This document shows, piece after piece, positions 1 through 64,000 of a DNA stretch of 64,000 nucleotides (its first letter is position 1; each line of letters starts with the position of its first letter). The DNA is from Bradyrhizobium sp. KBS0727 (GTDB lineage: Bacteria; Pseudomonadota; Alphaproteobacteria; Rhizobiales; Xanthobacteraceae). The notes beneath the pieces are model-generated. The model did not search any database and was not told the origin of the DNA. It worked only from the letters and a program-made list of their open reading frames with translations. The position numbers were made by a program, and so were the translations under genes. The DNA is taken from positions 4,397,501 to 4,461,500 of the forward strand of contig NZ_CP042176.1 in the NCBI RefSeq assembly GCF_005937885.2. The letters run 5' to 3'.

Positions 1-420
1 CGACTGCACCGCCCGCTTCATGGCGCGGCGGAACGCGACGCGGCGCTCAAGCTGCTGCGCGATCGATTCGGCGACCAGGGTGGCGTCGAGCTCGGGCTTG
101 CGGATTTCGACGATGTTGATGACGACGTCGGAGTCCGTGATGTCGGCAACCCGCTTGCGCAGCTTGTCGATGTCGGCGCCCTTCTTGCCGATCACGACGC
201 CCGGACGCGCCGAGTGGATCGTCACGCGGCACTTCTTGTGCGGACGCTCGATCACGATGCGGGCGACAGCCGCCTGCTTGAGCTCCTTGTGCAGGATCTC
301 GCGGATCTTGACGTCCTCATGCAACAGCTTGCCGTATTCGTTCTTGCCGGCGAACCAACGGGAATCCCACGTACGGTTGATGCCGAGACGCAGTCCGATT
401 GGATTGATCTTTTGACCCAT
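1..420 (-). CDS. rpsC: 30S ribosomal protein S3, 3' end cut by window edge
   Basis: Small-subunit protein S3, which binds 16S rRNA in the head of the 30S subunit near the mRNA entry channel. The 140 codons present begin [18 protein letters not shown], the standard bacterial S3 start. A KH-type RNA-binding region follows, with the motif [14 protein letters not shown] at about residues 75-88. The C-terminal third lies outside the window. A purine-rich ribosome binding site (GGGAGAAG) sits just before the ATG, in the 17-nt gap after rplV. It is a distal member of the str/S10 operon. Confidence 0.97.
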
Positions 421-437
421 CGTCTTCTCCCGCGCCC

Positions 438-824
438 TTAAGCGCCAGCCTCGGCCTCGACCTGACGAACCACGATGGTCAGGTGCGAGAACGGTTTAAA
501 CACACGGCCCGAACGGCCACGGCCGCGCGGTGCAAAACGCTTCATCACGATGCCGTTGCCGACATGCGCCTCGGCGACGACGAGATCGTCGACCTCGAGG
601 TCGTGGTTGTTCTCGGCGTTGGCGATCGCCGATTCCAGGCACTTCTTGACGTCGACCGCGATCCGCTTGCGCGAGAACTGCAGGTCGGCGAGTGCGGCCG
701 AAGCCTTCCGGCCGCGGATCAGCTGCGCGACAAGATTGAGCTTCTGCGGGCTGACGCGCAGCATCCGGGCCACCGCCTTGGCCTCGTTGTCCGCGAGGCT
801 ACGTTCGCGCTTTGGTTTGCTCAT
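438..824 (-). CDS. rplV: 50S ribosomal protein L22
   Basis: Large-subunit protein L22, whose beta-hairpin lines the nascent-peptide exit tunnel. The 128 residues include the family hallmarks [17 protein letters not shown] near the N-terminus and a conserved basic C-terminal stretch ([15 protein letters not shown]). The length fits alphaproteobacterial L22. It lies 10 nt after rpsS and 17 nt before rpsC in the S10 section of the operon. Nothing unusual is seen. Confidence 0.97.
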
Positions 825-834
825 CGTCTATTCC

Positions 835-1113
835 TCAAGCCTTCTTGGCTTTCTTGTCGCCAGAATGGCCATGGAAGGTACGGGTCGGCGAGAACTCGCC
901 GAACTTGTGACCCACCATTTCCTCGTTGACCGACACCGGCACATGCTTCTGGCCGTTGTAGACGCCGAAGACCAAACCGACGAACTGCGGCAGGATGGTC
1001 GAGCGGCGGCTCCAGATTTTGATGACGTCGTGGCGACCGGACGCGCGCGCGGCATCTGCCTTCTTGAGCAGAGAACCCTCGACGAACGGGCCTTTCCAGA
1101 CTGAACGAACCAT
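835..1113 (-). CDS. rpsS: 30S ribosomal protein S19
   Basis: S19 sits in the 30S head and contacts S13 and the A-site finger. The 92-residue product begins [19 protein letters not shown], the near-invariant S19 start. It contains the conserved segment [15 protein letters not shown] and the motif [16 protein letters not shown] close to the C-terminus. It is complete, 12 nt after rplB and 10 nt before rplV, as expected for the S10 operon order. Confidence 0.97.
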
Positions 1114-1125
1114 GTCCGGCGTTCC

Positions 1126-1959
1126 TTACTTCTTCCGCTTGTGGCGGCTTAGGAGAATGAATCTGTTGGTCGACTTGTTCGAACGGGTCTTCTTGCCCTT
1201 GGTCGGCTTGCCCCACGGCGTAACCGGGTGGCGGCCGCCCGAGGTGCGGCCTTCGCCGCCGCCGTGCGGATGGTCGATCGGGTTCATGACGACGCCGCGG
1301 TTATGCGGACGCCAGCCCAGCCAGCGGGTACGGCCGGCCTTGCCGATCGAGATGTTCATGTGGTCGGGGTTCGACACCGCGCCGATGGTGCCGCGGCAAC
1401 GGCCGTGCACCAGGCGCTGCTCGCCCGAGTTCAGGCGCATAATGACGTAGTCCTGATCGCGGCCGACAAGCTGGGCGTAAGTACCAGCCGAACGTGCGAT
1501 CTGGCCACCCTTGCCGATCTTCATCTCGATGTTGTGGACGATGGTGCCGATCGGCATGTTGCCGAGCGGCATGACATTGCCCGGCTTCACGTCGACGTAG
1601 TTGCCGGCAACGATCGTGTCGCCAACGGCCAGCCGCTGCGGCGCCAGGATATAGGCCTGCTCACCGTCCTGATACTTGATCAGCGCGATGAACGCGGTGC
1701 GGTTCGGATCGTATTCCAGCCGCTCGACCACGGCAGGCACGTCGACCTTGTTCCGCTTGAAGTCGACCATGCGGTACGCCTTCTTGTGGCCACCGCCACG
1801 AAAGCGAACAGTGATACGGCCGGTGTTGTTGCGGCCGCCATTGCTGATCTTGCCTTCGGTCAACGACTTGACCGGCTTGCCCTTGTAGAGCGCCGAACGG
1901 TCGACCATCACCAGCTGGCGCTGGCCCGGCGTCGTCGGATTAAATTTTTTCAATGCCAT
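1126..1959 (-). CDS. rplB: 50S ribosomal protein L2
   Basis: L2 is a primary 23S rRNA-binding protein needed for subunit association and peptidyl-transferase activity. The 277 residues carry the N-terminal OB-fold/SH3 region and the conserved C-terminal motif [13 protein letters not shown], whose histidine is linked to peptidyl transfer. The product ends in a lysine-rich tail (SRHKRKK). It is complete and lies 12 nt downstream of rplW. Confidence 0.97.
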
Positions 1960-1971
1960 CGCTATATCGCC

Positions 1972-2271
1972 TTATAGCCCGGTCGTGACGTCGATGCGGT
2001 GGCCCTCTTCGAGGGTCACGATCGCTCGCTTCACGTCCGACTGCGAACCGAAATTGCCGCGGAACACCTTGGTCTTGCCCTTGCGCACCAGCGTGTTCAC
2101 GCTCTTCACCTTGACGTCGAACAGCTTTTCGACGGCTTCCTTGATTTGCGGCTTGGTCGCCTTGGCGGCGACCCTGAACACGACCTTGTTGTGCTCGGAC
2201 GCAACCGTCGCCTTTTCGGTGACGACCGGTGCGACGATCACGTCGTAATGGCGCGGATCGATATTCTTCAT
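1972..2271 (-). CDS. rplW: 50S ribosomal protein L23
   Basis: L23 lies at the peptide-tunnel exit and docks trigger factor and SRP. The 99 residues contain the typical opening ([18 protein letters not shown]) and the [12 protein letters not shown] strand-helix core. The start codon overlaps the stop of rplD in an ATGA arrangement, which points to translational coupling. Its own stop lies 12 nt before rplB. Confidence 0.97.
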
Positions 2272-2888
2272 TTGAAGCGCGCCTCCAGCGCATCGACGGC
2301 CGACTTGGTCAGCACCAGCTTCTGACGGCGCAGGATGTCATAGACGTTGATGCCCTGGATCGGCAGCACGTCGATGTTCGGAATGTTGCGCGCAGCGGTC
2401 GCGAAACCGGCGTGCAGCTCGGCGCCGTCGATGATCAGCGCATTGGTCAGGCCGAGACCCGAGAAATGCCCGATCAGCGCCTTGGTCTTGGCCGCTTCCA
2501 GCGTCGCGGAATCGATCACGATCAGACCGCCGTCCTTGGCTTTCGCCGAGAGCGCATGGCGCAGAGCGAGCGCACGAACCTTCTTCGGCAGCGCGAACGC
2601 ATGCGAACGCACGACCGGACCGAACGCACGGCCACCGCCGCGGAACTGCGGGACGCGGGCCGAACCGTGACGAGCACCGCCGGTGCCCTTCTGCTTGTAC
2701 ATCTTCTTGCCGGTGCGCCAGACGTCCGCACGGCCCTGCACCTTGTGGGTGCCGGCCTGGCGCTTGGCGAGCTGCCAGTTGACGCAGCGCTGAATGATGT
2801 CCTTGCGCGGCTCGAGACCGAAAATAGCGTCGGAAAGCTGGACCGAGCCGGCTTCCTTGCCTTCAAGGGTGGTGACTTTCAGTTCCAT
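2268..2888 (-). CDS. rplD: 50S ribosomal protein L4
   Basis: L4 is a 23S rRNA-binding protein reaching into the exit tunnel. In enteric bacteria it also autoregulates the S10 operon, but whether it does so here cannot be seen. I place the start at the ATG giving [16 protein letters not shown] (206 aa), because the extra 17 upstream codons are only the rplC C-terminus read in another frame. The conserved tunnel-loop segment [12 protein letters not shown] is present. The start lies 1 nt after the rplC stop and the gene overlaps rplW by 4 nt. Confidence 0.96.
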
Positions 2889-2889
2889 C

Positions 2890-3609
2890 TCACGCGCCCT
2901 CCTGCTCGGCCGGCGCCTGGGCCTGCTCACCACCGACAACCCTGAACTTGCCGGGCTTCGGCGCTTCCTTCGGCAGCGGCTTCTTGACGGCGTCGCGCAC
3001 CGCGATCCATCCGCCCTTGGAGCCGGGAACGGCGCCTTCGACGAGGATCAGGCCGCGCTCGACGTCGGTCTTCACCACACGCAGATTGAGCGTGGTGATG
3101 CGGTCGACACCCATGTGACCGGGCATCTTCTTGTTCTTGAAGGTCTTGCCAGGATCCTGACGTCCGCCGGTCGAACCGATCGAACGATGCGAAACCGACA
3201 CGCCGTGGGTGGCGCGCAGACCGCCGAAATTCCAGCGCTTCATGCCGCCGGCAAAACCCTTACCGACCGAGGTGCCGGTGACGTCGACGAACTGGCCGAC
3301 GACGAAATGGTCTGCCTGGATCTCGGCGCCAACCGGGATCAGCGCGTCCTGCGACACGCGGAACTCGGTGACCTTCCGCTTGGGCTCGACCTTGGACACC
3401 GCGAACTGGCCGCGCTCTGCCTTGGGCAGATAGACGGTCTTGCGGGTACCGGAACCGAGCTGCAACGCAACGTAACCGTTCTTCTCGGTCGTGCGGTGGC
3501 CCAGAACCTGGCAATTGCCCAGCTTCAGCACGGTCACAGGGATATGTTCGCCGGTCTCCGTAAAGACCCGCGTCATCCCGACCTTTTGTGCGATCACTCC
3601 GGAGCGCAT
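2890..3609 (-). CDS. rplC: 50S ribosomal protein L3
   Basis: L3 is an early-assembling large-subunit protein whose loop reaches the peptidyl-transferase centre. The 239 residues begin [16 protein letters not shown]. They include the conserved core [20 protein letters not shown] and the motif [14 protein letters not shown], the family signature with the methylatable glutamine position nearby. The C-terminus has a short Ala/Gln/Glu-rich extension, common in alphaproteobacteria. It lies 50 nt after rpsJ. Confidence 0.97.
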
Positions 3610-3659
3610 CGGCGTGCTTCCTGTTCTTTCTGTCCGCTAACTTCGGACGATCTGAAAAT

Positions 3660-3968
3660 TTAGAGCTTGATCTCGACGTCGACACCAGCGGCCAGGTCGA
3701 GCTTCATCAAAGCGTCGACGGTCTGCGGGGTCGGGTCGACAATGTCGAGAAGGCGCTTGTGGGTGCGCATCTCGAATTGCTCACGGCTCTTCTTGTCCAC
3801 GTGCGGCGAACGGTTGACGGTGAACTTCTCGATGCGGGTCGGCAGCGGAATGGGTCCGCGAACCTGGGCACCGGTACGTTTCGCCGTGTTCACGATCTCG
3901 CGGGTCGACGTATCGAGGATACGATGGTCGAACGCCTTGAGACGGATGCGAATATTTTGGCCGTTCAT
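3660..3968 (-). CDS. rpsJ: 30S ribosomal protein S10 / NusE
   Basis: S10 is a 30S head protein and, as NusE, binds NusB and NusG in transcription antitermination. The 102-residue sequence [19 protein letters not shown] and the C-terminal motif [11 protein letters not shown]-like end ([11 protein letters not shown]) are typical. It is the junction gene between the str part (rpsL-rpsG-fusA-tuf) and the S10 part of one continuous minus-strand cluster. An 86-nt gap containing a nested inverted repeat separates it from tuf. Confidence 0.97.
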
Positions 3969-3992
3969 TGCCGTTTGTCTTTCTTAGTGAGT

Positions 3993-4052
3993 GGCGAGTA
4001 GCGAATAGCGAATGGATTTGGTCCACTTGCTACTCGCCATTCCCTATTCGCT
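3993..4052. repeat. Nested inverted repeat between tuf and rpsJ
   Basis: A perfect 10-bp inverted pair (GGCGAGTAGC at 3993-4002, GCTACTCGCC at 4029-4038) is flanked by a second, imperfect inverted pair (AGCGAATAGCGAATGG against CCATTCCCTATTCGCT). No T-run follows, so a classical terminator is unlikely. An mRNA processing or stability hairpin, or a dispersed repeat copy, fits better. Confidence 0.6.
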
Positions 4053-4054
4053 TG

Positions 4055-5245
4055 TTACTCGATGATGCTGGCGACGACGCCGGCGCCGACGGTGCGGCCA
4101 CCTTCACGGATCGCGAAACGCAGCTTTTCTTCCATCGCGATCGGCACGATCAGGTGCACTTCCATCGCGATGTTGTCGCCCGGCATCACCATTTCGGTGC
4201 CTTCGGGCAGATGCACGACGCCAGTCACGTCGGTGGTGCGGAAGTAGAACTGGGGCCGGTAGTTGGTGAAGAACGGGGTGTGACGACCGCCCTCTTCCTT
4301 GGTCAGGATGTAAGCCTCAGCCTTGAACTTGGTGTGCGGCTTGACCGAACCCGGCTTGCACAGCACCTGGCCACGCTCGACTTCCTCGCGCTTGGTACCA
4401 CGGAGCAACGCACCGATGTTGTCGCCGGCCTGGCCCTGATCGAGCAGCTTGCGGAACATTTCGACGCCGGTGACGATGGTCTTCTGGGTATCGCGCAGAC
4501 CGACGATTTCGATTTCCTCGCCGACCTTGACGATGCCGCGCTCGACACGGCCGGTGACGACGGTGCCGCGGCCCGAGATCGAGAACACGTCTTCCACCGG
4601 CATCAGGAACGGCTGGTCAACCGGACGCTCCGGCTGCGGAATGTACTCGTCGACTTTCGCCATCAACTCGAGGATGGCGTCGTGACCGAGCTTCTTGTCC
4701 TTGTCTTCGAGGGCGGCGAGAGCCGAACCCTTGATGATCGGAATGTCGTCGCCGGGGAAATCGTACTTCGAGAGAAGTTCGCGGACTTCCATCTCGACCA
4801 GCTCGAGCAGTTCCGGATCGTCGACCATGTCGCACTTGTTCAGGAACACGACGAGGGCGGGAACGCCGACCTGACGGGCGAGCAGGATGTGCTCGCGGGT
4901 CTGCGGCATCGGGCCGTCGGCGGCCGACACGACCAGGATCGCGCCGTCCATCTGCGCGGCGCCCGTGATCATGTTCTTCACATAGTCGGCGTGGCCCGGG
5001 CAGTCGACGTGGGCGTAGTGCCGGTTCTTGGTTTCATATTCGACGTGGGCGGTCGAGATCGTGATGCCGCGCGCCTTTTCTTCCGGCGCCTTGTCGATCT
5101 GGTCGTACGCCGTGAACGTCGCACCGCCGGTTTCAGCCAGCACCTTGGTGATCGCTGCGGTCAGCGATGTCTTGCCATGGTCGACGTGACCGATGGTTCC
5201 GATGTTGCAGTGCGGTTTATTACGTTCAAACTTTGCTTTGGCCAT
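4055..5245 (-). CDS. tuf: Translation elongation factor Tu
   Basis: EF-Tu delivers aminoacyl-tRNA to the ribosome as a GTPase. The 396-residue protein has all G motifs: GHVDHGKT at residues 18-25, DCPGHADYV at about 80-88, and NKCD at about 135-138, followed by the two beta-barrel domains. The C-terminal segment ([15 protein letters not shown]) is canonical. It lies 40 nt after fusA and upstream of rpsJ. A second tuf copy elsewhere in the genome is common in proteobacteria but cannot be judged here. Confidence 0.98.
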
Positions 5246-5285
5246 TTGACTCTCCGTTCAGTCGTTAGCTTTGAACCAACGACAA

Positions 5286-7358
<2,073 letters not shown>

Positions 7359-7388
7359 GGGCTGTTCCTTAAAATCCGTGTTTCGCCG

Positions 7389-7874
<486 letters not shown>

Positions 7875-8246
7875 TTACTTCGGACGCTTCGCGCCGTACT
7901 TCGAACGACGCTGCTTACGGTTCTTGACGCCCTGGGTATCGAGGACGCCGCGGAGGATGTGGTAGCGCACGCCGGGCAAATCCTTGACGCGGCCGCCGCG
8001 GATCATCACCACCGAGTGCTCCTGAAGGTTATGGCCTTCACCCGGGATGTAACCGATCACTTCGAAGCCGTTGGTCAGACGCACCTTGGCGACCTTACGA
8101 AGCGCCGAGTTCGGCTTCTTCGGGGTCGTGGTGTAGACGCGCGTGCAAACGCCGCGCTTCTGCGGCGACTGCTGCAGCGCCGGCACCTTCTTGCGCGACT
8201 TCTGCACCGTACGCGGTTTTGCGATCAGCTGGTTGATCGTCGGCAT
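7875..8246 (-). CDS. rpsL: 30S ribosomal protein S12
   Basis: S12 lies at the decoding centre. I choose the ATG giving [12 protein letters not shown] (123 aa), the universal S12 start, over an in-frame start four codons upstream. The streptomycin-determining segments are wild type by eye: [11 protein letters not shown] keeps the key lysine pair, and [13 protein letters not shown] keeps the second lysine. So no rpsL streptomycin-resistance allele is apparent. It is the first gene of the str/S10 operon. Confidence 0.97.
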
Positions 8247-8648
8247 GTCAGCCTTCACCCTTTAGTTCGCGCGAAGACCTGGAATGGCCTCGCAAATTCT
8301 TCTCGGAACTAGCCGTTCCGTTCGGCCGCTCGGCGTGAGAAGATCCACGCAAAACGAAATCACGCCAACCACCCATTGCTGAGCGGAAAGCGCTTCGACG
8401 CCACAGAGGACCGCGAGTTAAGACCGATCAGCGTTCGCTGTTCGGTCCGCTACCGAGGTCATGCATCCGATTAACTCTCAAGAGACAGGCTCAAGAGACC
8501 TAAAATCGCACTGGCATTGCCTAGCTATATAATCGACAGCGTTTGAGCGGCATTCGTCGAGGTTGGTGCCCGTATCAGTCCGCAAGGATTTGAAAGGGTG
8601 TTCCGTTCCGACGCTGGCGACGCTCACCGCCTGTCGTGAAGTGGGGGT
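8247..8648 (-). other. rpsL leader / gene-free stretch
   Basis: About 400 nt between the candidate promoter and rpsL hold no convincing gene on either strand. It would be transcribed as a long 5' leader. An AT-rich run (TATATAATC, near 8525) resembles a second -10 on the minus strand but lacks a good -35. I saw no strong hairpin. Confidence 0.5.
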
Positions 8649-8677
8649 CTTCTATAAGCGGCGGGTAGCTAAGTCAA
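8649..8677 (-). promoter_or_regulatory. Candidate promoter of the str/S10 operon
   Basis: Read on the minus strand, TTGACT (8672-8677) is followed after 17 nt by TAGAAG (8649-8654). The -10 resembles those of the secE and rplJ promoters in this window (both TAGATA). Transcription would start near 8642, about 395 nt before rpsL. Assigned from motif match and position only. Confidence 0.6.
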
Positions 8678-8929
8678 GCGAAACGACACCGCAAGAAATG
8701 CCTATGGCGTCTGCAGTTTCGACGTTTCGCGCGAGCCCGCGAAGTCGCCAAACCGCAAGATGCAGCCGGTCCGCGATTTGACCGAGTCGCCCGATTCTCG
8801 GCCTAATTATATCCGGGTAATATATAAAATGGCGACCTTCTCGGGTTCCCGGATCAGCTCCCTCCCCCAAACTAAGCCTTTTTTACCCTTTCCGGGCGCG
8901 AAGGTGGTGGTTTCGGATCGGGATGTTCG

Positions 8930-9473
8930 ATGAAGCACACCGATATCGCGATCATCGGCGGCGGTCTGGCGGGTTCGACCGCAGCCGCCATGCTGGGACG
9001 CGCCGGGATTGCAACCTTCCTGATCGATCCGCACGAGACCTATCCGTTCGACTTCCGCGTCGAAAAATTGAGCGATGATGCGCAGCTTGAGCGGTTTTTC
9101 AGGACCGGCACCGCCGATTCGGTGCTCCGTTCGGCGACGCATGACGGCGAAAACTGGATCGCCCGATTCGGCTATCTCCTGGACAAGCGGCCGAGCCGCC
9201 AATTCGGCATCAGCTATGAGCATCTCATCAGCGCGATTCGGGCTGAATGTCGCGCTGCGCCGCAATCTCGGCATCGAACGCCGGATCATCGGCCCCTGTC
9301 ACGCGATCTCGATCGGCTTCGACCTGGTACCGGTCGGACGATCCGCGTTCGACTTTCCGGCGATGACCTACTTTTCCGAGCGGACCAGCGACCGTATCCC
9401 CTATCTGACGCTGTTTCCGGTCGGCGGCGCGATGCGCGCCCGCTCGGCGGCAACATCTTCAATGTCGGCCTGA
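8930..9473 (+). pseudogene. Decayed FAD-dependent oxidoreductase
   Basis: This is a broken paralogue of the intact gene at 10793. It opens with the FAD dinucleotide-binding motif IIGGGLAGSTAAAMLGRAG (residues 8-26), nearly identical to the paralogue. Near position 9250 about 40 codons are missing and the frame changes. Homology resumes in another frame with LRRNLGIERRIIGPCHAIS and runs to about 9435. The last 200 or so residues, including the second FAD motif, are absent. It has its own ATG and lies in the same direction as the paralogue, which suggests an old tandem duplication interrupted by the acyltransferase gene. Confidence 0.85.
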
Positions 9474-9479
9474 CCGCGA

Positions 9480-10613
9480 TCACGGCGTCGCGGTCAGTGC
9501 GGGCTTTGTGCGCGGCGGCGAGAGCCGGTGGCGAAAGCGATTGCGCAGTTGCCGCAGGCGTTCATAGCCGAGCAGCCGGCCGGCTTCGATTCGATAGCCC
9601 AGCGACTTGCCCGGCCCGATATCGATCAGCATATCGACCATGTCTCGGCGGCCGGCCCACAACTGGCCCATGAAACTGTCTTCCGCCGCGCAGGAATTGA
9701 TTGCCTGGATATCCGATCCGGCGAACAGTTCTTCGGTTACGCGGTCCACCAGCAGCGCGCCCGGCGAGTATTTGCTGAATTTCGCGTCGAAAGCGGTTTT
9801 CCAGGTATAGGCCGTCGACCCGCAATACATCAGCACCTGCGCCGCGATCGCCGCGCCGTCGACCCGCAGCAGCGCCACCGACGCGTCGCGCCGCGCAGCC
9901 AGGTCGTGCAGCAGGCGCCTGACAAAGCCGGCGTCGCTGGAATCGGAGAGCAACGCGGTGCCCTGCTCGCCCTTCCAACTCGCCTTCTCCATCGCCAGGA
10001 AAATTTCAAACGCCTGCTCGACGCCGGCGGCGCTGCGATCATTCACGACGTCAACAGCGCCGAGCGACGACAGCCTGTTCCAGTCCTGGCGCAACTTCTT
10101 GCGCGTCGATCCGGATCGCTTGACGCCGAACTCGCGCGTCACGAACGGCCGCGCGGTTTCGGAGAGCATCAGCGGTTCGATTCCGCGCAACGAAAACACT
10201 TTCAGCATCGAGGAATGGCTTGGGGATTCGGCATCGAACGATTTCAGGCAGACGACGTTCGGCAGCTCCGCGCTGCGTTCGATCGCCGCGAAAAACGCCG
10301 GGATCACCTCGTCGGCGAATGTCGGGTCGACGACGGGACTGGAGAGGAATGCATAGTTGTAGGGCAGCGCTTCCAGCACCGCAGGCAGGAATGGTGCCGC
10401 CTTGCGCAATTGCAGCGCCCAGACGCCGACGAGCTTGCGTGGCTCGGCGCCCTGCTCCCAGGCCAGCAGCGTCACGATCCTGGCGAAGCCGGTATCACAG
10501 GCGGCTTTCAACGCAGCCGGATTCATGAAGACGTTCGATGACGCACGCAAAACGAAGTCGTCCCATTGCGGAGCGACGTCCAGGTTTGGTGAATCAATCG
10601 TTACAGAAATCAT
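9480..10613 (-). CDS. GNAT-fold acyltransferase, BioF2/CelD (FemAB-like) family
   Basis: A 377-residue protein resembling the Acetyltransf_6 (BioF2-like, CelD/BcsL) family of cytoplasmic acyl- or aminoacyltransferases, which modify polysaccharides, lipids or peptides. The diagnostic part is the middle to C-terminal domain: KLRQDWNRLSSLG, then VALLRVDGAAIAAQVLMYCG, then FSKYSPGALLVDRV, the order seen in this family. I choose the ATG at 10613 rather than a TTG three codons upstream. The true substrate is unknown. It is convergent with the decayed oxidoreductase and divergent from the intact one. A GC-rich hairpin (stems 9472-9479 and 9488-9495) surrounds its stop codon. Confidence 0.75.
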   Translation of the reverse strand: MISVTIDSPNLDVAPQWDDFVLRASSNVFMNPAALKAACDTGFARIVTLLAWEQGAEPRKLVGVWALQLRKAAPFLPAVLEALPYNYAFLSSPVVDPTFADEVIPAFFAAIERSAELPNVVCLKSFDAESPSHSSMLKVFSLRGIEPLMLSETARPFVTREFGVKRSGSTRKKLRQDWNRLSSLGAVDVVNDRSAAGVEQAFEIFLAMEKASWKGEQGTALLSDSSDAGFVRRLLHDLAARRDASVALLRVDGAAIAAQVLMYCGSTAYTWKTAFDAKFSKYSPGALLVDRVTEELFAGSDIQAINSCAAEDSFMGQLWAGRRDMVDMLIDIGPGKSLGYRIEAGRLLGYERLRQLRNRFRHRLSPPRTKPALTATP

Positions 10614-10792
10614 TGGAAACAAATGCCTCGACCGGGCGCCCGGCGGTGGCGATGGTGATCGCGCCCGCTTGCTTTTCGGTTAAGCGCGACCATAGCTGAC
10701 TCGTTTGCGATAAGCCTGATCTCGACGGGTTCTTTCAGCATTTCTTTGCCATTGGGGGTCATTGATATGGCTTCACGATCCTGGGCAAGGGC

Positions 10793-11998
10793 ATGCGCTA
10801 TACGGACGTTGCCATCGTCGGCGGAGGTCTGGCCGGCTCGACCGCCGCAGCCATGCTGGGACGTGCCGGCGTTCCGGCGCTACTGATCGACCCGCATCCA
10901 ACCTATCCGCCGGAGCTGCGCTGCGAGAAGCTTGGCGGCGACCAGCTCGATCTCCTGCGCAAGACCGGGCTCGCCGAGCCGACCCTGCGGGCAACCACGC
11001 TCGACGGCGAGGTCTGGGAAGCGCGCTTCGGTTACGTCGTCGCGAAAAAGCCCAGCGACCAGCACGGCATCATGTACGACACGCTGGTCAACACCATGCG
11101 CGCGCAGATCCCGCCCGGTGCGGAAACCATCTTCGCCAAGGTCTCCGGCATTTCCAACAGCAGCGAGCGACAGCAGCTCATGCTTTCGAACGGCGAACAG
11201 ATCTCGGCGCGGCTGGTCGTGCTCGCCAACGGGCTCAATATCGGCCTGCGTACCATGCTGGGCATCGAGCGCCAGGTCATCAGCTCCTGCCATTCGATTA
11301 CGCTCGGCTTCGATGTCGCACCGGTCGGCCGCGCGGCTTTCGATTTCCCGGCGCTGACCTACTGGCCGAAGCGATCGAGCTCTCGCATGGCCTACATGAC
11401 GATCTTTCCGATCGGCGGCACGATGCGCGTCAATCTGATGGTCTATCGCGACATGACCGACCCGTGGTTGCCGCAGTTTCGGAAGGCGCCCGAGGCAGCG
11501 ATGCGCGCCTTGATGCCGCGACTTCTGCGCATGATGGGCGACTTCAAGGTGAGCGGCCCGGTCAAGATCCGGCCGGCGGACCTGTGCACCAACAGCGGCT
11601 ATCTGCAGCCGGGCGTCGTGCTGGTCGGCGACGCCTTCTCGACCTCCTGCCCCGCCGCCGGAACCGGCACGACGAAGGTGTTCACCGACGTCGGACGCCT
11701 GTGCAATGTCTACGTTCCGCAATGGCTTGCGACCGAAGGCATGGACGCGCAAAAGATCGCGCAGTTCTACGATGACCCCGAGAGGCAGGCCTGCGAGGCC
11801 CAAAGCCGTGCGAAGGCCTACCATCTGCGCTCGCTGTCGACCGACAACGGACTGTCATGGCGGGCCCAGCGCTGGGCCCGTTTCCTGGCAAGACTGGCTC
11901 AAGGCACCCTGCGATCGGTCCGGAAGGGACTTTCGGCGGGATCGACCGAACGCGGTGCCGAGCCAAGCGGACAGCCGCGACACGGCCGGCTGGCTTGA
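10793..11998 (+). CDS. FAD-dependent oxidoreductase (PHBH-fold monooxygenase type)
   Basis: A 401-residue flavoprotein. The N-terminal Rossmann motif VGGGLAGSTAAAMLGRAG (residues 9-26) binds the ADP part of FAD. The second FAD motif, VVLVGDAFSTSCPAAGTGTT, lies at about residues 276-295, as in group A flavin monooxygenases and geranylgeranyl-reductase-like enzymes. The middle segment (ALTYWPKRSSSRMAYMTIFP) would form the substrate face. The C-terminal 50 residues are basic and low in complexity. The ribosome binding site is weak, so the start is moderately sure. A decayed paralogue sits 1.3 kb upstream. The substrate is not predictable. Confidence 0.8.
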   Translation: MRYTDVAIVGGGLAGSTAAAMLGRAGVPALLIDPHPTYPPELRCEKLGGDQLDLLRKTGLAEPTLRATTLDGEVWEARFGYVVAKKPSDQHGIMYDTLVNTMRAQIPPGAETIFAKVSGISNSSERQQLMLSNGEQISARLVVLANGLNIGLRTMLGIERQVISSCHSITLGFDVAPVGRAAFDFPALTYWPKRSSSRMAYMTIFPIGGTMRVNLMVYRDMTDPWLPQFRKAPEAAMRALMPRLLRMMGDFKVSGPVKIRPADLCTNSGYLQPGVVLVGDAFSTSCPAAGTGTTKVFTDVGRLCNVYVPQWLATEGMDAQKIAQFYDDPERQACEAQSRAKAYHLRSLSTDNGLSWRAQRWARFLARLAQGTLRSVRKGLSAGSTERGAEPSGQPRHGRLA

Positions 11999-12138
11999 CC
12001 CGCCGGGAGATCGGGTCCAGGCGATTCGCTGAATCCGTCGACTGAAGCAGACATTGACACTAGTCGGCCAACGCGCCGCCGTGCTTTCATGTCTGCCCCG
12101 AAGTGAATCAATACATCCTGGTCGACAAAGGCGATTTG

Positions 12139-13122
12139 ATGAGGCGACGAGATCTGGTAGCCGGGCTGGCCAGTGCGGCGATAACGTGGCCGTTTTCGGC
12201 GATCGCACAGAGTGCGGTACCTCGCGTCGGAATTCTCTTCGCCGGGTCTGAGGGATCTGCCACCTCCAACGGGTTTATCGCCGAAATCAGCGAAGGTTTG
12301 CGCAACCTCGGTTTGAACGAAGGTCGGGACTATGTCTTCGAAAAGCGGTTTGCCGCCGGAGATTACGCGCGGTTTCCGGCTTTAGCCGCAGAGCTGGCTC
12401 TGGCCGGCGCCAGGATCGTGCTTCCGAACACGATCGCAGCCGCGCGGGCCGCGCAAGCCCTATCGCCGCCGCTTCCCGTGGTGCTGGTGGCCATCAACGA
12501 CCCCGTGGGGACCGGTCTGATAGCAAGCCTTGCGCGACCTGGAGGCCATACCACCGGTGTGGCGACCCTGATCGAAGATCTCACGCCCAAAATGCTCGAG
12601 TATCAGCGTATGCTGGTGCCCGAGGCGAAGGTGCTCGGCATCATCTCCAATCCGGCCAATCCGTCGAATCCCATCATGGTCGACAACTTCCGGGCGCATG
12701 CAAGCGCAATGGGGATGACAGTCCGTTCAGTCTCCTTGAGCCTGCCGGGAGAAATCGACGCCACATTTGCATCCCTCGCGGCCGCCAAACCAGATGCGCT
12801 TCACCTGATCGGCGATGCTGCCAACGTCGATCTTGGCGACCGCCTCTCCGCATTCGCCAATGCACAGCGGATTCCGCTCTTTTCAACCTATCCGCCTATG
12901 GTCGAATTCGGGTGCCTGCTTGCCTATGGCCCTCCCAGACGCATGCTCCTGGTCAGAGTGGGATATTATGTGAAGCGGATTCTGGAAGGGTCTGCGCCCG
13001 CCGATCTGCCGGTGGAGCAGCCGACCCAGATCGAGCTTTGGCTCAACAAGAAGGCCGCCGATGCCCTCGGCCTCACGGTCCCCGCCTCTTTGCTTGCCAC
13101 GGCCGACAAGGTCATTGAGTAG
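12139..13122 (+). CDS. ABC transporter substrate-binding protein, ABC_sub_bind family
   Basis: A periplasmic binding protein of the PF04392 type, highly amplified in bradyrhizobia. I take the ATG at 12139, because the product then opens with a twin-arginine-like leader (MRRRDLVAGLASAAITWPF, cleavage after AIAQ). An upstream GTG would add 12 residues before it. The mature part starts VPRVGILFAGSEG, the standard opening, and ends ADALGLTVPASLLATADKVIE, the family C-terminus. No permease or ATPase partner is adjacent, so its transporter and ligand are unknown. It is convergent with the exporter gene that follows. Confidence 0.88.
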   Translation: MRRRDLVAGLASAAITWPFSAIAQSAVPRVGILFAGSEGSATSNGFIAEISEGLRNLGLNEGRDYVFEKRFAAGDYARFPALAAELALAGARIVLPNTIAAARAAQALSPPLPVVLVAINDPVGTGLIASLARPGGHTTGVATLIEDLTPKMLEYQRMLVPEAKVLGIISNPANPSNPIMVDNFRAHASAMGMTVRSVSLSLPGEIDATFASLAAAKPDALHLIGDAANVDLGDRLSAFANAQRIPLFSTYPPMVEFGCLLAYGPPRRMLLVRVGYYVKRILEGSAPADLPVEQPTQIELWLNKKAADALGLTVPASLLATADKVIE

Positions 13123-13175
13123 GTCTGGCCGACCGCGATTATGAGCAAGCGTCTCGGCCGAAACGACGACAGCGC

Positions 13176-15215
13176 TCACTCCTCCTCGTCGTCCTCATCG
13201 TCGTCTTCATCATCGTCCTCGTCGTCATCATCATCGGCGAGAGCGGCCGCGTTGTGTGGCGTATGGCCCTGGTCGTCCCAGAGCTTGCGATAAACGCCAT
13301 TGGCGGCGAGCAGCTTCGCATGCGAGCCGCGTTCGATCGCCTTGCCACCCGAGATCACGATGATCTCGTCCATCTCGACCACCGACGTCAGGCGGTGGGT
13401 CGACCAGATCATGGTCCGCCCCTCCGCGACGTTCAGCAGCGTGCGGTTGATCGCCGCTTCGGTGGTCTGGTCGAGCGCGGACGTGGCCTCGTCGAGCAGC
13501 AGCACCGACGGATTGCGGATGATCGCGCGCGCGATCGCGATGCGCTGGCGCTGGCCGCCCGACAGCGTGTCGCCGCGCTCGCCGACCAGCGTGTCATATT
13601 TCTGCGGCAGGCTCATGATGTAGCGGTGGATCTCGGCCTTGCGCGCGGCTTCCGTGACTTCTTCGTCGCTGGCGCCCTCCTTGCCGAGCCGGATGTTTTC
13701 GCGGATCGACATGTTGAACAGCATGTTCTCCTGAAACACGACGGCCATCCCCCGGCGCAGCGATTCGCGGGTCACCCGGCGAATATCGACGCCGTCGATG
13801 GTCACGCGACCTTCGTCGGGCACGTAGAGGCGCAGGATCAGGTTGAGCAACGTGCTCTTGCCGGAGCCCGAGGGGCCGACGATCGCGATACGCTTGCCGG
13901 CATTGAGCTTGAGACTGAAATTGTCGAGCACCGGGGTCGGGCTGCCTTCGTAGGCGAAGGTCACGCGATCGAAGCTGATGTCGTTGATGATCCGCGGCAG
14001 ATCCGGCGCGCCCGGACGATCGGCGCCGCGCGTCGGCTCGTCGAGCAGTTCCTGGATATGACGCACCGCCGCCGCCGACTGGATCGACACCGGAATGAAA
14101 TGCATCAGATGGGCGATGTTGTAGGACACCTCCCAGAACGCGCTCTCGAAGGTGACGAAGGTACCGATGGTGATCTGGCCCTTGGTGGCGAGATAGGCGC
14201 CGATCGCGAGCACCACGAGGTGCAGCAACAGGACCGAGATCGTGACGGTGCGCTCCACCATGGTCGACAGGAACACGGCGGACGCCGTCTTGATGCGCAC
14301 ATCCTGGTTGCGCATGGTGAACCAGCCGAGCGTACGGCGCTGCAGGCTGAACGCCTTGACCACCGCCTGCGCCGCCACGTTCTCCTGGACCATGCCGAGC
14401 AGCGCCGACTCGTTCAGCTTCTGCTCGTAGTTCGCCTGCACCGCCTTTGGCGTCAGGATCCGCGGACCGATCAGGGTGATCGGAAACACCAATAGCGCCA
14501 CCGCCGCGAGCTGCCAGTTCAGGAACAGCATCAGGACGATGCCGGCGATCAACTCGAAGAACGGCAGCGCCGCGCTGTTGGCGAAGCTCTTGATCGAGCC
14601 CTCGAAGGCCGAGAGGTCGATGGAGAACCGCGAGAGAATTTCGCCGCGCTTGGTGCGGGCAAAATAGGCGGACGGCAGGTTCTGGACGTGCTCGAACAGC
14701 CGCGTTCGCACGTCCGAAATCACGCTCGCTGCCAGTCGCGCATCCCAGCGCTCGTACCAGACCGCGATGATCGAGGTGACGATGCCGGCGGCCGCGAGCA
14801 CGCCGAGGATCTTGTACAGCGCCTGGAAGTCTTCCTCCCCGAGCGCATCGTCGATCAGGAACTTCAGGCTCAACGGCATGAAGACGTTGAACAGCGTCTC
14901 GACCAGAACGCCGAAAGTGACGAAGGCCAGCAGCTTCTTGTAATTGATCAGGATCGGCTTGACGAAGCCGTAGATCGTCGAGAGCGCGCCGGCGGCTTCC
15001 TTGGCGGTAAAGACGACGAGGTCCTCGTCGTCATCATCGTCGTCGAGCTCCAGTTCGTCATCATCATCTTCGTCATCGTCGGGCGGCGCAGCGGCTGCCT
15101 TGCCGCCGGCAATCGGGCTCGCCGCACCGGGCTCGACCGCGAGCTTCTTCTCGAGCTCAGGATCGTCCGCCGACGCGGGATTCCGGTCATCCGGAGAAGG
15201 AGGTTTTGGCGCCAT
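13176..15215 (-). CDS. ABC exporter (fused permease-ATPase) with polyacidic tails
   Basis: A 679-residue half-transporter of the ABCB/MsbA type. A disordered N-terminal tail with a Asp/Glu run (about residues 46-65) precedes six predicted membrane helices (about 85-400). The nucleotide-binding domain has Walker A GPSGSGKST at about 446-454, signature LSGGQRQR at about 549, and Walker B VLLLDEATS at about 567. The last 25 residues are almost entirely Asp/Glu. It should work as a homodimer exporting a lipid, peptide or small molecule. It follows the oxidoreductase-methyltransferase gene on the same strand, so its cargo may be that enzyme's product. The function is otherwise unknown. Confidence 0.9.
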   Translation of the reverse strand: MAPKPPSPDDRNPASADDPELEKKLAVEPGAASPIAGGKAAAAPPDDDEDDDDELELDDDDDDEDLVVFTAKEAAGALSTIYGFVKPILINYKKLLAFVTFGVLVETLFNVFMPLSLKFLIDDALGEEDFQALYKILGVLAAAGIVTSIIAVWYERWDARLAASVISDVRTRLFEHVQNLPSAYFARTKRGEILSRFSIDLSAFEGSIKSFANSAALPFFELIAGIVLMLFLNWQLAAVALLVFPITLIGPRILTPKAVQANYEQKLNESALLGMVQENVAAQAVVKAFSLQRRTLGWFTMRNQDVRIKTASAVFLSTMVERTVTISVLLLHLVVLAIGAYLATKGQITIGTFVTFESAFWEVSYNIAHLMHFIPVSIQSAAAVRHIQELLDEPTRGADRPGAPDLPRIINDISFDRVTFAYEGSPTPVLDNFSLKLNAGKRIAIVGPSGSGKSTLLNLILRLYVPDEGRVTIDGVDIRRVTRESLRRGMAVVFQENMLFNMSIRENIRLGKEGASDEEVTEAARKAEIHRYIMSLPQKYDTLVGERGDTLSGGQRQRIAIARAIIRNPSVLLLDEATSALDQTTEAAINRTLLNVAEGRTMIWSTHRLTSVVEMDEIIVISGGKAIERGSHAKLLAANGVYRKLWDDQGHTPHNAAALADDDDDEDDDEDDDEDDEEE

Positions 15216-15388
15216 GAAACCAACCGATGCTGCACGGCCGGCCTGACCGCAAATCGAACGCGATAGCCCAAAATGTTATCTTGGACGTTACCTTGGACGC
15301 TATCGCGCCGATCCTATGCGATCGGGATCAATTCGGCAAAACAATTGGCAAGGCATTTGTAACGGCCAACCTGGCCGATGCCGGCCGG

Positions 15389-17443
15389 TCAATCGTCCGA
15401 TTCCACCTTGTCAAAGAACGAGTAGCGCAGGCTGTCGGCGTCGGCGTACCACTGGCCCGGCCCCTTGTGAGCCGCCAGCGTCGCCGCCCACAGCGCATCG
15501 GTGCAATCGCGGCGATGCATCGAGAGGTCGAATCCGTTACTGAAGAACAATTCCGACCATTCCCACCAGGTGCCGAGCTTTTTTACCCCGCGCAGCAGGT
15601 CGTAACGGTCGATCAGGCCCGGCGCCATATCCGAGGTCACCGATCCGAACACGAGGCCCCTCTTCGCCACGCGGTTCAGTTCGCGGACCGCCTGCAGCAC
15701 CTGCTTATCCGCGAGATGACACAGGCTGGTCTCGAACACGAAGTCGAATTCGCCGTTCTTGAACGGCATATCGACGATCGAGCCGAGCTTGTTGTACTTC
15801 TTCAGCGCGCTCGGCGTCCTGGCATGGATCGCGCGGTTGTTTTCGATACCCCAGGCATCGATCCCGCGTTCGCGCAGCGCGCCGACCAGTTCGCCGCTGG
15901 CGGAGCCTGCCACCAGCAGCCTGTAGCCCTTGGCCCTGTTCCAGACGATCTTGATCAGGTCCGTCAGGTAAGCCGGGTCGGTAAACTGGCTCCAGACTTC
16001 GCTGTAGGGTCCGACGCCGCGGTAATTCTCGAAATAGTTGCGGTCGATCTTGTCGGACAACGCCGTGTCCTGCTGCGCGCGTGCGCGGCGCAGCCGCATC
16101 GTCTCGGTGAGAACGATATCGGTAGCGGCGTCGGAGGAGTCGAGCAGTCCGTTCAGCGTGGAATCGAACAGGTAGTCGCCGACCACGACGATCCCCGGAT
16201 GCTCTTTCGGCTCGGGACGGTGATTGGTCATGACGTCCCGCACCGGCATGCCGCCCGGCAGCGCGTTCACCGACGACAGCCAGCGGTGGATCTTGCCTTC
16301 CATGAAATGGTCGCGGGCATCGCCGAGTGAAGCCGGCAGCGACTTCAGCGCGGCGTCGATCAGTTCCTGATCGCTGAGATTGGCGAACGCCAGCGCGTCG
16401 GAGCCGGCGATCAGCCAGTTCAGGACGCCGTGCTTGCCGACGTCGTGACGCGCGCCCTCGTTGTAGACGCAGCAGCCGCCGAACGCCTCCGACATGAACC
16501 AGGCGCCGGGGATCTGCTCGCCCCAGAACGGTTCGTCAAACAGGATCGAGACCCGCAGGTAATGCGCCGGCCGGTCGAAATAGGCGACGTGCTTGACCAT
16601 CGACTTGCGCAGCTCTTCGCCGTCCCAGCGCATGGTGGCGAGCCAGGAGTGCGGCAGGCACATCAGCACCAGGTCGAAGTCGCGCGTCTCCGGCCCCTTG
16701 CCGTTCATCATGTTGAGCTGATAGCGGCCGGCGGCGGTCTTGCCGACCTTGAGCACCCGGTGATTGAGCTGGATATCCGCGTCGACCTCGGAACGCAGGC
16801 CTTCGATCAGCTGCTCGTTGCCGTTCTGGATCGAGTACAGGCCAATATAGCCGTCGACGTCCATCACGAAGTTCTTCAGCGCGTTGAGCCCGTTGGTGTT
16901 GTGGCTCTCGGTCGCGATGTCCGAGCGCGCCATCACCTTGAAGAAACGCTTGGCCGTGGGATCGGTGACCTCCTTGTCGAGCACCTGCTCGGAGGTCAGG
17001 TAGGCCCAGGGATGCTCGTTGTCGTGGGCGCCGACGCCTTCATAATATTCGATCGGCGACACCATGTCGGCGCAGCGCTTGCGGAACGCCTCGATCGCGG
17101 CCGCGGTCTTCGCACCGTATTTGCGGCGCATGCCGGGGACGTCGTTGAGGAGTTCGCCGTCGAGGTGAACCTGCTCGGCGTCCATCGGGATCGTCTGCAG
17201 CCCGAAATGCTGAATCAGCTCGCGCAGCGGATCGGGACCGGTCATCGAGTAATCGTAGATCTCGGCGACGCCGGCCTCGTACATCGCCGGCGCCGAATCG
17301 AACTTGCGCGTCACGATCTTGCCGCCGACGCGGTCGGACGCCTCGTAGATCGTGATGCGGCAGAGGTCGCCGAGCTTCTTCTTCAGATACCAGGCGCTCA
17401 TCAGCCCCCCGGGGCCGCCGCCAACGATTGCAAGGTCGAGCAT
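15389..17443 (-). CDS. Amine-oxidase-like FAD enzyme fused to a methyltransferase
   Basis: A 684-residue two-domain protein. Residues 1-460 are an FAD-dependent amine-oxidase/desaturase-like domain: dinucleotide motif AIVGGGPGGLMSAWYL at 5-20, then ASDRVGGKIVTRKF, and a C-terminal FAD contact GIVVVGDYLFDSTLNG. Residues from about 500 form a class I methyltransferase-like domain, with a degenerate motif I (LLVAGSASGELVGAL) followed by an acidic strand end (GIENN) and the motif FDFVFETSLCHLAD. It lies just beyond the rpoC terminator and 173 nt upstream of the exporter, probably in one unit with it. The substrate is unknown, and the SAM site may be altered. Confidence 0.8.
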   Translation of the reverse strand: MLDLAIVGGGPGGLMSAWYLKKKLGDLCRITIYEASDRVGGKIVTRKFDSAPAMYEAGVAEIYDYSMTGPDPLRELIQHFGLQTIPMDAEQVHLDGELLNDVPGMRRKYGAKTAAAIEAFRKRCADMVSPIEYYEGVGAHDNEHPWAYLTSEQVLDKEVTDPTAKRFFKVMARSDIATESHNTNGLNALKNFVMDVDGYIGLYSIQNGNEQLIEGLRSEVDADIQLNHRVLKVGKTAAGRYQLNMMNGKGPETRDFDLVLMCLPHSWLATMRWDGEELRKSMVKHVAYFDRPAHYLRVSILFDEPFWGEQIPGAWFMSEAFGGCCVYNEGARHDVGKHGVLNWLIAGSDALAFANLSDQELIDAALKSLPASLGDARDHFMEGKIHRWLSSVNALPGGMPVRDVMTNHRPEPKEHPGIVVVGDYLFDSTLNGLLDSSDAATDIVLTETMRLRRARAQQDTALSDKIDRNYFENYRGVGPYSEVWSQFTDPAYLTDLIKIVWNRAKGYRLLVAGSASGELVGALRERGIDAWGIENNRAIHARTPSALKKYNKLGSIVDMPFKNGEFDFVFETSLCHLADKQVLQAVRELNRVAKRGLVFGSVTSDMAPGLIDRYDLLRGVKKLGTWWEWSELFFSNGFDLSMHRRDCTDALWAATLAAHKGPGQWYADADSLRYSFFDKVESDD

Positions 17444-17573
17444 ATGTGTTCCGTAGGTGGTTCGGCCGCGCCGCGAAGCGCCCGGTCCAAGTCACCCCAG
17501 CAAAAGCGCTTTTCACTCTGAAGGGAAGATGAACAAAGCAGGTCCCTGCATCGCAGCAATAAAACAAAGCAGC

Positions 17574-17601
17574 AAAAAGGCCGGCTTTCGCCGGCCTTTT
17601 T
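17574..17601 (-). terminator. Intrinsic terminator of the rpoBC operon
   Basis: A perfect stem GGCCGGC (17579-17585) / GCCGGCC (17590-17596) with a TTTC loop, flanked by five A and five T residues. It could work in both directions. It lies 28 nt after the rpoC stop codon and separates rpoC from the downstream oxidoreductase-methyltransferase gene. Confidence 0.9.
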
Positions 17602-17628
17602 CTTTCGTCGCACAGGTTCGACGAATGC

Positions 17629-21828
<4,200 letters not shown>

Positions 21829-21980
21829 CGTCTTCTCCTCGCGTGCCGATCGTCACCGGCAGCAAATTCGAAATTCTTATGTCGCGCGCGCTTCTCTCAA
21901 CGTCCGAGCGAAGCGCGAAATGCCCGGCACAAATTCGCGAAAGAATTCGCGGTTTGCGCCGGACATGAAATCCTCAAGCG

Positions 21981-26099
<4,119 letters not shown>

Positions 26100-26391
26100 C
26101 GTGGCCTCTCATTTTCGCCGCCCTGTTGGGCGAACCATCCGAAGCGCGACTGCCGCCGCCCCCGGGTTGAATTTCGAATCGCTCAAAAGGAACAAAGCCC
26201 AATTTCAGGAATTAACTCCTGAATCCGTTCTCTAGACCTTCAAAACGCAAAACGACGCGCGGGGCGCATGCCTGCACCCGCCCGTCTCAAGTTGCCGCTT
26301 CACGGACTGAAAAAGCCCGAAATTTGACTGTCTCCCAACGGCTTACGCCAAGGACCCTGCCGTCCCCACCGCCTACCGCGTTTTCCTGCTG

Positions 26392-26410
26392 CCGCCCCGA
26401 TATGGGGCGG
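26392..26410. promoter_or_regulatory. Hairpin in rplL-rpoB spacer
   Basis: Perfect 7-bp stem CCGCCCC (26392-26398) / GGGGCGG (26404-26410) with a 5-nt GATAT loop. It lies 6 nt from a second, longer hairpin. No T-run follows on the minus strand, so an attenuating or processing structure fits better than a full terminator. Confidence 0.7.
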
Positions 26411-26415
26411 TAATC

Positions 26416-26451
26416 GTGGAGATTCGAGGGGCTAACCCCGCGAATCCCCAC
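26416..26451. promoter_or_regulatory. Long stem-loop in rplL-rpoB spacer, candidate RNase III site
   Basis: A 36-nt hairpin: GTGG-GATTCG-GGGG pairs with CCCC-CGAATC-CCAC around a CTAA loop, with only two symmetric one-base mismatches (26420/26447 and 26427/26440). A T6 run (26454-26459) follows on the plus strand. On the minus strand, the transcribed one for rpoB, an A-run precedes it. A long double-stranded stem between rplL and rpoB matches the position of the known RNase III processing site in enterics. Confidence 0.7.
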
Positions 26452-26568
26452 ACTTTTTTGTGTACGCTGTGCTCCGGGTTACCCCAGCGCACCGACTTTG
26501 GACAGATCCCCGGGCCGCGCGCGGCCTAGGCCTCGCTTGTCCGGGGACGGAATTGAAGCAAGCTTCGC

Positions 26569-26940
<372 letters not shown>

Positions 26941-26992
26941 TGATCTGTTTCCTTAAACGTATTGGTTCGAACCAGGTTTGATTTGCGAAGGG

Positions 26993-27511
26993 TCAGGCCG
27001 CTTCGCTCTTTGAGGCATAGGCCTGAACGACGCGCGCGAGCTTGGCCGCGGGCGCTGTCGTGAGCTGAGCGATCTTGGTCGCCGGCGCCACCAGGAGGCC
27101 GACAATCTTTGCGCGCAGTTCATCGAGTGACGGCAGCGAGGCGAGCGCCTTCACACCGTTCACATCCAGGACGGTTTTACCCATCGAGCCGCCGAGAATG
27201 ACGAACTGTTCGTTCGTCTTGGCGAATTCGACGGCAACCTTCGGCGCCGCTACCGGATCGTCAGAAGTGGCGATCACGGTCGGTCCCTTCAGCAGGGAAC
27301 CGATGGCAACGACATCCGTGCCTTCAAGAGCAATTTTGGCGAGACGGTTCTTCGAGACCTTAACCGACGCGCCCGCCTGCTTCATCTGCATGCGCAGCTT
27401 CTGCATTTGGACCACGGTGAGGCCGGAATAGTGGGCGACGACTGCGACGCTCGTGGCCTTGAAGACCCCGTTCAGCGCCTCAACCGCGTCCTTTTTTGCC
27501 GCTCTTTCCAC
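26993..27511 (-). CDS. rplJ: 50S ribosomal protein L10
   Basis: L10 anchors the L7/L12 stalk and, in complex with it, represses its own mRNA leader in other bacteria. I assign a GTG start at 27511 (172 aa, beginning [17 protein letters not shown]). It has a GGAGAG ribosome binding site 8 nt upstream, and the frame before it is leader sequence that does not look like protein. The core motifs [19 protein letters not shown] and [11 protein letters not shown] are typical. The C-terminal helix ends [14 protein letters not shown]. Confidence 0.95.
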
Positions 27512-27529
27512 AGCAAGCTCTCTCCGGTT

Positions 27530-27559
27530 GGCGGCCCTCGCTACGTGAGCGAGACCGCC
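27530..27559 (-). promoter_or_regulatory. Hairpin in the rplJ leader, candidate L10 control element
   Basis: The stem pairs GGCGG (27530-27534) with CCGCC (27555-27559) and CTCGCT (27537-27542) with AGCGAG (27548-27553), closing an ACGTG loop with a small internal loop. It ends 19 nt upstream of the GTG start, close to the ribosome binding site. L10(L7/L12)4 binding to such leaders is known. Binding here is inferred from position only. Confidence 0.55.
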
Positions 27560-27986
27560 GGGTTGCACCCATCGTCTCACCCAAAACCTGACCTCTGGAC
27601 ACAGTCCACGGGACACGTCGGGCAAGACGACATTTGAAAAGCCTGCCCTCCCGAACCAGATGGCGCGGGGTGTCGAGGTTCGAACCAAATCAACGCAGAC
27701 GCCGCCGAAAGCGACGCAAAGCGAAATTCGATCTTCACCCGTCTATGCAGGCCATACGATTAAGCCGTTGAAAAACTTTCGTTTCGCGCGGGCGCCTGCA
27801 GTCTTGGACAGGATCGAGACCATTCGGCAAGCCGAAGGTCCCTGCTCTCATTCCACCGGGACGACGGATCCCCTTCCTTTCGAGCAATCCAAGCGGATGT
27901 CTTGAAAGGAATGATCTCCTACCGTATCGGGTTTTCGGAATGCGAGCACAGACGTGCCAGCAACGGCCAGCACGCCCGGAAGCCGT

Positions 27987-28015
27987 TATCTAACGATTCT
28001 TGCCCGGCTTGCCAA
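27987..28015 (-). promoter_or_regulatory. Candidate promoter of rplJL-rpoBC
   Basis: On the minus strand TTGGCA (28010-28015) and TAGATA (27987-27992) are separated by exactly 17 nt. The -10 hexamer is identical to that of the secE promoter candidate. Transcription would start near 27980, giving rplJ a leader of about 470 nt. Confidence 0.65.
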
Positions 28016-28099
28016 GTCTTATCCGGCCTGACGAGCAAAATTCACACCAAACGGCCAAACGGTACCTGCGTACTTCAAATTTCCGGCTGAAATCACCCG

Positions 28100-29053
28100 T
28101 CAGGCGCCCCTCACCTCATATGGAAGCGCCTTGCCGGCGAAATACGCCTCGAGGTTTGCGATCACGCAGTTCTGCATCGCCACGTGCGATTCCAGCGTGT
28201 GGCCGCCGATATGCGGGCTCAGCACCACATTCGGCAGCGCGGTCAGCGCGTCCGGCGCATGCGGTTCCCTGGCGTAGACATCAAGGCCGGCGCCGGCGAT
28301 GGCCTGGTCGGTCAACGCCGCAATCAGCGCCGGCTCATCGATGACCGAGCCGCGCGAGATATTGACGACGAAACCATCCTTGCCGAGCTTCTTCAGGATC
28401 CCGGCATCGACGGCGTGGTTGGTGTCGGAGCCGGCGCGAACCGCGATCATCAGCACGCTGCACCATTCGGCCAGCGCCTCCAGGCTCGGAAAATACTGGT
28501 ACGGCACGTCGTGCCGGCTGCGGCTGAAATAGCCCACTTCGGTCTCGAAGGCGGCGACCCGCGCGGCGATCTTGCGGCCGATCTCCCCCATGCCGTAGAC
28601 GCCGACCTTGCGGCCGAGCATGCCGGCCTGCGGCCGCATCATCGGCGAAGGCTTGGCGCCGGCCCAGCTCCCGTCACGGACATAACTGTCGGCAACCAGC
28701 AAACGCCGCGTGGTCGCCAGCATCAGAGTGACGGCGATGTCGGCGACCGACGCCGCGTTCGCCCCCGGGCTGTGGCCCACCGCAATCCCGCGTTTTGCCG
28801 CCGCCGACAGATCGACGCCGTCATAGCCGGTGCCGTAGCAGACGATGGCCCCGAGTTTCGGCATCAGGTCCATCGCGTCAGCGCCGAACGGCGTTCCGCC
28901 CGCGGTGAGGACCGCGCGAATGCCGGACAGTTGCTCGGCGGAGAACACGTCATTCGGCCGCTTGCCCGCGGTATCCAGAAGTTCGAAGCGTTCGCCGAAC
29001 CGCACCATCTGGGCTTTGGGGAAACGCGAATAGATCAGCACCTTGTCGGGCAT
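28100..29053 (-). CDS. D-2-hydroxyacid dehydrogenase family protein
   Basis: A 317-residue NAD(P)-dependent oxidoreductase of the D-isomer 2-hydroxyacid dehydrogenase family, which reduces 2-keto acids such as glyoxylate or hydroxypyruvate. The nucleotide motif GMGEIG lies at residues 154-159. The catalytic triad is present: Arg234 (in NISRGSVIDE), Glu263 (AREP) and His281 (SPHIGGHT). It is wedged between rplA and rplJ on the same strand, after the rplA terminator, with a GGAAGAAAG ribosome binding site. Its place in the ribosomal cluster does not imply a ribosomal role. The substrate is uncertain. Confidence 0.9.
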   Translation of the reverse strand: MPDKVLIYSRFPKAQMVRFGERFELLDTAGKRPNDVFSAEQLSGIRAVLTAGGTPFGADAMDLMPKLGAIVCYGTGYDGVDLSAAAKRGIAVGHSPGANAASVADIAVTLMLATTRRLLVADSYVRDGSWAGAKPSPMMRPQAGMLGRKVGVYGMGEIGRKIAARVAAFETEVGYFSRSRHDVPYQYFPSLEALAEWCSVLMIAVRAGSDTNHAVDAGILKKLGKDGFVVNISRGSVIDEPALIAALTDQAIAGAGLDVYAREPHAPDALTALPNVVLSPHIGGHTLESHVAMQNCVIANLEAYFAGKALPYEVRGA

Positions 29054-29114
29054 TGTTGTTCTTTCTTCCTAAGTCCGGCACCGCGACGATTACGCAAGGC
29101 ACCGGCAAACGCAA

Positions 29115-29144
29115 AGGGCGGAACCGGTTTCCCGATTCCGCCCT
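29115..29144 (-). terminator. Terminator downstream of rplA
   Basis: A 9-bp stem AGGGCGGAA/TTCCGCCCT encloses a 12-nt partly paired loop, 28 nt after the rplA stop. On the minus strand it runs into TTTGCGTTT. It separates rplK-rplA from the dehydrogenase gene. The T-run is interrupted, so termination may be partial. Confidence 0.7.
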
Positions 29145-29171
29145 CTCTATTTTATGCGTAGCGCAAGAGCG

Positions 29172-29864
29172 TTAGCCGAGGATCGTACCCGGCTCGACCT
29201 TGACGCCCGGGCCCATGGTGGAGGAGACCGCCACGCGCTGGATGTAGGTGCCCTTGGAACCGGCCGGCTTCGCCTTGGAGACCGCATCCGCGAGCGCCTT
29301 GACGTTCTGGACCAGCTTCTCTTCCGAGAACGAGGCCTTGCCGATACCGGCCTGCACGATGCCAGCCTTCTCGACGCGGAACTCGACCGAACCGCCCTTG
29401 GCGCCCTTCACGGCGGTGGCGACGTCCATCGTCACGGTGCCGATCTTCGGGTTCGGCATCATGCCGCGCGGGCCGAGCACCTTACCGAGGCGGCCGACCA
29501 GCGGCATCATGTCGGGGGTTGCGATACAACGATCGAAGTCGATCGCACCGCCCTGCACCTTCTCGACCAGGTCTTCGGCGCCGACGACGTCAGCGCCTGC
29601 AGCCCTGGCTTCGTCGGCCTTGGCGCCACGGGCGAACACGCCGACGCGCAGCGTGCGGCCGGTGCCGTTCGGCAGATTGACGACGCCACGAACCATCTGG
29701 TCGGCGTGACGCGGGTCGACGCCGAGATTGATCGCGATCTCGATCGTCTCGTCGAACTTCGACTTGGCGCGTTCCTTGACCATCTTGATGGCCTCCGCGA
29801 GCGGATAGAGGTGCTCGCGGTCGACGCCCTCGCGGGCCTTGCTCAAACGTTTTCCGATTGCCAT
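29172..29864 (-). CDS. rplA: 50S ribosomal protein L1
   Basis: L1 forms the mobile stalk at the E site, helps release deacylated tRNA, and represses the rplK-rplA mRNA in other bacteria. The 230 residues begin [17 protein letters not shown]. They carry the conserved segment [18 protein letters not shown] at about residues 128-145 and the C-terminal motif [16 protein letters not shown]. It is complete and starts 6 nt after the rplK stop, so the pair is probably translationally linked. Confidence 0.97.
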
Positions 29865-29870
29865 GACCCG

Positions 29871-30299
29871 TTACCCCGCCACTTCCAGACCCATCGAACG
29901 GGCAGAGCCCTCGACCATCTTCATGGCCGACTCGATGGAATCGCAATTGAGATCCTTCATCTTCTTCTCGGCGATCTCGCGCACCTGCGCCTTGGTCACC
30001 GCGCCGGCCTTGTCGCGGCCCGGCGCTTTCGAACCGGACTGGATCTTGGCGGCCTGCTTGAGGAAGAACGACATCGGGGGGGTCTTCATCTCGAAGGTGA
30101 ACGAACGATCGGCGTAGATCGTGATCACCACCGGAATCGGGGTGTTCTTCTCTTCCTTCTGCGTCTGGGCGTTGAACGCCTTGCAGAATTCCATGATGTT
30201 GAGACCGCGCTGACCAAGCGCGGGACCGATCGGGGGCGAAGGATTCGCCGCACCGGCCGGCACCTGCAATTTCAGGTATCCGGTCACTTTCTTTGCCAT
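29871..30299 (-). CDS. rplK: 50S ribosomal protein L11
   Basis: L11 forms the GTPase-associated centre with 23S rRNA and is the thiostrepton target and RelA trigger. The 142 residues contain the conserved proline-rich N-domain ([19 protein letters not shown]) and the RNA-binding C-domain ([20 protein letters not shown]-like). It is complete, with an AGGAG ribosome binding site, 156 nt downstream of nusG. Confidence 0.97.
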
Positions 30300-30429
30300 T
30301 TAATCACTCCTGTTGTGCCGGCCGGGGCCGGCGGTTTCAGGTTTCGTGGTTCGGTTCAAGAGCAGTTGGCAACCGCCCTCTTCCTCCCACGTCCTAGTTT
30401 ACGCAGAGACGTACTCCGCGCTTTCGATA

Positions 30430-30448
30430 CGCGAAGACGCGCTTCGCG
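30430..30448 (-). promoter_or_regulatory. Hairpin in nusG-rplK spacer
   Basis: A 7-bp perfect stem CGCGAAG (30430-30436) / CTTCGCG (30442-30448) with a 5-nt loop begins 8 nt after the nusG stop. No T-run follows. A second GC-rich inverted repeat (GCCGGC/GCCGGC, near 30317-30332) precedes the rplK ribosome binding site. Both may tune read-through from nusG into rplK. Confidence 0.45.
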
Positions 30449-30455
30449 CATTCGA

Positions 30456-31007
30456 TCAGACCTTCTCGACCTGACCGAATTCCAGTTCGACGGGGGTGGC
30501 ACGGCCGAAGATCGACACCGCGACCTTCACGCGCGAACGCGCCTCGTCAATTTCCTCAACCACGCCGGAGAACGACGCGAACGGGCCATCGGCCACGCGG
30601 ACGTTCTCGCCGATTTCGAACGACACCGACGCCTTCGGACGCTCGACGCCTTCCTGCACCTGGTGCAGGATCCGCATCGCTTCGGCTTCCGAGATCGGCA
30701 TCGGCTTGTTTTCGGCGCCGAGGAAGCCGGTCACCTTCGGGGTGTTCTTGATGAGATGAAACGCCTCGTCGGTCAGTTTCATCTTCACTAGCACGTAGCC
30801 CGGGAAGAACTTGCGCTCGGCATCGATCTTGCGACCGCGGCGCACCTCGGTGACCTTCTCGGTCGGCACCAGCACCTGCTCGAACAGCTCCTCGAGCCCG
30901 CGCTGCTTGGCCTGCTCGCGGATCGATTCCGAGACCTTCTTTTCGAAGTTCGAATAGGCGTGAACGATATACCAGCGCTTGTCCATGGTTTGGGTTCCGG
31001 TGCTCAT
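30456..31007 (-). CDS. nusG: Transcription termination/antitermination protein NusG
   Basis: NusG binds RNA polymerase through its NGN domain and links it to Rho or to ribosomal S10 through its KOW domain. I choose the ATG at 31007 (183 aa). It begins MSTGTQTMDKRWYIVHAYSN and overlaps the secE stop as TGATG; the upstream frame is secE sequence in another phase. The NGN core is at about residues 9-110 and includes FFPGYVLVKM. The KOW motif (VADGPFASFSGVVEEI) is at about 133-148. Confidence 0.96.
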   Translation of the reverse strand: MSTGTQTMDKRWYIVHAYSNFEKKVSESIREQAKQRGLEELFEQVLVPTEKVTEVRRGRKIDAERKFFPGYVLVKMKLTDEAFHLIKNTPKVTGFLGAENKPMPISEAEAMRILHQVQEGVERPKASVSFEIGENVRVADGPFASFSGVVEEIDEARSRVKVAVSIFGRATPVELEFGQVEKV

Positions 31008-31198
31008 CAGTGGACGCCCAGCAGCAAGGTGACGACATAACGAATGATCTGATCCGAGGCGAAGAAGAAGATCGAAGCCAGCGCCACCATCACGAACACC
31101 ATGATCGTGGTGATCGTGGTCTCGCGGCGCGTCGGCCAGGTGACCTTGGCGGTCTCCGAGCGTACTTCCTGCAGGAATTTGAACGGGCTGAAAGCCAT
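31007..31198 (-). CDS. secE: Preprotein translocase subunit SecE
   Basis: The essential small SecYEG subunit, here 63 residues with a single C-terminal membrane helix (TITTIMVFVMVALASIFFF region). The conserved cytoplasmic amphipathic segment EVRSETAKVTWPTRRE precedes it. This is the short one-helix form usual in alphaproteobacteria. Its stop overlaps the nusG start by one base. Confidence 0.96.
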   Translation of the reverse strand: MAFSPFKFLQEVRSETAKVTWPTRRETTITTIMVFVMVALASIFFFASDQIIRYVVTLLLGVH

Positions 31199-31645
31199 CG
31201 TTTGGTAATCCGCGTCCCAACGAGACGATGTTTGATTTAAGTGAATCCGAACAGCCCTCTAGCGCCCAGCCCTCTCTCGAAGGATGAGCCGCAAAGCGGG
31301 CTCGATTGTTCGGGGGAATTCAAAGCCGCGCCGGATATCCGTAGAACGGGCCGGCAGCAGGTGGCGGGTATCTACTGCCAGTCGGGCAAAAGGTCAAGGT
31401 CCCGGGGCGTCGCATCGCATCGCGGGCCCAAAGGATATCAACGCCTTAGAGCGGAAGCCGACCCCAGAACTGTCGGCGGCGGCTTCGGGGCACGCGACGC
31501 CGGAAGAATCCAAACGGTTGCAGCCTAATTTGGAGGCAACCGTCCACTCCTTTTGCGGTTTCCATCGCGGTCGAACTGCCAACTTGTTGACGCAGATTTA
31601 TCGCCTGATCCGGCCGGGGATCCCGCAACGGAGCAGGAAATCATA
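31199..31645 (-). other. secE leader and upstream spacer
   Basis: This 447-nt stretch has no convincing gene. It holds a candidate minus-strand secE promoter at 31369-31397 and, at its right end, the ribosome binding site (GGAGCAGGAAA) of the plus-strand gene at 31646. The implied secE leader is about 165 nt. Confidence 0.55.
31369..31397 (-). promoter_or_regulatory. Candidate promoter of secE-nusG-rplKA
   Basis: Minus-strand TTGACC (31392-31397) and TAGATA (31369-31374) are separated by 17 nt. The match is strong, with the same -10 hexamer as the rplJ promoter candidate. Transcription would start near 31362. Confidence 0.7.
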
Positions 31646-31960
31646 ATGCCGTCGTTTCGAACTCGCTGCAGACTGGCTGCGGCTACATTTTTCCTCGTGA
31701 TCCCGACGGCCTCTTTCGCTCAGGAAGATCGGGGAACTCCCGAACAGCGTGAAGCCTGCACGCCGGACGCGATGCGGCTCTGCGGCGCCTATCTGCTCGA
31801 TCCAAGGAGCGTGGAGGCCTGCCTTCGGGCCAGCGGGCCGCGGTTGAGCCCGCCCTGTTACGATGTCTTCTTTCCGCCGCAGCAAGCCGCGGCCCCACCA
31901 TTGCCGAGGGGCTCGCGCAAACGCGTTCCACCGCCGCCACCACAGGACGACGAGGACTAG
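31646..31960 (+). CDS. Small secreted cysteine-containing protein, unknown function
   Basis: The start at 31646 gives 104 residues and fits a GGAGCAGGAAA ribosome binding site. The product has a Sec signal peptide (basic start, hydrophobic AAATFFLVI, cleavage after ASFAQ). The mature part carries four cysteines in the arrangement EACTPDAMRLCG, VEACLR and LSPPCYDVF. This resembles short rhizobial proteins with a conserved Cys-x8-Cys core. It ends in a proline-rich, then acidic tail. It is probably periplasmic with two disulphides. It is convergent with the secE operon and its function is unknown. Confidence 0.65.
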   Translation: MPSFRTRCRLAAATFFLVIPTASFAQEDRGTPEQREACTPDAMRLCGAYLLDPRSVEACLRASGPRLSPPCYDVFFPPQQAAAPPLPRGSRKRVPPPPPQDDED

Positions 31961-32136
31961 GACATCACGCGCGCCGGTCCCGATGCGAACCCGATTGGTT
32001 AATGCCGGGTAACGCGGTGGTTCAAATCCGAACGAGCGCGCATGGGCGTTCTTAAAAATTTGCGGGCAGATTATGCGCTCCGACGAAGGCGCGACGCGCG
32101 TCTTTGCTCAAGATATTGACGGGACATGAGACGACC

Positions 32137-32328
32137 ATGGCGCTCAGCCAAGCCCAACCTGCTCAGGAAGCATCTCCGGCCGATACCGTCTGGACCGTTC
32201 TCGACGCGGCCAACGACCTCGGCGACACCCTCACGGTCGATGCGTGCCGGCGGGTGATCGATGCGAATCTGCGTGGCCAGGAGGCCGCGGCATCCGACAT
32301 GGCCGTTGTTGCGGCGTTCTTCAGCTAA
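32137..32328 (+). CDS. Hypothetical 63-aa protein
   Basis: The ATG at 32137 gives MALSQAQPAQEASPADTVWT, followed by a helix-rich segment (LDAANDLGDTLTVDACRRVI). An ATG 11 codons upstream is possible but less likely. There is no signal peptide, membrane segment or domain that I recognise. Its protein-like composition and the spacing from the neighbouring tRNA gene (antisense, downstream) support a real small gene only moderately. Confidence 0.45.
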   Translation: MALSQAQPAQEASPADTVWTVLDAANDLGDTLTVDACRRVIDANLRGQEAAASDMAVVAAFFS

Positions 32329-32408
32329 TGTCGTAACAGCGCCAAGGATCGGGTTACGAAATCGGGCCAAGCCTTTGATTAACCCGTTGATTAGCCCTTG
32401 GATTTAGC

Positions 32409-32484
32409 TGGCAGGGGCGGCAGGGCTCGAACCTGCGACAACCGGTTTTGGAGACCGGTACTCTACCAACTGAGCTACACCCCT
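32409..32484 (-). tRNA. tRNA-Trp (anticodon CCA)
   Basis: A complete 76-nt cloverleaf with encoded 3' CCA. The acceptor stem AGGGGTG pairs with CGCCCCT (one G-T pair). The D arm is GCTCAGTTGGTAGAGT. The anticodon stem CCGGT/ACCGG encloses CTCCAAA, giving anticodon CCA. The T arm contains GGTTCGA. A candidate promoter lies 12 nt upstream. tRNA-Trp next to secE-nusG is a common arrangement in alphaproteobacteria. Confidence 0.97.
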
Positions 32485-32496
32485 ACAGTGAACCGT

Positions 32497-32524
32497 AATC
32501 TATCGCCGGTTCGCGCCGTTTCAA
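32497..32524 (-). promoter_or_regulatory. Candidate promoter of tRNA-Trp
   Basis: Minus-strand TTGAAA (32519-32524) is followed after 16 nt by TAGATT (32497-32502). Predicted initiation near 32490 would leave a 5' leader of only a few nucleotides before the mature tRNA. Confidence 0.6.
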
Positions 32525-32645
32525 GCATAGGCCATGCCCCGATTGCAAGGGTGAAGCGCTGACCCCGCGTCCAGAACCCTATCCAAGTCACGGCTTCTGC
32601 GCCAAACTTCCTCCCTCATAAGCAAGAAGAGCAACGGGAGAGACC

Positions 32646-33869
32646 ATGAACGCGCAGACCGCCGCCCGGCCAACATCCGCCCCGCAGACCCCCTCCCTGC
32701 CCCACGCCAAGCCGGAAACGCTCGGGCTCTCGGCCACGCGCCTGCAGCGGATGTCGGACGCCTTCAAGCGCGAGGTCGACAAGGGAACCCTGCCCGGCGC
32801 GACGGTCATGGTGGCGCGGCGCGGCCAGATCGGCTGGTTCGATGCGATCGGCCGGCAGAATCCGGCGACCTCGGCGCCGATGGCGCATCACAGCCTGTTC
32901 CGCATCTTCTCGATGACCAAGCCGATCGTCTCGATCGGCATCATGATGCTGGTCGAGGACGGCCACTTCATCCTGGGCGACCCCGTCGCCAAGTTCATTC
33001 CGGAATTCGCCGACCAGAAGGTCGGCGTCGAGAACAACGGCAAGCTCGACCTCGTGCCGGTGAAGCGGCAGATGACGGTCCAGGACCTGCTGCGGCACAC
33101 CTCGGGTCTCACTTACGACCACACCGGCAACGGCCTGGTCCAGCAACTCTACCAGCAGTCGCGGCTGCGCAGCCGCAAGATCAGCAATACCGAGCACGCC
33201 ACCATGATCGCCGGCATGCCGCTGGTCTGCCAACCCGGCGAGGCCTGGAACTACAGCCGCTCCACCGATGTGCTCGGCCGCATCATCGAGGTCGTCTCCG
33301 GCAAATCGCTCAGCGCATTCCTGACCGAGCGCATCCTGGCGCCGTTGCAGATGGCCGAGACCGCGTTCCACACGCCTGAAGCCAACGCCGGCCGCCTCGC
33401 CGAACCGTTCCCGACCGATCCCTGGACCGGCGAGAAGGTGCAGCTCTTCAACATGCTTGAGAAGCCGGTAATGGAATCCGGCGGCGGCGGGCTGGTCTCG
33501 ACCACGATGGACTATGCGCGCTTCAGCCAGATGCTGCTCAACGGCGGCTCGCTCGACGGTATCAGGATCGTCGGCCGCAAGACGCTGGAACTGATGGCGT
33601 CGAACCATCTCGGCCCCCACGTCAAGGTCGACTCGCCGTTGATGCCGGCCGGTCACGGCTTCGGCCTCGGCTTCGCCGTTCGTACCGACGAAGGCATGGC
33701 GCCGTTCTCCGGCTCGCGCGGTCAGTTCTTCTGGAGCGGGATGGCCGGAACGTTCTTCTTCATCGATCCCGCCGAACAGCTGTTTTGCGTGTTCATGATG
33801 CAGGGCCCCGGCCAACGCGAGTACCTCCGCGCGGTGCTGCGGGACCTGGTGTATGCGGCGGTGGAGTGA
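32646..33869 (+). CDS. Serine hydrolase (beta-lactamase/EstB-type esterase family)
   Basis: A 407-residue penicillin-binding-protein-like serine hydrolase. The nucleophile motif SMTK is at residues 89-92 and the general-base tyrosine motif YSRS at 203-206. The family's third region is near GHGFGLGFAV. No signal peptide is seen, so it is probably a cytoplasmic esterase or transesterase rather than a beta-lactamase. An AACGGGAGAGACC ribosome binding region precedes the ATG. It stands alone, followed by a palindromic repeat. The substrate is unknown. Confidence 0.9.
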   Translation: MNAQTAARPTSAPQTPSLPHAKPETLGLSATRLQRMSDAFKREVDKGTLPGATVMVARRGQIGWFDAIGRQNPATSAPMAHHSLFRIFSMTKPIVSIGIMMLVEDGHFILGDPVAKFIPEFADQKVGVENNGKLDLVPVKRQMTVQDLLRHTSGLTYDHTGNGLVQQLYQQSRLRSRKISNTEHATMIAGMPLVCQPGEAWNYSRSTDVLGRIIEVVSGKSLSAFLTERILAPLQMAETAFHTPEANAGRLAEPFPTDPWTGEKVQLFNMLEKPVMESGGGGLVSTTMDYARFSQMLLNGGSLDGIRIVGRKTLELMASNHLGPHVKVDSPLMPAGHGFGLGFAVRTDEGMAPFSGSRGQFFWSGMAGTFFFIDPAEQLFCVFMMQGPGQREYLRAVLRDLVYAAVE

Positions 33870-33903
33870 CGCATTGATGCGGGCGTAGCGCCCCCACCAA
33901 GAC

Positions 33904-34022
33904 TGTCATGCCCCGCGAAGGCGGGGCATCCAGTACGCCGTGACTTCAATCGCTAAGGCGACGCTGGTGATTACTGGATCACCCGCCCCAGTGCGCAATT
34001 GCGCACAAGGCGGGTGATGACA
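33904..34022. repeat. Dispersed palindromic repeat, family A (copy 1)
   Basis: Composite inverted repeat: TGCCCCGC-GAAG-GCGGGGCA (33909-33928), then ATCCAGTA, later TACTGGATCACCCGCC, an inner palindrome GTGCGCAATTGCGCAC (33991-34006), and GGCGGGTGATGAC. A second copy with the same layout lies at 36708-36808. Such intergenic mosaic repeats are frequent in bradyrhizobia. Confidence 0.8.
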
Positions 34023-34050
34023 CCTTGAAGTCGCCGCTGCCTAGCGCCCC

Positions 34051-34818
34051 TCAGCTAATCGTCGCCCCACCATCGATCACGATGGTCTGGCCGGTCATGA
34101 AGTCGCCGGCCTTCGATCCCATCAACACCGCCGCACCCGCGATCTCGTCGGGAACGCCGATGCGGAGCAGCGGCGAACGCGCCGTCGACGCCTTCAGGGT
34201 ATCCGGATTGTCCCACAGCGCCTTGGCGAAATCGGTCTTGATCAGGCCCGGCGCGATGCAGTTCACGCGGATATTGTGCTTGCCGTATTCGCAAGCGAGG
34301 TTGCGCGCGAGCTGCATGTCAGCCGCCTTCGAAATCGCGTAGGCGCCGAGCACGGTCGAGCCCTTGAGGCCTCCGATCGAGGACACGATCACGATCGAGC
34401 CGTCCTTGCGCTCGATCATGTCAGGCACGACCATGCTGATGAGCCAGTTGTTGGCAACGATGTTGTTGTCGAGAATCTTGCGGAACTGATCGTCCGAAAT
34501 GCCGCCGAGCGGTCCGTAGTAAGGATTGGACGCCGCATTGCAGACCAGCACGTCGATCTTGCCGAAGGCACGCTTGGATTCGTTGACGAGGTTTTGCAGG
34601 TTTTCCTTGCTGGAAATATTGGCCGCGATCGCGACCGCCGTTCCCTTGCCGAACTTGTCGTTGATCTCCTTGGCGACCTGATCGCAGACGTCCTGCTTGC
34701 GCGAGGAGATCACGACCTTGGCGCCGTGCTCGGCCATCCGCTCGGCGATGGCGCGGCCGATGCCGCGGGTCGAGCCGGTGATGACGGCAACTTTTCCCGA
34801 CATATCGAACAAGGTCAT
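34051..34818 (-). CDS. SDR family oxidoreductase
   Basis: A 255-residue classical short-chain dehydrogenase. The cofactor motif TGSTRGIG is at residues 14-21, CNAAS at 93-97 replaces the usual NNAG, and the catalytic residues are Ser146/147, Tyr160 and Lys164 (YAISK). The C-terminus has TGQTIVIDGGATIS. Arg39 and the preceding residues favour NADP(H), by inference. It is a member of the large 3-oxoacyl reductase-like group. The substrate is unknown. It is transcribed away from the family A repeat. Confidence 0.93.
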   Translation of the reverse strand: MTLFDMSGKVAVITGSTRGIGRAIAERMAEHGAKVVISSRKQDVCDQVAKEINDKFGKGTAVAIAANISSKENLQNLVNESKRAFGKIDVLVCNAASNPYYGPLGGISDDQFRKILDNNIVANNWLISMVVPDMIERKDGSIVIVSSIGGLKGSTVLGAYAISKAADMQLARNLACEYGKHNIRVNCIAPGLIKTDFAKALWDNPDTLKASTARSPLLRIGVPDEIAGAAVLMGSKAGDFMTGQTIVIDGGATIS

Positions 34819-34936
34819 GTCTCTCTCCCAGATGTTGATCCAGCTCAGCGCCGGTTTTGGTTTTTAGCTTCTTAAATGAGCAGGCTTTGCGAGCTAAGCA
34901 GCCTTTGCGGCCTTCGACAACCGCAGCCCGCCGAAC

Positions 34937-35659
34937 TCAGGCGAGCTTGGTCGGCGCGATCTCCGGTCCCGCCGGCTGGTGCATGGCGTTGTGCGAGGCG
35001 TCCGCGATCCATGGCTGCTGGTTGACCATCGGCAGCCGCCAGCCATCGTGGCCGGCGCTCGCGATATGATCGAGCCGCGTCACCGAACAATTATCGATGT
35101 CGAACACGAGACCCTTTTCAGGCTGACCGCCGAGCGCAAGACCGACCGCGGCCTTGATCGTTCCGCCATGCGCAACGACGATGACGTCCCTGCCCGCCTG
35201 CTCGGCATTGATGCGGTCGATCGCGCCGCAGGTGCGGTTATAGAGATCCATGAAACTCTCGCCGCCGGGTGCGGCTTCGTCGATCGCGGCAAACCAGTGG
35301 CTGCCGGCCGGGCGGCTCGCCAGGAACGCGGCGCGGTTCATGCCCTGCCACTCGCCGAGATGCTGCTCGGCGAAGTCTTTCACCTGCGGCATCTCGGACG
35401 GCTTGGGGAAACCCGCGGCCCAGATCGCGTCGGCGGTTTGATGCGTGCGCTTCAGCGTGCTTGCATACCAGACCGCATTGCGCGGCAGGATCTTGCCGAC
35501 CGCGTCGAACACCACGCGATCGCTGGTGTCGCAACCGAGATCCTTCTGGCCGTAGATGCAGCCGTTGTCCTCGCGGACCGGCGCATGGCGGACCCACCAC
35601 CATCGCGTCGTGACCACCCCTGATTTCGGAGCCGCAACTGATTTGTCGGTATTGGACAT
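34937..35659 (-). CDS. Histidine phosphatase family protein
   Basis: A 240-residue member of the phosphoglycerate-mutase/histidine-phosphatase superfamily. The phosphate-accepting motif is RHAP at residues 24-27 (the usual RHG is altered). The second histidine is in VIVVAHGGTIKAAV, and the acid residue is in EQHLGEWQG. I choose the ATG at 35659 over a TTG two codons upstream. Relatives act on alpha-ribazole phosphate or sugar phosphates. The substrate here is unknown. It is divergent from the SDR gene at 35798. Confidence 0.88.
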   Translation of the reverse strand: MSNTDKSVAAPKSGVVTTRWWWVRHAPVREDNGCIYGQKDLGCDTSDRVVFDAVGKILPRNAVWYASTLKRTHQTADAIWAAGFPKPSEMPQVKDFAEQHLGEWQGMNRAAFLASRPAGSHWFAAIDEAAPGGESFMDLYNRTCGAIDRINAEQAGRDVIVVAHGGTIKAAVGLALGGQPEKGLVFDIDNCSVTRLDHIASAGHDGWRLPMVNQQPWIADASHNAMHQPAGPEIAPTKLA

Positions 35660-35797
35660 CGCCAAGGCCCTTCAATAGTGTTCGCTGTCGCTGTACGTCA
35701 GAGCACGCACCGTCTCAAGTGACTTCATCGTTTGAAATCTTGTTTGAATTCCGCATGGCGGAAGCTCCGACAATCATGAACTGACAGGGAGAGATTC

Positions 35798-36583
35798 ATG
35801 GGCCGCCTCGAAGGCAAATCCGTCATCATCACCGGCGCTGGAAGCGGCATCGGGCGCGCGGCCTCGGTATTGTTCGCCAAGGAAGGCGCCAGGCTCGTTA
35901 TCGTCGATCGCGCCGAAGGCGTGAAGGAAACCGCCAAGCTGGTCGGCGATGCCGGCGGCACCGTCGAGGCCGTGATGGCGGATGCGGGTTCGGAAGCCGA
36001 CGTGAAGGCCTTCATCGACAAGGCGGTGTCGAAATACGGCAGGCTCGATGCGATCTGGGCCAATGCCGGCGTCTCCGGCGGGCTGGTGCCGATCCCCGAA
36101 CAGACCGTCGAGCACTGGCAGGAAGTGCTGCGCATCAACCTGATCGGACCGTTCCTCGCGATCAAGCATTCGATGCCGCACATGATCAAGCAGAAGTCCG
36201 GCTCGATCGTCTGCACCGCTTCCGTCGCGGGCCTCAAGGCCGGCGCCAGCGGACACCCCTACGGCGCCAGCAAGGCCGGCGTCATCAGCCTGGTGCAGAC
36301 CACCGCCTATTCGCTGTCCGGCACCGGCGTGCGCATCAACGCGGTGTGCCCGGGCCTGATCGAGACCGGCATGACCAAGCCGGTGTTCGACCGCGCCAAG
36401 GAACGCGGCACGCAGGACAAGATCGGTCAGCTCAATCCGCTGAAGCGGCCCGGCCAGCCGCATGAACTCGCGGCGATGGGCCTGTTCCTGGCGAGCGACG
36501 ACGCCTCCTACGTCAACGGCCAGGCGATCCCTGTCGACGGCGGCCTCACCGCCTCGATGCCGTATGCGGGGAAGCCGATCTGA
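35798..36583 (+). CDS. SDR family oxidoreductase
   Basis: A 261-residue classical short-chain dehydrogenase. The cofactor motif TGAGSGIG is at residues 12-19, with Asp37 after the second strand favouring NAD(H). NAG is at 89-91, and the catalytic residues are Ser142, Tyr155 and Lys159 (YGASK). The C-terminus is NGQAIPVDGGLTASMP. A GGGAGAG ribosome binding site precedes the ATG. It is followed directly by dispersed repeats. The substrate is unknown. Confidence 0.93.
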   Translation: MGRLEGKSVIITGAGSGIGRAASVLFAKEGARLVIVDRAEGVKETAKLVGDAGGTVEAVMADAGSEADVKAFIDKAVSKYGRLDAIWANAGVSGGLVPIPEQTVEHWQEVLRINLIGPFLAIKHSMPHMIKQKSGSIVCTASVAGLKAGASGHPYGASKAGVISLVQTTAYSLSGTGVRINAVCPGLIETGMTKPVFDRAKERGTQDKIGQLNPLKRPGQPHELAAMGLFLASDDASYVNGQAIPVDGGLTASMPYAGKPI

Positions 36584-36595
36584 TCGGTCAGGAGC

Positions 36596-36680
36596 CGTCA
36601 TTGCGAGCGAAGCGAAGCAATCCATCGCGCCACAACAAGAAAGAATGGATTGCCGCGTCGCTTCGCTCCTCGCAATGACG
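36596..36680. repeat. Dispersed palindromic repeat, family B
   Basis: Outer inverted pair CGTCATTGCGAG (from 36596) and CTCGCAATGACG (to 36680), with an inner pair GCAATCCAT / ATGGATTGC. It is the well-known rhizobial 'tcattgcgagcgaagcgaagcaatcca' type of intergenic repeat. It lies right after the SDR stop codon and may act as its 3' end. Confidence 0.85.
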
Positions 36681-36707
36681 GAGGAAAGAGCGAAGCTCCA
36701 AACTCCC

Positions 36708-36808
36708 GTCATACCCCGCGCATGCGGGGTATCCAGTACGCTGCGGCTTATCGGTTCAATCATTGACGTCTCTGGAATACTGGATCGTCCGCTATCGCGG
36801 ACGATGAC
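36708..36808. repeat. Dispersed palindromic repeat, family A (copy 2)
   Basis: It has the same layout as 33904-34022: GTCATACCCCGC, GCGGGGTATCCAGTA, later ATACTGGATCGTCCGC, and GCGGACGATGAC. The left hairpin and the right hairpin are both conserved in structure but not in sequence. Confidence 0.8.
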
Positions 36809-36829
36809 AGCGGAGAGCGTTCTCGCGGC

Positions 36830-37383
36830 GCGATGCGCCCGAAGTTTTGCAAGTAACCTTGCTCCTCTGAAAACAGAGGGCGCAGGGAAGACCGGGTGCG
36901 CGCTGCACCCGCGGTCTCATGTGCGATGTGCATAAAGAAATGCTGCACATGAGCATACAGGTTCAGCGGAGAACACCCGGCCTCCCCTACGCAATGGCTT
37001 TACGGCTTATACGATTTCGTCCTGGTGACCGGCTTTCTTGCCACCATCATCATTGGAAGCTTTCGCCTCCGCCGACTTGACGCCAGCACCGGGGCGTCGG
37101 ACCCGAACGATTTCACCGTACGCTCTTGCCACGCTCGTCAGTCGCAGCATCAGCGTCCATCGCATCCCACCGCACGGTCGTGACGATCGCGATCGCCCCT
37201 CTTGTCGCGGTAGACGAGCGAAGTTGAACTCCTGATTTGCCCGACGGCGCCAGCGAAATATTTTTTGCGTGAGGGCTGGACAGGTTTTTGCGTGGCGGCA
37301 CTGATTTGCCCGTCGGGTTACTTTGTCGCAGGCATTTGTCGTTGCGCGCGCAAGCGAAGCAGTGCATGGCGCCCTCGCTGTGA
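36830..37383. repeat. Repeat-rich, gene-free region
   Basis: No gene is supported here. From about 36840 to 37040 the sequence resembles a long bradyrhizobial intergenic repeat, recognisable by ACAGAGGGCGCAGGGAA, CACCCGCGGTCTC and CATACAGGTTCAGCGGAG. After 37040 there are scattered short motifs, such as TGATTTGCCCG at 37232 and again at 37302. It looks like accumulated repeat debris. Confidence 0.5.
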
Positions 37384-37816
37384 GATGCATTGCTTCCGCT
37401 TTCGCTCACTGATCCTTGTACTCTTCGCAATCGGCACCGCCGTCTCGTTTCGATTGAGTTTGTTGTTGCCGGCGCGCGCGATCGGCGATTTGAGCTTGAC
37501 GATCAAACAGACGTGGCGCCGTACCCGCGGCAACACATGGCGGCTGATCTGGGGCGTCGTTGTAACCACCGCGCCACCGTTGATCGTCGCACAAATCGGC
37601 TTCGTGATGCTGATAGGGTTCCCAAACCCTGCGAATTTTCGCGAATTTCGTGGCGGGCATGACCGCCGCCGGCACCGTGTTCAGCGTCTACTACCTGCTC
37701 ATCGTGCCCATCGGGATCGGCTTTCTCTCGCATGCCTATCGGCATTTCTTCCAGGCGCCGCTGGAACTCCCCTCGGGCTCTGAATTTACTTCTGCTTTCG
37801 GCAGAACAACGGACAT
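37384..37816 (+). pseudogene. Truncated, frameshifted membrane protein gene
   Basis: Two overlapping frames together encode the C-terminal half of a polytopic membrane protein. The first (to about 37645) has RLSLLLPARAIGDLSLTIKQ, TWRRTRGNTWRLIWG and a hydrophobic helix. The second continues with VAGMTAAGTVFSVYYLL, IVPIGIGFLSHAYRHFF. The frame change, a single-base indel, lies near 37640. The N-terminal half is missing, replaced by repeat sequence. Its resemblance is to uncharacterised alphaproteobacterial integral membrane proteins. No function is known. Confidence 0.7.
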
Positions 37817-38087
37817 GGCCGGGCTTGCTGCTAGCCCGACCCGGTCGTGAATGACCCTTATCGGACCTCGCGGGCCATGGCTCGGATAATGGCACGATAC
37901 GGCCACGGCACGACGAAGCTGCCAAGCGTTCTCTGGCCTGGCATGCGGTGTCACGCTGGTCCGATCAGTGCGAAGCTGCATCTCGTTACCGTAGGCAAGC
38001 CCGGCTGCCAGATTAAGACGCTGTGCCACTAACTGCGCATTTGCGCGTTGTATAACCACGGCAGGCCAGTAAGCGTGTGGTTGGACG

Positions 38088-38984
38088 ATGCCCGAATTTC
38101 GCGTGAGCCAGATTTCCGATACCCATCTTACCCGTTGCTTGCGAAAACTAACCGAGAATTTTCAGCGCGTGAGTGAACGCATCGATGCGACGCGCCCCGA
38201 TATCATCGTCAACACCGGCGATCTGGCCTTCGACGCCCCGACCAATCGCGATGACCTCGCATTCGCCAAGGCGCTGCACGATGAGCTGCCCGTTGCCTGC
38301 CGCTATTTGCCTGGCAACCACGATATCGGCGACAATCCAACCGAGTTTGGACCACCTTCGGAGCCGCCAGTCACCGAAGAGAACCGGCAGTACTTTGTTT
38401 CCGTGATCGGCGAAGACCGCTGGAGCTTCGATGCCGCTGGATGGCGGTTTATCGGGCTGAATTCGATGGTGATGAATTCAGGCCTTGCTTGCGAGGCCGA
38501 GCAATTCGATTGGCTCACCTCCCAACTGGCCGCGACCGGCAGCAAGCCGGTCGCGTTGTTTCTGCACAAGCCGCTTTATCTGAATACGCCTGACGATCTG
38601 GAGTTGGCGGCGACCTCGTTTCGCTACGTTCCAAAGCCTGCGCGACGACGTCTGATCGAGCTGTTGGATGCCGTCGATCTGCGCCTCGTCGCCAGCGGCC
38701 ACATCCACCAGCGCCGCGACTTCACCCGTGGTCACGTCAGGCATATCTGGGCGCCGCCGACGGGCTTCATCATTCCCGACGTGAGGCAGGAACGGATCGG
38801 CATCAAGGAGGTCGGGCTGGTGGAGTATCGTTTCGAGCCCCACGGTTTTGATGTCAGTCACGTCCGTGCGCAGGGGCAAATCGATATCAAATCGCTCTCT
38901 CTACCGATCTGGACTGCCTACCACGCTCGGAAAATCTACGCATCATATCGGAGGCGGACGAGCCGGTCCGAGAATGCTCACTGA
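38088..38984 (+). CDS. Metallophosphoesterase (calcineurin-like)
   Basis: A 298-residue two-metal phosphoesterase. The five motifs are in order: DTH at 11-13, GDLAFD at 44-49, GNHD at 76-79, LHKP at about 159-162, and GHIHQ at about 200-204. It resembles class III cyclic-nucleotide phosphodiesterases (CpdA/Icc group) and related hydrolases. No signal peptide is seen, so it is cytoplasmic. It stands alone between gene-poor stretches. The substrate is uncertain. Confidence 0.9.
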   Translation: MPEFRVSQISDTHLTRCLRKLTENFQRVSERIDATRPDIIVNTGDLAFDAPTNRDDLAFAKALHDELPVACRYLPGNHDIGDNPTEFGPPSEPPVTEENRQYFVSVIGEDRWSFDAAGWRFIGLNSMVMNSGLACEAEQFDWLTSQLAATGSKPVALFLHKPLYLNTPDDLELAATSFRYVPKPARRRLIELLDAVDLRLVASGHIHQRRDFTRGHVRHIWAPPTGFIIPDVRQERIGIKEVGLVEYRFEPHGFDVSHVRAQGQIDIKSLSLPIWTAYHARKIYASYRRRTSRSENAH

Positions 38985-39616
38985 GCCAGCGAGGTATACC
39001 CGCACAGATGGAGTGACCTTTACCGGCAGACCTGTGGGCAGACCGGTAATTTTGATAGTAGGTCTGGGCCTGTCGCAGGTTAATGCTGGCAACATGCGGC
39101 CAAGACGATGGCCACCGCTTAGGTGAATGACCATTGTCGCTACAATTCCACCGTGCCGTCGAGGACATGGAAATATCTAGCGCGAGCAGCGAGCGCTTTT
39201 CGTTCGTGATCACGTATGAGAACTCCACCGGTGAGGGTTTCACGGACAACCTGGCTATGTCGCCTCATGGCGCCCGCTTCATCGGAGCAGGGGCCCGACG
39301 AGGATCGGCGGCTCGCCATTCAATACTTTCGATAAGGCTGAGGAAGCCTGCAACACCGTGCTCGAATACCTGACAAGAACAAGGTGATGCCAGGTTTGGT
39401 ACCCTGCACGAGAGGTCGCTACGCGCTTCGACGGAGACGCGCGAAAGCCACTGCTTTCGTCAGGGCGCATTTGAACGGTGGGGCATGTCTTCGTATTGTC
39501 TGCTGTTGGCACATAGCGTCAGTTACTGCGCTGCAAAGACATGTCCGAAGTTGGGGTAAAGCCGACCTGCCGGTCGAACGCCCCGATTTCTCACTTTGAC
39601 CCCCAACAGACATGAG
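38985..39616. other. Gene-poor stretch with possible gene debris
   Basis: No intact gene is supported in these 632 nt. Between 39190 and 39385 two plus-strand frames read protein-like: FSFVITYENSTGEGFTDN, then in another frame GGSPFNTFDKAEEACNTVL ending in TGA at 39387. This may be a small frameshifted gene, but I do not recognise the family. Confidence 0.35.
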
Positions 39617-40648
39617 CTAGTCCAAATACTTTCGAAGTTCCGGGTGCCATTTTTTTGCGACCACGCTCTCACCGATCGTGAAGCGCATGAGGTCTTCCCC
39701 GATCTCCAACGGGCCCTGATAGGTGCTTTGTGTCCGCGATACGAGCTCGCGTACCTCCGTTGCAAGAAGCAAGATGTGCGAATAGGCGGCGAGTTTTGGC
39801 TTTACGCGCGAAAAAACCATGCCGGCTTCCTCGGGCGAGGTATGATGGTCGGCGACCGGCTTCATCTGCGGCAACTTTGCCAGTTGCGCCGACATCGCAA
39901 AAACTTCGTGGATCAAGAGATCGCTTCCGGCCGCATGCTTGATCAGGTTTTCGTCAAGCTTCGTGTTGCCGGAAACCGTTACCGATCGCGGACCGTAGTC
40001 GATCCGATAGCCCACCGATGGCTTGATCAGGTCGCCGTGATTAACAGCAAAGGCGCTGACCTTGACGCCCGCCTCGTCGAATACCACGCGGTCGCCCTGG
40101 AAATCGTGCACCTCGATTTGTGTGGCGGCGGTCGTGATGTGTTCGTCGGCATGACGGATGCGGGTGTCTTCGGAGAATGCCTCAGCAAGGCCTTTGGCAA
40201 TCCTCGCCACGCCGCTTGGCGCGGTTGTCCCGTCCGATGGACCCCACAGTCTCATCGGTTTGGCACGCGATCCAAACGGCCCGAACATATACCCGGTCAT
40301 CCATAGATCAGGCAGTCCTGCGACATGGTCTGAATGATAATGGGTGAGAAAAACGGCATCGATGCCTTTGCCGGACGATATCCCCAATTGATAGAGGCGC
40401 ACCGTCACTCCGCGGCCGGCGTCGAATAGCAGATTTAGTCCGCCGGCTTGAACGAGCGTTGCTGGCCCGAAACGCGCGGGGGTCGGTTCGGGGCCACCCG
40501 TACCGAGCAGCGTCACAATGACATCGTTGGAGACCGCCGGCTTTTCTTCAGCCGCCGCGCTGCCATAGATCGAATAGGCCAGCGCCAAAGTTGCCGCGAT
40601 ACCCGCCAAAATGCACCGCCGCGTCGCCGTCGCGCCATCTGCCACCAT
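39617..40648 (-). CDS. Secreted MBL-fold metallohydrolase
   Basis: A 343-residue metallo-beta-lactamase-fold hydrolase. It has an N-terminal signal (positively charged start, hydrophobic ILAGIAATLALAYSIYG, likely cleavage near residue 33). The zinc motif THYHSDH lies at residues 102-108 (His103, His105, Asp107, His108). Later ligands are probably in AFAVNHGDL and in the DLLIHEVF segment. The layout resembles the RNase Z/arylsulfatase-like branch, but export argues against a tRNA-processing role. It is downstream of the AraC-type gene on the same strand. The substrate is unknown. Confidence 0.88.
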   Translation of the reverse strand: MVADGATATRRCILAGIAATLALAYSIYGSAAAEEKPAVSNDVIVTLLGTGGPEPTPARFGPATLVQAGGLNLLFDAGRGVTVRLYQLGISSGKGIDAVFLTHYHSDHVAGLPDLWMTGYMFGPFGSRAKPMRLWGPSDGTTAPSGVARIAKGLAEAFSEDTRIRHADEHITTAATQIEVHDFQGDRVVFDEAGVKVSAFAVNHGDLIKPSVGYRIDYGPRSVTVSGNTKLDENLIKHAAGSDLLIHEVFAMSAQLAKLPQMKPVADHHTSPEEAGMVFSRVKPKLAAYSHILLLATEVRELVSRTQSTYQGPLEIGEDLMRFTIGESVVAKKWHPELRKYLD

Positions 40649-40769
40649 ACGTCAATTCCTTTGTCATTTCCGTGGGTCGCAATCGCCGGATGGGCCCAAT
40701 GCGGGCCATCACCGGCCGTCTTGTTTGCCAACAGCAAACAACCGTCGCTGGCTGGTGCGCTTGTATATT

Positions 40770-41336
40770 TCAGCCATCCGGGGAAAGAATGTTTTCCCAT
40801 TCGCCGACAAACTGGCTTGGTCCAACGCCAACCAAAGTGTGGCATTCGCGATCGAAATGCGCCTGATCAAAATATCCGGCCTCGTGGACAATCCGGGTCC
40901 ACGACTTCATCGGTTCGATGCGATGGGCCGTCAAGGCCGCGTCGAACCTGATCGTTCGCGCATAAAGTTTGGGAGAAAGGCCCACTTGTGACGTAAAACG
41001 GCGTTGAAAATGGCGTGCGCTAAGGCCGGATTGCTTCACAAGGGCGTCGATACGAACACGCCCCCGCGTTGCCAGCATCAGGCGGGACGTGTGGCCGATC
41101 CCATCCTGCGCTGAACTGTTATCCAGCATCATGCCGAACCAACGTTCTGCCGCGGCTACGCGCGTGGCAAAGTCCGCAGCCGAACGTACGGCGTCACTTA
41201 GCAACAACGCGCGTTTGCCAAGAACGTCGGGGGCCGCGATGCCTTCGTTGACGAGCGACGTCATATCGATGCCGACTAGGCGGTTGAGGGCAGCGGGTTG
41301 AAGCAGAATGTTGAAGATATGGACTTCACCCGACAT
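40770..41336 (-). CDS. AraC-type regulator, N-terminally truncated
   Basis: A 188-residue product whose C-terminal 100 residues form the double helix-turn-helix of AraC/XylS regulators (LVKQSGLSARHFQRRFTSQV, then AGYFDQAHFDRE). The N-terminal part starts abruptly inside the effector domain (VHIFNILLQPAALNRLVGID). Relatives I recall are 260-280 residues, so about 80 residues are missing. The homologous frame continues a few codons above the ATG and then meets a foreign ABC_sub_bind remnant. It is either a pseudogene or a shortened regulator of the downstream MBL hydrolase gene. Confidence 0.75.
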   Translation of the reverse strand: MSGEVHIFNILLQPAALNRLVGIDMTSLVNEGIAAPDVLGKRALLLSDAVRSAADFATRVAAAERWFGMMLDNSSAQDGIGHTSRLMLATRGRVRIDALVKQSGLSARHFQRRFTSQVGLSPKLYARTIRFDAALTAHRIEPMKSWTRIVHEAGYFDQAHFDRECHTLVGVGPSQFVGEWENILSPDG

Positions 41337-41348
41337 GTAGAGTTGGGT

Positions 41349-41450
41349 TCGACTAAATTCTATCTATCCATCAACCTTAAAACCGCCAACGCGCTCGGCC
41401 TTACCGTCCCTGTCACGCTTCTCGCCAGCGCCGACGAGGTGATTGAATAA
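41349..41450 (+). pseudogene. C-terminal remnant of an ABC_sub_bind protein gene
   Basis: Thirty-three codons and a TAA read STKFYLSINLKTANALGLTV-PVTLLASADEVIE, the C-terminus of ABC_sub_bind periplasmic proteins (compare the intact gene at 12139, ending ADALGLTVPASLLATADKVIE). Nothing upstream continues the frame: the sequence there is the AraC-type gene on the other strand. It is a deletion or recombination scar. Confidence 0.85.
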
Positions 41451-41608
41451 GAGCGATGTCCGTTAGTGGTACATCGCGTCGCTTCGCGGCGCTGCGAATT
41501 TGGTCCGCTATCGGGCTTAGCGGACCCTGGCAAGCCGTCCGCCCGGCAGATTTATTTGTTCACGGCCTAGCAGCCGCCGAAGCAAGGGACTTCAAGAAGC
41601 GACCGCGC

Positions 41609-42520
41609 TCACAGCCCATCCGGCGGCAGGCCGGAGGCGCTGGCCGCCACTTCGCGGTGACGGATGCGCTCGCGGTAGAAGGCGTAGAGGCCAGACGCGA
41701 CGATGATCGACGCGCCCGTTGCCATCATGGTGTCGGGCACGTCGCCGAACACGAGATAGCCGAGCAGCAGGGCCCATAGCAGCGCGGTATATCGAAACGG
41801 CGCGATCGCCGAGATATCGCCCGACCGCAGCGCCATGATGACGCATTGATAGCCGACCAGCACCAGCACCGCGGCGAGCGCCAGCAGGCCGACCGAGTGC
41901 GCCGAGGGCGGTGTCCAGCCGCCTAGCGGAACGAGAATGACGGCGCCCGCGGTCGTCACCGTCACCGTCGTCAACAGCGTGATGAACAGCGACGGGATGT
42001 GCGAAGGAATACGCTTGGTGGCGAGGTCGCGCAACGAACAGAACAACACCGACACTAGCGCCAGCAGCGTGAACTGGTTGAAGCCGGCGACGCCCGGCCG
42101 GACGATGATGAGGACGCCGACGAAGCCGGCCGTGATCGCCGACCAGCGCCGCCAGCCGACCGGCTCACCGAACGCAACCGCAGCACCCAGCGTGATGGTC
42201 AGCGGCAACGCTTGCAGGATCGCCGACGTGTTGGCGAGCGGAAGATGCGTGATCGCCGCCAGGAACGATACGGTGCCGCCGACCTCGCCGACGATGCGCA
42301 GCGCCACCGATTTGACGAACAGCGTTCGCAGCGGACGGATGGCGCCCTGATGGATCGCGAGTGCGCCGATCAGCACGATCGCGAATAGGCCGCGCACCAG
42401 CATTACCTGGCCGAAGTTCATCTGCGACGACGTCAGCTTGGTGATGGAGTCGTTCATGGTGAAGCCGGCCATGGCAACCGCCATCAACAGGCTTCCGCGC
42501 AGATTCGGAGAGAGCGGCAA
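41609..42520 (-). CDS. DMT-superfamily (EamA) transporter
   Basis: A membrane protein of about 303 residues with ten predicted helices in two EamA repeats (for example RGSLLMAVAMAGFTMND near the start, LLALAAVLVLVGYQCVIMAL in the second repeat). I place the start at a TTG at 42520 with GGAAG 6 nt upstream. An ATG 17 codons further up exists, but those codons are translation of the dispersed repeat at 42541. It probably exports metabolites or amino acids, and the substrate is not predictable. It ends in a short cytoplasmic tail. Confidence 0.85.
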   Translation of the reverse strand: MPLSPNLRGSLLMAVAMAGFTMNDSITKLTSSQMNFGQVMLVRGLFAIVLIGALAIHQGAIRPLRTLFVKSVALRIVGEVGGTVSFLAAITHLPLANTSAILQALPLTITLGAAVAFGEPVGWRRWSAITAGFVGVLIIVRPGVAGFNQFTLLALVSVLFCSLRDLATKRIPSHIPSLFITLLTTVTVTTAGAVILVPLGGWTPPSAHSVGLLALAAVLVLVGYQCVIMALRSGDISAIAPFRYTALLWALLLGYLVFGDVPDTMMATGASIIVASGLYAFYRERIRHREVAASASGLPPDGL

Positions 42521-42540
42521 TTCAGCTTCCGGTGGATCGC

Positions 42541-42630
42541 AGGGTGGGCAAAGCGACAGCGTGCCCACCATTCACTGCAACGATCAGGAGAGATGGTGGG
42601 CATGGCGCGAAGAGCGCCTTTGCCCACCCT
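42541..42630. repeat. Dispersed palindromic repeat, family C
   Basis: Outer inverted pair AGGGTGGGCAAA (42541-42552) / TTTGCCCACCCT (42619-42630), and inner pair GTGCCCACCAT / ATGGTGGGCAT. It is a common bradyrhizobial 'gtgggcaaagcg' element. It sits in the 5' region of the transporter gene and supplies a spurious upstream ATG. Confidence 0.85.
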
Positions 42631-42681
42631 ACGATCGTGGCGCGGTGAGCGCCGTATCGCGTCCGAGACGCGATATCCGTC

Positions 42682-43740
42682 TCATGTCGCGCCGGCCATC
42701 TGCGCGTATTTCCAGGCGTCCTTCGACAGCGGCACGGTGCGCGCCGCCGACTCCAGCGCCTTGGCGTTGGCCGCGGTGCCGTCGCGAACGCGCCCGGCAA
42801 TGCCCTGGGTGATGCCGGCCAGACGGAACAGGTTGTAGGCGAAGTACCAGTTCAGGTCGGGAACGGCGCTGCCGGTGACGTTGCAGTAGATCTGCGCGGC
42901 CTCTTCCAGGCTCGGAATGTTGAGCGCCTTGAGATCGGAATTGGCCAGGCCCGGCATGGTCCACTGCATCAACAGATAGGTGAAGTCGGCCATGGGATCG
43001 CCGAGCGTCGACAGCTCCCAATCAAGCACCGCCTGCACGCGCGGTTCCGTGGCGTGGAAAATCATATTGTCGAGGCGGTAGTCGCCGTGGACCACCGAGG
43101 CGCGCGCCTGCGCCGGCACGGTCTTCGGCAGCCACTCGGCGAGTTTTTCGAATTCCGGAATGTGCTGGGTCTCGGAGGCGCGGTATTGCTTGGTCCAGCG
43201 ATCGACCTGGCGCGCGAAATAATTGCCGGGCTTGCCGAAATCGCCGAGCCCGATTTTCTCGGGATCGTAGACGTGGAGTTTGGCGAGCGTCTCGATCTTG
43301 CTGGTAAATATCTTGCGGCGGTTTTCCGGCGTCTGGCTCGGCAGCGACGGATCCCAGAACACCCGGCCCTCTTCCATCGACATGATGTAGAAGGCGGCGC
43401 CGATCACGCCGTCATCGGTGCACAGCGCATAGGCCTTCGCGACCGGAAAGCCCTGCTTGCCGAGCGCGGCGATGACGCGGAACTCGCGATCGACCGCGTG
43501 CGCCGACGGCAGCAGTTTGCCGAACGGCTTGCGGCGCATCACGTAGGAACGCGATGGCGTCTCGATCTTGTAGGTCGGATTGGACTGGCCGCCCTTGAAT
43601 TGCAGGACGGTCAGCGGCCCCTGATAGCCTTCGACATTTTCCTTCATCCAGGCGTCGAGGCGCTTTTCATCGATGCGATGACGCTCCTCGACTTCCTTGG
43701 TGCCTGAAAACTCTTCGTCTTTCCTGACGCCGTCGGCCAC
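42682..43740 (-). CDS. Phosphotransferase family protein (APH/ACAD10-like kinase)
   Basis: A 352-residue aminoglycoside-phosphotransferase-fold kinase. The catalytic loop is VVHGDYRLDN (about residues 212-221) and the metal-binding segment is VLDWELSTLGDP (about 232-243). The nucleotide-binding N-lobe includes FKGGQSNPTYKI. Homologues next to acyl-CoA dehydrogenases resemble the N-terminal kinase of human ACAD10/11, which phosphorylates 4-hydroxyacyl-CoA. The neighbouring acyl-CoA dehydrogenase gene fits that role, by context. Antibiotic resistance is unlikely. Confidence 0.88.
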   Translation of the reverse strand: MADGVRKDEEFSGTKEVEERHRIDEKRLDAWMKENVEGYQGPLTVLQFKGGQSNPTYKIETPSRSYVMRRKPFGKLLPSAHAVDREFRVIAALGKQGFPVAKAYALCTDDGVIGAAFYIMSMEEGRVFWDPSLPSQTPENRRKIFTSKIETLAKLHVYDPEKIGLGDFGKPGNYFARQVDRWTKQYRASETQHIPEFEKLAEWLPKTVPAQARASVVHGDYRLDNMIFHATEPRVQAVLDWELSTLGDPMADFTYLLMQWTMPGLANSDLKALNIPSLEEAAQIYCNVTGSAVPDLNWYFAYNLFRLAGITQGIAGRVRDGTAANAKALESAARTVPLSKDAWKYAQMAGAT

Positions 43741-43767
43741 GATGACGCTCCCTTACATCTTTTTATT

Positions 43768-43849
43768 CCGTCATTCCGGGATGGTCCGAAGGACCAGACC
43801 CGGAATCTCGAGATTCCGGGTTCACGCTTCGCGTGCCCCGGAATGACGG
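43768..43849. repeat. Dispersed palindromic repeat, family D
   Basis: Outer pair CCGTCATTCCGG / CCGGAATGACGG, with inner hairpins GGTCCGAAGGACC, GGAATCTCGAGATTCC and CACGCTTCGCGTG. It fills the short gap between the kinase and acyl-CoA dehydrogenase genes and could form a strong RNA structure between them. Confidence 0.85.
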
Positions 43850-43889
43850 CCGGGAGCAGGCATGGCTGCTCCCGTTCGTTACTGTGACG

Positions 43890-45113
<1,224 letters not shown>

Positions 45114-45257
45114 GGAACGCTCCTCACCTTCAGCTTCTGAAATTGTCGGGCCGCACTGTCTGCCCGCCGCGCAGGCCCGGCAAGATGTTTTGCGGGATGC
45201 GCGACTGACAGGACGTCACGGGCTGAGCCGGAAATGCGACACGCTCGCAAACGTGCA

Positions 45258-45286
45258 TTGACTTTCCCGGCCCTTCAAACGATAGT
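45258..45286 (+). promoter_or_regulatory. Candidate promoter of the TetR gene
   Basis: TTGACT (45258-45263) and GATAGT (45281-45286) are separated by 17 nt on the plus strand. Initiation near 45293 gives a leader of about 38 nt. The -10 hexamer overlaps one arm of the inverted repeat at 45274-45304, a typical autorepression layout. Confidence 0.6.
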
Positions 45287-45304
45287 TTCATACACACGTT
45301 TGAA
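45274..45304. promoter_or_regulatory. Inverted repeat, candidate TetR operator
   Basis: Perfect 8-bp inverted arms TTCAAACG (45274-45281) and CGTTTGAA (45297-45304) separated by 15 nt. A further partial dyad (TTTCA 45286-45290 / TGAAA 45301-45305) sits inside. The element lies between the divergent acyl-CoA dehydrogenase and TetR genes and covers the TetR promoter. Confidence 0.65.
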
Positions 45305-45330
45305 ATGCAACTCCCCAAACGGGGCCAGAT

Positions 45331-45996
45331 ATGGCAAGCGATCAGACCCGATCCGCGATCCTCGCCGCCGCCGAACGGCTTTACGCCGATCGCGGCTTCG
45401 GCGACGTGACGCTGCGCGACATCGTTGCCGAGGCCAACGTCAACCTCGCGGCGGTGAACTATCATTTCGGCTCCAAGGACGAACTGATCGCGGAACTGTT
45501 CGTCACCCGCAGCCTTGCCACCAACCGCGAGCGCCTCAACGAATTGAGGGCCGCCGAGGAAAACGGCGGCGGCCGCGCGCCGATCGAGCAGATTTTCCGC
45601 GCACTGGTCGGGCCGACCCTGCGCGGCTGCCTCGGCCCCGACCGCGAAGGCTCGACCGCGGCGCGGTTCATGATCCGCGCCTCGATCGAGTCGGTGCCGC
45701 CGATCCGCCGCATCAGGAATCGCGAGGTCGACCACCTGCGGAAATTCATCGCCGCGATGCGCCGCGCGATGCCCGGGCGCGACGACGTCGACCTCTACTG
45801 GGGCCTGAACTTCGCGCTGGCGATGTCGCACCACACCATCCGGGAAAAAGAGCGGCTGACCAAATTGTCAGAAGGCCAATGCGACCTCAACGATGTCGCC
45901 GGGATTATCGACCGCGTGGTCTCGGTCTCGGTGATAGCGCTGGCGGGAAGCGAAGCGCCGGCGAAGAAGGCGCCGGGCAAGGTGGCGGCGCGGTAA
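45331..45996 (+). CDS. TetR/AcrR family transcriptional regulator
   Basis: A 221-residue repressor-type protein. The N-terminal helix-turn-helix spans residues 28-47 (TLRDIVAEANVNLAAVNYHF), inside the TetR signature. The ligand domain carries a TetR_C-like segment with FALAMSHHTIRE. It is divergent from the acyl-CoA dehydrogenase/kinase unit, with a promoter and perfect inverted repeat between them. Control of that unit, perhaps with an acyl-CoA ligand, is a reasonable inference. The C-terminus is Ala/Lys-rich. Confidence 0.92.
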   Translation: MASDQTRSAILAAAERLYADRGFGDVTLRDIVAEANVNLAAVNYHFGSKDELIAELFVTRSLATNRERLNELRAAEENGGGRAPIEQIFRALVGPTLRGCLGPDREGSTAARFMIRASIESVPPIRRIRNREVDHLRKFIAAMRRAMPGRDDVDLYWGLNFALAMSHHTIREKERLTKLSEGQCDLNDVAGIIDRVVSVSVIALAGSEAPAKKAPGKVAAR

Positions 45997-46021
45997 CGCT
46001 GAACATCGGCACGGCCTCGTG

Positions 46022-46107
46022 GTTCGAGACGCGCGGCTCCGCCGCGCTCCTCACCATGAGGGTCTCTGACCTCATCCTGAGGAGCCGCGCCAGCGCGGCG
46101 TCTCGAA
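46022..46107. repeat. Dispersed palindromic repeat, family E
   Basis: Outer pair TTCGAGACGC / GCGTCTCGAA, with inner pair CTCCTCACCATGAGG... and CTCATCCTGAGGAG. It is a widespread rhizobial 'ggttcgagacgcgcggctccgccgcg' element. It lies between the convergent TetR and GFA genes and could terminate both. Confidence 0.85.
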
Positions 46108-46175
46108 GGATGCGCCCAACCATGATTGCGAGCGCTGGAACCGTCGGATGGGTTTCGCTCCGCTCAACCTCCGGA

Positions 46176-46595
46176 TCACGCCGCGGGTGGCATCCTGTCG
46201 AATTTCGGCAAGCCCGCATCAATGGGGTCCCAGGCGTGGCCGCGCGTGGCGTAGGTCACCACTTGCGGCAGGTATCGATCGGGGTCGTCGAGGCTTGCGG
46301 CATGCACGGTGAACAGATCGGGCATCGCAGTGAACGTCAGATAGACCGGCGACCCGCAGGTGGGACAGAAGGCGTGCGTCTTGACGTTGCCGCTGTCGCC
46401 GACGATGTCCCACTGCTTCGCGTCGCCGCTGAGTTTCACCTCGTTGCGCTGGGCGAAGGTCAGATAGGATCCGTGGCCGGTGCCGCTGTTGCGCTGGCAG
46501 TCCCGGCACTGGCAGTGATTCATGAAAACAGGTTCGGAAGGAATAGCGTAACGGATCGCGCCGCAGGCGCAGCCGCCGGTATAGGCTTTAGTCAT
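46176..46595 (-). CDS. GFA family protein (glutathione-dependent formaldehyde-activating fold)
   Basis: A 139-residue zinc protein of the GFA/CENP-V fold. The ligand cysteines are Cys9 and Cys11 (GGCACG), Cys28, Cys30 and Cys33 (CQCRDC), and Cys77 and Cys80 (CPTCG). The family name derives from S-hydroxymethylglutathione synthase, but most members have no proven activity. Its start overlaps the stop of the small membrane protein gene by 8 nt, so it is the third gene of an operon with DUF899. Confidence 0.92.
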   Translation of the reverse strand: MTKAYTGGCACGAIRYAIPSEPVFMNHCQCRDCQRNSGTGHGSYLTFAQRNEVKLSGDAKQWDIVGDSGNVKTHAFCPTCGSPVYLTFTAMPDLFTVHAASLDDPDRYLPQVVTYATRGHAWDPIDAGLPKFDRMPPAA

Positions 46596-46890
46596 GGATC
46601 GTTTCCTTCGAGAAATTTCGCCACGCTCTGGCGATCAGCCTCAGCCACGGCGCCGAATGAAAGGCGCTCATCAAGAGATACATCGGGATCATTCCACCGA
46701 GCGGCGATGCGCCCGCGGCGGAACAGAAAATGTCCGGCGCCCCGCCTCCGCCAATCGCGGTCAGCAGCGCCATGAGGGCGAAGGTCGGCGCGGCCGCCAG
46801 CGACAGCCAGCGGTCCGCACTTGCCTCCGCATTCCTCTTGGGCCATGACCGACGCGGCCCTGCGTCAACCGAGTTCTGTTCGAGACTCAT
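46588..46890 (-). CDS. Small membrane protein, unknown function
   Basis: A 100-residue product starting MSLEQNSVDAGPRRSWPKRN, with two hydrophobic segments (SLAAAPTFALMALLTAIGG and GGMIPMYLLMSAFHSAPWL). It probably has two membrane helices. It starts 17 nt after the DUF899 stop and overlaps the GFA start by 8 nt, so it is translationally coupled. A longer upstream frame is the DUF899 gene in another phase. No family was recognised with confidence. Confidence 0.75.
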   Translation of the reverse strand: MSLEQNSVDAGPRRSWPKRNAEASADRWLSLAAAPTFALMALLTAIGGGGAPDIFCSAAGASPLGGMIPMYLLMSAFHSAPWLRLIARAWRNFSKETIHD

Positions 46891-46907
46891 GGCCGCGCCG
46901 CGTCTCA

Positions 46908-47642
46908 CTAGCTGGCCTGTTTCCGCATCGCGGCTTCGCCGGCATCGGAGACCTCGACCCATCTCTGGTCGGGCGCGGCATTGGGGACGTAGCTGTCGTG
47001 CCAGTTCCACCACTTGTAAGGCGGGGTCTGCGGGTAACCTGCGGGCGAGTCCTCCCACACTTCCTGGCGGCCGAGCGCGGTCATGTCGAGATAGCTCCAG
47101 GTGCTCCCCATCGCTTCGTCGCCGCGGCTCTTGATGAAGTAGGTGCGGAAGACGCGGTCGCCGTCGCGGATGAACGCGTTGGTGCCGTGCCACTCGCCGA
47201 CGCCGAAGTCGGCGTCAAAACTGTCGGTGATGGTGTACCACGGCATCTCCCAACCCATCCGCGCCTTGAGGCGGGCGATGTCCGCCTGCGGCGCGCGCGA
47301 GACGAAGGCGAGCGTGGTGTCGCGCGCGTTCAGATGCGCGAGGTGGGCCACCTGGTCGGCCACCATCGAGCAGCCACGGCAGGCCTGCTCGGGCCAGCCG
47401 TGCACGCCGGGCTCGAAGAAAGCGCGGTAGACGATCAACTGACGGCGGCCTTCGAACAGATCGGTGAGGCTCGCTTTGCCCTGCGGCCCATCGAACGCGT
47501 AACTTTTTTCGACAGCCATCCACGGCATCCGCCGGCGCTCGGCGGCCATGGCGTCACGGGCACGGGTCAGGGCTTTTTCCTTCACAAGCAACTGCTCGCG
47601 GGCAGCTTCCCATGCTTGCGCAGATACGACATTCAGCTTCAT
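46908..47642 (-). CDS. DUF899 thioredoxin-like family protein
   Basis: A 244-residue member of the DUF899 family, distantly related to AhpC/TSA thioredoxin-fold proteins. The CxxC-like motif CRGC is at residues 88-91. Conserved segments include FEPGVHGWPEQACRGCSMVA and TITDSFDADFGVGEWHG. I choose the ATG at 47642, with AGAGG 8 nt upstream, over a GTG 12 codons earlier. It is first in the DUF899-membrane protein-GFA operon. A redox role is inferred from the fold only. Confidence 0.88.
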   Translation of the reverse strand: MKLNVVSAQAWEAAREQLLVKEKALTRARDAMAAERRRMPWMAVEKSYAFDGPQGKASLTDLFEGRRQLIVYRAFFEPGVHGWPEQACRGCSMVADQVAHLAHLNARDTTLAFVSRAPQADIARLKARMGWEMPWYTITDSFDADFGVGEWHGTNAFIRDGDRVFRTYFIKSRGDEAMGSTWSYLDMTALGRQEVWEDSPAGYPQTPPYKWWNWHDSYVPNAAPDQRWVEVSDAGEAAMRKQAS

Positions 47643-47765
47643 GGCTAACCTCTTCGTTATCGAGTTGATGACAGACACGGATAGGCATTTGCCGACCCGG
47701 CATTACGCGTTCGCCCCTGCCCGCTTGAAATGGCCTCAGTCTCCGGCGCCGGTTCGAAATTCGCG

Positions 47766-48239
47766 TCAGTCCTGCTCGCCGGCGATCTCGCCGACGCGGG
47801 GGACAACCTTCTTCCAGCCACCGCTCATGTTCTTGTAAGCGCCCTCGTTCCTCGGCAGCACGAAGCCGGAATGGACCATGCGAAGGCGCGTGCCGCGTTC
47901 AAGCTTCGACAACGTCCAGGTCACGACGGTGTCGAGCAGTGAGCCGTATCCGATGTTGGATTCGTGCCCGCCCTTCCAGGAGTAAACGAGGCGTTGGTGC
48001 GGAACGGCTTCGAGCACCTGGCAATGAATGACGCCGTCCCAGGCGCCGGCCGCCGTGGTCTGATAGGTGAAATGCTTGCCCTTCACCGCCTCGAACCCGG
48101 TCGGCGTCATCTGCAGCCAGCGGCCGATCAGTTCGCCGGTCGTCAGCGCTTTCCAGATCGCCTCCGGCGCATGCGGGAGGTTCGCCTCGACCACGATCTC
48201 TTGCTCTTGGGTGTCGGACTGCAACGCGGCGTCATTCAT
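47766..48239 (-). CDS. SRPBCC (AHSA1-like) domain protein
   Basis: A 157-residue START/AHSA1-fold protein, beginning after a short leader with EIVVEANLPHAPEAIWKALT and ending in the family helix (GAYKNMSGGWKKVVPRV). Such proteins bind hydrophobic ligands. Its start overlaps the stop of the ArsR-type gene by 4 nt (ATGA), the standard coupling for ArsR-SRPBCC pairs. The ligand is unknown. Confidence 0.9.
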   Translation of the reverse strand: MNDAALQSDTQEQEIVVEANLPHAPEAIWKALTTGELIGRWLQMTPTGFEAVKGKHFTYQTTAAGAWDGVIHCQVLEAVPHQRLVYSWKGGHESNIGYGSLLDTVVTWTLSKLERGTRLRMVHSGFVLPRNEGAYKNMSGGWKKVVPRVGEIAGEQD

Positions 48240-48565
48240 GGATCGATCTCCTTCAGAAGTGTGCGCAGGTTGGCGAACCGGTCATGCCAGAACAGCGCGT
48301 AGTGGCTCATCCAGTCGGCCAGCGGGGCCAGCCCCTCCGGCGCGGCGCGGTAATAAACGTTTCGGCCCTCGGGTCGTTCGGCGACCAGGCCGGCCTGCTT
48401 CAAAGATTTGAGGTGCTGCGAGATCGCGCCCTGCGTCACCCCACTGCCCTTTGTCAGCTCCGCCACCGTGATTTCATGTGCACCGACGACGCGCTCGAAC
48501 AGCGCGCGCCGGGTGGGATCGGCCAGCGCGCGCATGACGGCATTGATGGGGGCGGCTTCAATCAT
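48236..48565 (-). CDS. ArsR/SmtB family regulator
   Basis: A 109-residue winged helix protein (RALADPTRRALFERVV, helix-turn-helix ELTKGSGVTQGAISQHLKSL at about 36-55, wing RPEGRNVYYRA). No metal-binding cysteines are present, so it is not a metal sensor of the classical kind. I choose the ATG at 48565 over a TTG three codons upstream. No ribosome binding site is visible. Two tandem copies of a 16-bp dyad lie 9-42 nt upstream. It is coupled to the SRPBCC gene. Confidence 0.9.
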   Translation of the reverse strand: MIEAAPINAVMRALADPTRRALFERVVGAHEITVAELTKGSGVTQGAISQHLKSLKQAGLVAERPEGRNVYYRAAPEGLAPLADWMSHYALFWHDRFANLRTLLKEIDP

Positions 48566-48573
48566 AAGGATCA

Positions 48574-48607
48574 ATTAGCCTGCGCTAATCCATTAGTCAA
48601 CGCTAAT
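48574..48607 (-). promoter_or_regulatory. Tandem 16-bp dyads, candidate ArsR operators over the promoter
   Basis: Two copies of ATTAGCG-N4-CTAAT (48574-48589 and 48592-48607 on the minus strand, N4 being CAGG and TTGA with shared ends) are separated by 2 nt. The upper copy contains TTGACT (48595-48600), a good -35. Seventeen nt further is a weak -10 (TAATTG). Initiation would fall at or next to the ATG, so the mRNA may be leaderless. Confidence 0.7.
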
Positions 48608-48795
48608 TCATATCACGACTTCGTGGCCACGCCCTCGCCGCCGCATCCGCTCGCAAAGCGAAAGAGCGTCTGACGAACGACGGATATTCGCCCGCCGGTC
48701 GAAGCAATCTGGCTCTGCGTCACTCGATCCGGCAGCGCGGCGCTTGAAGGCGCCGCCCCGGCACAGACATTAAGACAGTCATCAAGGAGAGAACC

Positions 48796-49482
48796 ATGAA
48801 TGACCTCAAGGAACGAACCGCAACCGCTACCCCGAAGACGACGGCGAGGATCGATATGAAACTCGAGATCGTCGTCATCCCCGTCTCCGACGTCGATCGC
48901 GCCAAGGCGTTCTACGCCAACCTCGGCTGGCGGCTGGACGCCGACTTTGCCTCCGGCGACGGCTGGCGCGTGATTCAGTTCACGCCGCCCGGCTCCAATG
49001 CTTCCGTCATCTTCGGCAGCAACGTCACGCCAGCGGCACCCGGCTCCGCGCAGGGCCTGTACCTGATCGTATCCGATATCGAGGCCGCCCGCGCTGCGCT
49101 GATTGCGCGCGGGGTGGATGTGAGCGAGGTGTTTCATGGCGCGGGCGACGTGCACGCGGGCACCGACGCGCCCTATATTTCCGGCCGCGTCCGGGTCAGC
49201 GGCGCCGATCCGGAACATGGCAGCTACCGTTCGTTCGCCTCGTTCAGCGATCCCGACGGCAATGGCTGGCTGTTCCAAGAAATCACGGCGCGATTGCCCG
49301 GCCGCGTCGAGGCGGACACGACCTTTGGTTCGTCGACCGATCTTGCTGGTGCGCTCCGCCGCGCCGCAGCCGCGCATGGCGAGCACGAGAAGCGCAATGG
49401 TGGCGTGCACGACGAGAACTGGCCGGACTGGTACGCCGACTACATCGTCAAGGAGCAGGCTGGCGAGCCATTGCCGCAATGA
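48796..49482 (+). CDS. VOC family protein
   Basis: A 228-residue protein. Residues 22-145 form a glyoxalase/bleomycin-resistance fold (LEIVVIPVSDVDRAKAFYAN start, YRSFASFSDPDGNGWLFQEI end). A C-terminal extension of about 75 residues (GEHEKRNGGVHDENWPDWYA) has a conserved look seen in some VOC proteins. It has a GGAGAG ribosome binding site. It is followed by the cupin gene 42 nt later, so the two probably form an operon. No substrate can be named. Confidence 0.88.
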   Translation: MNDLKERTATATPKTTARIDMKLEIVVIPVSDVDRAKAFYANLGWRLDADFASGDGWRVIQFTPPGSNASVIFGSNVTPAAPGSAQGLYLIVSDIEAARAALIARGVDVSEVFHGAGDVHAGTDAPYISGRVRVSGADPEHGSYRSFASFSDPDGNGWLFQEITARLPGRVEADTTFGSSTDLAGALRRAAAAHGEHEKRNGGVHDENWPDWYADYIVKEQAGEPLPQ

Positions 49483-49524
49483 GCCGCGACACAACGCGAG
49501 GACCGGAAACCGAAGGGAGTCGAC

Positions 49525-49941
49525 ATGAGCGACATGTTGGTGAAGACAGCGCGGGTTTTGGCGATCGCGGCGCTGATGCTGGGAAGCGCTTCGGCGCTCG
49601 ACGGCGCGGCGTCCCAGCCGGCTGGGATCACGCGAACCGATCTGCAGCGTCACGATCTCAGCGTTCCCGGCCGCGAGGCATTCCAGGTGCGCGTTGACTT
49701 TGCGCCGGGCGCGGCCTTCGGCCGGCACACCCATCCCGGCGAAGAGATCATTTACGTCCTCGAGGGCTCGCTGGCGTATGAGATCGAAGGAAAGCCGCCG
49801 GTAACGCTCAAGGCCGGCGACGTTCTTTTCATCCCTGCGGGAACGATCCATGCGGCGAAGAACGTCGGCAGCGTCCAGGCAAGCGAGCTTGCGACCTATG
49901 TCCTCGAGAAAGGCAAGCCGGCGCTGACGTTGGTGAAGTGA
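49525..49941 (+). CDS. Secreted cupin-domain protein
   Basis: A 138-residue protein with a signal peptide (KTARVLAIAALMLGSASA, cleavage near residue 25) and one cupin barrel. Cupin motif 1 is RHTHPGEEIIYVLEG (about 67-81) and motif 2 is FIPAGTIHAAKN (about 102-113), so the two His, Glu and third His metal ligands are present. It is probably periplasmic and follows the VOC gene. The activity is unknown. Confidence 0.88.
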   Translation: MSDMLVKTARVLAIAALMLGSASALDGAASQPAGITRTDLQRHDLSVPGREAFQVRVDFAPGAAFGRHTHPGEEIIYVLEGSLAYEIEGKPPVTLKAGDVLFIPAGTIHAAKNVGSVQASELATYVLEKGKPALTLVK

Positions 49942-49946
49942 CGGCG

Positions 49947-51158
49947 TCACGCCGGCACCGGCGCGGTCTGCATTTTCGGCACCGGACGGAATGTCATGGC
50001 GATGAAGAACGCGCCGAGGCCCATGATCCAGGAACCAACATAGAGCCACGTGTAGCTCGCAAACGTGTCGTAGATCAGACCGCCGGCGAGCGGCCCCGTC
50101 GCCATACCAAGGCTGCCGGCCATCGCGGTGCCGCCGATCACGGTACCCATCATCCGCAGCGGAAAGTTTTCGCGGGCGAGCGCGGCATAGAGCGGCATGG
50201 TGCCGGCATAGATGAAGCCGAACAGCGCCGCCACCGCGTAGAACGCGGCGAGTTCGCGGACGAAGACGTAACCGAGCGCGCCGAACGCCTGCGCCAGCAG
50301 TCCGAGCACGAGCACGCGCTTGGCGCCGAAGCGATCCCCTAACAGACCGAACGCGATGCGGCCTCCCAGCCCGGCAAAACCCTCCAGACTGTAGATGGTC
50401 ACGGCCGCGACCAGCGGAATGCCGCAGCTGATGGCGTAGCTGACGGTGTGGATGATCGGGCCCGAATGCGTAGCGCAGCAGAAGAAGTTGGTCAGCAGCA
50501 GGATGACGAATTGCGGCGAGCGCAGCGCCTGCGGAAGCGTCATTTCCGATTCCGCCGGGTCGCCCGATGGCGCGGACGCCGGATTCGCAAGCGCCGGCGC
50601 GCGGCGCACCAGGAGCGAGACCGGGATCATGATGACGGCGACGACCAGCGCCACGAGCTGCATCGAGGTGCGCCAGTCATGCTGCGAGACCAGCCACGCT
50701 GCGAACGGCGCCATCGTCATGGGCGCCATGCCCATGCCGGCCGAGACCAGCGACACTGCGAGACTGCGGTGGGTGTCGAACCAGCCGGTGACGGTCGCCA
50801 TCATCGGCGCGAAGATCGCGGCGCAGGAAGCGCCGACCATCAGCCCGAAGATGAACTGAAACGCGACCAGCGAGGTCGCCACACTTGCGAGCCCGAGGCT
50901 CGCCGCGAGCGCCACCGAGCCTGTCAGCACCACCGGCAGCGGCCCGAACCGGTCGGACAACGTGCCCCAGATCATGCTGGTGAAAGCCATCGCCAGAAAG
51001 CCGATCGTCATGGCGCTGGACACGCCGGTGACGGACCAGCCGGTGTCCCGCGCAATCGGCTGCAAGAACACCGGCAGCGAGAACATGCCGCCGATCGCGA
51101 CACAGCCGAGCAAGCCCCCGGCCGCGACGATCACCCAGCGATAGCGAGCGTTGGTCAT
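49947..51158 (-). CDS. MFS transporter
   Basis: A 403-residue major facilitator superfamily protein with twelve predicted helices. The loop 2-3 motif is visible as WGTLSDRFGPLPV, and the equivalent second-half motif is LGDRFGAKRVL. It resembles the oxalate/formate antiporter-like and monocarboxylate-like group. I choose the ATG at 51158 with a GGAGACC ribosome binding site over a start six codons upstream. It is convergent with the cupin gene. The substrate is unknown. Confidence 0.88.
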   Translation of the reverse strand: MTNARYRWVIVAAGGLLGCVAIGGMFSLPVFLQPIARDTGWSVTGVSSAMTIGFLAMAFTSMIWGTLSDRFGPLPVVLTGSVALAASLGLASVATSLVAFQFIFGLMVGASCAAIFAPMMATVTGWFDTHRSLAVSLVSAGMGMAPMTMAPFAAWLVSQHDWRTSMQLVALVVAVIMIPVSLLVRRAPALANPASAPSGDPAESEMTLPQALRSPQFVILLLTNFFCCATHSGPIIHTVSYAISCGIPLVAAVTIYSLEGFAGLGGRIAFGLLGDRFGAKRVLVLGLLAQAFGALGYVFVRELAAFYAVAALFGFIYAGTMPLYAALARENFPLRMMGTVIGGTAMAGSLGMATGPLAGGLIYDTFASYTWLYVGSWIMGLGAFFIAMTFRPVPKMQTAPVPA

Positions 51159-51325
51159 TCCAGGTCTCCCATGCACTCTTCTGGATGCAAGACGAACGGG
51201 GTCTTATGGAACCGACAGGTCGAGGGCCGCGTAGCTCACTTTTTTTTACGAACGGGGTGGCTTTGTTTTATGGGCCTGGGGATTTTCCCCGGCTACAGCG
51301 ACTATCGACAACGATTGGTCGATTT

Positions 51326-52255
51326 TCAGGCACGGGACGCGGCAAGGACCAAATCCGCGCCCTCCAGAATGTAACCCGCATAACGGAAGTCGCGAATCCG
51401 AACAATGCGAGAGCCGCGCCATTCCACCTTCATCAGGTAGCTGGGCTGCGCATCGTCAGCCCGCGCGAAAAACGCGATCACCTCGCCGCCGTGTCCGCCA
51501 TCAAGGTAGGCCGGGACGAGATGAAATTCCGGTATTTCCGCGTAAATTGTGAAGAACATACCCACGTCGGACCGCCCCTTGCGATCGGGATGCGTGGCCT
51601 GCGTCAGATGCACGTCTTCGGCCAACAGGGCGCGCAAGCCGTCCCAGTCGCGCTGATTGAACAGCGAGGAAAACTGCGCGGAGCCCGCTGATGCGGGCTT
51701 CCTCAGGCGCGGCTTACCCGGCGCAGCGTTGATTTCCGTCAGTCGGGTCCTGCCACGACTGAGTGCCGCCTTCACCGCATTAACGCTGAGATCGAGAAGT
51801 TCAGAAATTTCCTCAAGCGAATGACCCAGCACATCCTTCAGGATCACCGCGCTGCGCTGGACGATCGGCAGCTGGGTGAAGCGGGAGAGCGCGGTGTCAA
51901 TGGCCTCCCGACGCATAAGGGCTTCGGCCGGATCCACTGTCAGGTCGTCCGCGATCTGGACCGCTGCTTCGATCGGTTCGCTCCGTCTCACGGCTTGGCT
52001 CCTGAGGTGGTCGAGCGCGCGGTTATGAGCGATCCGAAACAGCCACGGCTTTAGTGGCGTCTCGGCGTCCAAGCCATCGGCAGCGACAAGAGCGCGGACA
52101 AGAACATCCTGCACGATGTCGTCGCCATCGAAGACCGAGCCTGCAAGCCGTGCGCAATAGCGGTGAAGCTCGGGGCGCACCTCGGCCATGATCGCCTGAA
52201 GCCGCGCCCGACCGTCACCGGGCGAGATAGACATACCGGACTTGTCTGCACTCAA
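51326..52255 (-). CDS. ECF sigma factor with SnoaL-like C-terminal domain
   Basis: A protein of about 309 residues. Sigma region 2 (DGDDIVQDVLVRALVAAD, PLKPWLFRIAHNRALDHLR) and region 4 (AVILKDVLGHSLEEISELLD with the helix-turn-helix after it) come first. A SnoaL/NTF2-like domain follows (FNQRDWDGLRALLAEDVHL to the C-terminus). Fused ECF factors of this kind control themselves through the C-terminal domain instead of a membrane anti-sigma. The start is uncertain: I take a TTG at 52255 with GGAG 6 nt upstream. It lies 20 nt after the SDR gene, probably in one operon. Confidence 0.85.
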   Translation of the reverse strand: MSADKSGMSISPGDGRARLQAIMAEVRPELHRYCARLAGSVFDGDDIVQDVLVRALVAADGLDAETPLKPWLFRIAHNRALDHLRSQAVRRSEPIEAAVQIADDLTVDPAEALMRREAIDTALSRFTQLPIVQRSAVILKDVLGHSLEEISELLDLSVNAVKAALSRGRTRLTEINAAPGKPRLRKPASAGSAQFSSLFNQRDWDGLRALLAEDVHLTQATHPDRKGRSDVGMFFTIYAEIPEFHLVPAYLDGGHGGEVIAFFARADDAQPSYLMKVEWRGSRIVRIRDFRYAGYILEGADLVLAASRA

Positions 52256-52275
52256 TTTGTGCTCCTGGGCGTACC

Positions 52276-53034
52276 TCAAACAGCGGCCCCATCAAGGATC
52301 GTGATGCCGGTGTCACCCTTGAGGCCGAAGGCGAAGTCGCCCTCATACAGGGGATTCGTCAACAGCGTGACGACGTGCTCGCCGAACTGGCGCGGCGGCA
52401 TCGGCGCGCCAAAGCGGGTGAAATACTGTTCAAGCGTGACGTTCAGCTTCGCGCTATACGCCGCCGCCGCCGCGTCCCCCACGCCCGTGCCGGCTATTAT
52501 CTGGCGCGGAACGATCGTCTGGAAGCGGATGCCGAGCTTTTTCTCGGCCGACACGCCGTTTGCGTAGTTCGCCATCAGCCACAGCATACGTTTCGCGCCC
52601 GCATAGCTGCCCGACAACGGCGAGCCCAAAACTGCCGCGCCGCTCGATCCGACCAAAACACGGCTTCCCGGAGGGAGTGGTGTCGCCAGTGCAGCCTGCA
52701 GCCAATGGAGGCCGGCCTTGACGTCAGTGTTCCAGGTTTCGCTGAACGTCTCCCATGACAGCTTGTCGAGAGAAGCCATCCTTGGCGGCGCTCCGGCGTT
52801 GAGAACCAGGATCGTCGGCCGCAGCTCGGCGAGGATCCGCCCCGCTTCCCCACGATCGGTGACGTCGGTGGCAATGGTTCCGACCCCAAGGCGTCTCGCG
52901 ACGCTTTCAAGATCGCCGGCGGTGCGCGCGACGACGGTTACCTTGGCACCGCGGTCGACAAGGGCTTCGACGATCCCAAGGCCCAATCCGCGGCTGCCAC
53001 CGGTCACGATAGCGGTTTGATTCTGCAAATCCAT
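52276..53034 (-). CDS. SDR family oxidoreductase
   Basis: A 252-residue short-chain dehydrogenase starting MDLQNQTAIV. TGGSRGLG lies at residues 11-18, NAGAP at 79-83, and the catalytic residues are Ser130/131, Tyr144 and Lys148 (YAGAK). An in-frame upstream extension is rejected because the next 40 codons look non-coding. It precedes the ECF sigma gene by 20 nt, so the sigma factor may be co-expressed with it. It is divergent from another SDR gene at 53332. Confidence 0.92.
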   Translation of the reverse strand: MDLQNQTAIVTGGSRGLGLGIVEALVDRGAKVTVVARTAGDLESVARRLGVGTIATDVTDRGEAGRILAELRPTILVLNAGAPPRMASLDKLSWETFSETWNTDVKAGLHWLQAALATPLPPGSRVLVGSSGAAVLGSPLSGSYAGAKRMLWLMANYANGVSAEKKLGIRFQTIVPRQIIAGTGVGDAAAAAYSAKLNVTLEQYFTRFGAPMPPRQFGEHVVTLLTNPLYEGDFAFGLKGDTGITILDGAAV

Positions 53035-53331
53035 GATCGCACTCCATGATCCATTCGTAGTTATGACGTTTGAGGGCTCTGAAAAGAGTCGCACCCGGAC
53101 CAAGAAAATCGCGCCCACTGACGGTGCTGCCGCGACGTTATTCCCCGCCTCTCGCACAGGCTCCGTCCAACGTGCCCACCCGGCAGCAAAGGTTCGCGCC
53201 GGGTGTGGCGCCTTACCCCCGATTTTTCACGCCCGGACGCGACTCCTTTCGCGAGCCTCGAACGTCCTGATTGCAGATGCCTCGTGGATCAGATCCGCCA
53301 AGCAAGGCAGGCCCATAACAAAGGAAGTCCT

Positions 53332-54114
53332 ATGAAACTCACTGACCGTACCGTCCTCATAACAGGCGGTTCCGCGGGCATCGGCCTCGCCTTCGCTCTC
53401 AAGTTCGTCGAACTCGGAAACGAAGTCATCGTGACTGGCCGGCGCCAAATTGTGCTCGACCAGGTGAAGGCAAAGCACCCAAAGCTCCATACGATCCGGA
53501 GTGATGTCGCGGACTCCGCGCAGATTGCCGCCCTCGCTGCGAGGGTGAAGTCGGAATTTCCCAGGCTCGACGTGCTGGTGAACAACGCCGGCATCAGCCG
53601 TTACAGGAACCTCAAGACCTCCACTGCCGACCTCTCCGAACTGATGGTCGAGATGGATATCAACGTCGGCGGTGTGCTTCGCATGACCTCGGCGTTCATC
53701 GACATCCTGACCGCCAATAGGGGTACCCTGATCAACATTTCCTCAGGCCTCGCCTTTGTGCCGCTGCCGTGCTTGCCCATCTACTGCGCGACCAAGGCTG
53801 CGATCCACTCCTACACCCAGTCACTCCGGTTCCAGTCTGAGGATTCCGGTGTGGAGATCATCGAGATCATGCCGCCCGCGGTGAAGACCGACATGACGGC
53901 AGGCCTTTCCGAAGGCGATGGCATCACCCAAATCACTACCGACGAGTTGGTGAAGCTCTCCTTTGCGTCCCTCAGGACAGGGGCTCTCGAAATCCATCCG
54001 GGCCAATCCAGGCAGCTCGCATTGATGCGCCGCGTCGCCCCCGATTTCATCAATCGCCAGCTTTGGAAAGCCTCCAGGAAACTCGTGCCCGTCGAGGTGG
54101 GGCAACGGGGATGA
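53332..54114 (+). CDS. SDR family oxidoreductase (DltE-like)
   Basis: A 260-residue short-chain dehydrogenase from the ATG at 53332, with AAGGAAG upstream. TGGSAGIG is at 11-18, NNAG at 84-87, the catalytic residues are Ser137/138, Tyr151 and Lys155 (YCATK). The C-terminal region has the segment LEIHPGQSRQLALMRRVAPD, seen in DltE-like short-chain dehydrogenases. It is divergent from the SDR-ECF unit. The substrate is unknown. Confidence 0.92.
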   Translation: MKLTDRTVLITGGSAGIGLAFALKFVELGNEVIVTGRRQIVLDQVKAKHPKLHTIRSDVADSAQIAALAARVKSEFPRLDVLVNNAGISRYRNLKTSTADLSELMVEMDINVGGVLRMTSAFIDILTANRGTLINISSGLAFVPLPCLPIYCATKAAIHSYTQSLRFQSEDSGVEIIEIMPPAVKTDMTAGLSEGDGITQITTDELVKLSFASLRTGALEIHPGQSRQLALMRRVAPDFINRQLWKASRKLVPVEVGQRG

Positions 54115-54199
54115 CTATTTGGCGAGCGGGATTAGTTTTCGTAACGCGGTTCGGTCCGTCCGAACCATGTTAGCGGGGCCTCTTGAGACAACGATCACG

Positions 54200-54346
54200 T
54201 CGGTCCCTCGCACATTTGTATGCGTGACATCGATCGAAGCGCTGACCCATACGGCGGTTTTGCACCACTCTGAAATGCTCTCGGATCAAGCGGTTGGGAC
54301 ACTTGTCGACGAGGCCACGCGCCTCGTGGTCGGATATCTGCAATAG
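54200..54346 (+). pseudogene. C-terminal remnant of a TetR-type regulator
   Basis: The frame ending at 54346 reads IEALTHTAVLHHSEMLSDQA followed by LVDEATRLVVGYLQ. This is how the ligand-domain end of many TetR/AcrR regulators reads. No DNA-binding domain lies upstream: the sequence before 54200 is short junk after the SDR gene. A decayed regulator of the adjacent SDR gene is plausible. Confidence 0.6.
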
Positions 54347-54381
54347 TCGCCGGAGCCATTCACCGAGCTGCGACAAAAATC

Positions 54382-54879
54382 ATGACCATCCGCCCCATCG
54401 TCCGATACCCCGACCCGCGGCTCGCCCTCCCGGCGCAACCCGTGACCGCGTTCGACGGCGCGCTGCGCGAGCTCGCGGCCGACCTGATCGAGACCATGCA
54501 CGCCGCGCCCGGCATCGGCATCACTGCGCCGCATATCGGCATTTCGCTGCGGGTCGTGGTGCTCGACCTCGATCCCGTCAGCGGCGCGCAGACCTACGTC
54601 AATCCGGAAATGGTATGGGCCTCGCCGGAGATGATCACGCATCAGGAAGGCAGCGTCTCGATGCCCGGCGTCAACGACGACATCACGCGTCACGCCCGCG
54701 TCCGGATCAGCTATCAGGATGTCGACGGCAATTTTCACACCGAGGAGTCGCAAGGCCTGCGCGCGGTCTGCCATCAGCATGAGATCGATCAACTGAATGG
54801 GATGTTCTGGATCAGGCGCCTCTCCCGCTTGAAGCGCGAGCGGTTGATCAAGCGGTTTGAGAAGGCGTCGCGGGGGTGA
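54382..54879 (+). CDS. Peptide deformylase-like protein with altered active site
   Basis: A 165-residue protein of the deformylase fold (start RPIVRYPDPRLALPAQPV). All three catalytic motifs are changed. Motif I, usually GxGxAAxQ, reads GIGITAPH with His51 for Gln. Motif II, usually EGCLS, reads EGSVS with Ser91 for the metal-ligand Cys. Motif III, usually HExDH, reads HEIDQ with Gln137 for the second His. The metal site is therefore probably lost or different. It is not likely to be the housekeeping deformylase. It stands alone. Confidence 0.88.
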   Translation: MTIRPIVRYPDPRLALPAQPVTAFDGALRELAADLIETMHAAPGIGITAPHIGISLRVVVLDLDPVSGAQTYVNPEMVWASPEMITHQEGSVSMPGVNDDITRHARVRISYQDVDGNFHTEESQGLRAVCHQHEIDQLNGMFWIRRLSRLKRERLIKRFEKASRG

Positions 54880-54894
54880 GCTGGAGGTGGCGTC

Positions 54895-55419
54895 TTAAGA
54901 CGCCGCCGCATCGCCCGCGAGGACTTGCCCCACCCTGGGCCGAGAACGCATCAACAGATAGAACGCGGTGACATGCGTGATCATCAGCAGCGGCACAAAG
55001 ATGATCGGGATTGCGTAGGCGCCGCCCAACTCCCCGGCCTTCGCAGGGAGGCCGACCTGGACCGCGTGGTAATAGTCGAGGATCAGGTCGACGAACCCCA
55101 CGAGATTGAAGGCGACGACGAACAGCCAGAACAGCGGACGGATCCTGACCGTGAGAAGCGCCAGCATGGCCAGCACGCCCGTTGCAAAATCCCAGGTGGC
55201 GGCGAACACGGCGAAGCTGGCCGGCAGATCGGGGCCGACCACGCCTGGAAGCAAGAAGACGAGTCCGAAAAAGCGGAAGCTGTGCAGGGTCGCGATCGCA
55301 CGCTGTGCTTCGAAATGGTCCATCGCTTTCAGCCGGGGCCAGACGTATGCGCCGAAGCAAAGCAGCCACGCGACATATCCGAAGATGAGATGGGTTTGGA
55401 ACAGGATTTCCGGGGACAT
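54895..55419 (-). CDS. Polytopic membrane protein, unknown function
   Basis: A 174-residue product starting MSPEILFQTHLIFGYVAWLL, with about five hydrophobic segments (including RIRPLFWLFVVAFNLVGFV and AIPIIFVPLLMITHVTAFYL). The longer upstream frame is the methyltransferase gene in another phase. It starts 8 nt after that gene's stop, so the two are a tight operon. No family was recognised with certainty. Confidence 0.78.
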   Translation of the reverse strand: MSPEILFQTHLIFGYVAWLLCFGAYVWPRLKAMDHFEAQRAIATLHSFRFFGLVFLLPGVVGPDLPASFAVFAATWDFATGVLAMLALLTVRIRPLFWLFVVAFNLVGFVDLILDYYHAVQVGLPAKAGELGGAYAIPIIFVPLLMITHVTAFYLLMRSRPRVGQVLAGDAAAS

Positions 55420-55427
55420 GTGAGCTC

Positions 55428-56261
55428 CTATCGTGGGTTCGTTGACGCGGCCTCGAATACCGCGGTCAGGATGCCAATCCGGCCTTCCATAAGACTTCGC
55501 CCCAGGTTGGCGGAAAGCTGTGCGAAGTCCGGCCCCATCACCACGCCGAGATTTGGCGCAGGCGGCGGCCCCGATGCGCGCAGCTGGACGATCCAGGCCT
55601 TGGCTGCCTCCGAGTCGTCCTGCCATGCCAGCGCGCGGAAACCGGCCGGCTCGATTGCCGCGCGTGTCGCGGCGGCGGTCAGAAGAAAGCTCGTTGCGGG
55701 CGTCCGCGCCCACGGCACGGGATAATGCGGCTCAGTGCCGTTCGACACGACGTCATAAGTCGCGAACCTGCCACCTGTCTTCAGCACGCGGCGGATCTCG
55801 CGGTAGAGCCGCGCCCGGTCGAAGATGTTCATCGCCACATGCTGTAGCAACACGGCGTCAAAGCGGCCGTCGTCAAATGGAAGCTCCAGCGCGCTGGCGG
55901 TCTGGAACGACACCTCCCCGCTCAGGCCCGCGCGCGCGGTCAGATAGCGTGCGGCATCCACGAATGGCTCGCTGAGATCGACGCCCGTTACCCGGCAGCC
56001 ATAGGTCGCCGCCAGAAAGCGCGCCGGTCCGCCGACGCCCGAGCCGACATCAAGCACCGACATGTCGACGGTGATCCCGGCCAACCTGGCAAGCTCGGTG
56101 GTTGCTGCGAGCCCACGGGTGTGAAACTGGTCGAGCGCGCCCAGTTGCTCAGGCGTGAGCCGCTGGTCCTCCGGCCCGAGGGCCATGAGCGCCGTTTTCA
56201 ACCGTTCGGTCAGGCCGGTCGCGCGATAGTGGTCGCGCACGTCATCAAGGACATCGGTCAT
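55428..56261 (-). CDS. SAM-dependent methyltransferase
   Basis: A 277-residue class I methyltransferase. Motif I (VLDVGSGVGGPARFLA) is at residues 69-84, an acidic residue (VDLSEPFVDAARYL) ends strand 2, and FDAVLLQHVAMNI matches motif IV. It resembles the UbiE/MenG or sterol/phytol-like small-molecule group. I choose the ATG at 56261, with AAGGAA 8 nt upstream, over an earlier start. It is divergent from the LysR gene, which may control it. The substrate is unknown. Confidence 0.9.
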   Translation of the reverse strand: MTDVLDDVRDHYRATGLTERLKTALMALGPEDQRLTPEQLGALDQFHTRGLAATTELARLAGITVDMSVLDVGSGVGGPARFLAATYGCRVTGVDLSEPFVDAARYLTARAGLSGEVSFQTASALELPFDDGRFDAVLLQHVAMNIFDRARLYREIRRVLKTGGRFATYDVVSNGTEPHYPVPWARTPATSFLLTAAATRAAIEPAGFRALAWQDDSEAAKAWIVQLRASGPPPAPNLGVVMGPDFAQLSANLGRSLMEGRIGILTAVFEAASTNPR

Positions 56262-56392
56262 GGCAAGGTTCCTTTTGGCCTTCAGGCTGCAGCTGCGGAT
56301 CTTGGGCCCCGACAACGGCCTGACCCCTGTTCTGCAATCCAGATGTAAGGCGGCTTCCCGCGATCGACTATTCGCGATAATGTCGACGGGTT

Positions 56393-57364
56393 ATGAAGCA
56401 GAACTTCACAGTCAGAAAAGGCGCGCTCGACGGCGTAGAGGCGTTCCTGAGCGTTGCCCAGCACCGCAGCTTTCGCAAAGCGGCCGCGGAACTCGGGGTA
56501 ACACCGTCGGCGATCAGCCAGGCGGTACGCACGCTTGAGGCGCGCGTCGGCGCAGCACTTTTCATCCGCACGACGCGCAGTGTCGGCCTGAGCGAAGCCG
56601 GCGAACGATTTCGTTCGCGCGCAAAACCCGCTTTCGAGGAGCTTGTCGCCGCAAGCGAAGTCGCGCGCGACCTTGGGCAGCGGCCGGCCGGACTGCTGCG
56701 CCTCACGGTGCCGCGGGCGGCGGTGCCGATCCTGCTGGAGCCGCTGATCGCATCCTTCTGCCTGGCCTATCCCGAGGTCGAGGTGGAGATCGCCGCAAGC
56801 GCGGAACTGGTCGACCTCGCCGCCGGCGGGTTCGATGCCGGCGTCCGGCTGGGCCAGTTCATCGCCGCGGACATGGTCGCGGTCCGGCTCTCGCCGGCCT
56901 TCCCCTTCGTGGTCGTCGGCAGCCCCGAATATCTACGCCGGCGGGGAAAGCCCGAACGTATCGACGATCTGCGTCAGCATGCCTGCTTGCGCATGCGCCG
57001 CTCGAACGGGGTGATCGCGCCCTGGTCTTTTCTCAACGGCAACAAGCCGATCGAGGCGATCGTCTCGGGACCGCTGATCGCCTCCGATTTTCCCACCATT
57101 CTCGGCGCGGCCGTGGAAGGTATGGGACTTGCGCAAGTGCCGGAGCCGATCGCTGCCGAGCTCGTGAAAGCCGGCAAACTCGTGCACGTGCTGGAGCCGT
57201 TCGCATCGATGGCGCCGGGGGTGTTTCTCTACTATCCCAGCCGTCATCAAACGATGCCGAAACTGCGAGCCTTCATCGACCACGTGAAGGGCCGCACGGG
57301 CGCGACCAGCAAAACCCGAAGCCGCATGGATGACAAGCGAACACGCGGGATGAAAATGCGCTGA
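56393..57364 (+). CDS. LysR family transcriptional regulator
   Basis: A 323-residue LysR regulator. The winged helix at about 15-75 contains AFLSVAQHRSFRKAAAELGV and PSAISQAVRTLEARVG. The effector domain begins near residue 100 (PAGLLRLTVPRAAVPILLEP). The C-terminus is Lys/Arg-rich. It is divergent from the methyltransferase operon, the usual layout for a LysR factor and its target. The start is supported only by position. Confidence 0.92.
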   Translation: MKQNFTVRKGALDGVEAFLSVAQHRSFRKAAAELGVTPSAISQAVRTLEARVGAALFIRTTRSVGLSEAGERFRSRAKPAFEELVAASEVARDLGQRPAGLLRLTVPRAAVPILLEPLIASFCLAYPEVEVEIAASAELVDLAAGGFDAGVRLGQFIAADMVAVRLSPAFPFVVVGSPEYLRRRGKPERIDDLRQHACLRMRRSNGVIAPWSFLNGNKPIEAIVSGPLIASDFPTILGAAVEGMGLAQVPEPIAAELVKAGKLVHVLEPFASMAPGVFLYYPSRHQTMPKLRAFIDHVKGRTGATSKTRSRMDDKRTRGMKMR

Positions 57365-57478
57365 CGTGTCGGGCGCGCCACCGCCCGTTCGTCCTTTGTG
57401 AAGGCGCACGCCGACCAGCTGGCGCATTTTGCCGCAGCAGACTGAACAACACCGGCGCCAAAACAAAGGAGAGCAACG

Positions 57479-57958
57479 ATGAACAAGAACACAATCTGCC
57501 TGTGGTACGACCATGACGCCGAAGAGGCCGCGCAGTTTTACGCCAAAACCTTCCCCGACAGCACCGTCGGCGCGGTGTTCCGGGCGCCATCCGACTTTCC
57601 GGGCGGCAAGGCGGGCAGCGTCCTGACGGTCGAGTTCACGGTGTGCGGCGTGGCATGTCTGGGCCTCAACGGCGGCGACATGTTCAAACACAACGAGGCG
57701 TTCTCCTTCCAGATCGCCACCGACGACCAGGCCGAGACCGACCGTTACTGGAACGCGATCGTCGGCAACGGCGGCACGGAAAGCGCGTGCGGCTGGTGCA
57801 AAGACAAGTGGGGGCTGTCGTGGCAGATCACCCCGCGCGTGCTGACCGACGCGATGGCCAAAGGCGGCGACGTGGCGAAGCGCGCATTCGCCGCAATGAT
57901 GACGATGCGGAAGATCGACGTCGCCAAGATCGAGGCCGCGGTGCGCGGCGGGGCGTGA
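57479..57958 (+). CDS. VOC family protein (PhnB/3-demethylubiquinone-like)
   Basis: A 159-residue protein beginning MNKNTICLWYDHDAEEAAQF, a typical PF06983 opening, with TFPDSTVGAVFRAPSDFPGG and DKWGLSWQITPRVL. This family was once annotated as 3-demethylubiquinone methyltransferase but is of the vicinal-oxygen-chelate fold and mostly has unproven function. It has an AAAGGAGA ribosome binding site. It is convergent with the alpha/beta hydrolase gene. Confidence 0.9.
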   Translation: MNKNTICLWYDHDAEEAAQFYAKTFPDSTVGAVFRAPSDFPGGKAGSVLTVEFTVCGVACLGLNGGDMFKHNEAFSFQIATDDQAETDRYWNAIVGNGGTESACGWCKDKWGLSWQITPRVLTDAMAKGGDVAKRAFAAMMTMRKIDVAKIEAAVRGGA

Positions 57959-57991
57959 GCGTTCGGCGCTCCGCACATCCCCGATCGCGGG

Positions 57992-58792
57992 TCACCCCTG
58001 CCCCGCGGCATTGAGGATCAAATTCGCAATCGTCTCGGGCTGCGAGATCAACGAAAGGTGGCTGGCCTTCACCTCGATCGTGGTCGCGCCCATGCGCTTG
58101 GCCATGAACCGCTCGAGATCCGGATTGATGGTGCGGTCTTCGGTGGAGACGGCATACCAGCTTGGCTTCGATCGCCAGGCCGCCTGCGTGGTCTTGCCCG
58201 CGAGCAGCGCCTTTTGAAACGGCTGCTGGACCGCGTAAAGCACCTTCGCCTTCGCTTCCGGCAGATCGCCGGCGAAATCGCGCAAGAACGCCGCCTCGCT
58301 CAGGCGTCCTTCATCGCCGTCGAACACGATCCCCGCCGTCGCGGGGGGCGTCGGATAGGTCTTGGCCAACGCCGTGTAATCCTCGCCGGCATCCGGCGCC
58401 CGCGCCGCCACATAGACCAGCGCCGAAACAATCGGATGCACACCCGCCTCGGTGACGATCATTCCGGAAAACGAATGCCCGACCAACACGGTCGGCCCGT
58501 CCTGCCGCGCCAGCACCCGCTCTGCCGCCGCCACCGCGTCGGGCAATGTCGTCAGCGGGTTTTGCACGGCAGTGGCGTTGAGCCCCGCCGCCTGCAAGCG
58601 CGCGATCACCTCGGACCAGCATGACCCGTCGGCAAAGAGCCCATGGACGAGGACGACGTTCCGCGCCTTCGGCACGGACTGCGCAATAGCGGCGCGCTGG
58701 AACAGCGTGCCCGCGGCCGCCGCGGCTGCGACGCTCACGAATGCACGCCGGTTCATGGGATGCATCAGCGGGGAATCGTTGTTGCCGTCCAT
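57992..58792 (-). CDS. Exported alpha/beta hydrolase
   Basis: A 266-residue alpha/beta-hydrolase. I choose the ATG at 58792, with AAAGGAGA 6 nt upstream. The N-terminus has a twin-arginine-like signal (NRRAFVSVAAAAAAGTLF, cleavage near AIAQ at about 38). The oxyanion segment LVHGLF is at 49-54, the nucleophile motif GHSFSG has Ser107, and the late histidine lies in KASHLSLISQP. It resembles the EstC/salicylate-esterase-like family often carried by rhizobia. The substrate is unknown. Confidence 0.88.
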   Translation of the reverse strand: MDGNNDSPLMHPMNRRAFVSVAAAAAAGTLFQRAAIAQSVPKARNVVLVHGLFADGSCWSEVIARLQAAGLNATAVQNPLTTLPDAVAAAERVLARQDGPTVLVGHSFSGMIVTEAGVHPIVSALVYVAARAPDAGEDYTALAKTYPTPPATAGIVFDGDEGRLSEAAFLRDFAGDLPEAKAKVLYAVQQPFQKALLAGKTTQAAWRSKPSWYAVSTEDRTINPDLERFMAKRMGATTIEVKASHLSLISQPETIANLILNAAGQG

Positions 58793-58948
58793 GAAATTCT
58801 CCTTTGCGTCGTGTCGAGGCGGGCTAGCGGGAGGGTTTGAGGTCGCAAGATGGCGGATTTTGGCTTTGCAAAACACGGGCGGCGGCATCTGCAGCACTTT
58901 GCCGTGAAGGGGCTGGTGATTGGCGGATCGACCACAAGGAGAGGTCAT

Positions 58949-59077
58949 TCACGCCGGCGGCAGTTTTACGAACGGATCGACCACTGCGACGCCCAATGGT
59001 TCGAGATGCCTTAGATTGCGCGACAGGATTGTCAGTCCATGATGCTGCGCCGTTGCGGCAATAATGATGTGGTACCG
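58949..59077 (-). pseudogene. C-terminal remnant of a VapC-type PIN-domain toxin
   Basis: The last 42 codons read IIIAATAQHHGLTILSRNLR, then EPLGVAVVDPF, then LPPA and a stop. This matches the last helix and strand of PIN-domain toxins, which end with the pattern IAAxAxxHGLxVxTRN. A stop closes the frame just upstream (around 59080), and no antitoxin gene is adjacent. It is a dead toxin-antitoxin remnant. Confidence 0.65.
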
Positions 59078-59574
59078 TCAGCGGAGGAAACGCCGGCTGA
59101 CGCGCGGCCCACTCGACCACTCATACAAGGCATGTAAGTCCGCTTTGCGCCAAAATCCGCCTTTGAGAATTCCGGTACAGTTAATCAGAACACGAAGCGG
59201 CTCGTTTCGCTATTCTAGGTTGGGCGCGAGCACATTTTCGATCCATTTCATGAATGCGCGGACTCGGCGCGACAGATTGCTCCGATGTGCTACGACGAGG
59301 GACACGGCGAGCGCCCGGCGACGAAAATCGGGGATGATCTCCACAAGCGCTCCACTCTCTAGGTATCGGCCAATCCCCAAGAGTGGCGCCTGAATCAGGC
59401 CAAGGCCGGCGAGGGCAGCGGCTTCGTAGGTCTGCGCGCTGTTGACGTGTAGCGCACCCGGCAACTGCAGCGTCGCGTAGCTGTCGCCGTCCGGATATTC
59501 CCATCCGTAGGGTCTTGCGCCCAGTATCGTCGAAAAATGAATTGTCCGATGTTCCTGACGCTGGAGATCTTCTA

Positions 59575-60617
59575 GAGTGTTTCCGATTTTTTCTGAATCG
59601 GGGATTCCCAAATCAGGTGGGCTCTGATTCAATTTTCCTGCTGGGACGGAGGCCAGCAAGGATGGCGCGAGCATACTCACTGGATCTGCGTGAGCGTGTT
59701 GTCGGGTTGGTTGCGAGTGGTGAGACGTGCCGAGCGGTGGCAGAACTGTATGACGTCAGCGTTGCGAGCGTCGTGAAGTGGTCGCAGCGGGCGCGCGCGA
59801 CGGGCAGTGCGGCGGCCAAGCCGATGGGCGGCAGGCGGCCTTACCTGCTGGAAGGCGAGCGCGACTGGCTGCTGGCTCGGCTGGCCGAGAAACCTGATCT
59901 GACCTTGCACGCGCTGCTGGCAGAACTTGGCGAACGCGGTGTCGCGGTGTCCTGCGACACGCTCTGGCGGTTCCTCAAGCGCCAGGGCATCAGCTTCAAA
60001 AAAAACCGTGTTCGCGGCTGAGCAGGATCGTCCTGATATCGCGCGCCGCCGCGCCTGGTGGAGACGGCACCAATCGAAAATCGAACCTACCCGTCTCGTC
60101 TTCATTGATGAGACCTGGGCCAAGACCAACATGACCCGTACCCATGGTTGGTGGCGACGGGGCATCCCGCTCAAGGCTCAGGTCCCGCACGGCCATTGGC
60201 GGACGATGACCTTCCTCGCAGCACTCCGGCACGACCGCATCGCTGCGCCCTGCGTCATCGACGGGCCGATCAACGGCGAGAGCTTCCGTGCCTATGTCGA
60301 GCAGTTGCTGGTGCCAACGCTCCAACCTGGCGACATTGTCGTCATGGACAATCTCGGCTCCCACAAGGGTCCCGCTATCCGAAGAGCTATCCGAGCTGCC
60401 GGCGCACGGCTCGTCTTCCTTCCGCCCTATAGCCCGGACCTCAATCCGATCGAGCAGGTCTTCGCAAAGCTCAAAACCCTGCTCCGCAAAGCCGAAGAGC
60501 GCACCATCGAAGGCGTGTGGCGCCAAATTGGCAGCCTTCTCCAACACTTCACACCGCAAGAATGCGCAAACTATCTGCGCAACGCTGGATATGCTTCCGT
60601 CTAAATCGGAAAGACTC
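59575..60617 (+). mobile_element. IS630-family insertion sequence, complete
   Basis: 1043 bp with terminal inverted repeats GAGTGTTTCCGATTT (59575-59589) and, inverted, GAGTCTTTCCGATTT (60617-60603), 14 of 15 identical. It is flanked by TA on both sides (59573-59574 and 60618-60619), the target duplication of IS630/Tc1 elements. It has one transposase split across two frames. It is inserted in a LysR gene. Confidence 0.95.
59662..60604 (+). CDS. IS630 family transposase, frameshifted reading
   Basis: The N-terminal frame (59662-60021) carries the helix-turn-helix (YSLDLRERVVGLVASGETCR, YDVSVASVVKWSQRAR). The catalytic frame continues to 60604 with the DDE triad: D in FIDETW, D in VVMDNLGSHK, and E in PYSPDLNPIEQVF. 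The frames meet at an A8 run (59998-60005): one A fewer would join them as KKTVFAAEQDRPD. So the full protein (about 313 aa) needs +1 ribosomal or transcriptional slippage. Slippage at A-runs is known in IS elements, but a plain mutation is also possible. Confidence 0.88.
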
Positions 60618-61279
60618 TAGCGATCGAGGGACGCCATAGCGCGCCAGATAGGCGGGACTGGCAGCGTTGACCATGCGTAACTTGCCGAGCGGGCGGGCGA
60701 TCAGCGTCTCGTCCCTTATGGGTCCAAGCCGCAATACACAGTCGAACCCCTCTTGAACCAGATCGACTTGCCGATCCGTACTCGACACCTCCAGCTCCAA
60801 CTCGGGATAAGTCGCCATGAAATCCGGCAAGGCCGGCACGATCGTCGTGCGCGCCACCTCGCTCGGCAGATCAACCCGCAAACGCCCGCGAAGCGCCACG
60901 CGATCGCCTGCGAACATCGAGTGTAGATCATCGACTTCAGCAAGCAGATCGCGGGCACGTGCATGAAATACCCGTCCGTCCTCCGTCAACTGCACGCTGC
61001 GCGTCGTCCGGTGCAGAAGCCTGACACCGACATCTTCTTCCAGCTTCCGGACCGCCGTTGAGGCCCTTCCCTTCTGAATGCCCAGGCTGTCGGCTGCGCG
61101 GGTGAAGCTCCCCATTTCCGCTACCGTTATGAAAATGAGGATGGGTTCGAGATTCTGCATTTTCGTGCCTCGGTATTGTTCACCATAGAGAGAACAGTGA
61201 GTTCATTTCCTCTATGTTTATCATACCTGAGAGACACAATAAGCTCTGAATATGGGATCCCCCCATCGGAGAATGACAA

Positions 61280-61702
61280 GTGTCCGAAACGATGAACCTG
61301 CATCAGGTGCCCGAAACTATGACCTTGCATCGCGCTCTGTGGGCCGGCCGGATAATGAGCGCGTTTGTTGTCATCGCTCTGGTGGCAGACGGCACTATTC
61401 AGCTTTTCGCGCCGGCACAGATCGCGAGCATGTTGCGGGAAACCGGGTTCGCGATGGACCTGACCCGTGTCGTGGGTCCGATCATACTCGCCTGCGCCAT
61501 CCTTTACGCCATCCCGGCCACCGCCGTCCTCGGCGCGATCCTAATGACGGGCTTTTTGGGAGGTGCCATTTGCGCCCATGTCCGCATTGGTGAGTTGGGG
61601 TCGCCGCCGGAAATCATTTCCCTGCTTCTCGGCGCGACGACATGGGGCGGCCTCTACGCGCGCGATCCCCGAATCCGGGCCATTCTGCCGCTCATCCGTT
61701 GA
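61280..61702 (+). CDS. DoxX-like membrane protein
   Basis: A 140-residue protein with four predicted helices (including RIMSAFVVIALVADGTIQLF and VVGPIILACAILYAIPATAV). The C-terminus WGGLYARDPRIRAILPL is typical of the DoxX_2 family. I take a GTG at 61280 with GGAGA 7 nt upstream; an ATG four codons later is an alternative. It is divergent from the disrupted LysR gene and 45 nt before the NmrA-like gene, so probably co-transcribed with it. The function is unknown. Confidence 0.85.
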   Translation: MSETMNLHQVPETMTLHRALWAGRIMSAFVVIALVADGTIQLFAPAQIASMLRETGFAMDLTRVVGPIILACAILYAIPATAVLGAILMTGFLGGAICAHVRIGELGSPPEIISLLLGATTWGGLYARDPRIRAILPLIR

Positions 61703-61747
61703 ACCAACGGGGGCAGTGCTCTGTCCCTCAAGATCAGGAGAAGACGC

Positions 61748-62620
61748 ATGTTTTTAGTAATGGGAATCACGGGAAAAGTCGGCGGCGCAACCGCAGAACA
61801 TCTGTTGGCGCACGGCAAGGAAGTACGCGCGTTAGTCCGCAATCGCGAGAAGGCGTCAAGCTGGGCGAACCAGGGCGTGGAACTGGTTGACGGTGATTGG
61901 AATGATTCGGCAGCCATCGAGCGGGCGCTCAAAGGCGTCGAAGGCGCGTTTGTCATCTTGCCCGCTGTCTGGGCCCCCTCGCCCGATTACAAAGAAGCCA
62001 AGGGCGTGATTGCGAACTATGTCGAAGCGCTCACCAAGGCAGCGCCGCCGCGGGTGGTAGCGCTTTCGTCGATGGGTGCGAACAGGACCAGCGGGCTTGG
62101 GATGATCACGGCGTTGTCGCTTCTGGAGCAAGGTTTTCGCGACCTGATATCGCCAATCGCATTTGTGCGCGCAGGTGGATTCTTCGAAAACTTCCTCTAC
62201 GGCTTGCAGGTCGCCCAGGGCGGAACGCTACCGGTCTACTACAATCCGACAAACCGGAAATCGACCATGGTCGCGACCAACGACATCGGCACAGAGGTCG
62301 CAACCCTTTTGACCGGGCCAGCTTGGTCAGGGCAGCGCGCCGTCGAGCTCGGTTCGATGGTCACCGCCGATGAAGTCGCGGAGCAATTGGGTGAAGTCCT
62401 GAATCTCGACGTGAAAGCCTTTGCAATCCCGCGTGCAGGGTGGGCGAGAGCGTTCGAGCAATTCGGCATCCCGGAGGGCCACACCGGACCTGCCGAAGAA
62501 ATGTTTGAGGCCGTTAATGCAGGATGGATGGACCTTGGAGTCGAGGGTACGGAGCACGTAGCGGGTACGACGTCCGCACGCGACGTCTTCGCGGCGGCCC
62601 AGAAGGCCGTGACGGCTTGA
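61748..62620 (+). CDS. NmrA-like NAD(P)-binding protein
   Basis: A 290-residue atypical SDR of the NmrA/QOR2-like group. The nucleotide motif GITGKVGG is at residues 6-13, then ALVRNREKA, LVDGDWND and a long C-terminal half with GGFFENFL. The classical catalytic Tyr-x3-Lys is not evident, consistent with a redox sensor or an isoflavone-reductase-like enzyme. It has a CAGGAGAAG ribosome binding site. It is paired with the DoxX-like gene under the probable LysR control. Confidence 0.9.
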   Translation: MFLVMGITGKVGGATAEHLLAHGKEVRALVRNREKASSWANQGVELVDGDWNDSAAIERALKGVEGAFVILPAVWAPSPDYKEAKGVIANYVEALTKAAPPRVVALSSMGANRTSGLGMITALSLLEQGFRDLISPIAFVRAGGFFENFLYGLQVAQGGTLPVYYNPTNRKSTMVATNDIGTEVATLLTGPAWSGQRAVELGSMVTADEVAEQLGEVLNLDVKAFAIPRAGWARAFEQFGIPEGHTGPAEEMFEAVNAGWMDLGVEGTEHVAGTTSARDVFAAAQKAVTA

Positions 62621-63204
62621 ACCGCGACGTTCGAGGGCGATGCCTGTGACGAGGGTGCCCTCATTCGCGCCCTGGGGGTCTCCTTCGCAACGGGCGGAGC
62701 GGCGTCGAGATAATCCGAAGGGACGCGAACCTGTTCGTCGAAACCGAAGAACGAAACCTTTTCGGTGATGGCATTCAAGTCGCTGCACGACTTCAATCTC
62801 GAAACCTTTGGAACTAAGGTCCTGCTCACTCTCGCAAGCGTCACTACTGGCTAATCGTTTAGCTATTTCATCTGCGTAAACTTCGCGCGCGTCATATTCC
62901 GTCTATCCTAATTTTACGCCATCGCCGCCGATCGCCGCACGCGCGTTCAACACCTCTTCCCCAAACCAAAATCTTCGGTTTTGATGAGCTCGCACCTGTC
63001 TGAAAACAGCGGTGGGGGAATATGCGAGATACGAAAAACAGTCGGTCGAAAAGCGAGCAACAGAAAATGTAAAGCTGCCTTTGTCAGAATGAGATCATCA
63101 AAAAAAGAGCCGACCCTCTCGCTAAGTCTATGAAAAGGCTGGAGCGGGTGAAGGGAATCGAACCCTCGTATTCAGCTTGGAAGTCGGGAAATCCTGTAGC
63201 GTTT
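62621..63204. other. Gene-free stretch before the tRNA-Gly fragment
   Basis: About 580 nt with no supported gene. Composition changes from GC-rich to AT-richer near 62850 (for example the stretches TAATCGTTTAGCTATTTCAT and AAAACAGTCGGTCGAAAAGC). The change, together with the tRNA scar that follows, suggests sequence of another origin. Confidence 0.5.
63140..63183 (-). other. 3' fragment of tRNA-Gly(TCC), likely integration (att) scar
   Basis: Read on the minus strand, 44 nt match the second half of tRNA-Gly(TCC): the anticodon loop CTTCCAAG, the T arm GAGGGTTCGATTCCCTTC, and the acceptor 3' strand with CCA. The 5' half is absent: the sequence diverges at 63184. A displaced 3' tRNA end is the usual mark of tyrosine-integrase insertion in tRNA genes. 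Confidence 0.85.
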
Positions 63205-63330
63205 TCAACGGCCGTTCTGACAATTTTCGGCGTTTTGGCCCATTGAGATCCTTACAGAATTTCTCGTCGTCAGAATACCGGTTGCGAGCGTCGCGCTGAC
63301 GGGCAGCGTCAAGAGTGCCTTTCGGGCCAT
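63205..63330 (-). CDS. Short reading frame after the RND gene, possibly truncated
   Basis: A 41-residue frame starts 15 nt after the RND stop codon, with AAGGAAAA before the ATG. It begins MARKALLTLPVSATLATGIL, which reads like the start of a signal peptide, and ends a few codons before the tRNA fragment. It may be the remaining start of a third pump gene cut by integration, or chance. Confidence 0.35.
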   Translation of the reverse strand: MARKALLTLPVSATLATGILTTRNSVRISMGQNAENCQNGR

Positions 63331-63345
63331 GGTGTTTTCCTTCTT

Positions 63346-64000
63346 CTAGAATTGCGTCTCGAGAACCGGCGCCGGCTCGTTCTGCGCGGATACCCGCTCC
63401 GACGACGGGGGGTGTTGCGTCAAGTCCACAACCTCCCGCGTCGGCTGGCTATCGTCGTGAACAGGGTAGATCCGGAACCACGCCACATAGAGTGCCGGCA
63501 GGAACAACAGCGTCAGCAGCGTGCCGATAATGATGCCGCCCATCATCGCGTAGGCCATCGGGCCCCAGAAAATCTCGCGCGCGATCGGAATCAGCGCGAG
63601 ACTTGCGGCGGCCGCGGTCAGCAGGATCGGCCGCATGCGATGCTCGGTCGCTTCCACAACGGCGTCCCAGGCCGGGCGCCCCTCCTTCCTCAAATCCTCG
63701 ATCTGCACGATCAGGATCACCGAGTTTCGGACCAGGATGCCGATCAGCGCCAGCACGCCAAGGATGGCAACGAAGCCGAGAGGTGCGCCGCTCGGTAGCA
63801 GAGCCATGACGACGCCGATCACGGCGAGCGGCGCGACCGCAAACACCAGGAACAGGCGGTGGAAGCTCTGCAGCTGAATCATCAGGACGGTGGCCATGAC
63901 GAAGAGCATGAGCGGAACGACCGCCACGATCGGCGCCTGGCTCTTGGCGCTCTCCTCGACGGAGCCGCCGATTGCCACCGAATAACCCGCCGGCAGTTCT
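63346..64000 (-). CDS. RND efflux transporter permease, C-terminal part
   Basis: The last 218 residues of an AcrB/MexB-like resistance-nodulation-division pump; the rest lies beyond the window. Helices such as PLMLFVMATVLMIQLQSFHR, LGFVAILGVLALIGILVRNS and MMGGIIIGTLLTLLFLPALY are canonical, including the conserved ILVRNSVILIVQ and MRPILLTA. The C-terminal 40 residues form a hydrophilic tail. It lies on the putative island side of the tRNA-Gly scar. Confidence 0.93.
   Translation of the reverse strand, partial: ELPAGYSVAIGGSVEESAKSQAPIVAVVPLMLFVMATVLMIQLQSFHRLFLVFAVAPLAVIGVVMALLPSGAPLGFVAILGVLALIGILVRNSVILIVQIEDLRKEGRPAWDAVVEATEHRMRPILLTAAAASLALIPIAREIFWGPMAYAMMGGIIIGTLLTLLFLPALYVAWFRIYPVHDDSQPTREVVDLTQHPPSSERVSAQNEPAPVLETQF

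Follow-up and report, generated by a model that had tools for sequence, protein, structure and literature searches.

The window, a stretch of 64,000 nucleotides from Bradyrhizobium sp. KBS0727, carries at positions 54382..54879 of the forward strand a gene for a protein of 165 amino acids that has the fold of peptide deformylase (PDF) and that we name DefL, a name coined here. The Pfam profile PF01327 (Pep_deformylase) matches its residues 3-152 over profile positions 1-155 of 156 with 146.1 bits (E 8e-43, cut-off 22.8), and the NCBIfam model NF009484 matches residues 1-164 over the full model with 278.9 bits against a cut-off of 190. In a canonical PDF the three conserved motifs build one pocket, in which a cysteine and two histidines hold the metal, a glutamate activates the water and a glutamine helps to hold the oxyanion. 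Read directly from the sequence, DefL departs from the catalytic peptide deformylase (EC 3.5.1.88) in each of these motifs. Motif I, GIGITAPH (54511..54534, forward strand), has His51 at the position of the canonical Gln. Motif II, EGSVS (54646..54660, forward strand), has Ser91 at the position of the Cys metal ligand and Val92 at that of the following Leu. Motif III, QHEIDQLNG (54775..54801, forward strand), reads HExxQ in place of HExxH, with Gln137 at the position of the second His metal ligand, while His133 and Glu134 are retained. The alignment rows and the predicted structure add a Phe142-Trp143 pair and a basic C-terminal helix (54805..54879, forward strand).

Among solved structures the best match by sequence is the P. 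aeruginosa PDF 1n5n (chain 1n5n_A, E 8e-39), and its alignment places H51 at the motif I Gln, S91 at the Cys and Q137 at the second His, with H133 and E134 kept. Both the translation and this alignment thus confirm the three changes, Gln to His, Cys to Ser and His to Gln, that an earlier note on this DNA had reported from its letters. The claim of the same note that the fold survives the loss of two metal ligands is likewise borne out by the alignment, the predicted structure and the structure matches. An AlphaFold model of DefL reaches a pLDDT of 95.1 and a pTM of 0.89, compared with 95.5 and 0.90 for the canonical protein of the same genome. The 50 structure matches listed are all PDFs, with Z from 27.0 to 24.7, and the first of them is 6ck7 (Z 27.0, 1.2 A over 164 residues). 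Thus, both the PF01327 profile and the fold place DefL in the PDF family. The model also retains the C-terminal helix as residues 149-164, and the mean charge of the last 22 residues is +7.2 in DefL proteins versus +5.9 in 14 canonical proteins of the order. In the E. coli enzyme the C-terminal helix binds the ribosome, according to the available part of PMC12690207.

The genome of the window (7.31 Mb, a single contig) matches PF01327 at two places. The second, at G000:C1:6956715-6957182 on the reverse strand, reads Q-C-H-E-H at the five site positions and adjoins genes with formyltransferase and pseudouridine synthase domains, the arrangement def-fmt-truA. The canonical def gene that the earlier note had suggested looking for elsewhere in the genome is therefore present, with its Gln, Cys, His, Glu and His intact. 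In S. meliloti CP090106 the canonical def also lies in def-fmt-truA, and DefL is found about 1.1 Mb away beside mgtE, so that a tandem arrangement of DefL next to def was rejected.

Another finding from this analysis is that relatives of the protein fall into two discrete states. Among 161 match rows, 82 read H-S-H-E-Q at the five site positions, 74 read Q-C-H-E-H and 5 are incomplete because of contig ends or frameshifts, with genes that were fetched twice counted twice. No complete row among the 161 shows a mixed or intermediate site. These rows derive from a contig scan in which 80 of 136 relatives were kept and from a protein search of 297 genomes of the order, 288 of which gave matches. 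Since the loci of this count were chosen by their likeness to the window protein, two further tests were made. In one of them 385 class genomes and 398 phylum genomes were searched with a DNA pattern covering motif III only, CARCAYGARNTNGANCARYTN, and 54 loci were fetched. Twenty-eight of the 54 encode a deformylase, all 28 of which also carry H51 and S91, and the other 26 are unrelated. The other test applied PF01327 to 25 genomes of the order in which two or more matches had been seen earlier, with the query set aside. This search found 54 places, among which five DefL copies already known and a short fragment were skipped and two entries (L254 and L273) are the same gene; it gave 40 Q-C-H-E-H rows, 6 H-S-H-E-Q rows and 3 incomplete rows. 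The six H-S-H-E-Q rows belong to a deep branch (family f6) and show AYGLAAVH or a similar motif I, EGSVS, and HEIDQ or HEIEQ. His133 and Glu134 are present in every complete row, and in every complete H-S-H-E-Q row the cysteine has been replaced by serine, never by alanine or any other residue. The same residues in 66 of 66 aligned relatives and in all 28 genes picked by motif III alone rule out a sequencing error or chance. Two side observations come from the same searches. Four divergent accessory PDFs (L260, L263, L264 and L269) have a motif II of DDCMS or DDCFS, with Gln, Cys and both His intact. In addition, a partial third copy with EASVS and QHEIDQ (L272; G276 C18, about 63191) lies near a contig end.

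Phylogenetic trees gather the H-S-H-E-Q proteins into one clade even when the altered columns are left out. For the alignment, 66 of 85 DefL loci were used, with duplicate, cut, frameshifted and some close ones omitted, together with 40 of the 74 Q-C-H-E-H rows. A 106-row tree built without columns 51, 91 and 137 puts the 66 DefL rows on one side of a branch with support of 99, and in a more careful tree of 104 rows without columns 51, 91, 92, 137, 142 and 143 the DefL branch has support of 100/98. With the same six columns omitted and the f6 rows plus 20 canonical or accessory copies added (130 rows), all 72 H-S-H-E-Q rows form one clade at 100/99; two long Bacillota rows were left out of the 104- and 130-row trees, and 20 of the 40 further Q-C-H-E-H rows were used in the latter. 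The copy of the window groups with those of Bradyrhizobium. The triple change appears best read as having a single origin. What the earlier note had described as a protein that lost two metal ligands and kept its fold stands, but the protein is not a single oddity: it is a member of a family with one invariant clade. The note had named a different metal, a non-catalytic binder and a changed substrate as options and had preferred none of them.

Within this clade the site is strictly kept. The 66 DefL rows include relatives as distant as 45% identity to the window protein and share 25 invariant columns out of 165, including H51, S91, H133, E134 and Q137, and the probability that all five named sites would be invariant by chance is 5.5e-5. 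H51, S91, Q137, F142 and W143 are fixed in these rows and occur in none of the 40 canonical rows, and V92 occurs in 63 of the 66; each of the 40 canonical rows has the canonical Q, C, L and second H. The 66 rows are also invariant at R152 and R154, and the f6 rows have F in place of W143. In 190 pairs from 20 close relatives the median dN/dS is 0.18 and the maximum 0.36, with purifying selection in every pair. In the three genomes compared for both genes, the ratio is 0.13 to 0.22 for DefL and 0.10 to 0.14 for canonical def. By these substitution rates the DefL gene is under selection and slightly less constrained than def.

DefL is present in at least 58 of the 297 genomes of the order, 52 of them from the loci read earlier and six from the PF01327 test. 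Every one of the 58 has at least one further PDF match, and DefL is never the sole PDF there; the motifs of the partner were read in 17 of the 58 genomes and are Q-C-H-E-H in all 17. Because another PDF stands alongside in 58 of 58 genomes, we see no evidence of an essential role for DefL. All nine genomes of the window's genus in the order draw carry it. Carriers include Bradyrhizobium, Tardiphaga, Rhodopseudomonas, Sinorhizobium, Rhizobium and Acetobacter, and DefL is also found on plasmids of Aminobacter, Mesorhizobium and Acuticoccus, indicating that it can move. Frameshifted copies in a Bradyrhizobium genome (L021) and on a Mesorhizobium plasmid (L158) suggest that some hosts manage without it. 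The pattern scan of the class matched 26 of 385 genomes, 11 of them with DefL. Outside Alphaproteobacteria no DefL was found with the pattern, since in the 398 phylum genomes the matches outside the class came from 13 genomes, and none of those places encodes a deformylase. The pattern counts are lower bounds, because the pattern misses the six f6 copies, which have V or M after Gln137. The best match in phages shows 41.6% identity.

The neighbourhood of DefL differs from host to host. In the window its neighbours are two short-chain dehydrogenases, an ECF sigma factor, a methyltransferase and a LysR regulator. The nearest gene upstream, a short-chain dehydrogenase on the forward strand (53203..54114, PF00106, 156 bits), and the downstream open reading frame on the reverse strand (54895..55713, no Pfam match) are both thought to lie outside the system. 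Sinorhizobium has mgtE, SpoVR and PrkA next to DefL, Aminobacter an LLM oxidoreductase and a gamma-glutamyltransferase, Mesorhizobium MucR, and Acuticoccus an aldo/keto reductase and an ABC transporter. A conserved operon was rejected, as the annotated plasmid neighbourhoods differ between genera. By comparison of open reading frames, neighbours other than DefL and overlapping frames are shared by at most 10 of 83 loci, a result that is weak either way because many frames in this GC-rich DNA are spurious. No motif common to the 160 bases 5' of the gene was seen by eye in 20 close relatives. Elsewhere in the window, the ECF sigma factor (51326-52279, reverse strand) bears a C-terminal SnoaL-like domain. 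An IS630-type transposase occupies 59515-60604 on the forward strand in two overlapping frames, with a helix-turn-helix part at 59515-60021 and a DDE part at 59927-60604. At 59210-59680 (reverse strand) there is the C-terminal part alone of a LysR substrate-binding domain (profile positions 126-207), probably the remainder of a regulator cut by the IS630-type insertion, since its start runs into that element.

Taken together, sequence comparisons suggest that DefL is probably an accessory PDF paralogue of Alphaproteobacteria, a specialised protein with a different chemistry rather than a broken copy. The reading that we find likeliest, though we hold it at somewhat less than even confidence, is that DefL may be a hydrolase with a metal site rebuilt around two histidines, His133 and His51, and with Glu134 as its base, as before. 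Since neither its fold nor its basic C-terminal helix has been lost, DefL would probably meet nascent or short peptides whose N-termini are formylated or otherwise blocked. The three changes, linked to one another, would have rebuilt the active site, and the metal would be held by His133, by the newly gained His51 and by an oxygen from Glu134, Ser91 or Gln137, while Glu134 would still activate water for hydrolysis. The site has as many His and Gln side chains as that of a canonical PDF, with their places exchanged; the simplest reading of this invariant swap is that the new His assumes the role that the old one gave up. As the structural model contains no metal, His51 as a ligand is a proposal from sequence. 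A site free of thiolate should resist oxidation and nitrosylation, and it should favour a different metal or work more slowly. In the Salmonella PDF it is Cys90, described together with HExxH in the available part of PMC7683392, that NO modifies. The joint appearance of three changes in one clade, followed by their invariance together with that of the glutamate and the first histidine, favours a working rebuilt site. Two observations on other PDFs weaken the proposal, namely that replacing Cys90 by Ser alone leaves the Salmonella PDF inactive (PMC7683392) and that the divergent PDFs of type 3 in many cases show little or no activity (PMC12690207, PMC5591237). It is also weakened because no conserved operon or upstream element points to a pathway, because another PDF accompanies DefL in all 58 genomes and because frameshifted copies occur.

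The same Salmonella result lends weight to the main rival reading, in which DefL is a pseudoenzyme without metal or catalysis that would either read formyl-Met N-termini or compete with the canonical PDF on the ribosome. The loss of two of three metal ligands, the retention of the fold and the basic helix, and the presence of a canonical PDF in the same cell would all suit a protein that merely binds. Binding alone, however, would hardly require that all five site positions, Glu134 among them, stay invariant down to 45% identity, or that the replacements always be the same three residues. The invariance of the site residues makes a loosely constrained binder less likely, and we regard the pseudoenzyme reading as less likely than the rebuilt site, though as a serious rival to it. 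That the cysteine targeted by NO is missing from DefL can also be taken to mean that DefL is an ordinary stress deformylase, with the same substrate and metal and weaker activity, which would be able to work once oxidation or nitrosylation has hit the main enzyme's cysteine, or in the presence of natural PDF inhibitors. The available part of PMC12690207 notes that accessory PDFs are widespread and that inhibitors affect some of them less strongly. Nevertheless, the loss of a His ligand from motif III takes DefL further than the type 3 PDFs, for which changes in motifs I and II are described there, and neither the annotated regions nor the upstream sequences of 20 relatives show a stress-linked neighbour or a common element. 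This reading is improbable.

The strict replacement of cysteine by serine in complete rows allows a further reading, namely that DefL could be a metal-free hydrolase with Ser91 as nucleophile, His133 or His51 as base aided by Glu134, and the oxyanion held at the backbone of Val92 and a neighbouring side chain. Ser91, His51, His133 and Glu134 are indeed invariant and lie in the motifs that form one pocket in PDFs, whose fold DefL matches. The change from Cys to Ser is, on the other hand, also the simplest isosteric one, and we know of no serine hydrolase with a PDF fold, so that we consider this mechanism quite improbable. If true, it would mean that one fold had swapped its entire catalytic apparatus, with no intermediates among the sampled relatives, in a protein that the annotation of many alphaproteobacteria treats as an ordinary deformylase. 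Finally, the two frameshifted copies could be taken as signs of a decaying duplicate without function. Against this stand the dN/dS values, nowhere above 0.36 and purifying in all 190 pairs, the retention of DefL in nine of nine drawn genomes of the genus and the 25 invariant columns in 66 rows, which leave decay only a very slight probability.

A family of this kind bears on how deformylases are counted. The DefL family has been catalogued by NCBI under the name of the enzyme and, as far as we have seen, it apparently has not been described. No description of an H-S-H-E-Q deformylase clade was found in the literature, a weak negative since most subscription journals lay outside the search. 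The NCBIfam model NF009484 (PRK12846.1-5, 'peptide deformylase', of equivalog type) covers the family, with six further H-S-H-E-Q proteins scoring 219.8 to 251.8 bits, and its name claims an enzyme although DefL is without two of the three metal ligands. A canonical PDF (L134) also passes this model with 195.6 bits against the cut-off of 190, so that the model fails to separate the two states. In the four records where DefL is annotated, its product name is peptide deformylase; some rhizobial proteins presumably bear the UniProt name 'peptide deformylase-like'. More than one PDF is found in 48% of bacterial species across 5,042 reference genomes, and updated motifs are kept by 80% of PDFs, according to PMC12690207, in the available part of which Bradyrhizobium is not named. 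PF01327 proteins are taken for deformylases both in annotation and in recent counts, and PDF serves as a drug target. Because DefL is without two of the three ligands, any tally of accessory deformylases takes in proteins whose function may be a different one.

Paralogues of zinc enzymes that lack ligands and are regulated by Zur, such as those of the PyrC, HemB and DksA types, resemble DefL in being kept beside a normal gene, as described in the available part of PMC2770081, where the word deformylase has 0 occurrences. In contrast to these paralogues, DefL has no zinc-uptake, Zur or COG0523 neighbour in the annotated regions, and the suggestion that it is a zinc-sparing paralogue is disfavoured for this reason. 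The type 3 PDFs, found in Archaea, in trypanosomatid mitochondria and as accessory copies in some Gram-positive bacteria, by the available parts of PMC12690207 and PMC5591237, are like DefL divergent and carry motif substitutions, and they are mostly weakly active or inactive (PMC5591237). Unlike these proteins, known here by the description of their motifs I and II in the available part of PMC12690207, DefL has also lost the second His of motif III. The closest comparison is with the canonical type 1B PDF (def; PF01327, TIGR00079), with which DefL shares its fold, length, motif positions, first His and Glu and basic C-terminal helix, and from which it differs in that the Gln, the Cys and the second His are replaced and that Val92, Phe142 and Trp143 are special to its clade. 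The two-state pattern therefore offers a compact case of site exchange in a metalloenzyme, involving three residues and one clade, with the parent enzyme in the same cell.
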